Part shown: positions 1-37,624 of the stretch, one piece after another
Numbering within the stretch: position 1 is the first letter of the stretch
Layout of the letters: each line of letters starts with the position of its first letter
IMG/VR virus record: IMGVR_UViG_3300034122_000469
Span: 1-37,624 of that record
DNA from: a virus
Length of the DNA: 37,624 nt
Reading direction: 5' to 3' (one strand)
Made by a program: the position numbers and the translations under genes
The notes under the pieces: generated by a model
Databases searched by the model: none
What the model was told of the DNA's origin: nothing
What the model saw: the letters and a program-made list of their open reading frames with translations, nothing else

Positions 1-72
1 CGGCGGTTTTTGCTTCTAGCCTCCCCGGCGAGCTTGCCATGTTTTGCGTGTTTTTTAGCCACCGGGTGACGC

Positions 73-2169
73 TTGGTTCGCGCTGACCAAAAAGACCGAC
101 AGGACAAGGCGAAGGCTAGGTACGACGACATCAAGCGTCGGACGGGCGAACGCTCACGCCAAGTCGGTGCCGCCGGCCGTGACATCGGCAGCATTCCGCC
201 GGTCAAGGACGTCAAACGCCGTGACGCCTGCCGTGATTCGTTTCGCCAGTTCTGCGAAGTCTACGGTTCTGAGTCGTTCCCTCTGGCGTGGTCTGCTGAT
301 CACCTGACGGCGATTGCCAAGATTGAGGCTGCGGTGCTGCGTGGCGAACTGTTCGCTTTCGCCATGCCTCGTGGTTCAGGCAAGAGCACGCTGTCGATCT
401 GGGCCTGCCTGTGGGCGATGCTCTACGGTCATCGCTCGTTCGTGATGCTCGTGGGCAGTGACCAAGCGATTGCCTGCCAGATGCTCGACACGCTCAAGAG
501 TCACCTAGAGCAGAACGACCTGCTGGCTGAAGACTTCCCGGCGGCGTGCTATCCGGTGCGTGCGTTGGAGGGCATCACCGCTCGGGTGCGTGGTCAGACG
601 TGCGAAGGCGAGCCGACGCACATGGGATGGACCGCCGACAAGGTCACGTTGCCGTGGATCAAGGGTGCCGCCTCGGCTGGTGCGGCTGTGCGTGTCGCTG
701 GCATCACTGGGCGAATCCGTGGCATCAGCCACACTCGCCCAGACGGGAAGACGATCCGCCCCAATCTGTGCTTGATAGACGACCCGCAGACTGACGAGAG
801 CAGTGCAAGCCCGTCGCAGGTCGCCACCCGTGAACGCATCCTCTCGGGTGCCATCCTCGGTCTCGCCGGTCCCGGTGCGAAGATCGCCGGTTTGGCGACG
901 ATCACGGTGATTCGTCCCGACGACCTGGCTGACCGGCTGCTGGACCGGATGCGTCATCCGTCGTGGCAGGGCGAGCGTACGAAGCTGGTCTACGAGTGGC
1001 CGACGGCGGATGAACTGTGGGGGCAGTATTCCGAGATGCGTCGAGAGGGGCAGCGTAGCGGTGAAGGCACTGCGGCAGCTGACGCCTTCTATCGGGCGAA
1101 TCAGGCGACGATGGACGCCGGGTCTCGCGTGGCGTGGCCGGAGCGGAAACATGACGACGAACTGACGGCGATCCAACACGCATGGAATCTACGCATCGAC
1201 CGTGGTGAGTCGGCTTTCCAAGCGGAGTACCAAAACGCACCGCTCGCCGATGACATCTCGTCCGAGAAACTCGACAAGCGGGCGCTCGCCGCTCGGGCGT
1301 TGACGCTGTCTCGTGGGACTGTCCCACTTTCCCACCAGACGGTGACGGCGTTCATCGACGTGCAGGATCGGCTGCTCTACTGGCTGGTCGCATCGTGGGG
1401 CGATTCGTTTGGCGGTCACGTCGTCGCATACGGCACTTACCCTGACCAAGCCAGTACGTTCTTCGAGGCTAAGAACGCCAAAAAGACGTTGGCACTCTCT
1501 GCCAAGGGTGCCGGGTTCGAGGGTGCGTTATCCGCTGGCCTGGAGTCGCTGACGCAGATACTTCTCGGCAAGGATTGGATACGTGAGGACGACGTGCCAA
1601 TGCGTGTGCGTCAGGTGCTCATAGACGCCAACTGGGGGCAGTCTACGGAGACGGTGCGGACGTTCTGCCGGCGGTCCACGTTTGCGGCGATGCTGCTGCC
1701 GTCTCACGGCAAGGGCATCGGTGCGTCTGGCGGCTCGCTCACTGAGAAGAAGGGGCGAGGCGAGAAGATAGGTCTGAACTGGGTGATGAGGCAGACGGCG
1801 ACGAATCAACGATACGGCGTCTACGAGACGAACTTCTGGAAGACGTTCTCGGCGGCTCGGCTTCGTCTAGCGATGGGCGATCCAGAGGCTATCACGCTCC
1901 ACGCTGGCGAGCATGACATGCTGGTGGAGCATCTGACCAGCGAGTACCCGGTGCGGACCGAGGCACGCGGGCGAGTCGTGGACGAGTGGAAGCTAGACAA
2001 CCGGCGCGAGAATCACTGGTGGGACTGTCTTGTTGGGTCTGCTGTGGCGGCGTCGATTGCAGGCGTGCAACCAGTGGCGACCGAGGCGGGCGGACGCCAG
2101 CGGAAAAAGGTGACAATCCCGACGAATTCAAACGGGAAAAAGATCATTCAGGTAAAGCGTCTCAAATGA
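73..2169 (+). CDS. terL: Terminase large subunit (GpA-type)
   Basis: This is the ATP-driven DNA packaging motor and headful or cos nuclease that docks on the portal. The 698-residue protein has a Walker A motif PRGSGKST at residues 99-106 and a Walker B motif LCLIDD at 232-237. The C-terminal nuclease half carries acidic residues at conserved-looking places: D429 in AFIDVQ, D519 in VLIDAN and D651 in HWWDC. The length and the HWWDC ending fit the lambda GpA family. The start is a TTG at 73, the first possible start after an in-frame TGA at 67-69; GGGTGA upstream is a poor ribosome site, so the exact start is unsure. Its stop overlaps the next ATG (ATGA). No small terminase subunit is visible in the window. 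Confidence 0.95.
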   Translation: MVRADQKDRQDKAKARYDDIKRRTGERSRQVGAAGRDIGSIPPVKDVKRRDACRDSFRQFCEVYGSESFPLAWSADHLTAIAKIEAAVLRGELFAFAMPRGSGKSTLSIWACLWAMLYGHRSFVMLVGSDQAIACQMLDTLKSHLEQNDLLAEDFPAACYPVRALEGITARVRGQTCEGEPTHMGWTADKVTLPWIKGAASAGAAVRVAGITGRIRGISHTRPDGKTIRPNLCLIDDPQTDESSASPSQVATRERILSGAILGLAGPGAKIAGLATITVIRPDDLADRLLDRMRHPSWQGERTKLVYEWPTADELWGQYSEMRREGQRSGEGTAAADAFYRANQATMDAGSRVAWPERKHDDELTAIQHAWNLRIDRGESAFQAEYQNAPLADDISSEKLDKRALAARALTLSRGTVPLSHQTVTAFIDVQDRLLYWLVASWGDSFGGHVVAYGTYPDQASTFFEAKNAKKTLALSAKGAGFEGALSAGLESLTQILLGKDWIREDDVPMRVRQVLIDANWGQSTETVRTFCRRSTFAAMLLPSHGKGIGASGGSLTEKKGRGEKIGLNWVMRQTATNQRYGVYETNFWKTFSAARLRLAMGDPEAITLHAGEHDMLVEHLTSEYPVRTEARGRVVDEWKLDNRRENHWWDCLVGSAVAASIAGVQPVATEAGGRQRKKVTIPTNSNGKKIIQVKRLK

Positions 2170-2582
2170 ACCAGATCACGCTCACCACCATCGACGGTCT
2201 TGACCCCCGTGACATGCTCGCCATCCGCTCGCGGCTGACGAAGCAGGGCAGCGAGTTTCAGATTGAGGTTGCCCAGGTGCTTGAGGGTGACGCAAGCAGC
2301 TGCACGCCGGTCGCCGTCTGGCACGCTGATGGTGCGATGCTGGCTTGGGCGTGCTCGCACGTTTGGCGTGGCATGCAGACGCTTGAGCAGTACGTCGAGG
2401 AACGCTATCGGCAGACAGGCAAGGCGACGGCGTTGACTGCGTTCCTGCTTTCGTCGGGCGTCATCACTTCCGGCAAGCCGCTTGCAGTGTTCTCTCCGTA
2501 CACGGCAGACATCGCCAGAAAGCTAGGCGTGGCTGACGTCGTGCTCTTTGAGCGGCGCGGCTCTGAGTGGGTCGAAGTCTAA
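2166..2582 (+). CDS. GNAT-like acetyltransferase-fold protein
   Basis: This 138-residue protein starts at an ATG that overlaps the terminase stop. The central part, with WHADGAMLAWACSHVWRGMQ followed by TLEQYVEERYRQTGKATAL, resembles the GNAT core: a strand, then a short R-x-x-G-x-A pyrophosphate-binding-like loop (here RQTGKA). The C-terminal LAVFSPYTADIARKLG also fits a GNAT beta5-alpha region. The substrate is unknown. The location between terminase and head genes suggests a role linked to the virion or to modifying a host protein late in infection, but nothing in the sequence proves this. The fold call rests on pattern recognition only; it could be a catalytically dead relative. Confidence 0.6.
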   Translation: MNQITLTTIDGLDPRDMLAIRSRLTKQGSEFQIEVAQVLEGDASSCTPVAVWHADGAMLAWACSHVWRGMQTLEQYVEERYRQTGKATALTAFLLSSGVITSGKPLAVFSPYTADIARKLGVADVVLFERRGSEWVEV

Positions 2583-2623
2583 CGGCATACCCGGTCTGAC
2601 TCATGCGGTGCTTCCCGTAGCGT
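2583..2623 (+). promoter_or_regulatory. Late-type promoter, copy 1
   Basis: The block starts with CGGCATACCCGGTCT, which with one preceding A is a 16-base exact match to the block at 14510. It continues to a -35-like CTGACT (2596-2601), 16 bases of spacer and a -10-like TAGCGT (2618-2623). Seven bases later comes the ATG at 2631, so the transcript would be almost leaderless; the gene lacks a Shine-Dalgarno site. The distance from CCGGT to the end of the -10 is 33 bases, the same as in the copies at 14519 and 24785. Confidence 0.6.
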
Positions 2624-2630
2624 TGCTCGC

Positions 2631-2840
2631 ATGAGCGACGAACTACGCGCAAAGATTGCCGAGACGGCATCCGGTCCCAAGCGGGTCCGTACCGACGCAG
2701 GCGAAGTTGAGGCACAGGACGTCGCCTCAATGATTGAGGCTGACAAGTACCTGGCTGGCAAGAACGCAGCCACGGGCAGCGGCACGAACACGCGGCGTGG
2801 TCTGCGGTTCAATAAGCTCATTCCGCCAGGAACTATCTAG
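2631..2840 (+). CDS. Small head-tail connector-position protein
   Basis: This 69-residue protein lies directly between the terminase block and the portal, the place where lambda-like phages keep gpW-type or similar small head-completion proteins. It has the pattern DAGEVEAQDVASMIEADKYL followed by a basic stretch and ends in LRFNKLIPPGTI. It has no signal peptide or membrane segment. There is no Shine-Dalgarno site; the ATG is 7 bases after the proposed -10 box. The role is inferred from gene order and length, not from a recognised catalytic or binding motif. Confidence 0.7.
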   Translation: MSDELRAKIAETASGPKRVRTDAGEVEAQDVASMIEADKYLAGKNAATGSGTNTRRGLRFNKLIPPGTI

Positions 2841-2841
2841 C

Positions 2842-4290
2842 GTGGGACTGCTAGGCAACCTGTTCTCTCGTGGCAACAGGCCGCAGCCGGCGGCGGTGCC
2901 CGTGCGTGTCCGTGCAAAGTTCGACGCTGCCGAGAGCCAAGACGACCGGCGGCACTGGGCAAACGCTGACGCCTTCGCTGCGGATGCGGCACTCTCGCCG
3001 ATGAAGCGGCGCGAGATGCGGAACCGTGCTCGCTACGAGCGTGCCAATAACTCGTGGCTCGCTGGCATCTCGTCCACGCTCGCCAATGACTTGGTCGGCA
3101 CAGGCCCGCGTCTTCAGTTGCAGTTTGGCGACGACGAAAGCGCACGTGCAATCGAAAAGCTGTTCTTCGACTGGGGCTGGCAGATCGACCTTCCGGCGAA
3201 GCTGCGGACGATGCGAGAGGCTTTGGTCGTGGACGGCGAAGCGTTCTCGCTGATGATTTCCAATCCTCGCCTGCCTGGCGTTCAGCTTGACCTGCGGCTT
3301 GTGGAAGCCGAGATGGTCGCCACGCCTACGGAACTGATGAGCGAGACGATCACGCCAGACGGCTCGACTGTTGACGGCATGGAGTTTGACTCCGTCGGCA
3401 ACGTCGTTGCCTACCAAGTTCTCAACTTCCATCCCGGCAGCAATTTCCGCGTCAACACTTTGCAATTCCAGCGCGTGCCTGCTGCCCAGATGGTGCATTG
3501 GTTCCGGCCTATCCGGCCCGGTCAACACCGTGGGTATCCAGAGGTGGCACCGGCTCTGAGGTTGTTTGGTCAGCTTCGCCGCTACACCGAGGCGGTTGTG
3601 GCTGCGGCTGAGACTGCCGCCGACTTCGCGGGCTTCCTGCGGACGAACTCGCCTGCCGCCGAGATTGACGAGGTCGAAGCGTTCGCCGAGATGCCGATTG
3701 AGAAGCGCACGATGGTCACGCTGCCAGACGGCTGGACGTTCGAGCAGCTGAAGGCAGAGCAGCCTACGACGCAGTTCCCGTCGTTCGTGCGTCAGATTCT
3801 CGGCGAGCTGGGGCGCTGCATGAATCTGCCGTTCAACGTCTGTGCTCTCGACTCGTCGTCATACAACTATGCGAGCGGTCGCATGGACCACCAAATCTAC
3901 GCGACGACTCAGCGGGTCATGCGTGACGATCTTGAGCGTGTGATGCTCGACCGTCTGCTTGCGGCTTGGGTCAACGAAGCCACGCTTGCGGGTGTGCTGC
4001 CGGAAGGCGTGCCGCCGTTCAGCGAGTGGGATTGGTCGTGGCAGTGGGATGGCAAAGAGCACGTTGACCCATCCAAGGAAGCAAACGCTGCCGAGACTCG
4101 GCTGCGGACGCACACGACCACGCTGGCGGCTGAGTACGCCAAGGCTGGCAAGCAGTGGGATGTCGAACTGCGTCAGCGTGCCGCCGAGGTGGCGATGATG
4201 AAGGAACTCAACCTATTCGTTGATTTCACGCCGGAAACGAATTACGGCGGGACGCTCGACGAGAACGGCGAACCAATGGGGGCGCGATGA
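2842..4290 (+). CDS. Portal protein (lambda gpB family)
   Basis: The portal forms the dodecameric ring at the capsid vertex through which DNA is packaged and released. The N-terminus has the typical series RAKFDAAESQDDRRHWANAD, then NRARYERANNSWLAGI and TLANDLVGTGPRLQ, which marks the lambda-type phage_portal_2 family. The 482-residue length is normal. The GTG at 2842 is chosen because it lies one base after the stop of the previous gene and gives the usual N-terminus beginning MGLLGNLFSR; a longer reading to 2734 would overlap the preceding gene by over 100 bases. The stop overlaps the next ATG (ATGA at 4287), indicating coupled translation. Confidence 0.95.
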   Translation: MGLLGNLFSRGNRPQPAAVPVRVRAKFDAAESQDDRRHWANADAFAADAALSPMKRREMRNRARYERANNSWLAGISSTLANDLVGTGPRLQLQFGDDESARAIEKLFFDWGWQIDLPAKLRTMREALVVDGEAFSLMISNPRLPGVQLDLRLVEAEMVATPTELMSETITPDGSTVDGMEFDSVGNVVAYQVLNFHPGSNFRVNTLQFQRVPAAQMVHWFRPIRPGQHRGYPEVAPALRLFGQLRRYTEAVVAAAETAADFAGFLRTNSPAAEIDEVEAFAEMPIEKRTMVTLPDGWTFEQLKAEQPTTQFPSFVRQILGELGRCMNLPFNVCALDSSSYNYASGRMDHQIYATTQRVMRDDLERVMLDRLLAAWVNEATLAGVLPEGVPPFSEWDWSWQWDGKEHVDPSKEANAAETRLRTHTTTLAAEYAKAGKQWDVELRQRAAEVAMMKELNLFVDFTPETNYGGTLDENGEPMGAR

Positions 4291-6119
4291 ACGCAATCAA
4301 GTTGGATTCTGGCGTCACGTTTCTGCAAGCCGCCGACGGCGATTCGGCACCGGCTGGCAAGAAGTTTCGCATCGTCGCCTACACGGGTGCTCCTATCCGT
4401 CAGGGCTGGAGCCGTGAGCCGGTCGTGATCGACATGGCTGGCATGCAGCTGCCGGCGACTGTGCCGGTTGTCGTCGGTCACGACTACGCACTTGGCTCCA
4501 TCGTCGGGCAGGGTCGCCCGTTTATCGAAGCCGGGCAGATCATCGTTGAAGGCGAGATCCTGGCCGACAACGAGAACGCACGGCAGGTCGCCGCTCTTGG
4601 TGCCGCTGGCTACCAGTTCCAAGCGAGCGTAGGTGCCGATGTTCGCAGGCACCAGAAGATCGACGCCGAAGGCGTCACCACCGTCAACGGCACTGCCCAT
4701 ATCGGGCCAGTGCGAGTCGTCAAAGCCTCATCGCTGCGTGAGGTTTCGTTCGTCACCTTGGGCGCTGATGCAGCTACCAGCGTCGCCATTGCCGCCGAAG
4801 AGGTGGCAGAGGAGTCAGTCATGGCGGACCACGCCAGCGAGAAGCCTGCCGACGTCGTCGAGACGCCGGTGGAAGTCACGGCGAGCGTCGCCGTGGTGGC
4901 CGAGAACGAAGTCAAGCAGGACGCCAACGAGGCTCTCCTGGCTCGGCTCGCAACCTACGAAAAGAAAGTTTCCGACATGGAAAAGCTGATCGCCACCCGC
5001 GACGAGCGTCCTGCGGCTCCTGCCGTTCACATGGCGCAGCCGACCGCTCGCACGCCCGAAGTCATCGAGGCAGCGTTCGCCCTCCAAGGCGGCCTGCCGA
5101 ATGTCGAGAAGCAGTACGACGCCAAGACCCTCGAAGCCGCTGGCAAGATCCAGCGGACCACGAGCCTCGGCGAAGTGCTGCTCTCGGCTGCTGAGGAAGG
5201 CGGCTACGTCGGTCCTCGCCGTGTGTCGGCTGCAACGCTGCGTCCGATCCTCGCTGCTGCGTGGGCGACCCACAGCATCAGCGGCATCCTGTCGAGCACC
5301 GTGAACAAGTTCCTCCTCGCTGGCTTCAACGGCGTTGAGAGCTCGTGGCGGTCGATCTCGTCTGTGCGAAGCGTGAACGATTTCCGCAGTGTCACGAGCT
5401 ACCGGCTCAACGGCGGGATGAAGTTCCAGAAGGTCGCCAACGGCGGCGAGATCAAGAACTCTGGCTTCAGCGATGAGAGCCGGACGATCTCGGCGGAGAC
5501 CTACGGCATCATGACCAGCGTCACTCGCACTGACCTGATCAACGATGACCTCGGTGCCCTGACTGCCGCGCCTCAGCGGTTGGGTCGTGGCGGCGCTCTT
5601 GCTCTGAACGATCTGTTCTGGGCTTCGTTCCAAGACGATTCGACGTTCTTCACCACGGGTCGTGGCAACAAGAAGAACACCGCCGGTGCTCTCTCCCTCG
5701 CGAACCTCAAGGCCATTGCCACGATGTTCCGCAAGCTGAAAGACCCGGACGGCAACCCGGTTGCTGTCGATCCCCGCGTGCTGCTCGTTCCGGCTGATCT
5801 GGAACTCGCTGCGGCTGAGATCATGGGCTCGTCGCTCTTGGTCGGCGGTTCGTCCGCTGCCCCGGATCGCAACGTGCTCGCCGGTCGGTATCAGGTCGTC
5901 TCGACAAGCTACCTGTCGAGTGCCGAGGACTACTACCTGCTTGCGTCTCCGGCTGATCTGCCGGTGATGGAAGTGGCTTTCCTCAACGGCGTCCAGTCCC
6001 CCATCGTTGAGACGGCGGAAGCCAATTTCAACGTCTTGGGTGTCGAGATGCGGGGTTACTTCGACGTAGGTGTGGCGAAGGCCGAATACCTCGCCGGCGT
6101 GAAGGCTGACGCTTCGTGA
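4287..6119 (+). CDS. Prohead protease / scaffold / major capsid polyprotein
   Basis: One 610-residue polypeptide appears to hold three functions. Residues about 25-170 look like a prohead protease: VVVGHDYALGSIVG with candidate catalytic H65, YQFQASVGAD with candidate S114, then SLREVSFVTLGAD. Residues about 170-250 are charged, with a coiled-coil-like run from 210 to 237, resembling a scaffolding (delta) domain. Residues 255-610 are an HK97-fold major capsid protein, with NDLFWASFQDD and a C-terminal MEVAFLNGVQSPIVE. The protease would cut itself and the linker away during head maturation. Protease-capsid fusions are known in other phages. The long linker and single frame are intact, with no frameshift. 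Confidence 0.92.
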   Translation: MNAIKLDSGVTFLQAADGDSAPAGKKFRIVAYTGAPIRQGWSREPVVIDMAGMQLPATVPVVVGHDYALGSIVGQGRPFIEAGQIIVEGEILADNENARQVAALGAAGYQFQASVGADVRRHQKIDAEGVTTVNGTAHIGPVRVVKASSLREVSFVTLGADAATSVAIAAEEVAEESVMADHASEKPADVVETPVEVTASVAVVAENEVKQDANEALLARLATYEKKVSDMEKLIATRDERPAAPAVHMAQPTARTPEVIEAAFALQGGLPNVEKQYDAKTLEAAGKIQRTTSLGEVLLSAAEEGGYVGPRRVSAATLRPILAAAWATHSISGILSSTVNKFLLAGFNGVESSWRSISSVRSVNDFRSVTSYRLNGGMKFQKVANGGEIKNSGFSDESRTISAETYGIMTSVTRTDLINDDLGALTAAPQRLGRGGALALNDLFWASFQDDSTFFTTGRGNKKNTAGALSLANLKAIATMFRKLKDPDGNPVAVDPRVLLVPADLELAAAEIMGSSLLVGGSSAAPDRNVLAGRYQVVSTSYLSSAEDYYLLASPADLPVMEVAFLNGVQSPIVETAEANFNVLGVEMRGYFDVGVAKAEYLAGVKADAS

Positions 6120-6134
6120 TCTGACAAACCGTGA

Positions 6135-6166
6135 CCGCCGGGCGGGAGCCTAAGCCCGCCCGGCGG
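6135..6166 (+). terminator. Hairpin after the capsid gene
   Basis: A perfect 12-bp stem, CCGCCGGGCGGG paired with CCCGCCCGGCGG, with an 8-base loop, starts 15 bases after the capsid stop. There is no T-run behind it, so it may be a weak terminator, a processing site or an mRNA stabiliser that keeps capsid mRNA levels high. Confidence 0.65.
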
Positions 6167-6210
6167 CATGATTCCAAACAAACCCATTTCCCAGAAAGTA
6201 GGTGATCCTA

Positions 6211-6534
6211 ATGGCTTCTTATTCTCAGGCTGGCTGTCTGATCGACTACACGCCTTCGGCTGCTGTTGCCGCTGGCGATGTCGTCCTTCTCGCTGATCTC
6301 GTGACCGTGGCCCCTCGTGCAATCGCCGCCAACGCGCTGGGTGCGGTGTCGGTTGATGGCGTGTGGAGCATCGCCAAGGCTTCGGGCGCTGTCTCGCAGG
6401 GTGCGCTCCTTTACTGGGACGCCACCAACAGCGTCGTCACCACCACTGCCAGCACGCACAAGCGGGCTGGCAAGGCCGCTGCTGCGGCTGCGTCGGGCGA
6501 TGCGTCGGTGATGGTCATCCTCAACGTCGGTTGA
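6211..6534 (+). CDS. Capsid cement / decoration protein (DUF2190-like)
   Basis: This 107-residue protein directly follows the capsid gene. It has the DUF2190 pattern of an N-terminal C-L-I-D-Y-T-P-S segment, AAGDVVLLADLVTVA, then SGAVSQGALLYWDATNSVVT and a final V-M-V-I-L-N strand. Such proteins bind the outside of the HK97-type shell and stabilise it. The ATG at 6211 is preferred over the upstream GTG at 6202 because the sequence AGTAGGTGA ends 6 bases before it as a ribosome site. Confidence 0.85.
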   Translation: MASYSQAGCLIDYTPSAAVAAGDVVLLADLVTVAPRAIAANALGAVSVDGVWSIAKASGAVSQGALLYWDATNSVVTTTASTHKRAGKAAAAAASGDASVMVILNVG

Positions 6535-6548
6535 TTCCCGTCCCACTG

Positions 6549-6598
6549 CAAGCCGCCGGCGGCAGCGTTTCATCCTTTCCGCGCCGCCGGCGGTCTTG
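6549..6598 (+). terminator. Hairpin after the cement protein gene
   Basis: CAAG plus the 10-bp block CCGCCGGCGG (6553-6562) pairs with a second CCGCCGGCGG (6584-6593) and CTTG after one bulged T. The loop is 21 bases. It lies between the cement protein stop and the next ATG. It has only a short T-containing tail, so termination may be partial. Confidence 0.55.
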
Positions 6599-6613
6599 TG
6601 GTTAGAGGTGCCT

Positions 6614-7303
6614 ATGTCCGATCTACTCGCCAGCGGTGCAGCGTGGCTCGCCGGTCAGTTGTCGGCGAGCGCGTCGCGGTCTGTCCGCTACTCTCGCGGG
6701 GCTGACTACGGCACAGTCAGTGCCACGATTGGCACAAGCCGCTTTGAGTCGCAGGGCACTTCCGGCGTGATAGAGCAGTGGGAGTCGCGTGACTTCGTCA
6801 TCAAGGCGGGCACTCTTCCGTTTGGCGAGCCGCTGCGGCATGACAAGATCGTTGACACGATCAACGGCGTTGACATCACGTATGAGGTGACGAGCCCGCG
6901 TGGCGTCCCGGTGTTTCATTACGGCGACGCATTCCGGCAGACGGTGCGTGTTCACACGATTGCCACTGCCGAGGCGGCACAGGTCGCTCCGACGCTCAGG
7001 CGTCGCTTCTGGGGTTCGTTTGCTGCGACGACCATCACTGACGCTCAGATCGTCGCCAGCCTCGCTAATGACCTGGGAGGCTCTCGGGCACAGTCGAGGA
7101 CGATCACCGCACACACTGCGTATATCTACGTCGTCTTGCCGACGAGTTTCGGCGTACCGACGTTTGCCGTCAGCGGCTTGACGTCGTCTGCCTGGGAGAC
7201 GACGACACGGACGATCACGTTTGCTGGGCAGGCTGCGGCAAGCTACGGCATTCACCGCACAACGTATCCGATCACTGGCACCGTCAATCTCGTGGTGACA
7301 TGA
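6614..7303 (+). CDS. Head-tail joining protein (FII-like) with extra C-terminal domain
   Basis: The first ~120 of 229 residues match the layout of small FII-like head-tail joining proteins: WLAGQLSASASRSVRYSRGAD, then a beta-rich core with DFVIKAGTL and GDAFRQTVRVHT at its end. Such proteins normally stop there. Here the chain continues for ~110 residues that look like a domain common in tail fibre and baseplate proteins, with AYIYVVLPTSFGVPTFAV and a closing GTVNLVV strand. The start at ATG 6614 has AGAGGTG as a ribosome site; an in-frame GTG at 6596 would add six residues. Function of the first part is inferred from family pattern and position; the second part may display an exposed appendage at the neck. 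Confidence 0.7.
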   Translation: MSDLLASGAAWLAGQLSASASRSVRYSRGADYGTVSATIGTSRFESQGTSGVIEQWESRDFVIKAGTLPFGEPLRHDKIVDTINGVDITYEVTSPRGVPVFHYGDAFRQTVRVHTIATAEAAQVAPTLRRRFWGSFAATTITDAQIVASLANDLGGSRAQSRTITAHTAYIYVVLPTSFGVPTFAVSGLTSSAWETTTRTITFAGQAAASYGIHRTTYPITGTVNLVVT

Positions 7304-7306
7304 CGT

Positions 7307-7585
7307 ATGTCAAGCATCAAGGGCACCAACGTACTCGCGCCGGTCGTGCCATTCGACACGACAGATACGCACGCATCGCACGAGGCTCTGTACGGCAAGG
7401 GCGGCTACCGCAGCGTGGCAGACGTAGCCGAGAGAGACGCAATCCCGGCTCTGAGGCGAGAGGCGGGCATGCTGGTCTGGGTGATCGACACACAGAAGGC
7501 GTGGCGGCTCAACGCAAACCTGACCACATGGACTGAAGTCACCGCAATTAACGAACCACAACTCTTAGACGGGGGCAACTACTGA
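7307..7585 (+). CDS. Small virion-associated protein
   Basis: The 92-residue protein contains GGYRSVADVAERDAIPALRR followed by EAGMLVWVIDTQKAWRL, a short motif often found in phage structural proteins ahead of tail fibre genes. It has no membrane segment. It begins three bases after the upstream gene and is followed after one base by the next one, so it is surely part of the same operon. A longer reading of another frame at 7300 was not chosen, as its product is highly basic and lacks family features. The precise role is unknown. Confidence 0.75.
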   Translation: MSSIKGTNVLAPVVPFDTTDTHASHEALYGKGGYRSVADVAERDAIPALRREAGMLVWVIDTQKAWRLNANLTTWTEVTAINEPQLLDGGNY

Positions 7586-7586
7586 C

Positions 7587-8180
7587 ATGGCGAACACCAT
7601 TCGCATCAAGCGGTCCACAGGATCGGCGGCACCGACGACGCTGCAAAACGCAGAGCTTTCCTATAGCGAAGGCGTGGCCGGCGGCGGCACGCTGTTCATT
7701 GGCGTTGGCACGGGCGGTGCTGGTGGGTCTGCCACCAGCGTCATCGCAATCGGTGGGCCGTCAGTGTATGCGTCCAAAAGCTACGTGGACTCTGCGATTA
7801 GCAATGCCAACCTGTCGAACTACCTGACCACGTCTGCCGCTGCATCGACCTACCTTTCACAAGCAACGGCGGCCAGCACATATGCAACCCAGAGCAGCGT
7901 AAGCACGGCGATCTCCAACGTGATCAATGCCGCCCCGGCGGCTCTCGACACGCTCAAGGAGCTGGCCGACGCTCTCGGGTCGGATGCTGCGTTTTCTACG
8001 ACAGTGACAACGTCCATTTCCGGCAAGCTCGCAAAGGCGAGCAATCTGTCGGACGTGGCCGATGTGTCTGCGGCTCGTACGAACCTTGGGCTTGGCAGCA
8101 TGGCAACGCAGTCGGCAGGCAATGTGGCGATCACTGGCGGCTCAATTGACAACGTGACGCTTGACGGCGGCACGTACTGA
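7587..8180 (+). CDS. Tail fibre protein with Mtd-N-like head
   Basis: The 197-residue protein starts with NTIRIKRSTGSAAPTTLQNA followed by ELSYSEG and LFIGVG, the pattern of the N-terminal domain of major tropism determinant (Mtd) and similar fibre proteins, which anchors the fibre. Residues about 60-120 are Ala/Ser/Thr-rich repeats typical of trimeric shafts. INAAPAALDTLKELADALG is a motif shared by many phage fibres, and the tail NLGLGSMATQ-GGSIDNVTLDGG resembles fibre tip folds. No variable repeat or reverse transcriptase of a diversity-generating system is present nearby. Confidence 0.75.
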   Translation: MANTIRIKRSTGSAAPTTLQNAELSYSEGVAGGGTLFIGVGTGGAGGSATSVIAIGGPSVYASKSYVDSAISNANLSNYLTTSAAASTYLSQATAASTYATQSSVSTAISNVINAAPAALDTLKELADALGSDAAFSTTVTTSISGKLAKASNLSDVADVSAARTNLGLGSMATQSAGNVAITGGSIDNVTLDGGTY

Positions 8181-8239
8181 CCGAGCCGGTCTGAAAACAA
8201 GAACATCCGGCAACAATGCCGCAACGAAGGACGTGACGC

Positions 8240-8608
8240 ATGCCGACGTTTTCTCAGCTTCCTGGCGACCTAACGGTTGAGTTCGTGGTCGCTGACGAAG
8301 TCAACTTCACGCTTGACCTAGACGTTGACGTGACGGGCTACACGTTTACGGCAGGCGTCTACGTCGTCTCCACTAACGGCTTCTTCGGTGGTGGTGGCGG
8401 AACGATCAACGCTGTCGGTGCCACGGCGATCACGCCGACGATCACGGTCGTGAACGCTGCGGCTGGCACTCTGTCGTGGGGCGTGAGTGAAGCCCAGACG
8501 GTGACGCTGTCGCCTGCGATCAAGTACCGGCATTTTGTGCGGTGGGTGACTCCTGCCGGCGTGACTCGCACGGTTGTCTCTGGCGACCTCATCGCAAAGG
8601 CACCATGA
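8240..8608 (+). CDS. Small structural protein, baseplate-adaptor-like
   Basis: This 122-residue, beta-rich protein has an acidic strand-rich opening (FVVADEVNFTLDLDVDVTGY) and closes with HFVRWVTPAGVTRTVVSGDL. The pattern of a short beta-sandwich ahead of a fibre gene resembles N-terminal domains of baseplate upper proteins, but the match is weak. GAAGGA upstream serves as ribosome site. Its stop overlaps the ATG of the large adhesin gene (ATGA at 8605), so the two are translationally coupled. The upstream gap (8181-8239) holds CCGGTCTGA at 8188, a partial match to the late promoter block. Confidence 0.55.
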   Translation: MPTFSQLPGDLTVEFVVADEVNFTLDLDVDVTGYTFTAGVYVVSTNGFFGGGGGTINAVGATAITPTITVVNAAAGTLSWGVSEAQTVTLSPAIKYRHFVRWVTPAGVTRTVVSGDLIAKAP

Positions 8609-11268
8609 GCAACATCACCGTCAACGTCACGAACGCCGGGGCGGCTAACGTCGCCGTCTCCAACGGCTCGACGGTCAATGCGACTGTCGGTAATGGCGGT
8701 GCGGTCAATGTGTCGCTCGGCACGATCTCGCCGGGCAACGCCACGGTCGTGTCTGGGACCGTCCAGGTTGGCAAGGTCACGACGCTGGCGGCTGGAAGCA
8801 ACGCCACAGTGACGAACACCAACGGCACAAGCTACGCAGCCGTGCTTGATTTCGGCATACCGGCTGGCCCGTCTACGTCCGTGAGCGTCGGCAGCACGAC
8901 CACGCTGGCGGCTGGCAGCAACGCCAGCGTCACCGGCACAACGAGCGACGGCAACCTGACGCTGTCGTTTGCGATCCCTCGCGGCACCAACGGGACTACG
9001 CCGAGCTTCACCATCGGCAACGTCTCGACGGTGGCTGCTGGTGGCTCTGCTACCGTGACGGCAACGCCAAGCAACGGCGGGGCGAACGTCACGCTCGACT
9101 TTGGCATCCCGCGAGGCGCGGACGGCGCGGGCGGCGGCTCTAGCGTCTCGCTCTCCGACGCCACGCCATCGGCTCTTGGCACAGCGTCGGCGGGCACCAG
9201 TTCGCTCGCCAGCAGGAGCGATCACGTTCACGCCGTGCCCGTCATCAGCTATGCGAACCTGACCAACGTGCCAAGCACGTTTGCTCCGTCGGCCCATCAA
9301 CACGCGGTTGGCGACGTGACAGGCTTGCAGACCGCGCTCGACTCCAAGAGCGCGACCAGCCACGCACACAACTACGTTACAGCGCTCAACAGCCTCACGG
9401 GTGGCGTCACGCTGGCGGCTGGCAGCGGCGTGACACTGTCCACCAGCGGCTCGACGCTCACTATTGCCGCGACGGCTACGGACGATGCGGACGGCGGTTT
9501 CTACGAGGGCTACGTCCCGGCGAACACGATCACGATCGGCACGCAGCCGACCGCGCAGACTGCGAGCGGTGGCGCTGCGACGTTCTCGGTTTCTGCGACC
9601 TCGTCTCCCGGCGGCACGATTTCATATCAGTGGCAAAAACAGGACGGCGGCTACGGCAGCTATGTGGATGTCGATGGAGCCACGTCGGCCTCGCTCTCGC
9701 TGACGGGTTTGCTCAACACGGTGGACGATGCCGACCTCTACCGGGTGGTCGTGAGTGCGACGAACGCTGCCAGCGTGACAAGCACCTCGGCGCTGCTGAC
9801 AGTGCCAGCGAACGTCATCACGATCACCTCGCAGCCGTCGAATCAGACCGCCGCCAGTGGGGCGGCGACGTTCACGGCATCGGCATCGGTTGCTCCCAGC
9901 GGCACCGCGAGCTACCAGTGGCAGCGTTCGGCGGACGGTTCAGCGTGGGCAAACGTCAGCGGAGCCACGTCCGCCTCGCTGGCCTTGTCGGGCCTCACGG
10001 TCGAGGCGGATGGTGGGGCTCAGTTCCGCGTGGTGGTGTCTGCGACCAACGCAGCCAGCGTGACGAGCAGCGCGGCTACGCTCACGGTCGAAGCGAATAA
10101 CACGATCACGATCACAAGCCAGCCGTCGAGCCAGACGGCATCGGGCGGGGCTGCCACGTTCTCGGTGGCGGCAAGCTCGGCACCGGCGGGCACGCCAGCG
10201 TATCAGTGGCAGAAGGCCGAATTTGTGCCTGCTCGCTCTGCGGCGTGGGTGCAGCGGACATTGCCGTCGTCGCAGGCGTGGAGTGCTGTCGCTTACGGCG
10301 GTGGTGTGTTTGCGGCTGTCGCGATCAACAGCAACGTCGCAGCCAGTAGCACGGACGGGCTGACGTGGACACAGCGCACGCTGCCGAATAGCACGACGTG
10401 GGGCGACATCGCCTACGGTGGCGGGCAGTTTCTGGCAGTCAGCAACACTGGCTCGACGGCATCCAGCGGCGACGGTGCTACATGGACGGGAGGCGGCTCC
10501 CTGCCTAGCACGGGAAATCCTGGCGCGTGGGCCGTCGCGTTCGGCAATTCGCTATTCGTCGCAGTGCGGGCTGACGGCACGATTGCGACCTCTGACACTG
10601 GATTCGCGTGGACGCAGCGGCGGGGGGCAGTGACCGGCACATACGGCCACAAAATTGCGTTTGGAGGCGCACAGTTCGTCGTTGTGAACGACTCGCCCGG
10701 CGGCGGATACGGTTACGTCACAAGCACTGACGGCGTGACGTGGCCGGCGGGCGGGTATTTGCCCGCTGAAAACACTCGCGCCGGGATTGTGTACGGTGGA
10801 GGTCTGTGGGTGGTCGTGGATCGCGGAAATGGCGCAGGCAGCAGCGCCTACTACACAAGCACCAACGGCACTACGTGGACCAAGCGCACGTTGCCCGTGA
10901 CCGCCGACTGGCGAGCAGTCACCTACGGCGACGGCGCGTTCGTTGCGGTTTCCAGCGGCTCGCCGTCCACGACGCTCACCAGCACGGACGGGCTGTCGTG
11001 GACTCAGCGCACGCTGCCGAGCACAGCGGGATGGAGGGCGGTTGGATTTGGCGGCGGCACGTTCGTCGCGCTGTCCAATTCCAGCAAAGCCGCCAGCGCA
11101 GCGCCCGGCATCGGCACGTTCTCCAACATCAGCGGAGCCGCGTCATCGTCGCTCGCCTTGACGACCCTCGGCGCGGCCGACAACGGCGACCAATACAGAG
11201 CCGTCGTCAGCGCCGCCAACGCCGCCAGCGTCACCAGCCAATCCGCCACGCTCACCATCACGGGGTAA
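8605..11268 (+). CDS. Large adhesin: Ig-like domains with an inserted seven-bladed propeller
   Basis: The 887-residue protein begins with about 40-residue repeats (L-A-A-G-S-N-A-x-V-T, then F-G-I-P-x-G) visible also as DNA repeats 120 bases apart at 8782 and 8902. Three H-x-H motifs follow (HVHAV, HQHAV, HAHNYV), like metal-binding sites in trimeric fibres. From residue ~306 come Ig-like domains 1 and 2, each ending VVVSATNAASVTS. Domain 3 is split: its first half ends at YQWQKAE, and its second half (SNISGAASSSLALTTLG onwards) resumes at residue ~837. Between them, residues ~548-835 hold seven repeats of W-T-Q-R-T-L-P / AYGGGxFxAV / STDGxTW, read as a seven-bladed beta-propeller. The likely role is host surface or glycan binding. 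Confidence 0.85.
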   Translation: MSNITVNVTNAGAANVAVSNGSTVNATVGNGGAVNVSLGTISPGNATVVSGTVQVGKVTTLAAGSNATVTNTNGTSYAAVLDFGIPAGPSTSVSVGSTTTLAAGSNASVTGTTSDGNLTLSFAIPRGTNGTTPSFTIGNVSTVAAGGSATVTATPSNGGANVTLDFGIPRGADGAGGGSSVSLSDATPSALGTASAGTSSLASRSDHVHAVPVISYANLTNVPSTFAPSAHQHAVGDVTGLQTALDSKSATSHAHNYVTALNSLTGGVTLAAGSGVTLSTSGSTLTIAATATDDADGGFYEGYVPANTITIGTQPTAQTASGGAATFSVSATSSPGGTISYQWQKQDGGYGSYVDVDGATSASLSLTGLLNTVDDADLYRVVVSATNAASVTSTSALLTVPANVITITSQPSNQTAASGAATFTASASVAPSGTASYQWQRSADGSAWANVSGATSASLALSGLTVEADGGAQFRVVVSATNAASVTSSAATLTVEANNTITITSQPSSQTASGGAATFSVAASSAPAGTPAYQWQKAEFVPARSAAWVQRTLPSSQAWSAVAYGGGVFAAVAINSNVAASSTDGLTWTQRTLPNSTTWGDIAYGGGQFLAVSNTGSTASSGDGATWTGGGSLPSTGNPGAWAVAFGNSLFVAVRADGTIATSDTGFAWTQRRGAVTGTYGHKIAFGGAQFVVVNDSPGGGYGYVTSTDGVTWPAGGYLPAENTRAGIVYGGGLWVVVDRGNGAGSSAYYTSTNGTTWTKRTLPVTADWRAVTYGDGAFVAVSSGSPSTTLTSTDGLSWTQRTLPSTAGWRAVGFGGGTFVALSNSSKAASAAPGIGTFSNISGAASSSLALTTLGAADNGDQYRAVVSAANAASVTSQSATLTITG

Positions 11269-11271
11269 GCC

Positions 11272-13089
11272 ATGCCCAATCGCATCAAGCCACGCAGATC
11301 GTACACCGCCAACTCCGTGCCGCTCACGAGCGACCTTGACACGCACGAGCTGGCGATCAACTGGGTGGACGGCAAAGCGTTCACAAAGGATGCCAGCGGC
11401 AACATCGTCAGCGTGACGCTCGGCGGGAGTGGTGGTGGCGGCGGCTCTGGTGGCTCGCTCTCTGGCAGCGTGACGATACCGGCGAGCGATCCGTACTGGG
11501 ACAGCGTGCTGCTGCTGCTTCGCGGCGACGGCAACTTCACAGACGCGTCAAAGTACGGTCGCACGCTTACAGCCCACGGCAATGCGGCTGCGACGGCGGC
11601 TGGTAAATACGGCACCAACTCTATCGCGCTGGATGGAACGGGCGACTACCTGTCGCTTTCAAGCAGCGATTTTGCTTGGGGAACATCCGACTACACACTA
11701 GAGGCGTGGGTGTGGCTCAATAATCTTGGATCGTATGGCAGTTGGTTTTCAACACTCTTCAGCGACGGCAATATGTCCGGCGGGGTGAGTGCAGGAATTA
11801 CCAATACAGGCATGCCCTACTTGGAACACCTCAATGGATTTAGTGTCGTTGGCTCAACTGCTTTTCCTACGGCGCAGTGGGTCCATGTGGCCGCGACTCG
11901 CAGTGGCAATACTGTGAAATATTACGTCAACGGATCTTCCGTTGGCAGTGTTTCGTTTTCCGGTTCGCACACAAATAGCTCCGTTGTCGTTGGGCGGTTC
12001 TACACTGACTTGGACAACAACTACTGGAACGGCCGCATCGCAGAACTCCGCGTAACGAAAGCGGCCCGCTTTACCGCGAACTTCACGCCGCCGACTGCCG
12101 CTCTGCCGACGACGATCTTTCAGGCATCGCCCCAGACCCTCCCCGTCACTATCACCGGCTCGGGCGGCGGCGGCTCTGGCCTCTCATGGTCAAGCGTGCC
12201 AGCCTCCGCGACGGCGACGGGGACGGCTGGGCAGATCAGCTACGACTCGTCTGGCTATTTCTACGTTTGCACGGCGGCGAATACGTGGCTGCGGGCGGCG
12301 TTGAGTACGTGGGACTCTGACGCCACTGCGTTCCTGACAGCGGCGGGCATCACGGACGCAACACAGTCATCGGCTATAGGGACGCTCGTCGGATCGCTGA
12401 AGAGCGCGGGCGTCTGGTCAAAAATGCGCGCGATTTACCCGTTCATCGGCGGCACGGCATCGACTCACAAATGGAACCTCAAAGACCCGCGAGACTTGGA
12501 CGCCGCCTATCGGCTGGCGTTTTCAGGCAACTGGACGCACTCCGCAACGGGGGTCACTCCAGATGGCAGCACAGCGTACGCCAATACGTTCGCCGTGCCA
12601 TCCACGTTTTTTAGCGACTACACAGGCGCATACGGCCTGTATCTGCGCACCAACCCAGCATCTTCGACTGGGTATCGAGTGGACATGGGCGCACAGTTTT
12701 TCTCGGACCCAACAAGCAACCGATTTCTCCAGCATATCGGATCAACCGACGGCAATTCGTACTACGACTGGCGGAATCGCGTAACAGTTGCCACGTCGAC
12801 CGTCGGTAGTGTCATTGGGTTCCATGTCGTCTCGCGGACAAGCACTTCGCTGATGACGGTCTACCGGAACGGCAATTCGGTTGCGTCCGGGACATCGTCG
12901 GACATCACCACCGACCTGCCAAATCGCGCGCTCTACATCGGCGCACAGAACCACTCCGACGGACCGAGCTTGCACTCAAACCGCGAGCAGTCATTTGTGT
13001 TTCTGTCGGAATCTCTGTCTGGCTCGGAAGTGACTGCCGTCAATGCCGCCGTGCAGGCGTTCCAGACGGCACTTGGCAGGAACGTCTGA
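11272..13089 (+). CDS. Tail fibre/adhesin with two lectin-like (LamG/ConA) domains
   Basis: The 605-residue protein has an Mtd-N-like opening (NRIKPRRSYTANSVPLTSDL, then HELAINWVDGK), a Gly/Ser linker, and a first LamG/concanavalin-type domain at about 75-275 (SIALDGTGDYLSL, DYTLEAWVWL, WVHVAATRSGNTVKYYVNG, GRIAELRVTK). A short segment QISYDSSGYFYVCTAANTWL follows. A second jelly-roll-like domain runs from about 365 to 600 (MTVYRNGNSVASG, RALYIGAQNHSDG, SFVFLSESLS). These domains bind sugars in many phage adhesins. Bases 11690-12060, in the first lectin domain, look richer in A/T than the flanks, suggesting domain exchange by recombination. Its stop overlaps the next ATG by one base. Confidence 0.8.
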   Translation: MPNRIKPRRSYTANSVPLTSDLDTHELAINWVDGKAFTKDASGNIVSVTLGGSGGGGGSGGSLSGSVTIPASDPYWDSVLLLLRGDGNFTDASKYGRTLTAHGNAAATAAGKYGTNSIALDGTGDYLSLSSSDFAWGTSDYTLEAWVWLNNLGSYGSWFSTLFSDGNMSGGVSAGITNTGMPYLEHLNGFSVVGSTAFPTAQWVHVAATRSGNTVKYYVNGSSVGSVSFSGSHTNSSVVVGRFYTDLDNNYWNGRIAELRVTKAARFTANFTPPTAALPTTIFQASPQTLPVTITGSGGGGSGLSWSSVPASATATGTAGQISYDSSGYFYVCTAANTWLRAALSTWDSDATAFLTAAGITDATQSSAIGTLVGSLKSAGVWSKMRAIYPFIGGTASTHKWNLKDPRDLDAAYRLAFSGNWTHSATGVTPDGSTAYANTFAVPSTFFSDYTGAYGLYLRTNPASSTGYRVDMGAQFFSDPTSNRFLQHIGSTDGNSYYDWRNRVTVATSTVGSVIGFHVVSRTSTSLMTVYRNGNSVASGTSSDITTDLPNRALYIGAQNHSDGPSLHSNREQSFVFLSESLSGSEVTAVNAAVQAFQTALGRNV

Positions 13090-13217
13090 TGCGTGACGCC
13101 ATCTACCTCGCCGCTCTCGTCACCGCCGCGCTCGCCGCTGGCGTGATCGCGGCACGGGCTGGGCAGGCCGCGATTCGGTGGGCGATTGGTCGGGCGATTG
13201 TCAACGCTTTTGGGTGA
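13089..13217 (+). CDS. 42-residue membrane peptide
   Basis: A short reading frame starts at an ATG overlapping the stop of the adhesin gene (TGATG) and ends three bases before the next ATG. The product has one hydrophobic segment (residues 5-22, YLAALVTAALAAGVIAA) followed by a basic amphipathic tail with three arginines. The tight packing with its neighbours supports it being real. It could be a small virion or membrane protein; no family is recognised. Confidence 0.55.
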   Translation: MRDAIYLAALVTAALAAGVIAARAGQAAIRWAIGRAIVNAFG

Positions 13218-13220
13218 TAC

Positions 13221-13682
13221 ATGAGCAGCACACTTCGAGCACTCGCCGACAGCCTCGCCACTGGCTTGCAGTCCGTGACGTGGGGCATCACGTCCACGGT
13301 CGTGGAGCGTAAGAACTGGGCGAACGTGGACGTCGATGCAATGGCATCGCCTCGCGTGTTCGTCGTTCCCGGCAATGCTGACGTCACTCGCATCAGCCGG
13401 CAGGTGATGCAGGTGGACTACACGGTGTCTGTGTTCGTCGGGCGGCATGTGAGCACTGATGCAGAGGTTGATGGCATGCTCGACCTAGCAGACAGCGTCA
13501 TGCTCCAGGTGCGTGCTCATTCGTTTGGCGCTGGCGTCACGTGGCCGGCTGGCGTCACGAGCCCGCAGACGGTCAGCATTGACCTGAATCCCGACGACGC
13601 ACTGACTGAGCGGAACGTCTGGCGGGCTGTGATCACGGCGACGTACCGAGTGTTCGAGACGAACGTGCTGCCGACTGTCTAG
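13221..13682 (+). CDS. Tail terminator / tail completion protein
   Basis: This 153-residue protein has the layout of a tail terminator (gpU/gp10-like): an N-terminal helix (LRALADSLATGL), a strand-helix-strand core (PRVFVVPGNADVTRISRQV, VDYTVSVFVGRH), and a late ALTERNVWRAVITATYRVFE that fits the conserved end of such proteins. Its position after head-tail genes and before tail-tube genes agrees. It would form the ring that stops tail tube growth and joins the head. No enzymatic motif is present. Confidence 0.65.
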   Translation: MSSTLRALADSLATGLQSVTWGITSTVVERKNWANVDVDAMASPRVFVVPGNADVTRISRQVMQVDYTVSVFVGRHVSTDAEVDGMLDLADSVMLQVRAHSFGAGVTWPAGVTSPQTVSIDLNPDDALTERNVWRAVITATYRVFETNVLPTV

Positions 13683-13691
13683 GAGGCTGCT

Positions 13692-14507
13692 ATGCCGTCG
13701 ATGCTTTCTGGCATGAGCCGGGCGTTTATCCGTCCCGGCATGATCGGCGGCAATCGCCGCGAGATGTCTGCCGACACGCTCGGTCGGCTCAAGCTGCGGG
13801 CGTCGCTCCGAGGCAACTTCTTCGACAAGCCGAAGGTCGCTCGGATGATCGGCAAGATGAATGCCAAGGTGTTGTCAAACCTTGGGCTCAACATCAAGAA
13901 CGCTGCCAAGGCTGGGATCGGTCGAGGAATGGGCAAGATCAGCGGCGCAGCGAAGCGACGGGCGGGTCGCGGCAAGCCAGTGGAGTTCGTCGGTGGTCTG
14001 TACCTCGACATCACGGCGTACGGGTCTGGCACGCCTCGGGCCGCAGGCCAGCCGATTAAGTCGTGGGCACCTAAGAAGTGGTTCTACTATGACATCATTG
14101 ATGTCTACGATGCCGCCCGTGGAACGGCTGTGATCGGCACGTACAAGACGAAGCCGTGGCTGGCACAGCTGCACCAGATGGGCGGCACGGTGAAGCAGAC
14201 GGCGTGGCGTATCGGCGTCGGGGCTGCACGCAATGCGTACCTGCGGAAGCGTGGCAATGGTCGCCAAGGGCGAGACGAGAAGGGGCGGTTTACGAACGCA
14301 CTGCCGCAGAGGAACCAGTACGAATACGGTGCCCTTCAGTGGGTCATCGACAAGGGCGGCTTCCGCTACAGCCGCAACTGGGAGAAGACGAGCATCACCC
14401 GCATGGCTCGCTACCCAGCCCGCCCGTTTATGGCTGGCTCAAAGCGAGTTGACGCCGCCGTGGCGAAGGCTAACGAGAAGTGGCGAAACATGCTGGCGAG
14501 AAACTAG
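13692..14507 (+). CDS. Tail completion / minor tail protein (gpS/HK97 gp10-like)
   Basis: The 271-residue basic protein ends with YPARPFMAGSKRVDAAVAKA, the hallmark closing motif of virion morphogenesis proteins related to P2 gpS and HK97 gp10. In front of it lies KPWLAQLHQMGGTVKQTAWR. The N-terminal ~90 residues are rich in Lys/Arg/Gly. A TAGGAGG sequence overlapping the preceding stop is the ribosome site. It is longer than typical family members (about 150-180 residues), with a basic N-terminal extension of unknown role. Confidence 0.7.
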   Translation: MPSMLSGMSRAFIRPGMIGGNRREMSADTLGRLKLRASLRGNFFDKPKVARMIGKMNAKVLSNLGLNIKNAAKAGIGRGMGKISGAAKRRAGRGKPVEFVGGLYLDITAYGSGTPRAAGQPIKSWAPKKWFYYDIIDVYDAARGTAVIGTYKTKPWLAQLHQMGGTVKQTAWRIGVGAARNAYLRKRGNGRQGRDEKGRFTNALPQRNQYEYGALQWVIDKGGFRYSRNWEKTSITRMARYPARPFMAGSKRVDAAVAKANEKWRNMLARN

Positions 14508-14510
14508 CCA

Positions 14511-14551
14511 CGGCATACCCGGTCTAGATTCCGCCCTGCTGCCCATACCGT
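14511..14551 (+). promoter_or_regulatory. Late-type promoter, copy 2
   Basis: The 91-base gap 14508-14598 holds the exact block ACGGCATACCCGGTCT (from 14510), then a weak -35-like CTAGAT, 16 bases, and a -10-like TACCGT (14546-14551). TGCT-N-CCC-N-TA-N-CGT is also shared with copy 1. Transcription from about 14558 would give a ~40-base leader for the first tail-tube gene, which has its own GAGAGGG ribosome site. Confidence 0.6.
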
Positions 14552-14598
14552 GAGCGAACCAGCCGCACCGCTGGCACTCGCACACGAGAGGGCACCAA

Positions 14599-14931
14599 AT
14601 GCCAATTGGCTCAGTTGAGATCACGCTCGGCAAAGACGTGACTATCACGGGCGTCGCGAACGCTCGGTCATGCACCGTCACCAACTCGGCGTCAGACGTT
14701 GACGTCACGAAGTTCGGCGACACTTCCCGCAAGTTCCGCAAGGCTCTCATCGAGCAGACGATTGAGCTTGAATGCGTGGACGCTCCAGGCGTCAGCATCG
14801 GCGGGACGTTCACCATCAGCGGCACGCAGACAGGAAACGCGACGTACATCTGCACCAACATTGGTCAGAGCCAGCCGCTCGACGGAATTATCACCTTCAC
14901 TGTGTCGGGCTCTCGCACGGTCAGCGCCTAA
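14599..14931 (+). CDS. Tail-tube-type protein 1
   Basis: The 110-residue beta-rich protein opens with SVEITLGKDVTITGVANARS and later has a TIELECVDAPG strand and an LDGIITFTVSGS closing strand. The same plan (M-x-I-x-LGKD opening, sandwich core, V-D-G-x-x-T-F/Y-x-V end) recurs in the next two genes. Small beta-sandwich proteins between tail completion genes and the tail chaperone are normally tail-tube subunits. This copy is preceded by its own promoter-like block, so it may be made in the greatest amount. Which of the three is the main tube subunit cannot be told. Confidence 0.65.
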   Translation: MPIGSVEITLGKDVTITGVANARSCTVTNSASDVDVTKFGDTSRKFRKALIEQTIELECVDAPGVSIGGTFTISGTQTGNATYICTNIGQSQPLDGIITFTVSGSRTVSA

Positions 14932-14955
14932 CCACTCACACAAGGAAATTCTCAC

Positions 14956-15279
14956 ATGGCTATTTCTCTCGGAAAAGACGCAGCGTCCGCTCCTCCGTTT
15001 GGCGAAGGCATCATCTCGGCGAGCTTCACGGAAGAGTGCGAGACGATTGATGTCTCGAATCGGTCCAACGTTGGCGGCTCTGCCGGTGTTCCTGGCCGCA
15101 GGGTGAGTCGTGCGGGCTTCGTGACGAAGACGTGGGAGATTGAGTGCCACGATCCTGATGGGCTCATCACCTCGTTGACCGCAGCCGGCACCGCTGGCTC
15201 GTTCTCAATCATGAGCGTGTCCGAGAACATCGGCGTTGACGGAGCAGTCACCTACAACGTGACAGCCAAGGAGTTCTAG
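14956..15279 (+). CDS. Tail-tube-type protein 2
   Basis: The 107-residue protein starts MAISLGKDAASAPPFGEGII and ends VDGAVTYNVTAKEF, following the same plan as its two neighbours, with a WEIECHDPDGLITSL core that parallels TIELECVDAPG of protein 1. AAGGAAA lies 7-8 bases before the ATG. Its stop shares one G with the GTG start of the next gene. Sequence identity to the other two is low, so the copies have diverged and may have separate jobs, such as tube, tube cap or decoration. Confidence 0.6.
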   Translation: MAISLGKDAASAPPFGEGIISASFTEECETIDVSNRSNVGGSAGVPGRRVSRAGFVTKTWEIECHDPDGLITSLTAAGTAGSFSIMSVSENIGVDGAVTYNVTAKEF

Positions 15280-15644
15280 TGGCTATCACGCTGGGGAAAG
15301 ACTGTTCCATCGTTCTCGATGGCGGCTACATCGCCAGCGCCCGCAACGTCATGTTGACAGAGTCGGCTCGCACGATTGACGTCAACCCGTACGGCAGTCG
15401 CTACGCGGCAACCTACAGCACCGGATACGACTGCACTGTGAGCGTTGAACTAAACGACGCTGCTGGACTCGGCACGGCGTTTCAGAAGATGCACACGGGC
15501 GGGACGTTCACAGTGTTTGGTGGTGCCGCCGGGTTTTCATTTCTCGCAGTGATGACCGGCATCAGCGAGAGCGACCCGGTAGATGGCGTGGCGACTTTCA
15601 CGCTTGAGGGCAAGATGACCGACCCTAGGCTAGTGAGGGAGTAG
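15279..15644 (+). CDS. Tail-tube-type protein 3
   Basis: The 121-residue protein starts at GTG 15279 overlapping the previous stop (TAGTG). It opens MAITLGKDCSIVLDGGYIAS, has SVELNDAAGLGTAF in the core, and closes with DPVDGVATFTLEGK. It is the third member of the series and the one directly before the tail assembly chaperone, the place of the major tail protein in most siphoviruses. That makes it a good candidate for the tube subunit, but the sequence alone does not decide. Confidence 0.65.
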   Translation: MAITLGKDCSIVLDGGYIASARNVMLTESARTIDVNPYGSRYAATYSTGYDCTVSVELNDAAGLGTAFQKMHTGGTFTVFGGAAGFSFLAVMTGISESDPVDGVATFTLEGKMTDPRLVRE

Positions 15645-15646
15645 GC

Positions 15647-16204
15647 ATGCGTGAGTTCAGGGACGACCAGGGCAGACCGTGGCAGGTGGCGTTGACCGTC
15701 GCCTCTGCCCTGCGTGTCCGCGACAACGTCACCGTTGACGTCGTGGACGAGGAGACCGGCGAGCGTAAGGCTGTGCCATTCGACATGGTGGACGCTGCGA
15801 ACATCTCGCAGACGTTCCAAGTGCTGCGTAGCCAGTACGCCAAGATTGGCGAGATCCTCTACGCACTGCTGACCAAGCAAGTCGAGACGAAGGGGCTGTC
15901 ACGAGAAGACTTCCTTGACGGTCTGCGTGGCGATTCTCTGGACGCTGCGACGAAAGCGCTAGAGCAGGAACTTGTCGATTTTTTCCCGCAGCGCCTCCGC
16001 AAGATGATCGGTCTTCTCGCGTCCAAGATGGACGAAGTGGCAAACGAGATGCTCGGCAGAGCGGAGGCGGGTCTGGAGAAGGCGACGGTCGAGAGTCTGG
16101 CAGGAGCGTCTGGGACGCCATCTGGGAAGCCGCAGGAATCCTCGGAGTCTATCCAGGCGAGTGGACCGTCAGACAACTCTTCGCCGCTCGCGACAGCCGC
16201 CTAG
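15647..16204 (+). CDS. Tail assembly chaperone, short form (gpG-like)
   Basis: The 185-residue protein lies between tail-tube and tape measure genes. It has ISQTFQVLRSQYAKIGEILY, an ALEQELVDFFPQRLRKMIGL helix region, and a Ser/Gly/Pro-rich tail with PQESSESIQASG, all usual in gpG-type chaperones. It would coat the tape measure protein while the tail tube polymerises. A canonical -1 slip heptamer T-TTT-TTC lies in its frame at 15979-15985 and leads to a longer product. Confidence 0.85.
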   Translation: MREFRDDQGRPWQVALTVASALRVRDNVTVDVVDEETGERKAVPFDMVDAANISQTFQVLRSQYAKIGEILYALLTKQVETKGLSREDFLDGLRGDSLDAATKALEQELVDFFPQRLRKMIGLLASKMDEVANEMLGRAEAGLEKATVESLAGASGTPSGKPQESSESIQASGPSDNSSPLATAA

Positions 16205-16386
16205 AGCACGATTGGTGGCACACGGCAAACCTGCTGGCACAGCAGGCAAACATCAACCGGGACAAGAACTCGCCGAAGGCAGACCCTCGCAAGCTGAATC
16301 CGTACGCAAAGAAACCGAAGCCGAGACAGGCGACGCCTGATGACCTGAAACGCCTCTTTGGCAAAGACTGGCAGAAACACGTATGA
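15647..16386 (+). CDS. Tail assembly chaperone, -1 frameshift form (gpGT-like)
   Basis: After 113 codons in the gpG frame, a -1 slip at the heptamer moves reading to CCC at 15985 and stays open for 133 codons to a TGA at 16384-16386, giving about 246 residues. The new frame starts with a low-complexity Gly/Ser/Arg linker, then a clear domain: VWDAIWEAAGILGVYPGEW, TVRQLFAARDSRLEHDWWHT, ANLLAQQANINRDKN and LNPYAKK, the usual T-domain pattern. This frame has no start codon in front of the domain, so frameshifting is the simplest way to make it. The TGA overlaps the tape measure ATG (ATGA at 16383). The exact slip site is inferred. Confidence 0.75.
15979..15985 (+). other. Programmed -1 frameshift heptamer
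   Basis: TTTTTTC is read as T-TTT-TTC in the gpG frame (codons GAT TTT TTC CCG). This is a standard X-XXY-YYZ slip site. The -1 frame is open across it and to the end of the T-domain. No other standard heptamer was noticed between here and the start of the conserved T-domain at about 16110. A downstream stimulatory structure was not worked out. Confidence 0.7.
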
Positions 16387-18911
16387 GTGCTGGAGCAGTC
16401 AGAGCCGGTGGCGTATTTGTCGAGATCGGTGCCGATCCGAGGAAGTTCTTCTCGGCACTGACCAAGGTCAATAAGTCGCTCGGCAATATGGGCCGCTCGC
16501 TCGCCTCGGGTGGCGGACGGCTCGCGGCTGCTGGCATTGGTATGGCGGCACCGATTGCCGCTGCCGTGCAGCAGGGTGCGGCGTTTGAGTCAACGCTGCT
16601 CAACATTCGGGCGAGCACGGGTGCGACATCGGCGCAGATTGACCAGATCAAAGCATCGTCTATGGCGATGTCGCAGGCTCTCGGCGTCGGGCCGACCGAG
16701 GCTGCTCAAGGCATGCTTGAACTGCTGAAGGCTGGCATGTCGCTTGATGCTGTCCTTGGCGGTGCCGGCAAGACGGCGTTGGAGTTCGCCAAGGTTGGCG
16801 AGATGGACGTTGCCCAGGCGGCTGTGGTGATGTCGGACGCCATGAACGTGTTCAAGGTGTCATCCGACGTCGCCGCCAATGCGTTGTCTTCGGCGGCGGA
16901 TGCGTCGAGTACGTCCATCGCTCAGATGTCGGAAGCGTTCTCAATGTCGTCTGCCGTCGCCGGCCTAGCGGGGCAGAGCATTGAGGACTTGTCGGCCACG
17001 CTGGCGATCCTCGCCAATGCTGGCGTGAAGGGCAGCGACGCTGGCACCAGCGTCAAGACGATGCTGATGCGGCTGATGGCACCGGCTGACGATGCCGTGG
17101 GTGCTCTTGACCAACTCGGGCTTTCTGTCGCCTCGTTCCGTGGTGCTGACGGGCAGATGAAGCCGATGGTGGAGATCATCGGCACGCTCACGCAGGCAAT
17201 GGGCGGGCTTGACCAGACGGCGAAGGATGACATCTTCCGCCGCATCTTCGGTGCGGACGCTATTCGTGCCGCGTCGATTCTCGCCTCTGAAGGCGTGGAT
17301 GGGTTCACCAAGATGCGCGAGGCGATGGCTTCCGCTCTGCCGGTGGGCGAGAAGTACAAGTTGGTGATGTCGGGCCTGGCTGGCTCGTTCGGCAGCGTGC
17401 TGGCTGCGATGCAGCGGATGGCAATTGCCATCACGGACGCCGTCGCACCGGCTCTTGCCAGCGTCGTGCCGTTCATCACTGGCTTCATTGACGGGCTGAC
17501 AAAGCTGGCGACTGACAACAAGGAAGCCATCGTCCTGTTTGCTCAAGTTGCCGCCGCAGCCATTGGCATCGGTGCCGCAATGGCGACTGTAGGGTATGCG
17601 TTGCAGGCGTTGAGCGGCTCCATCGGTCTTGTCTTGAAGGGCTTTGGTCTTTTCTCTGCCCTTGCTAGCCCGGTGCTGCTGGTTGCGGCTGGCATCGGCG
17701 CTGCGGTCTTTGCTCTCTACAAGTTCAAGGACCAGATCGGTGCGGCCCTCGGCCCGGTGGCTCCGCTCGTCCAACAGGCGGCAGGAGCCATCGGCGAGGG
17801 TTTCGGTGCTGCCGTCTCTGACGGCATCGTCGTGCTGGGCGATCTCGCCAAGACTGCCACGACCACCTTCAACGGCGTCTATGAAGCCGTCGCTGCTGGT
17901 GACTTGTCCGGTGCGATGGACGTGCTCTGGGCCGGGCTTGTCGCTGGCTGGCTGCGTGGCACTGAAGCGTTGATGTCCTACGTTGATCCGTGGGTGGCAG
18001 CGTTTCAAGACGTGTTCACAGACATCGGCTCAGGCATCTACATCGCGTGGGACAAGATTTATACAGACTCGGCGGCGCTGCTTAACACGATGGGAGCCTT
18101 CATCATGGGCTTCTTCGACAACATCGCAAACGGCGTGATGGCGACTTTTGACAACCTCGTCGCTGGCATCCAGATCGCATGGACTCGGGTGCAGGGATTC
18201 ATCACGGGTGCGAAGGATACGGAAGAGCGTGTCGCTGCAATCAGGGACGAGAACGCCGCCCGTGCAGAGCAGCGACGGCAGGAGCGTCCAGGCATTGAGG
18301 GGCGCACGGCGAAGGCTGGCAAAGAAAATGATCGTGCGGAGAAGGATAGGCAGGATCGCGCCAAGGGAATCAAGGACGACGCACAGGCAACGAAGGACGA
18401 GCGGCAAGCAGAGAACGCAAGGCGCGCTGACAAACGTCGCAAGGAGACGCAGGCAGCAGAGGACAACGTCGGAGCGACGGCACGAAAGGGCAAGGCTAGT
18501 CGGGTCATGGGCGAGCAGTTTGCGGACCTGCTCAAAGAGGTCGAAGGTGCCACGTCAATCGACCAGCTGCGCGATCTTTACGGGCAGTTTGACGCACTCA
18601 ACTCCAACGGCAGGCTCACGAGTTCGCAGGCAGACACGCTCGACAACGCATTGACAGACGCACAGGAGCGGATTAGCAAGGCGACTGGCTCTATGGGCGC
18701 GTCGCCAAGCGAGAAGGCTGCGACGGCTGGTGCTGGTGCCGCTGGTGCTGAATCTGCCGTGAGCATGGGGCAAGTGGCTGGCACGTTCTCGTCAACCAAT
18801 CTCGGGCAGATATTTGGCGGCTCGTCGCTCGCTGAACGCACGGCGAAGGCGGCGGAAGAAACGGCTAAGAACACCCGCAAGATTGACGACGGCGGAAAGG
18901 TGGCGGCGTAA
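16383..18911 (+). CDS. Tail tape measure protein (TP901 family)
   Basis: The 842-residue protein has the family core at about 50-350: ESTLLNIRASTGATSAQIDQ, then QALGVGPTEAAQGMLELLKA, SSTSIAQMSEAFSMSSAVAG, and LTQAMGGLDQTAKDDIFRRI followed by FGADAIRA. A long hydrophobic stretch at about 380-445 holds two to three membrane-like segments. Residues ~620-700 are a highly charged helical run. No lytic enzyme motif was found. By the usual rule of about 0.15 nm per residue, the tail would be near 125 nm. It starts on ATGA overlapping the T-domain stop, and its own stop overlaps the next ATG. Confidence 0.93.
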   Translation: MSAGAVRAGGVFVEIGADPRKFFSALTKVNKSLGNMGRSLASGGGRLAAAGIGMAAPIAAAVQQGAAFESTLLNIRASTGATSAQIDQIKASSMAMSQALGVGPTEAAQGMLELLKAGMSLDAVLGGAGKTALEFAKVGEMDVAQAAVVMSDAMNVFKVSSDVAANALSSAADASSTSIAQMSEAFSMSSAVAGLAGQSIEDLSATLAILANAGVKGSDAGTSVKTMLMRLMAPADDAVGALDQLGLSVASFRGADGQMKPMVEIIGTLTQAMGGLDQTAKDDIFRRIFGADAIRAASILASEGVDGFTKMREAMASALPVGEKYKLVMSGLAGSFGSVLAAMQRMAIAITDAVAPALASVVPFITGFIDGLTKLATDNKEAIVLFAQVAAAAIGIGAAMATVGYALQALSGSIGLVLKGFGLFSALASPVLLVAAGIGAAVFALYKFKDQIGAALGPVAPLVQQAAGAIGEGFGAAVSDGIVVLGDLAKTATTTFNGVYEAVAAGDLSGAMDVLWAGLVAGWLRGTEALMSYVDPWVAAFQDVFTDIGSGIYIAWDKIYTDSAALLNTMGAFIMGFFDNIANGVMATFDNLVAGIQIAWTRVQGFITGAKDTEERVAAIRDENAARAEQRRQERPGIEGRTAKAGKENDRAEKDRQDRAKGIKDDAQATKDERQAENARRADKRRKETQAAEDNVGATARKGKASRVMGEQFADLLKEVEGATSIDQLRDLYGQFDALNSNGRLTSSQADTLDNALTDAQERISKATGSMGASPSEKAATAGAGAAGAESAVSMGQVAGTFSSTNLGQIFGGSSLAERTAKAAEETAKNTRKIDDGGKVAA

Positions 18912-19798
18912 TGGCACTTACTTGGGTAGAAGACGGCGACTCACGTCAGGCGACGATTGTGCGGCGTGGCAAGAAGGCGACGTCGTCATACACGAAGAGC
19001 TACAAGGTTTTCGGCACCGCAGACGACACTGTGCTGCACGCTGACATCAACCAGCAGATCAGTAGCGGCGGCTACGGCTGGCAGTATCCCGGCGTCGCCG
19101 ATGCTCAACTGTGGGTGGAGCAATACAGCGTCGCGTACCTCGGCGACAATGCGTGGCAAGTTACGATCAACTACGAGAAGGCTGGAGCAGAGCCTTCGAC
19201 GTCTGACCCGCTGAAGCGTGCCCGCAGTTTTGATACCACAGGCGGCACGCAGCACATCACGCAAGCGTGCTCTGTCGGCTCTGGCGGCACGCTCGACTTC
19301 GAGAAGCGATACCCGTCGTCTGCCACGAATATGTCAGGTGCTATCGGCGTCGATTCAAACGGCGTCAACGGCGTTGACATTGTCGTGCCGCAGCTTCAGT
19401 GGCAGGAAAGCTACGACGTGCCAAATGCGTACGTGACGGCTGCGTATGTGCGTGGACTGGCTGGGATTACTGGCACGACGAACAACGCCACGTTTCGTGG
19501 GTTTGACGCTGGCGAGGTTCTTTTCCTCGGTTGCAGCGGCTCGCAGGAATGGGACGACCAGAAGGGGAAAGGCCCGTGGTCGCTGTCGTATCGCTTCGTG
19601 GCGTCAAAGAACGTGACAGGGCAGACCATCGGCAGCATCAGCGGCGTTGAGAAAAAAGGGCACGAGTACCTGTGGGTGCGGTATGAGGACTCTGTGTCTG
19701 GTTCTTCGCTAATAAAGCAGCCGAAAGCCGTCTACGTTTCCAAAGTCTACAAAGACTCTGACTTCTCGCTGCTTGGGCTTGGCACGGGGTATGTCTGA
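18911..19798 (+). CDS. Tail-tip / baseplate-position protein 1
   Basis: The 295-residue protein follows the tape measure directly, the position of distal tail or baseplate hub proteins. It has a conserved-looking middle, VPNAYVTAAYVRGLAGITGT, then GFDAGEVLFLGCSGSQEWDD, WSLSYRFVASKNVTGQTIG and EYLWVRYEDS. It is beta-rich, without signal or membrane segments. I do not recognise a named family, so the tail-tip role rests on gene order. Coupled start and stop overlaps tie it to both neighbours. Confidence 0.6.
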   Translation: MALTWVEDGDSRQATIVRRGKKATSSYTKSYKVFGTADDTVLHADINQQISSGGYGWQYPGVADAQLWVEQYSVAYLGDNAWQVTINYEKAGAEPSTSDPLKRARSFDTTGGTQHITQACSVGSGGTLDFEKRYPSSATNMSGAIGVDSNGVNGVDIVVPQLQWQESYDVPNAYVTAAYVRGLAGITGTTNNATFRGFDAGEVLFLGCSGSQEWDDQKGKGPWSLSYRFVASKNVTGQTIGSISGVEKKGHEYLWVRYEDSVSGSSLIKQPKAVYVSKVYKDSDFSLLGLGTGYV

Positions 19799-20541
19799 TG
19801 TCACGCCCAGACGGACGCATTGAGCAAGGCCAGCCGCTACGCGGTGCCATATCGGCACGGGCGTGGAATCGGGCGCAGGACGCTGCCGACTTGGTGCTGG
19901 GTGCGAATCCCGGTACGGCAGGCGTTCCCGGCTCGCCTGTGCTGAAACCGTATACGTGGGTCTACTGCAAGCCGTCTGTGACCGTTCCACGCTGGGGCGT
20001 GCTCGCTATCACGGGCATGGAAATCACGCCTACGTCGTCGTCAGGCGGTGCTACAGCGTCGTTCGAGGAAATGCCGGTGCTGACGGCTGGAGCGCCAAGC
20101 GCGACAACGACGGCCTGGTGCGTGGCAGTGGAGCCGATTGCGGCGAACGCTGTTGGGCGGGTGGCGGTAGGTGGCGTCGTGCAGCTTAAGGCGGCGGATC
20201 TCGGCAAGGCGTCTGGCGCTCATGTGCTGTGGAAGGATTCAACTTGGGCGCTGATCCGGATGCAGGCCGGCGTCATTCGTGGCACGTTCTCAGGGACGTG
20301 GACGAAAGGCAGCACGACAACCGTCACGGATGCAGTGGTGTCTGGCACGACATACACGGCGAAGAACTACATCGCCACGCTGTCGGGTTCCGCTTGCCTC
20401 ATCGCGTATGTTGCCGATGAGTGGGTGCTAGTCGGCTGGGATTGGCACAGCATGACAGGCTACTCGGCGTCCACTCAGCAAGTGCTCACGCACGCAGCCA
20501 ACGGCGGATTGGCGTGGGTCTCCACCACGGCCTGCACATGA
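19798..20541 (+). CDS. Tail structural protein, unknown family
   Basis: The 247-residue protein opens with a short helix motif, PLRGAISARAWNRAQDAADL, of a kind seen at the start of some phage structural proteins, then continues as beta-rich sequence with alternating hydrophobic residues (WGVLAITGMEI, TAWCVAVEPIAA, GRVAVGGVVQL). No enzyme motif is visible. It starts at ATG 19798, overlapping the previous stop (TGATG), and its stop overlaps the next gene. A role in the tail tip is likely from context only. Confidence 0.55.
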   Translation: MSRPDGRIEQGQPLRGAISARAWNRAQDAADLVLGANPGTAGVPGSPVLKPYTWVYCKPSVTVPRWGVLAITGMEITPTSSSGGATASFEEMPVLTAGAPSATTTAWCVAVEPIAANAVGRVAVGGVVQLKAADLGKASGAHVLWKDSTWALIRMQAGVIRGTFSGTWTKGSTTTVTDAVVSGTTYTAKNYIATLSGSACLIAYVADEWVLVGWDWHSMTGYSASTQQVLTHAANGGLAWVSTTACT

Positions 20542-21356
20542 CACTCGCCACCAAAGACAACGCGATCATCGTCAAGGACGGCAGGCTCGCGGAGGACTGC
20601 GGGTGCTGCGGTGGGTGGTATTGCTGTGCTGACACGAAGTGCATTGGCGACCTTGTCACATCTGCCACAGTCACGCTGGCAGGAAACGATTTGTTTCAGT
20701 TGTTTACACTGCGACGCGACCAACCACATCCAATCCCGTTTTCAGAGTATCCAGTTCTGTACTACGACACGTATGGCGTGCTTGGGTCTCGATTGAGTGG
20801 AACCGTTTCCCTTGCCAAGATCTCTCGTTCAATGACAGGGCAGTCCGCGTCTGGAAGCTGGGTGCAATATACTACCCAATACAGGCACACCTTTGCTGCC
20901 CACGCCGGCGGGTGCGCCGACTCGCTAACTCTGACGATTGTGGATGGCGGCTACGACGGAGACTTAAGCTCCGGCACGTTCGGCCAGATTGGAATAGCGA
21001 GTTGGACGCTATCGCTTGCGTGCAATGCCATATGGCACCGCAAAACTACCAGCGGTTTGTCTAACGCATCGCAACTCGCTTGCGACAGCACTCGCGGAAC
21101 GCGTGTTGTCACGCGAACGTGGGGTGGAAGGTTTGATGCGTGCAGTCTTGCGCTAAAAGTTAATACACCATTTTACGGGCAACCGTCGGGATACGCTGGC
21201 GGCTTGCCGCAGCGGGTGTTTTTCTCTGACACTCCAAACTACATCACGACACTGACCCAGGACTTGGATGCCAATCCAGACACAAGGTACTGGCAGGGAG
21301 ATGACTCCGGGAGTGGAGAGATGTCGCTAGTGTCAATGACTTTGTCGTTAGCGTGA
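20538..21356 (+). CDS. Cysteine-cluster structural protein 1
   Basis: The 272-residue protein begins at ATG 20538 (ATGA overlap). Residues 21-35 hold a dense cysteine cluster, CGCCGGWYCCADTKC, and further cysteines are at GGCADS, SLACNA and LACDS. From about 20690 the DNA looks richer in A/T and uses codons less common in the neighbouring genes. The rest is beta-rich with Ser/Thr/Gly. It may be a disulfide- or metal-stabilised virion protein. No family is recognised. Confidence 0.55.
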   Translation: MTLATKDNAIIVKDGRLAEDCGCCGGWYCCADTKCIGDLVTSATVTLAGNDLFQLFTLRRDQPHPIPFSEYPVLYYDTYGVLGSRLSGTVSLAKISRSMTGQSASGSWVQYTTQYRHTFAAHAGGCADSLTLTIVDGGYDGDLSSGTFGQIGIASWTLSLACNAIWHRKTTSGLSNASQLACDSTRGTRVVTRTWGGRFDACSLALKVNTPFYGQPSGYAGGLPQRVFFSDTPNYITTLTQDLDANPDTRYWQGDDSGSGEMSLVSMTLSLA

Positions 21357-21362
21357 GGATGT

Positions 21363-22169
21363 ATGCCGTGCCAAAAATCATCGACGTTCTCCGCTCCGTT
21401 TAGCGGTCAGGCAAGGTCCGTGCAGGCCACCAGCGGCCCATTTGCCACCGAGGCCGAGTGCAACCAAGCATGCCGCGAGGGCGCGTGCTGCGAGGGCACG
21501 ACGTGCACGGTCAAGCCGCAGTGTCAGTGCAAGTGCCGTAGTAATTCGTGTTGTGGACCTGACACGATGACGGTAAATGGTGTAACTGGCCCGCGATGCC
21601 GTGGCGGAACTGAATCAGAGTGCGCCGCCCGTGGTGGGGTGTGGCGGCCGTGCTACGGATGTAGTGCGGATGCAGCCACGCCAGATAATTCAATTTGCTC
21701 GCCTGGCGACAGACCGCAGGCGAACGCGCCTTCTTTCAAGGGTGTGGGGACGACGTGTACGCCGAATCCGTGCTGCTGCCCGAATGTTGCTACCGTCTCC
21801 GTAACGATCTCCAATTTCGAGAGCTATTACGAGTTCCCGAGGCTCTCACCTAACGGAACATGGACTCTCTCGCATGACAGCGGTACTTGCGACAGTTGGA
21901 GCTATTCGCAAACGCTTCAATCGTATTCTTGCCCTAACGCCAGCACTGTCGGAGGGCCTGCAAATCCGCTCTTGAATATTGGGATCAGCAGCCAGGGCCT
22001 TGGACTAATTGCTGCCGACTGCACGCAAGTGCAGGCGACCGTCTCCGATTCGTCGTTTATGTCTAAGGTGTGTTCCGGCACGTCTTTCAGCGGAACAACA
22101 GAAAGCGTCACTTCATTTGGGCGAGTGATCTACAGATTTAGCTACGCAGTGGGCAACCCACTCCCATGA
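21363..22169 (+). CDS. Cysteine-rich structural protein 2
   Basis: The 268-residue protein has a cysteine-rich N-terminal half with repeating units: ATEAECNQACREGACCEGTT, then CQCKCRSNSCCGPDTMT, and TESECAARGGVWRPCYGC. The pattern A-C-C-x-G-x-x-C and E-C-x-A-x-G-G-x-W recurs, suggesting small disulfide-knot or zinc modules. The C-terminal half is Ser/Thr-rich with few charged residues. It sits between cluster protein 1 and a gene that also carries Cys motifs. A role as virion surface protein is inferred from context. Its stop overlaps the next ATG. Confidence 0.55.
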   Translation: MPCQKSSTFSAPFSGQARSVQATSGPFATEAECNQACREGACCEGTTCTVKPQCQCKCRSNSCCGPDTMTVNGVTGPRCRGGTESECAARGGVWRPCYGCSADAATPDNSICSPGDRPQANAPSFKGVGTTCTPNPCCCPNVATVSVTISNFESYYEFPRLSPNGTWTLSHDSGTCDSWSYSQTLQSYSCPNASTVGGPANPLLNIGISSQGLGLIAADCTQVQATVSDSSFMSKVCSGTSFSGTTESVTSFGRVIYRFSYAVGNPLP

Positions 22170-22591
22170 TCACCTGCCACCGCTCCAATCTTGAGGCCCG
22201 TTGCACCGAGCGTGGCTACACGCTCGACGAGGTGATGCCGTGCGTTGTCTCGCAGGACGGCGACGAGTGGACGATTGACGTTGACCATCCGGCGTATCCG
22301 CGAGTGTCACGGCTACCCGAGCCAGCACCGACTCCGGCGAGCGGCCCCGGCACCGAGCTTTCCAAGCTCTTGAAGCGATTCGGCATTGAGCCAACGCCAA
22401 CGTGCCAGTGCCGCGCGAAGCAGCAGCAGATGGATCAGTGGGGCTGCGACGAGGCCAGCAAGCCGGAACGCATTGACGAGGTGGTCGCCGTCATGCGAGC
22501 GGAGGCCGAGGCTCGCGGCCTGCCATTCTTTGACGTGGCGGGCAGGATGCTCGTGCGGCGGGCGATCAGCAACGCCAGGCGTAACGCTTGA
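22166..22591 (+). CDS. Hypothetical protein with Cys motifs
   Basis: The 141-residue protein has an N-terminal segment CHRSNLEARCTERGYTLDEV and an acidic strand DGDEWTIDVDHPAYP. The C-terminal part has TPTCQCRAKQQQMDQWGCDE, a possible metal site, followed by helices ending in AGRMLVRRAISNARR. It forms the end of the tail-tip gene string (ATGA overlap at 22166). I know no function. The C-terminal Cys/helix part is seen beside tail fibre genes in other phages, as I recall. Confidence 0.6.
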   Translation: MITCHRSNLEARCTERGYTLDEVMPCVVSQDGDEWTIDVDHPAYPRVSRLPEPAPTPASGPGTELSKLLKRFGIEPTPTCQCRAKQQQMDQWGCDEASKPERIDEVVAVMRAEAEARGLPFFDVAGRMLVRRAISNARRNA

Positions 22592-22613
22592 CACGCCTGC
22601 CACCCTGTTGGCA
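22588..22613 (+). promoter_or_regulatory. TTGACACG motif ahead of a start, copy 1
   Basis: TTGACACG at 22588-22595 overlaps the stop of the preceding gene and lies 17 bases before the ATG at 22613. The same octamer stands at 28054, 18 bases before another start, and neither start has a Shine-Dalgarno site. CACCCT and GACACT, seven bases after TTGACA, may be weak -10 boxes but this spacing is not that of a sigma-70 promoter. The call is tentative. Confidence 0.25.
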
Positions 22614-22795
22614 TGGGACGCACCAAGCCAAAGACGCAGCCCGAGGCGGTGATCCTGCCGCCCGAGCTTGACGACGACGAAGAGCACGTTGGCGGCGGCA
22701 TCCCTGACGATGACGGGTGGATACACCTGGAGAAGAAGGAGCCGCCGCGTGAAGACGAAAAGCCGAAGCGTCGCACTAGCCGACGCCGTAGCTGA
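22613..22795 (+). CDS. Small acidic/basic hypothetical protein
   Basis: The 60-residue protein has an acidic middle (ELDDDEEH) and a strongly basic end (KPKRRTSRRRS). It has no hydrophobic core, so it may be unstructured. Its final 47 bases overlap the next gene in another frame. No family is recognised. Its reality rests on start position and packing. Confidence 0.45.
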   Translation: MGRTKPKTQPEAVILPPELDDDEEHVGGGIPDDDGWIHLEKKEPPREDEKPKRRTSRRRS

Positions 22796-23009
22796 GAGAG
22801 TGAAGCCAGCCAAGCCGGCGACGTGGATGGATCGCCTGAGCGATGACGACCGGGCCGGCGTGCTGGAGATCCGCAGGCGGTTCCAGGCGGGCGGCTATGG
22901 CTCCGCATCATCGGCGTCCGTCGCACGAGCACTGAGAGAAGAAGCGGCTGCAAGCGGGTGGCACATTGTCTCAGAGAAGGAGTTGTCTGAATGGCTGCGA
23001 AGAAAATAG
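22749..23009 (+). CDS. Small putative DNA-binding protein
   Basis: The 86-residue protein starts at GTG 22749, with a strong AAGGAG site seven bases before it. It reads WMDRLSDDDRAGVLEIRRRF followed by SASSASVARALREEA and ending EKELSEWLRRK, a helical pattern like a helix-turn-helix or small-terminase-type domain. It overlaps the next gene by 19 bases. A later GTG at 22800 is possible but has a poorer ribosome site. A role as small terminase is possible but unproven and the place is unusual. Confidence 0.55.
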   Translation: MKTKSRSVALADAVAERVKPAKPATWMDRLSDDDRAGVLEIRRRFQAGGYGSASSASVARALREEAAASGWHIVSEKELSEWLRRK

Positions 23010-24067
23010 CGGACAGGATCGCAGAGGATGTTGCAGCGGCGTCACGGCTTGCAACCGACGCCGAGATTGCACGCCTGCGTAGCGAACTGGCTGACGCCAA
23101 GGGACGCTACAAGGCGGCTCTACAAGCCATCGACGCCGAGCGTGCGAGAGCCGACACAATCGCCGGTCTCACTGGCATCGAGCCTGTGCGGCGGAAGGAT
23201 GTACCAAAAACGGTACGCAAGAAGCATGACGCCACGATGGTCGTGCTGCTCTCGGACATCCACGCCGAAGAGCGTGTCGACCCTGACACGGTCAACGGTC
23301 TGAACGACTACAGCCTGGACGTGTGCGACCAGCGAATGAGCGAACTGATGGAACGCTTCGCCGTGCTGCTTGAGCACGAGCGACGCCTGGCAAAGATCGA
23401 CCGTGTCGTTGTCTGGCTCGGTGGAGACTTCATCAGTGGGCACATTCACGACGACACGGCAGAGCTTGCACAGTTGGCACCGCTCACGGCTACCCGATGG
23501 ATTGGTGCCCGGCTGCGTGGCTTTCTTGACGCCGTGTCAGAGAACGCACGCGAAGTGATCGTCGCCACCAACAGCGGCAACCACGGGCGAAGCACCGAAA
23601 AGCTACGCATCGGCACGGAGCTAGAGCACTCGTTCGAGCAGAATCTATACCTGACGATGGCAGCGGCAGAGAGCCGCAAGAATGTCCGCTGGCAGGTTGG
23701 CACCGGGTATCTGAACTACCTTGATCTTGACGGGTTCCTGATCCGCTTTCACCACGGCCACGCCATCAAGTACGGCGGCGGCGTCGGCGGAATCACGATC
23801 CCAACAAACAAAGCTATTGCGGCGTGGGACGCTGTGAAGCGTGCGGACCTGACGTGCTTCGGTCACTGGCACCAGTTCCAGTGGTTGCGGGCTGGTCGCT
23901 ACGTCGCCAACGGAAGCGTCATCGGGCACTCGGCATACGCCACGAGAATCAAGGCGGCATATGAGCCGCCGTGCCAGGCGTGCATCGTCATCGACCACGG
24001 ACGCCACGAGGTGACGAAAGCCATGCCGATCTACTGCGACCGTGACCTACGGACGCAGAAGGCTTGA
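22991..24067 (+). CDS. Calcineurin-like metallophosphoesterase
   Basis: The 358-residue protein has all the family motifs: D89-I-H91 in LLSDIHAEE, GGD at 144-146, G196-N-H198 in SGNHGR, H257 in HHGHAI, and GHWH at 291-294. These residues bind two metal ions for phosphoester hydrolysis; the substrate may be DNA ends, RNA or nucleotides. Residues 1-60 form a charged coiled coil that may give oligomers. AAGGAG lies eight bases before the ATG. The position next to lysis-side genes gives no clear hint of its pathway; phages often carry such enzymes near recombination genes instead. Confidence 0.88.
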   Translation: MAAKKIADRIAEDVAAASRLATDAEIARLRSELADAKGRYKAALQAIDAERARADTIAGLTGIEPVRRKDVPKTVRKKHDATMVVLLSDIHAEERVDPDTVNGLNDYSLDVCDQRMSELMERFAVLLEHERRLAKIDRVVVWLGGDFISGHIHDDTAELAQLAPLTATRWIGARLRGFLDAVSENAREVIVATNSGNHGRSTEKLRIGTELEHSFEQNLYLTMAAAESRKNVRWQVGTGYLNYLDLDGFLIRFHHGHAIKYGGGVGGITIPTNKAIAAWDAVKRADLTCFGHWHQFQWLRAGRYVANGSVIGHSAYATRIKAAYEPPCQACIVIDHGRHEVTKAMPIYCDRDLRTQKA

Positions 24068-24070
24068 CGC

Positions 24071-24793
24071 ATGCAATACGAATTGACTGACGACTACATC
24101 GCCGAGGCACGCCAGCGAGCGTATCGCTATCAGGGGCAGTGGACGGGCACAGCAGGTGCTCTGGCTGCCGACGTCGCAAGATTGCTAATTGAAAGGAAAA
24201 AGATGCAAGGAATCATCACGGATCTGGAAGACACCAACGCACAACTGCGAGCAGCCGTAGAGACCCGCCTGGCCGGCGGATGCTGCGACGGCGGCAAGTG
24301 CCACGCAAAAGACGACGCACCGGATCGGTGGCGTGAGATCACGCAGGCGAGCGCGGAGAAGTACGCCGCCGAGCGCGAGGAAACAGTGCCGGTTGATTGG
24401 ATTCTTCAAGGGCAGCGTGAGATGGAAGCGGCACCGGATGACATCCGCTGGACAGGTGACAGCATCATTGCCAAGCAGGACGACATCCGTCCCGGCTCGC
24501 GGGAGTTCCTAGCCATCCTTGAGGAACTCAAAACCCTGCACTTGGCGAAGACGCTCGACTACGGCGTTGACGAGGACGCATTGTCAAACATCAGGCAGAG
24601 TGCCGACGTCGTGAATATGCCGGCGTGGGCTGGCTGTATCCTGCGGATCAGCGACAAGATGCACCGGCTCAAGGCGTTCTTCCGCCGTGGGAAATGCGAG
24701 TTCGACGGCATCGAAGACACGCTGAAGGATATTGCCTGTTATTCCGCCATTGCTCTGGTGCTGTACCGAGAGGGGCAGTCAGACCCGGTATGA
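24071..24793 (+). CDS. Protein with DUF1599/nucleotide-modification-associated C-terminal domain
   Basis: The 240-residue protein has an N-terminal helical part with a Cys site (GGCCDGGKC), then from about residue 150 a helical domain: LEELKTLHLAKTLDYGVDED, CILRISDKMHRLKAFF, and FDGIEDTLKDIACYSAIALV. This K-x-x-D-Y-G ... I-x-D-K-x-x-R-L ... E-D-T-L-x-D-I-A-x-Y plan matches the DUF1599-type (Nmad1) domain related to MazG folds. Such domains are linked to nucleotide modification or pyrophosphate hydrolysis. The substrate is unknown. Its stop lies inside the third late-type promoter. Confidence 0.6.
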   Translation: MQYELTDDYIAEARQRAYRYQGQWTGTAGALAADVARLLIERKKMQGIITDLEDTNAQLRAAVETRLAGGCCDGGKCHAKDDAPDRWREITQASAEKYAAEREETVPVDWILQGQREMEAAPDDIRWTGDSIIAKQDDIRPGSREFLAILEELKTLHLAKTLDYGVDEDALSNIRQSADVVNMPAWAGCILRISDKMHRLKAFFRRGKCEFDGIEDTLKDIACYSAIALVLYREGQSDPV

Positions 24794-24823
24794 CTCACCA
24801 CCCATCCCGCCTACTCTGGCGGC
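24784..24823 (+). promoter_or_regulatory. Late-type promoter, copy 3 (leaderless start)
   Basis: ACCCGGTATGACTCA (24783-24797) resembles ACCCGGTCTGACTCA at 2589. A -35-like ATGACT is followed by 16 bases and a -10-like TACTCT (24812-24817), then GGCGGC and the ATG at 24824. CCGGT to the -10 end is 33 bases, as in the other two copies. Start of transcription would fall on the ATG, giving a leaderless mRNA; there is no Shine-Dalgarno site. It would drive the membrane/lysis-like genes. Confidence 0.65.
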
Positions 24824-25195
24824 ATGGTTGCCGACGCTCCACTTGCTGCCGCTGCGCCGTTCAATGACATCTCGCAGAAGGTGTCGGCGTTTCTCGTCAC
24901 CGCCAAGGTTGCTGCGAAAGACGGGCTGACGCTCACGGAGTTCGGCTGTCTCGTCGCCGCTCTCGTGCGGCTGGCTGTCGAGACGCTAGACACAACGAAA
25001 ACGCTGACGGGCGAGGAGAAGCGAGCCATCGTGCTTGAGGCTGTCGGCGTGCTTTTCGACTCGGTCGCCGTGCTGTGCGTGCCGGTCGCCATGTACCCGT
25101 TTTGGTACTTCGTCAGGCCAGCCGCTCGCGCACTCGTCATCGCTATCGCTGCCGGGACTATCGAGATTCTCCTGCCCCTACTGAGGAAGCCGTGA
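24824..25195 (+). CDS. Membrane protein at start of lysis-like cluster
   Basis: The 123-residue protein has a soluble N-terminal helical half (VSAFLVTAKVAAKDGLTLTE) and a strongly hydrophobic C-terminal half with one or two membrane segments (VLFDSVAVLCVPVAMYPFWY, ALVIAIAAGTIEILLPLL). Size, hydrophobicity and place in front of a predicted lysis enzyme would fit a holin or a membrane adaptor. No named holin family is recognised. Its stop overlaps the next start (GTGA at 25192). Confidence 0.5.
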   Translation: MVADAPLAAAAPFNDISQKVSAFLVTAKVAAKDGLTLTEFGCLVAALVRLAVETLDTTKTLTGEEKRAIVLEAVGVLFDSVAVLCVPVAMYPFWYFVRPAARALVIAIAAGTIEILLPLLRKP

Positions 25196-25746
25196 TTACA
25201 GCACTGCTTGTTGCCGTCGCGGTCTATGCTCTCGCTGGGCAGCAGATCGCAGAGAAGTTCAAGGCGTTCATCGCCACGGCGAAGTGGCCGACGTTTGACG
25301 GCAAGCACGTTGCAGCGGTGGCGTTGCTCGTGGCTGCGGCGATTGCGTTCGCGCCGCAGCGGCAAGCACCGCAGCCATCCCCTGCCCCGGTGCCGCCGGA
25401 TGCGTTCACGCTCAAGGGAAAATTTATCGGTGAGCGCGCCGCCTCGGACGCCAGTGTCCTGTCCGCCTTGTGCTCAGAACTCGCAGATTGCATCGAGTAC
25501 GACGGGCAACACGACCAGCGGCTTAAGACGGGCGTGGCGTTTGACGAGTTGAGGATCGCAGCCCGTGAGATGCGATGCCGTGGCGAGTCGATTGGTGCCC
25601 GGCAGCCGCACGCCAAAGAAGCCATCCATAAGTTCTTAGACGACGCTGTGGGCTCATCTGGCGGTCCGGTGACTCCTGAGAGCCGTGCGGCGTGGGTGTC
25701 GGCACTCCGTGACCTGTCGAGGGCTGCTGCCGATGTCACGCGCTGA
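25192..25746 (+). CDS. Membrane-anchored protein of unknown function
   Basis: The 184-residue protein starts at GTG 25192 with GAGGA before it. It has an N-terminal membrane helix (ITALLVAVAVYALAG), a second at about 38-53 (HVAAVALLVAAAIAFAP), a Pro-rich linker and a soluble domain with VLSALCSELADCIEYDGQHD, AFDELRIAAREMRCRG and TPESRAAWVSALRDL. A two-helix anchor with a helical exposed domain could act in lysis (spanin- or antiholin-like), but this is inference. It overlaps the peptidase gene by 14 bases. Confidence 0.55.
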   Translation: MITALLVAVAVYALAGQQIAEKFKAFIATAKWPTFDGKHVAAVALLVAAAIAFAPQRQAPQPSPAPVPPDAFTLKGKFIGERAASDASVLSALCSELADCIEYDGQHDQRLKTGVAFDELRIAAREMRCRGESIGARQPHAKEAIHKFLDDAVGSSGGPVTPESRAAWVSALRDLSRAAADVTR

Positions 25747-26869
25747 TCGCTGGTCACTGTCTGCCGTATCGTTCGTCGTCGTCATGGCGATTCTCGGCGT
25801 GCTGGTCGAGCGTGCCACTCGCCGCACGGCTGACGCCATTGACGCACGGTTTGGCTACACGCCTGATCCTGTCGGTACGCGACAGTTTCTTGACACGCTC
25901 GGCGACGAGAAGTTCTTCAGCCAGGCGGGTGCCGAGGCGATGAAGGAAGCCAAAGGCATTGACGTCTTTCTGTATCGCCAACTAGATGCCGCACATCGAG
26001 CACGCTACGGCAAGCCGTTTGTCGTCGGCAGGCAACTCATCGGTGATTGCACCAGCTGGGGCGGGATGCACGCCGTGGCTGTTGCGGATGCCGTCTCATG
26101 GTCGCTTGGCAAACTCCCAGAGCCACCGCTGCTGCCGGCTACCGAGCCACTGTACGGTGGCGCTCGCGTCGAAGCCCGAGGAAAGCCGGGTGATGGCGCC
26201 CAGCCGTACGGCGGATTCTCCGATGGTGCCACTGGCTTCGGCGTCGCCAAGTTCCTCCGCGAGTACGGCGTGGTCTATCGGCAGAAGTATCCGACCGTTG
26301 ATTTGACAGAGTATTCCGGCGAGCGTGCGAAGCAGTACGGTGCCTACGGCTGCGGCGGCCAGGGCGACGCGGGCCGCTTGGATGCCGAGGCGAAAAAGCA
26401 CCCGCTGCGGCATGTGGTCGCCGTCCGCACTTGGGCAGAACTGGCTGCGGCTATCGAGTCTGGCTATCCCGTAACTCTCGCGTCTAGCCAAGGCTTTCAG
26501 TCTGTCCGCAACAAGGACGGAATCGCCGAAGCATCCGGCACATGGATGCACCAACAAGTAGCAATAGCGATCCGCCACAAGAAGAATGGCTCGCCTGACG
26601 ACTTGGTGCTGATCTTGAACTCGTGGGGGCCAAACTGGATCGCAGGCCCGAAGGTTCCGGCAGACATGCCAGACGGCTCGTACTGGGCTCGTCGTTCTGT
26701 CGTTGAGACTCGGATGCTCGAAGACGCATGGGCCATCGGCGACACGGACGGCTTCAAGTACCGGGACATTCACCACGGCAACTGGCTCGCCCCTGCGCCG
26801 CCTGAGAAGCAGGCTCGCAAGCCGTCGCCCGCTCGCCTGATCGCTGACACATTCCATCTCGCACAGTAG
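25733..26869 (+). CDS. Membrane-anchored papain-like cysteine peptidase
   Basis: The 378-residue protein has a hydrophobic N-terminal segment at 9-25 (LSAVSFVVVMAILGVLV) that could be a signal anchor. The body shows C1-family landmarks in order: Q101 and C106 in RQLIGDCTSWGG, H273 in WMHQQVAIAI, and N296 in LILNSWGPNW, where NSWG is the classical papain signature. The N-terminal anchor suggests export and action in the envelope. It sits among membrane-protein genes where an endolysin would be expected, and no other lytic enzyme was found in the window. Cleavage of envelope proteins or peptide cross-links is a reasonable role; the substrate is unknown. Confidence 0.75.
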   Translation: MSRADRWSLSAVSFVVVMAILGVLVERATRRTADAIDARFGYTPDPVGTRQFLDTLGDEKFFSQAGAEAMKEAKGIDVFLYRQLDAAHRARYGKPFVVGRQLIGDCTSWGGMHAVAVADAVSWSLGKLPEPPLLPATEPLYGGARVEARGKPGDGAQPYGGFSDGATGFGVAKFLREYGVVYRQKYPTVDLTEYSGERAKQYGAYGCGGQGDAGRLDAEAKKHPLRHVVAVRTWAELAAAIESGYPVTLASSQGFQSVRNKDGIAEASGTWMHQQVAIAIRHKKNGSPDDLVLILNSWGPNWIAGPKVPADMPDGSYWARRSVVETRMLEDAWAIGDTDGFKYRDIHHGNWLAPAPPEKQARKPSPARLIADTFHLAQ

Positions 26870-26878
26870 GAGACGCCT

Positions 26879-27106
26879 ATGTCGCTCGTCATGTGGCTCG
26901 TATTCGGCGCGATCGCCGGCGGCATCGCCAAGTGGCTGATGCCGGGACGCTGTCCCGAGGGCTGGGTGCCCACCATCGGACTCGGCATCATCGGTTCGCT
27001 CGCGGGCGGCCTGCCGTTTGGCGACGCTCCTGCTGGTCTTATCGGAAGCGTGATCGGTGCCTGCGTCGTGATGTTCCTGTACTCGTTGTGGAGCGTGGAC
27101 CGATGA
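26879..27106 (+). CDS. Transglycosylase-associated-like (GlsB/YeaQ) membrane protein
   Basis: The 75-residue protein has three hydrophobic segments with glycine zippers: MWLVFGAIAGGIAKWLMPG, TIGLGIIGSLAGGLPFG and GLIGSVIGACVVMFLYSLW. This is the plan of the GlsB/YeaQ/YmgE (Transgly_assoc) family. Members are small stress-linked membrane proteins of unclear role; in a phage lysis region a holin-like function is possible. GGAG lies before the ATG (TAGGAGACGCCTATG). Its stop overlaps the next gene. Confidence 0.75.
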   Translation: MSLVMWLVFGAIAGGIAKWLMPGRCPEGWVPTIGLGIIGSLAGGLPFGDAPAGLIGSVIGACVVMFLYSLWSVDR

Positions 27107-27366
27107 CCAAACGAGAGATTCAATCCGCCGTCGTCGTGGGCCTGGTCGCAGTGATGCTGACGTGGTGGGCAGCGACATCGGACTACAGCCCAGTGAAGCC
27201 CGAGCCGAGCCGCCCGGTGTTGCGACTGATTCAGCGGCTCGCCCGCCTTGGACTGTGGACGATGATGTTTGTCGAGCCGCCACCGGCAGAGCCGCAGCAC
27301 TACGTCGTACACGCACGGGTAGACGAGCACGGGCACAGAGTGATCAATCACGGGCAAGGATGGTGA
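27103..27366 (+). CDS. Single-span membrane protein
   Basis: The 87-residue protein has one N-terminal membrane helix (AVVVGLVAVMLTWWA, about 9-23) and then a Pro-rich soluble part with PPPAEPQHYVVHARVDEHGH. It is coupled to the previous gene by ATGA. It may belong to the lysis cluster, for example as a spanin-like partner, but it lacks a lipobox and coiled coil, so the function is open. Confidence 0.5.
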   Translation: MTKREIQSAVVVGLVAVMLTWWAATSDYSPVKPEPSRPVLRLIQRLARLGLWTMMFVEPPPAEPQHYVVHARVDEHGHRVINHGQGW

Positions 27367-27371
27367 GACGC

Positions 27372-27677
27372 ATGTGGCAATACATCCTCTCGGTGCTCGC
27401 CGCTCTGTCGGCTGATCCCGCACAGATCGACCAAGAGGCTCCTAGAGCCTCGGCGGCGGTCTCAGTGGCCTATGCCGCCACGGCACCGGACAAGGCTCCA
27501 GAACCGAAGCCAGAGCCTAAACCGGGCTGCTGCACGGACTGCGGCGGGCGTGGCTACATCGTCCATGGAGACGGGCACCGGACGCCGTGCCCGTGCCCGG
27601 CGTCGTGCAAGTGCAAAGCCTCCCCCGGCGCGTCGCTCACGCCTGCTGCACCTACTACGCCTGCGGGCAAGAGGTGA
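27372..27677 (+). CDS. Secreted-type protein with Cys/Gly zinc-finger-like motif
   Basis: The 101-residue protein has a hydrophobic start (MWQYILSVLAALSADP) that could be a short signal peptide, a Pro/Lys/Glu linker, and CCTDCGGRGYIVHGDGHRTP followed by CPCPASCKC. C-x-x-C-x-G-x-G with a later C-x-C resembles half of a DnaJ-type zinc finger. GGTGAG before the ATG is the ribosome site. The function is unknown; it may bind metal or form disulfides outside the membrane. Confidence 0.55.
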   Translation: MWQYILSVLAALSADPAQIDQEAPRASAAVSVAYAATAPDKAPEPKPEPKPGCCTDCGGRGYIVHGDGHRTPCPCPASCKCKASPGASLTPAAPTTPAGKR

Positions 27678-28057
27678 CGGTGAGTGACGCGCCGGCTGGG
27701 ATGCTGGCGCACCTGCGTGGCCGGCTCAGAGAAGAGGTCGGCCCGCGAGCCGTCAAGGCTGGGCGTGCGTTCGATGAGTTCGTGGACGCCGTCTGTCGCT
27801 GCTGGAACTGCGAGCACTGGACGAAGCTCGCTAGGGCGCAGCCAGAAAGCGAGATGGCAGCAGTGCGTGACGCCAAGGTCTTGATCGCCAAGGTGCGAGA
27901 AGACGTCGAAGCCATGTGGGGCGATTCGCCGGAACTCCAGAAACTCTACAGCGATGTCGGCACTGACGCCGTCGAGTCGTTCGCCCGGCTGTGGTTCGAG
28001 AGCATGGCGAACCGTACGTGGATGCGGCAGGCTTGCCGGGAAGCACGGAAAACTTGA
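27674..28057 (+). CDS. Hypothetical helical protein
   Basis: The 127-residue protein is mostly helical: GMLAHLRGRLREEVGPRAVK, FDEFVDAVCRCWNCEHWTKL, and AAVRDAKVLIAKVREDVEAM. It contains a C-R-C-W-N-C cluster. GTG 27674 is chosen because it overlaps the previous stop (GTGA), the same junction type seen elsewhere here; GTG 27680 is also possible. No family is recognised. Confidence 0.5.
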   Translation: MTVSDAPAGMLAHLRGRLREEVGPRAVKAGRAFDEFVDAVCRCWNCEHWTKLARAQPESEMAAVRDAKVLIAKVREDVEAMWGDSPELQKLYSDVGTDAVESFARLWFESMANRTWMRQACREARKT

Positions 28058-28079
28058 CACGTTGACGACACTCGCACGC
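28054..28079 (+). promoter_or_regulatory. TTGACACG motif ahead of a start, copy 2
   Basis: TTGACACG (28054-28061) overlaps the stop of the preceding gene and stands 18 bases before the ATG at 28080, as at 22588. The downstream gene has no Shine-Dalgarno site. Whether this is a promoter is open. Confidence 0.25.
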
Positions 28080-28469
28080 ATGGGCGAGGTCCAGCGGTCA
28101 CTACTGAGCGACGACGAATTGCCACCACCGAAGGGCAAGAAACGCCGCATGCCCGAAAGGCTCTCGCCGCAGCTGCGGAAGTGGCTGACGCAACTCGCTC
28201 GCGTCGGTGCCCGAATCACTTGGACGATCGAACTGCTCTACGACCCACGCAAGGGCGGGCAGGGCGAGTTGTGCGACAGAGCCAAGGCAGGCGATCACAC
28301 GCTAGTGCTCGACACTGTCCGCGAGGTGGAGTACCGAGCGGCAGCACTGGCCGAGGACATTGAAGCGTTCATGACGCCACCGGATAGGCTGCCGTCTGAG
28401 CCCGGCAAGCCAGCCAGGGTGGAAGCGATGGCGAGAAGGCAGGCGGCGAAGCTGCACATCTTCGACTGA
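28080..28469 (+). CDS. Hypothetical basic helical protein
   Basis: The 129-residue protein has a Pro/Lys-rich start (LPPPKGKKRRMPERLSPQ), a central helix region (LRKWLTQLARVGARITWTIE), an acidic helical stretch (VREVEYRAAALAEDIEAFM) and a basic end. It may bind nucleic acid, but no domain is recognised. It is the last rightward gene of the late side and faces the leftward block across a hairpin. Confidence 0.5.
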   Translation: MGEVQRSLLSDDELPPPKGKKRRMPERLSPQLRKWLTQLARVGARITWTIELLYDPRKGGQGELCDRAKAGDHTLVLDTVREVEYRAAALAEDIEAFMTPPDRLPSEPGKPARVEAMARRQAAKLHIFD

Positions 28470-28477
28470 TCGTATCG

Positions 28478-28505
28478 GCAAACGTCGCTTTTTCGTCGCG
28501 TTTGC
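28478..28505. terminator. Hairpin between convergent genes
   Basis: GCAAACG (28478-28484) pairs with CGTTTGC (28499-28505) around a 14-base loop with TTTTT. It lies between the rightward gene ending at 28469 and the leftward gene ending at 28555, the expected place for a bidirectional terminator. The rest of the 85-base gap shows nothing clear. Confidence 0.5.
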
Positions 28506-28554
28506 AACACGTTTGGGGGATGTGTCGCTGCACATAACATGACGATTTGTGCGA

Positions 28555-28842
28555 TTAGGTGTGCAGTCGAGTCCGCAGAGAGCGAAGCGTTGCGGCGTAA
28601 GTTGGCACTCTGCCGCCCTCGCCGTATGACAACTGCGAAAACCACCTAATCGCCTCCCGCTCCTCGTCGGTCAGCGTGAAGTTCAGCGAGCAATGCTGCG
28701 TTACCGTGCCGCGAACGTGCGGGCATGCTGCACCGTTCCGCAGTCGCTCGATCTCGTTCGCGGCTTCGTCCATCAGGTCTTGTGCAGACTCCGCATCTGC
28801 GGCGTGGCACCACGTCCGAAGTCGTTCAACGATGTCAGTCAT
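28555..28842 (-). CDS. Small phage protein (TDIVERLR type)
   Basis: The 95-residue protein opens with MTDIVERLRTWCHAADAE and continues DLMDEAANEIERLRN, a pattern common in small phage proteins of unknown function. A CPHVRGTVTQHC segment gives two Cys and two His. The end, TLTDEEREAIRWFSQ, is a helix. The ATG at 28842 is preferred to a TTG one codon upstream. It overlaps the end of the next leftward gene by eight bases, so both are read together. Confidence 0.65.
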   Translation of the reverse strand: MTDIVERLRTWCHAADAESAQDLMDEAANEIERLRNGAACPHVRGTVTQHCSLNFTLTDEEREAIRWFSQLSYGEGGRVPTYAATLRSLRTRLHT

Positions 28843-29047
28843 CAAGCAGCCCCGGCCTTTCTCTGAGCGTTTCGCGGATCTCCTCTAGGTGCCGCCGCGT
28901 TTCCGCTGACGGCTCGCCGTGCTTGAGCACGCCACGGCAATACTGGTCAACCTGCCAGATCGCAGATTTGGCGTCAGCGCCCTGCATGGCAGCGGTGAAC
29001 TCGGCCTGCTCTTCGGGCAAACGGAAGCGAAGGATGACGTGTGGCAT
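28835..29047 (-). CDS. Small phage protein (LPEEQ type)
   Basis: The 70-residue protein reads MPHVILRFRLPEEQAEFTAA, then AIWQVDQYCRGVLKHG and a helical end. A strand followed by LPEEQ-x-E and a W/L-rich helix is a plan found in many small phage proteins of unknown role. A GTG start at 29074 would add nine residues; neither start has a strong ribosome site. It lies between the integrase and the preceding small gene on the same strand. Confidence 0.6.
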   Translation of the reverse strand: MPHVILRFRLPEEQAEFTAAMQGADAKSAIWQVDQYCRGVLKHGEPSAETRRHLEEIRETLRERPGLLDD

Positions 29048-29151
29048 TCCAGATTCCAGAAAGTGGAACGCCACCCGGCTGGGTGGGCGACACGGTTTAT
29101 CAGTCCGCTGCCGGCCAGCCGGGCGACGTCATGGGTAGTGTGCCACGGGCG

Positions 29152-30123
29152 TCAAGTAGCGTTGTTTTCTGGTGGCTTTTCGTCGCTCGCAGGCGGGGCG
29201 TCGGCGGGCTTCTCTGGCGGCTGCTCGCTGGCCGGCGGCTTTGGCGTCGTCAGGTCAAGCGGTGGCAGCAGGTCAATCGCCGTCTGTTTCGGCTTGGCAA
29301 TGGTTACGTCGATGTAGTGGGCTTTTGTGATGGCAGGATTGGAATGATCAAGCAGCTGGGTTGCTGCCGCGTCACCGCCGGCAAGTGCCATGTAGCTGGC
29401 CGCTGACTTACGCAGCCCGTGGAAGCCACGGTTCGTGACGCTTGCCCGCTTGCAAAGCAGCCCGAAGTGGTGCCACAAGGTGCTTTTGTCAGCCGTCCAC
29501 GGCCAGACGAGATCGTCAGGCTTGCCTCGGATCTGCTCCAGCCACTTGCACTGCTCCTCTGAGATCGTCCGCAGGATGTCGCGGGTCGCACCTTTCCGAC
29601 CCTCGGCTGGGAAGATGACGATTCGCTGCGTCGTGTCCACGTCACGCCAGCGGAGTGCCAGATGCGAGCCGATCCGCTCGGCGGTCTCCCAGCATGACCG
29701 GATCAGCGGCGGAAAGAAAAGGTGCGGCGGCAGCGTGGTAGGCTTTATACGGGGCCGTCGCTGCAAAGCCTGCCGCAAGAGGGCTGAGACCTCATCGACC
29801 GTGTAGCCTCGCGGTATGCGTCCTGGTGCCCGTATCTGGGCCAGCGTCGGGAACTGGTCCACGTATCTTCGCTTGGCACAGTAGGACCACAGGGCAGAAA
29901 TCTGGTTTCGGTCCTTTCTGGCCGTGGCGGCTGACCGCACGGCTCGCCGGCTGGCAACGTAGGTCTGAACCACCAGCGGGTCGAGGTGCTCGGTTGTCGG
30001 CTCCGTTTTCAGTTGGTCTGCCCAGCGGGCAAACGTCAGACGGTATTGCCGCCTGCACTGGTCGGAATGTGCCCGCAGCACTGCGTACTCGTTTTCGTAG
30101 ATGTCCCGTAGTATTCTGGTCAT
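29152..30123 (-). CDS. int: Tyrosine recombinase / integrase
   Basis: The 323-residue enzyme cuts and joins attP and attB to integrate the phage. An N-terminal SAM-like core-binding part (about 1-95) includes YRLTFARWADQLK. Catalytic residues seen are R150 (ERIGSHLALRWRD), K177 (AEGRKGATRD), H235 and R238 (HGLR), H260 (LLDHSN) and Y270 (AHYID). The C-terminus is a Pro/Glu-rich tail from about 285. GGAGAA lies six bases before the ATG. It is transcribed leftward, away from the early operon. Its presence makes the phage temperate. Confidence 0.95.
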   Translation of the reverse strand: MTRILRDIYENEYAVLRAHSDQCRRQYRLTFARWADQLKTEPTTEHLDPLVVQTYVASRRAVRSAATARKDRNQISALWSYCAKRRYVDQFPTLAQIRAPGRIPRGYTVDEVSALLRQALQRRPRIKPTTLPPHLFFPPLIRSCWETAERIGSHLALRWRDVDTTQRIVIFPAEGRKGATRDILRTISEEQCKWLEQIRGKPDDLVWPWTADKSTLWHHFGLLCKRASVTNRGFHGLRKSAASYMALAGGDAAATQLLDHSNPAITKAHYIDVTIAKPKQTAIDLLPPLDLTTPKPPASEQPPEKPADAPPASDEKPPENNAT

Positions 30124-30167
30124 TTCGATTCTCCATCGCGTGAGGTTACTGAGTTGACGTATACTAA

Positions 30168-30233
30168 TGTACAGAACCCAAACGAGCTATCCTCCACTTG
30201 AGTTTGGGTTATTTGAGTTTTGTACACCCAAAC
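30168..30233. repeat. Direct and inverted repeats beside int (attP arm or operator candidate)
   Basis: TGTACA-GA-ACCCAAAC (30168-30183) recurs as TGTAC-ACCCAAAC (30221-30233). GTTTGGGTT (30202-30210) forms a 9-bp perfect inverted repeat with AACCCAAAC at 30175-30183. TTGAGTTT also occurs twice between them. This A/T-rich 203-base gap between the divergent int and HTH genes is a natural place for Int/Xis arm sites or for repressor sites. No att core can be named without the host site. Confidence 0.5.
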
Positions 30234-30291
30234 AAAGGTAGAGCCGTGACGGTGCCTCGGGCAAATTGGGCGGTTTTTAGGCGGGAAACGC

Positions 30292-30325
30292 TTGACTCGG
30301 CTAACGCAGCCGTTAGTATCGGGGC
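30292..30325 (+). promoter_or_regulatory. Early promoter P1 with palindromic operator
   Basis: The -35 TTGACT (30292-30297), a 16-base spacer and the -10 TAGTAT (30314-30319) lie just before the ATG at 30326, so the mRNA would start on or next to the A of the ATG. The perfect palindrome CTAACG-CAGC-CGTTAG (30301-30316) fills the spacer and overlaps the -10. A bound protein would block RNA polymerase. Confidence 0.75.
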
Positions 30326-30577
30326 ATGGTTGTGGCATCACCCGACGAATCGTGGCTCACCGTCTCGGAGGCAGCAAAGCAAGCTGGCTGCACCGATGGA
30401 TGGGTGCGCCTGCTGCTTGGTGACGGTCGGCTAAAAGGCTGGAAGGCTGGCGAGCGAGCCTGGCTGATCCACAAGACCGACGTCGAGACGCTCAAAAGCT
30501 CCCTGACGACCCGGTCTGTCGGCAGGCGGGACGCCAAGCCAGCGACCCCGAAAAAGCGGAAAACCCGCAAGAAATAG
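30326..30577 (+). CDS. Excisionase-like helix-turn-helix protein
   Basis: The 83-residue protein has a MerR/HTH_17-type winged-helix plan: SWLTVSEAAKQAGCTDGWVR, a wing-like GDGRLKGWKAGERAWLI, and HKTDVETL. The end is very basic (KPATPKKRKTRKK). Such proteins act as excisionases (Xis/Cox) that direct excision by Int, or as small regulators. It is read divergently from int and its own promoter carries the operator, so it may repress itself. No Shine-Dalgarno site is present; the start seems leaderless. Confidence 0.8.
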   Translation: MVVASPDESWLTVSEAAKQAGCTDGWVRLLLGDGRLKGWKAGERAWLIHKTDVETLKSSLTTRSVGRRDAKPATPKKRKTRKK

Positions 30578-30586
30578 GGGCTTTTC

Positions 30587-30608
30587 AGGAATTCCGAAAA
30601 AAATTCCT
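30587..30608 (+). terminator. Hairpin after the HTH gene
   Basis: AGGAATT (30587-30593) pairs with AATTCCT (30602-30608) around CCGAAAAAA... about ten bases after the HTH gene stop. It could end the short P1 transcript before promoter P2. There is no clear T-run on the plus strand. Confidence 0.4.
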
Positions 30609-30616
30609 CACCCCCC

Positions 30617-30651
30617 TTGCAAGCAACTAACGATAACGCTAGTATGGTGCC
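30617..30651 (+). promoter_or_regulatory. Early promoter P2 with palindromic operator
   Basis: The -35 TTGCAA (30617-30622), a 17-base spacer and the -10 TAGTAT (30640-30645) enclose CTAACG-ATAA-CGCTAG (30627-30642), the P1 operator with a changed centre and one arm mismatch. An ATG lies at 30652, six bases after the -10, as at P1. Confidence 0.7.
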
Positions 30652-30696
30652 ATGCGAGCGATTGAGACTCGCGGACGACGAACCGGAGACGAAACG

Positions 30697-30996
30697 ATGA
30701 AGACCTCGACCAAGACCGCCGCCGCCAAGTTCGCCGCCGCAGCCCGCGAGGCTGGTTGGAAGATCAGCAGCCGTGAAAACGTCGTCACGATCACCAAGCA
30801 CTTCACGCCCAACAGCCGCGACGAGTTCGTCAAGCTGGACGGCGAGTATTACGGCATCCTGTCGCTGGTCGCGGCCCGAGGCGGCAGCATCTGGGGCACG
30901 GACGGCTCGGGCGTCGGTGGCTACTCGGCCATGCTGCACGGCTGCTTCACGATGAACATCAGCGGAGTCAGTCAAGCGTTCATCGCCGCTCTCTGA
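30697..30996 (+). CDS. Early hypothetical protein
   Basis: The 99-residue protein reads MKTSTKTAAAKFAAAAREAG, WKISSRENVVTITKHF, and later GSIWGTDGSGVGGYSAMLHG. The start at 30697 is chosen for GGAG eight bases before it. An in-frame ATG at 30652 right behind the -10 of P2 would add 15 basic residues as a leaderless start, and cannot be excluded. The fold is not recognised. As the first product of P2 it is likely an early protein. Confidence 0.55.
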   Translation: MKTSTKTAAAKFAAAAREAGWKISSRENVVTITKHFTPNSRDEFVKLDGEYYGILSLVAARGGSIWGTDGSGVGGYSAMLHGCFTMNISGVSQAFIAAL

Positions 30997-31005
30997 CACC
31001 ACCAC

Positions 31006-31031
31006 GCCCGCCGGCAACTGGGCCGGCGGGC
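31006..31031 (+). terminator. GC-rich hairpin
   Basis: GCCCGCCGG (31006-31014) pairs perfectly with CCGGCGGGC (31023-31031) around an 8-base loop, ten bases after the stop at 30996. No T-run follows. It may limit read-through into the next gene, whose ribosome site lies just behind it. Confidence 0.6.
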
Positions 31032-31053
31032 AACACACGGAAAGGATTCCGCC

Positions 31054-31290
31054 ATGCTCCGCGACACACTCAAAGCCGCTCTCGTCATCGCCTGCATGAC
31101 CATCGGTGCCGAGTTGCTGGTCGAGACGCGATTCGAGATCGCCGCCATCGACATCGCACACCGCCAGGCTCTCGCGCCGCAGGTCGTTGCCCAGCAGATG
31201 CCGCCGCAGATGGAGCCGCCCGGTCGGCTTCGCCAGTTCGGACGTTCGGCAATCAACCTTGCTGACGCAGCCCTAAGCATTCTCCGTTGA
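31054..31290 (+). CDS. Small membrane-linked hypothetical protein
   Basis: The 78-residue protein has an N-terminal hydrophobic helix (LKAALVIACMTIGAELLV) followed by a polar part with Gln/Pro (VVAQQMPPQMEPPGR). AAAGGA lies upstream of the ATG. It could be an early membrane protein, for example for superinfection exclusion, but there is no motif to prove it. Its last bases overlap the -35 of promoter P3. Confidence 0.5.
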   Translation: MLRDTLKAALVIACMTIGAELLVETRFEIAAIDIAHRQALAPQVVAQQMPPQMEPPGRLRQFGRSAINLADAALSILR

Positions 31291-31341
31291 CAGAACTAAC
31301 GCAGGCGTTATCTTGCTCGTCGCAACTAACGCAGTCGTTAG
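31287..31341 (+). promoter_or_regulatory. Early promoter P3 with two operators
   Basis: The -35 TTGACA (31287-31292), a 16-base spacer and the -10 TATCTT (31309-31314) enclose CTAACG-CAGG-CGTTAT (31296-31311). A second, perfect copy CTAACG-CAGT-CGTTAG (31326-31341) lies about 15 bases after the -10. It should drive the recombination/replication operon. The leader to 31468 is about 145 bases; apart from an A/T-rich TACTATACA at 31346 nothing more is seen in it. Confidence 0.75.
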
Positions 31342-31467
31342 CAAATACTATACAGATTTCCAACAAACACAAACCGCTCCACAGCTTGTTTTGCAGCACT
31401 TTCGGACGCTTGACCGACGACTGTTCAGCCGTACACTTCCACCCCACAACCAAAGGAGATGACCCAC

Positions 31468-31680
31468 ATGGACGCTCACTCAAACGAATACGCCGCCGCC
31501 GTCGCCGGCATGACCGAGACCTACGGCACGCAGCAGACGCCCGCCGTAGGCGACTTCGTCTCTGGCTTGTCGGCTGGGCGAAGGTGGTCTGGACACGTCG
31601 AGTGGATCGACGGCGACCGCCTGACCATCGACGTCGGCGGCGCATGGCTCGCCGTGCCGGCCAAGGACATCACGCACTGA
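31468..31680 (+). CDS. Small early protein
   Basis: The 70-residue protein has a beta-rich core, VGDFVSGLSAGRRWSGHVEW followed by IDGDRLTIDVGGAWLAVPA, that looks like a small SH3/KOW-type barrel. AAAGGAG lies nine bases before the ATG at 31468; an ATG at 31459 directly touching that site is less likely. It is the first gene of the P3 operon. The function is unknown. Confidence 0.6.
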   Translation: MDAHSNEYAAAVAGMTETYGTQQTPAVGDFVSGLSAGRRWSGHVEWIDGDRLTIDVGGAWLAVPAKDITH

Positions 31681-31823
31681 ACGCACAAGGAACGCTCGCC
31701 AGCAGGACGCAGGCGGGCGGAAAGGAGCCGGTGGAACCGGAGCAGCAAGGACGCAAATACGTGCCGCCTAGCAGGATGCGAAAGCGGCTTTTTCAGGACG
31801 GACAGACACGAAAGGACACGGAC

Positions 31824-32699
31824 ATGACGGTACAGATCAGAAAGGCGAAGCGGTCGGCAACCAAGCTGCGGCTGCTTCTCACAGGCCCGAGCGGCTCGGG
31901 AAAGACTTGGGGCGCTCTGCAAATCGCCAAGGGGCTTGGCGGCAGGACGATGGTGATCGACACGGAGGAAGGCAGCAGCGATCTCTACGAGCACCTGCAC
32001 GACTTCGACGTGATCGACCTTCGCCCGCCGTTCACGCCAGAGCGGTACATCGAGGCGATCACCGCAGCCGAAGAAGCTGGCTACGAAGTCATCATCGTGG
32101 ACAGCGTCACGCACTGCTGGAGCGGCTCGGGCGGATGCCTGGAGCTTCTCGAAGACGTTGCGAAGGCTCAGTTTCGTGGCAATACGTGGTCGGCGTTCAG
32201 CGTCATCACGCCACGCTGGCGGGCGTTCGTGGACAAGTTGTTGCGGTCGCCTGCCCACGTCATCTGCTCTGGTCGCAGCAAGACCGAGACTGCCCAAGTG
32301 GACGACCACGGCAAGAAGAAGGTGGCGAAACTCGGGATGAAGCTGGAAGCCCGCGACGGGCTGGAGTTTGAGTTCACCACCGTCCTGGACCTGATCCATG
32401 ACGGGCACTACGCGACGGTCAGCAAGGACCGCACGGGCCTGTTCGCTGGCGATCCCAAGCCCATCAACGTCCAGACCGGCGAGCGGATCGCCGAGTGGCT
32501 CTCTGGCGGCAAGCCGCTCGAGGATCAGACGGTCATCGACGGTGCGAGGAAGGCGATCAGCGACGCCACCAGCGTTGACGTGCTCGACAGACTGAACCAG
32601 CGGATTGCCCAGCGGTTGACCGAGGGGCGGATCTCGCAGGCGACAGCGACGGAACTGGCGGCAGCGATCACGGACAAGCGGAACGGACTCACTCTCTAA
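31824..32699 (+). CDS. Sak4-like RecA-fold ATPase (AAA_24)
   Basis: The 291-residue protein has Walker A GPSGSGKT at 21-28, VIDTEEGSSDLYEH after it, and Walker B VIIVDS at 89-94, the plan of phage Sak4-type single-strand annealing ATPases. These act with a phage SSB in homologous recombination, and an SSB-like gene is next door. AAAGGA lies before the ATG at 31824. A GTG at 31731, in frame behind another AAAGGAG, could give a 31-residue longer form. The gap 31681-31823 otherwise holds no gene I can support. Confidence 0.85.
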   Translation: MTVQIRKAKRSATKLRLLLTGPSGSGKTWGALQIAKGLGGRTMVIDTEEGSSDLYEHLHDFDVIDLRPPFTPERYIEAITAAEEAGYEVIIVDSVTHCWSGSGGCLELLEDVAKAQFRGNTWSAFSVITPRWRAFVDKLLRSPAHVICSGRSKTETAQVDDHGKKKVAKLGMKLEARDGLEFEFTTVLDLIHDGHYATVSKDRTGLFAGDPKPINVQTGERIAEWLSGGKPLEDQTVIDGARKAISDATSVDVLDRLNQRIAQRLTEGRISQATATELAAAITDKRNGLTL

Positions 32700-32717
32700 G
32701 CGAAAGGACGCAGGCTC

Positions 32718-33215
32718 ATGGATTGGGACATGAACATCGACGAGGACTTCCCGGCTGACGTTCACAAGACGCTGCCCGAGGAGCGAACCATCGTGCCGGT
32801 CGGCACGCACACGGCGGTAATCAAGAAGGCCGAGGAAGGCCCGAATCAGTGGAAGGTGGACGAGACCAGCAACCCTGACGGCATCTGCCTGAAGCTGCGG
32901 CTGGCTGTCGGCAACCACAAGTTCGTCTTCCACGACTTGCCGAAGCATCTGCCGTGGATGGCGAAGCAGTTGGCCGACGCTCTCGGCATCGTGCCGGATG
33001 GCAACACGCTGCGTGTCGTGCCCAGCGACATCGAAGGACGGGAAGTGACGGTCGAGGTCGTTCACTACACGTCCAAGTCTGGCAACGTGTCGGCGGTGGT
33101 GAAGAAGTACGTGCCGCTGGTCGCCAAGCCGGCAGCACCCAAGCGTCAGACGCTCCCGCAGAAGGCTGCGGCGACGTTCAAGGCTGCGGCTGGTGCCGAT
33201 GACATCCCGTTCTGA
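32718..33215 (+). CDS. SSB-like / DUF669-type protein
   Basis: The 165-residue protein has a beta-barrel-like body (VPVGTHTAVIKKAEEG, CLKLRLAVGNHKFVFHDLP, EVTVEVVHYTSKSGNVSAVV) and ends in GADDIPF. An acidic tip ending D-I-P-F is the signature of bacterial SSB C-termini, which recruit partner proteins. It follows the Sak4-like gene by 18 bases; DUF669 proteins and Sak4 ATPases often pair in phages. It would coat single-stranded DNA in recombination or replication. Confidence 0.8.
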   Translation: MDWDMNIDEDFPADVHKTLPEERTIVPVGTHTAVIKKAEEGPNQWKVDETSNPDGICLKLRLAVGNHKFVFHDLPKHLPWMAKQLADALGIVPDGNTLRVVPSDIEGREVTVEVVHYTSKSGNVSAVVKKYVPLVAKPAAPKRQTLPQKAAATFKAAAGADDIPF

Positions 33216-33229
33216 GGAAAGGCACAGTC

Positions 33230-33472
33230 ATGGACGACTACGAACCTGACGAGGACCGGCTGACGGCGAACCGCAGGCACAGGCAACTGATTGACCGGCT
33301 TGACCGTGACATCGAGGAAGTCAACAGCCCGCAGTACCAGGCGGAAGAGGCAGAACGACGAGCGGCATCGGAACGGTGGCAAAACCTGCCGCCGTTGCGG
33401 GCACCGCTCGGGACTCGCACGCACAGGATGACAGACGAGCAGATTTTCCACGCAGATCGAGAAGGGACTTAG
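33230..33472 (+). CDS. Small charged hypothetical protein
   Basis: The 80-residue protein is rich in charged residues (RHRQLIDRLDRDIEEVNSPQ, YQAEEAERRAASERW) and probably forms a helix or coiled coil. It has no known motif. GAAAGGCAC before the ATG is a fair ribosome site. It lies within the early operon. The 162-base gap after it (33473-33634) shows no convincing gene. Confidence 0.5.
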   Translation: MDDYEPDEDRLTANRRHRQLIDRLDRDIEEVNSPQYQAEEAERRAASERWQNLPPLRAPLGTRTHRMTDEQIFHADREGT

Positions 33473-33634
33473 CGACCGGCACGCCATTGCCGTAGGTGCT
33501 GCGATCCAAGGCACCATTGGCCGCCCAGCGGATCGGTGGCGAGTAACTGCCGCAGCTGCGGCCCGACTCCAACGGGTAACGCAGCCGGGATGCCCCACGA
33601 GACGGGGCCAATACACAACAGGAAAGGGTTCCCA

Positions 33635-35092
33635 GTGCAGATTTATCTTGACGACACGATTGACTCATACCGCAAGTTCCTCCGCATCAAGTCGCTTCCG
33701 CGATACGAGATTCACGGCAGGATGGCGTGGTTCCCTGACGAGTACGCAGGCGACATCGGCGTTAAGGCGAAGAAGGCAAAGACGTCAGCCTACGAGCCTC
33801 GGCCTGGCCTGTTTGACTACCAACGCGACATCGTCCGCACGGCAGTAGAGAAGAAGCGATACGCCATCTTCGCTGACTGCGGGCTTGGCAAGACGCTGAT
33901 GCTGTTGGAGTTCGCTCGGCACGTCCGCGAGGCGTGCCCGAAAAAGCCGGTGCTGATTGTGTCGCCGCTCATGGTGGTGGCACAGACGATTGCCGAGGCT
34001 CAGAAGTTTTACGGCGACACGCTGCCCATCGAGCAGGTAGCCGCCAAGGATCTCGCCAAGTGGATGAAGAAGCCCGGCGGGCGTCTCGGCATCACGAACT
34101 ACGACGCACTGCGTGACGACACGCCAGACGGCAACCTCGGCGGGCTCATCCTCGACGAGTCGTCGATGCTCAAGAGTCACTACGGCAAATGGGGCCAGGT
34201 GTGCCTACGCATCGGGGCAGGCGTGGAATGGAAGCTGGCACTGACTGGCACGCCGGCACCCAATGACCGCATTGAGTACGCGAATCACGCCGTGTTTCTG
34301 GACGCCTTCCCAAACGTCAATTCGTTCCTCGCGAAGTTCTTCATCAATCGCGGGCAGACGATGGAACGATGGGAACTCAAGCCGCACGCACTGAGGCCGT
34401 TCTACAAGGCACTGTCTCACTGGTGCATCTTTCTAACTGACCCGAGCACCTACGGCTGGGCCGACAACGTCCACAACATCCCGCCCATTCACGTCCACAT
34501 TGACGACGTGCGGCTTTCTGCCGAGCAGGACAAAGCAGTTCAAGCCATCACCGGGCAGCTGTTTGTCACGCAACTCGGCGGCATTACCACCAGGGCGAAG
34601 CTCTCGCGTATGGCGAAGTGCGAAAGCAGCATCAAGCCACAGTACATCGTTGACATGGTGCGAGAGTGGCCGACTGAAAGCACCATCATCTGGTGCCGCT
34701 ACAACGACGAGCAGGACATGCTCGCCGCGATGATGCCGGATGCTGCGAGCATCGACGGCAAGACGCCACAGGACGAACGCCAGCGGCTCGTTGACGAGTT
34801 CAAGGCTGGACGAATCAAGGTGCTCATCACCAAGCCGAAGATTCTCGGCTTCGGACTCAATCTGCAAATCTGCACGCGGCAAGTGTTCAGCGGATTGCAG
34901 GACTCCTACGAGGAGTATTACCAGGCTGTTAAGCGTTCCAACCGAGTTGGATCAACTCGCCCGCTGAACGTGCATATCCCAGTGACCGACATCGAACGCC
35001 CGATGGTTGAGAACGTGCTGCGTAAGGCACGTCGCGTCGAGGCCGACACCCGAGAGCAGGAGGAAATGTTTCATGAATCTTCTACCAACTGA
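33635..35092 (+). CDS. SNF2-type DEAD/DEAH helicase
   Basis: The 485-residue protein has the helicase motifs in order: Q-like DYQRDIVRTA, Walker A DCGLGKT (81-87), motif II LILDESSM (DESS in place of DEAH, 174-177), motif III LALTGTPAPND (about 202-211), and motif VI QAVKRSNRVGS near 430. It would use ATP to move along or remodel double-stranded DNA, perhaps at replication forks. GTG 33635 is chosen for GGAAAGGG just before it; a GTG at 33536 would add 33 residues without family features. It overlaps the methyltransferase gene by 20 bases. Confidence 0.9.
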   Translation: MQIYLDDTIDSYRKFLRIKSLPRYEIHGRMAWFPDEYAGDIGVKAKKAKTSAYEPRPGLFDYQRDIVRTAVEKKRYAIFADCGLGKTLMLLEFARHVREACPKKPVLIVSPLMVVAQTIAEAQKFYGDTLPIEQVAAKDLAKWMKKPGGRLGITNYDALRDDTPDGNLGGLILDESSMLKSHYGKWGQVCLRIGAGVEWKLALTGTPAPNDRIEYANHAVFLDAFPNVNSFLAKFFINRGQTMERWELKPHALRPFYKALSHWCIFLTDPSTYGWADNVHNIPPIHVHIDDVRLSAEQDKAVQAITGQLFVTQLGGITTRAKLSRMAKCESSIKPQYIVDMVREWPTESTIIWCRYNDEQDMLAAMMPDAASIDGKTPQDERQRLVDEFKAGRIKVLITKPKILGFGLNLQICTRQVFSGLQDSYEEYYQAVKRSNRVGSTRPLNVHIPVTDIERPMVENVLRKARRVEADTREQEEMFHESSTN

Positions 35093-35969
35093 CCAGAAGT
35101 ACGCCGTTCATCATGGCGACTGCATCCCGCACATGCTGGAAGAAATGCCGCCGCATTCGGTGGATTTCTCTGTCTTCTCGCCGCCGTTCCCGAGCCTGTT
35201 CTCGTACACCTCGAAGGCCGAGGACATCGGCAACAGCGAGAACATGAAAGGCGAAGCCAAGATACACCTGTCTTACTTCTTTCGCGGGCTGGCCCGCGTG
35301 CTGAAGCCTGGCCGGGCTGTCGTCGTCCACGTCATGCAGATCCCGAGGCTCAAGCGTTCCGGCGAAGTCGGCCTGCACGACTACCGTGGACTCAACATCC
35401 GCCTCGGCGAGCGTGCCGGGCTCGTCTACGAATATGACTGGGTGGTGCGGAAGAATCCGCAGGCACAGGCAATACGCACCCGCAGCCGTGAGTTGCAGTT
35501 CGCTGGCTTGGAGAGCGACAGGGCGAAGCAGCGTGGATGCCTGCCCGACTACCTCATCAAGTTCCGTGCGCCGGGCGAGAACGAAGTAGCCATCGACTCC
35601 GATGGCGACGTTTCACGCAACGAGTGGATTGACTGGGCTGAATGCTGCTGGAGCGACATCCGCGAGACAAACACGCTGAACGTCAAAGAGGCACGCAGCG
35701 AAGAGGACACGAAGCACATCTGCCCGCTTCAGCTGGATGTCATTGACAGGCTCGTCAGGCTGTACAGCAATCCCGGTGAGGTGGTGTTCTCGCCGTTCAC
35801 CGGCATAGGCAGCGAGGGATACGTGTCGCTGCAGCAAGGCCGCCGCTTCTACGGCTGCGAACTGAAGCCCGAGTACCACGCTCAGGCATTGAAGAATCTG
35901 GCGAAGGCAGAGCGGACGCACCAGGCGAACAGCAGGACGCTGTTTGATGCACCGGAGGCTGTTGCATGA
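35073..35969 (+). CDS. DNA (N4/N6) methyltransferase
   Basis: The 298-residue enzyme has catalytic motif IV as S36-P-P-F39 in VFSPPFPS and the SAM-binding motif I as FSPFTGIGSEGY near 239-250, in the order IV then I of the beta class. S-P-P-F/Y is common among N4-cytosine enzymes but does not exclude N6-adenine. AGGAGGA lies eight bases before the ATG. No restriction partner is next to it other than a small HNH gene, so self-protection or regulation is likely. Tight overlap with the helicase suggests the two work together. Confidence 0.9.
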   Translation: MNLLPTDQKYAVHHGDCIPHMLEEMPPHSVDFSVFSPPFPSLFSYTSKAEDIGNSENMKGEAKIHLSYFFRGLARVLKPGRAVVVHVMQIPRLKRSGEVGLHDYRGLNIRLGERAGLVYEYDWVVRKNPQAQAIRTRSRELQFAGLESDRAKQRGCLPDYLIKFRAPGENEVAIDSDGDVSRNEWIDWAECCWSDIRETNTLNVKEARSEEDTKHICPLQLDVIDRLVRLYSNPGEVVFSPFTGIGSEGYVSLQQGRRFYGCELKPEYHAQALKNLAKAERTHQANSRTLFDAPEAVA

Positions 35970-36277
35970 CCCGCCCCCACTACATCACGCCAGACATCGA
36001 AGACACGCTGCCGCTGTTTCGCCGCACCGATCCGGTGACGAGCAAGGCCGCAGCCGCAAGCGTCAAGACGTTCCAGGGCGAGCACCACGCGGCGATCCTT
36101 GAGTCGCTGTCGCACGGCCCAGCCGGGGCGTCAGGCATCGCTGCTCGATGTGGGCTGCTGGGGCACCAAGTCAACAAGCGACTCGGTGAGCTTGCACGGG
36201 CTGGGAGGATCGTTGAGACGGGACGGCTTGTGGCGAGTGCGAGTGGACGGGGCGAGAGGGAATGGAGGGTGGCATGA
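35966..36277 (+). CDS. Winged-helix DNA-binding protein
   Basis: The 103-residue protein has DPVTSKAAAASVKTFQGEHH followed by ILESLSHGPAGASGIAARCG, LLGHQVNKRLGELARAGRIV and a wing ending REWRVA. This is a typical phage winged-helix plan with the D-P-x-T-S-x-x-A-A opening. It is coupled to the methyltransferase by ATGA and to the HNH gene in the same way. It may regulate early genes or act at the replication origin; the target is unknown. Confidence 0.75.
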   Translation: MTRPHYITPDIEDTLPLFRRTDPVTSKAAAASVKTFQGEHHAAILESLSHGPAGASGIAARCGLLGHQVNKRLGELARAGRIVETGRLVASASGRGEREWRVA

Positions 36278-36681
36278 GGCCGCACGAACAGAACTACGAG
36301 AGATACATCGGAAGCCACGCCTGGTTGTGCAAGCGGCAGGAGCGGCTTGAGATTGACGGCCACCAGTGCCAGACGTGCCTTCACGACGGATCACTGTGGA
36401 GGCTTGAAGTGCATCACAAAACATACGAACGCTTTATGAAAGAGGACGTGCAACGCGACTTGATAACGCTTTGCTGTCAGTGCCACGAAGCGGTCACGAG
36501 CGTAATCCGGTTCCGTCGTTACGACGGTCAGCCGGTAACTGTTGGTTGTGTTTCTAAAGGGTTTACATCACGAAAGGATGTGTTCTATGGCTTGGAAGAC
36601 GTTGACGTATCGGATCACAGGCGACGCGCCTCTGATCATGCACAATGGAGCTCTCGCAAACCCGCTGTCCGCTGCCTCTAA
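36274..36681 (+). CDS. HNH endonuclease
   Basis: The 135-residue protein has C32-x-x-C35, LEVHHKTYERF with H47-H48, and DLITLCCQCHE with C67-x-x-C70-H71: the zinc-ribbon and beta-beta-alpha metal HNH layout. An Asp replaces the usual Asn before L-I-x-L-C. Here it sits in the early operon rather than beside terminase, so it may serve recombination or DNA degradation. Its last 95 bases overlap the next gene, and the C-terminal ~40 residues look unstructured. Confidence 0.85.
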   Translation: MRPHEQNYERYIGSHAWLCKRQERLEIDGHQCQTCLHDGSLWRLEVHHKTYERFMKEDVQRDLITLCCQCHEAVTSVIRFRRYDGQPVTVGCVSKGFTSRKDVFYGLEDVDVSDHRRRASDHAQWSSRKPAVRCL

Positions 36682-37210
36682 GCAGCTGAAGCAGGTGACG
36701 TCCAAGAAGAAGAAGACCGACGCCGATTTTGAGCGCATGGCCGAGATCGAGTTCAAGGCCGGCCTGTACATGGACGAGGACAGCGGGCCTGTTATCCCAG
36801 GCGAGAACATCGAGGCCACGCTGTACTCGGCCGCCAAGATCACCAAGGAAGGCAAGATCGCCAAGTCGGCGTGTTTCGTTCCAAAGCACGCCGTGCTCTT
36901 GTACGACGGCCCGCGCGACGCTGACGGCCTGTGGCAGGAAGAAGAGTTCCGCAACTGCGTCGGCGTCAAGGTCGGCATGAGTCGCATCATGCGTACTCGC
37001 CCGATCTTCAAGGACTGGTCGGCAGTCATCGAGGTCGAGTACGAGGACTCCGTCGTCAATGAGGAGCAGGTCGACCGCTGGGTCAACTCTGCTGGCACGC
37101 AGGTCGGTCTGTGCGATTGGCGTCCTCGCTGTGGTCGGTTTACTGCCGAGAAGGTCGAGAACGTCACGATCAAGAAGGCTCGCCGTGAGCGAGAGACTGT
37201 CGGTGCGTAA
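36587..37210 (+). CDS. Phage early protein, possible RAMP/RRM-like fold
   Basis: The 207-residue protein opens with WKTLTYRITGDAPLIMHNGA, then SKKKKTDADFERMAEIEFKA, SGPVIPGENIEATLYSAAK, and closes with QVGLCDWRPRCGRFTAEKV. IPG-x-x-I-x-x-x-L-x-x-A-A is like the IPGSSIKG loop of RAMP (Cas7-type) proteins, and the G-x-x-W-R-P-x-x-G-R-F end is like their glycine-rich closing part. If so it may bind single-stranded nucleic acid. No CRISPR array or other cas gene is present. AAAGGATG lies before the ATG at 36587. The fold call is tentative; that the gene is real is near certain. Confidence 0.5.
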   Translation: MAWKTLTYRITGDAPLIMHNGALANPLSAASKQLKQVTSKKKKTDADFERMAEIEFKAGLYMDEDSGPVIPGENIEATLYSAAKITKEGKIAKSACFVPKHAVLLYDGPRDADGLWQEEEFRNCVGVKVGMSRIMRTRPIFKDWSAVIEVEYEDSVVNEEQVDRWVNSAGTQVGLCDWRPRCGRFTAEKVENVTIKKARRERETVGA

Positions 37211-37230
37211 CAAGCAAACGAATCTTGCCT

Positions 37231-37440
37231 GGGTTGTGGAATGGCCGGTTCCGGTCGGTCAGGATGCGGCTCGGCAGGGCATGTCCAGGCTTGTCATGCT
37301 TGGGCAAGGAACCACTCTCGTGATAGGCACGGCAGCACCTTCGACGGTGCGGAGTGGGATTGAATTAGGGTCAGGCATGGCGAGCCTTGTTGAGATGCGG
37401 CGAGATATGACTTGGTCTGTTCTGGCGGTGTTTGTCATGG
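37231..37440 (+). repeat. Degenerate five-base periodic tract
   Basis: From 37231 to 37310 all 16 successive pentamers have G in the third position and mostly G/T then C/T after it (for example ATGGC, GCGGC, TCGGC, AGGGC, ATGTC, CAGGC, TTGTC). From 37371 to 37440 13 of 14 pentamers have G in the fourth position (TCAGG, CATGG, CGAGC, TATGA and so on). The middle part is less regular. A five-base period does not fit codons. The long open frame through it (GTG 37185 to 37502) is therefore probably accidental. It may be an RNA, an origin-type or a DNA-structure element. Confidence 0.6.
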
Positions 37441-37515
37441 AAACCACCTGCACGGTCGGCGTGGTTGCAGCTTCGATGCTGCTAGGTGGGATTGTCTTTT
37501 GAAAGGAGGCGTAAG

Positions 37516-37624
37516 TTGACTATCAGCAAGATCACTTCGGCGAGGCAGTTGGCGAATTTCTGTTTTGCTCACATGGACGAATATCCGTTCCACGTGCAGG
37601 CCCACAAGGATGGAACTGTCTCGT
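37516..37624 (+). CDS. Partial gene cut by the window end
   Basis: A TTG start at 37516 is preceded by AAAGGAGG with six bases of spacing, the strongest ribosome site in this part. The visible 36 codons read MTISKITSARQLANFCFAHM, DEYPFHVQAHKDGTVS. The frame is open to the edge. No family can be named. It follows the five-base periodic tract and continues the early operon. Confidence 0.6.
   Translation, partial: MTISKITSARQLANFCFAHMDEYPFHVQAHKDGTVS

What the first reader, a model, noticed from the sequence alone, without database searches (positions are those of the whole stretch)
37231..37440. Five-base periodic, non-coding-looking tract downstream of an early gene
Sixteen consecutive pentamers (37231-37310) keep G at position 3 with a drifting NNGKY consensus, and a second block (37371-37440) keeps G at position 4 in 13 of 14. 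The first two bases of each unit vary freely, so it is not a simple expanded microsatellite. The period clashes with codons, and translated products look random. It sits between a gene and a strong ribosome site for the next one. Possible roles are an untranslated structured RNA, a replication or recombination element, or a protein-binding array. I know of no standard feature type with this form.
Basis: seen in the sequence. Interest (0 to 1): 0.75.

Follow-up and report, generated by a model that had tools for sequence, protein, structure and literature searches.

The report
Phage guide-RNA array with five-base code
The five-base rhythm is a pair of guide RNAs of VIPR, a newly described phage-borne forerunner of CRISPR in which only two of every five RNA letters are read, and decoding them points to genes of rival phages.

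Summary
The period-5 tract is real (G at 16/16 and 13/14 expected positions; none of 1000 shuffles as strong) and is the guide part of two vrRNAs of a VIPR system, the RNA-guided phage system reported in a 2026 preprint (PMC13142463). The gene just upstream (36587-37210) is a Vipr protein: E=1e-33 to the solved SUSP1 Vipr, and its predicted fold matches Csm3/Cas7. Each vrRNA is an NNGKY tract plus a 3' tail forming a three-way junction, supported by strong covariation over 46 distinct tails. Relatives in IMG/VR carry arrays of up to about eight such units. Decoding guides by the published one-base-skip rule gives targets in other phages: 9 of 49 guides beat every permuted guide, against 1 with no skip and 0 with a two-base skip. 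The window's own second guide matches a foreign primase-helicase gene (permutation p=0.003); its first has no convincing target. Not in the preprint's main text: the junction-type tail, its fixed slot order, the relaxed GKY consensus, an HNH gene overlapping vipr, and these targets. Expression and binding are untested.

The parts
36587..37210 (+). vipr gene, 207 aa, RAMP/Cas7-like Vipr protein (phrog_4652)
   Evidence: phmmer E=1.1e-33 to PDB 36pp 'SUSP1 Vipr protein'; PHROG match E=1.9e-57; predicted model's best Foldseek hits are Csm3/Cas7 subunits
37231..37310 (+). vrRNA1 variable tract: 16 NNGKY pentamers; guide dinucleotides GG GT AT CG CC CG AG GC TC AG AT CA TT AT TG AA
   Evidence: near-identical vrRNA1 in L006
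37309..37360 (+). vrRNA1 3' tail: three-way junction, P1 37312-37317/37352-37357, P2 CGTG/CACG, P3 GCACC/GGTGC; slot-1 type
37367..37441 (+). vrRNA2 variable tract: about 15 NNGKY pentamers; guide decodes to a DnaB-type helicase motif (QIDFD.D.FL.G)
37441..37492 (+). vrRNA2 3' tail: three-way junction, P1 37444-37449/37484-37489; slot-3 type
36274..36681 (+). HNH endonuclease gene overlapping the vipr start by 95 nt; candidate vap (accessory) gene
   Evidence: Pfam HNH 8.3e-6; kept directly upstream of and overlapping vipr in all nine relatives tested, L016 included
36145..36180 (-). site in the winged-helix gene 35966-36277 matching the guide of a relative's vrRNA (L006 3896-3960), 21/24 guide bases, skipped base on codon position 3
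37516..37624 (+). start of a downstream gene, cut by the contig end; in L006 more vrRNAs follow it

Best explanation
The tract is a two-unit vrRNA array of a phage VIPR system. Shown here: the Vipr gene, the NNGKY tracts, the covarying three-way-junction tails, and decoded guides of the clade matching other phages under the one-base-skip rule. Inferred from the preprint: the array is transcribed and cut into RNAs of about 100-150 nt; Vipr subunits coat each RNA along its pentamers, holding GKY and presenting the NN pairs; the complex binds double-stranded DNA by pairing NN with two of every three target bases. The skipped base falls on the codon wobble position, so synonymous changes do not give escape. 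The effect is repression of rival phage genes (replication primase-helicase, an early winged-helix regulator). Cleavage by the adjacent HNH protein is possible but untested.
For: Vipr homology E=1.1e-33 to solved SUSP1 Vipr and Cas7/Csm3-like model. The same kind of tract flanks vipr in nine uncultivated relatives and in SUSP1, MakoManhole, Medea1, LittleE and Trine. Tails: P1+P2 99.3% paired over 46 distinct tails, 8 of 10 pairs with double changes, covariation 0.532 against 0.156 shuffled. Target decoding: with a 1-base skip, 9 of 49 guides beat all 147 permuted guides; skip 0 gives 1, skip 2 gives 0. The best, L011's guide, matches 12 dinucleotides in a row in a RepB-primase/DnaB gene. Window guide 2: p=0.0033. 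Guides score lower in the owner's own contig than at the foreign site.
Against: No expression, processing or binding data for this phage. Window guide 1 has no convincing target (p=0.13). The best site for window guide 2 has 22-23 of 28-30 bases, not a perfect match. The target set was enriched by a pattern taken from one guide's hit, although the other eight guides did not enter that choice. Position 4 is G or T rather than the published GG.
Confidence: 0.95

Rival explanations
1. The region codes for a small protein (ORF 37185-37502 or 37059-37502) and the period 5 is a by-product of composition.
For: An open frame of 105-147 aa crosses the tract.
Against: Relatives at 83-100% Vipr identity have stops, indels and extra units; no Pfam or PHROG match; the only protein-level matches are to such arrays themselves; NNGKY pentamers rarely make stop codons, which explains the open frame.
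Confidence: 0.02
2. An RNA decoy or protein-binding array: Vipr or another ring or filament protein (TRAP-like) binds the pentamers for regulation, and NN carries no information.
For: The fixed GKY spaced by two free bases resembles TRAP's spaced triplets (my recollection); in vrRNAs shared between phages the NN positions change no more than the fifth position.
Against: NN decodes to foreign phage genes under a 1-base skip, far above permuted NN order, mostly with the skip on codon position 3.
Confidence: 0.03
3. A CRISPR-like or hammerhead-separated array, the tail being a self-cleaving ribozyme that cuts the units apart.
For: The preprint reports hammerhead-interspersed VIPR arrays; the tail is a three-way junction.
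Against: No Rfam family reaches its gathering score in the window or relatives, and the hammerhead core (CUGANGA, GAAA) is absent from the tails.
Confidence: 0.04

Closest known systems
VIPR (Viral Interference Programmable Repeat), type II SUSP1 / P. fulva systems (PMC13142463)
   Same: Vipr RAMP protein, tandem pentamer vrRNAs with free NN, structured 3' tail, phage-borne, one-base-skip targets in other phages with the skip on wobble positions
   Different: GKY rather than GGY; tail is a three-way junction, unlike the SUSP1 tail sequence; slot-specific tails in long arrays; HNH gene upstream instead of vap1 downstream; targets are replication and early regulator genes of uncultivated phages
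CRISPR-Cas class 1 (Cas7/Csm3 backbone)
   Same: RAMP fold; guide RNA with periodic unpaired bases; variable part plus constant structured handle
   Different: Guides are contiguous in CRISPR; no identical repeats here; the guide is pentamer-coded
tRNA-like elements
   Same: Acceptor-like stem, 4-bp arm with a GG loop, 5-bp arm with a TTCGA/ATCGA loop; actinophage vrRNA tails have a canonical T-arm
   Different: No anticodon arm; ARAGORN finds no tRNA in the window

Membership tests
VIPR | Vipr RAMP-family protein gene | tested here: met
   E=1.1e-33 to PDB 36pp SUSP1 Vipr; Cas7/Csm3-like model
VIPR | vrRNA of about 9-16 YNNGG repeats (GGY/NN or related consensus) | tested here: met
   16 and about 15 units; consensus NNGKY rather than NNGGY; the preprint allows a related consensus
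VIPR | structured 3' tail after the repeats | tested here: met
   three-way junction with strong covariation; different from the SUSP1 tail
VIPR | guides specify targets with a one-base skip | tested here: met
   9 of 49 clade guides above all permutations with skip 1; window guide 2 p=0.003, guide 1 no target
VIPR | accessory vap gene | tested here: inconclusive
   HNH gene conserved and overlapping vipr; not compared with vap1-6, whose sequences were not at hand
VIPR | vrRNA expressed and copurifying with Vipr | not testable with these tools
   needs RNA-seq and pull-down
CRISPR array | near-identical direct repeats between spacers | tested here: not met
   tails of different slots in one phage average 60% identity
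Hammerhead-interspersed VIPR array | hammerhead core between units | tested here: not met
   no Rfam match at gathering score; core motifs absent from the aligned tails
tRNA / tmRNA | ARAGORN-detectable tRNA fold | tested here: not met
   none in the window or L006 and L011; one doubtful tRNA-??? call in Trine's tail

The most novel reading that the evidence does not exclude
A VIPR variant with a tRNA-elbow-like vrRNA tail (acceptor stem, D-like GG-loop arm and T-like arm, no anticodon arm) that may let the host's tRNA 3'-processing enzyme cut the array into single guides. Tails form fixed, slot-specific 'sockets' into which hypervariable guides are exchanged, and an overlapping HNH nuclease could turn repression into cleavage. 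Neither tRNA-type processing nor slot architecture is stated in the preprint's main text.
Probability: 0.3. Interest if true: 0.8.

Novelty: new member of a known kind. Interest (0 to 1): 0.72.

Why it matters
VIPR was reported only in April 2026 and is proposed as the ancestor of CRISPR. This case found it again from raw sequence, and recovered the one-base-skip code by decoding guides of uncultivated phages against phages outside the systems tested in the preprint. It suggests that VIPR phages aim at replication primase-helicases, a conserved winged-helix regulator and genes beside other VIPR arrays. It also shows that 'hypothetical protein' phrog_4652, found in about 130 sequenced phage records, marks such loci, and it offers a tail structure and slot arrangement that can be tested directly.

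Tried and rejected
Coding ORF across the tract: rejected. Rfam families: none at gathering score; permissive hits were eukaryotic miRNA/lncRNA models, taken as chance. Plain DNA search in sequenced phages: one 67% match to the vipr gene only. Targets for window guide 1 in viral contigs (16 bases at a time) and bacterial genomes: hits did not extend over the rest of the guide, so chance. First target test in 338 kb of relatives gave one guide above permutations; the signal became general only after adding co-occurring phages. A TRAP-like ring was considered before the Vipr match and dropped. D-loop/T-loop contact in the tail: GG and TC are mostly conserved, with too little variation to test. 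Promoter and terminator scan of the locus: no promoter-like site, terminators not clearly above shuffles.

Full report
Observation. The period-5 signal is real and exactly where stated. Blocks 37231-37310 and 37371-37440 hold G at 16/16 and 13/14 expected positions. Period-5 power exceeds all of 1000 dinucleotide shuffles in both, and the first block is the strongest such stretch in the window. The window is a single uncultivated virus record of 37,624 bases.

Surroundings. The gene at 36587-37210 matches PHROG 4652 of unknown function. By sequence it matches one solved protein, PDB 36pp 'SUSP1 Vipr protein' (E=1.1e-33). A model from nine relatives (pLDDT 77) has Csm3/Cas7 subunits as its best Foldseek hits (best E=3.5e-4) and VIA Z of 6-7. 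These fold scores are middling alone but agree with the sequence match. An HNH gene (36274-36681) overlaps the vipr start, and is kept there in all nine relatives tested, including one at 56% Vipr identity.

Relatives. Downstream of vipr in eight uncultivated relatives lie arrays of NNGKY tracts alternating with a module of about 46 bases, mostly longer than the window's. A further group (L016-L019) has one pure tract followed by a terminator-like hairpin. The preprint's own SUSP1 and phages MakoManhole, Medea1, LittleE and Trine also have such tracts around vipr. In the window's clade the consensus is NNGKY: position 3 is G in 95%, position 4 G 47% / T 37%, position 5 C/T 88%.

Tail. A sequence-only profile search collected the modules and 48 were aligned. 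P1 (6 bp) and P2 (4 bp) are 99.3% paired over 46 distinct sequences. Eight of ten pairs show changes on both sides, the covariation score is 0.532 against 0.156 in shuffles, and slid controls fall to 0.13 or less. P3 comes in two registers (6- or 7-base loop). Both window tails fold this way. Tail types follow a fixed order along each array with slots missing (1-2-3-4-5-6-7, with a few repeats). The same slot in different phages is 91% identical, while different slots in one phage are 60% identical. Guides differ freely between phages in the same slot. My inference is that the tails act as distinct sockets that limit recombination inside the array.

Identification. The anatomy matches VIPR (PMC13142463): a small RAMP protein, vrRNAs of 9-16 pentamers with free NN, and a structured 3' tail. 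Pairing is by NN with one skipped target base, shown there by binding and GFP assays. No other paper in the library held the term vrRNA together with VIPR or CRISPR among those listed.

Decoding test. I built 49 guides from the clade and compared them with 1.74 Mb of related and co-occurring phage DNA. With a one-base skip, 9 guides beat the best of 147 permuted guides; with skip 0 one did, and with skip 2 none. Examples: L011's guide matches 12 consecutive dinucleotides in a gene with RepB-primase and DnaB domains (peptide IMRLPGFVNWKYE). L008's guide matches the first codons (MAGEWLKM) of the gene beside the array in L006's phage. L006's guide matches the winged-helix gene of the window itself (21/24), while L006's own copy is most diverged there (21% against about 5% elsewhere) and matches 16/24. 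The window's second guide matches the DnaB motif of that same primase-helicase gene (QIDFDVDNFLFG, permutation p=0.0033); that gene was not found in the window. Most skips in the plausible reading frame fall on codon position 3.

Limits. Co-occurring contigs were gathered with a pattern taken from L006's hit, so that guide's 79 repeated hits are not independent; the other eight guides are. The contigs are partly redundant. The first window guide has no target. Permutation counts are modest. Processing, binding and effect in this phage are inferred from the preprint. The preprint's supplement could not be read, so I cannot say whether this tail type or clade is already listed there.

Verdict. 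The tract is a VIPR vrRNA array: a new member of a very recently described kind, with tail and array features that may define a variant.

Noticed in passing
L025 2147-2400 and 3643-3990; L026 3126-3351; L023 2892-3080: vrRNA tails of the actinophages LittleE, Trine and MakoManhole contain a canonical tRNA T-arm (GGTTCGANTCC) closed by an acceptor-like stem; ARAGORN calls one a doubtful tRNA. Suggests tRNA-like tails and tRNA-enzyme processing.
   Followed up: partly
L009 3890-3959, L011 3910-3984, L014 3788-3867: Guides of three different phages share the core AT-CG-CT-CC-GG, which decodes to the primase motif (I/M)RLPG; guides in L010 and L012 hold similar cores. Possibly convergent targeting of one conserved motif.
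   Followed up: partly
window 35966-36277; L209-L288: The small winged-helix gene upstream of vipr has a motif CGLLxHQVNKR kept in 79 of 80 contigs pulled by the decoded guide pattern; L006 and L011 carry a variant HQIG(K/R)R.
   Followed up: partly
L103, L008 4214-4293, L014 4312-4371: The last guides of the arrays in L008 and L014 decode to the start (MAGEW...) of the gene that sits just downstream of such arrays in related phages, suggesting VIPR phages target each other's loci.
   Followed up: partly
phages collection, phrog_4652: About 130 sequenced phage records (mostly Felix O1-like phages of enterobacteria) carry vipr annotated as hypothetical protein.
   Followed up: no
window 33536-35966: SNF2/DEAD-type helicase and N4/N6 DNA methyltransferase genes lie upstream in the same direction as HNH and vipr, a possible defence or counter-defence stretch.
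   Followed up: no
window 37364-37492 versus L006 3775-4296: The window has two vrRNAs where a relative with an identical Vipr has about five before the same downstream gene; the array has gained or lost units while its flanks stayed about 95-98% identical.
   Followed up: partly
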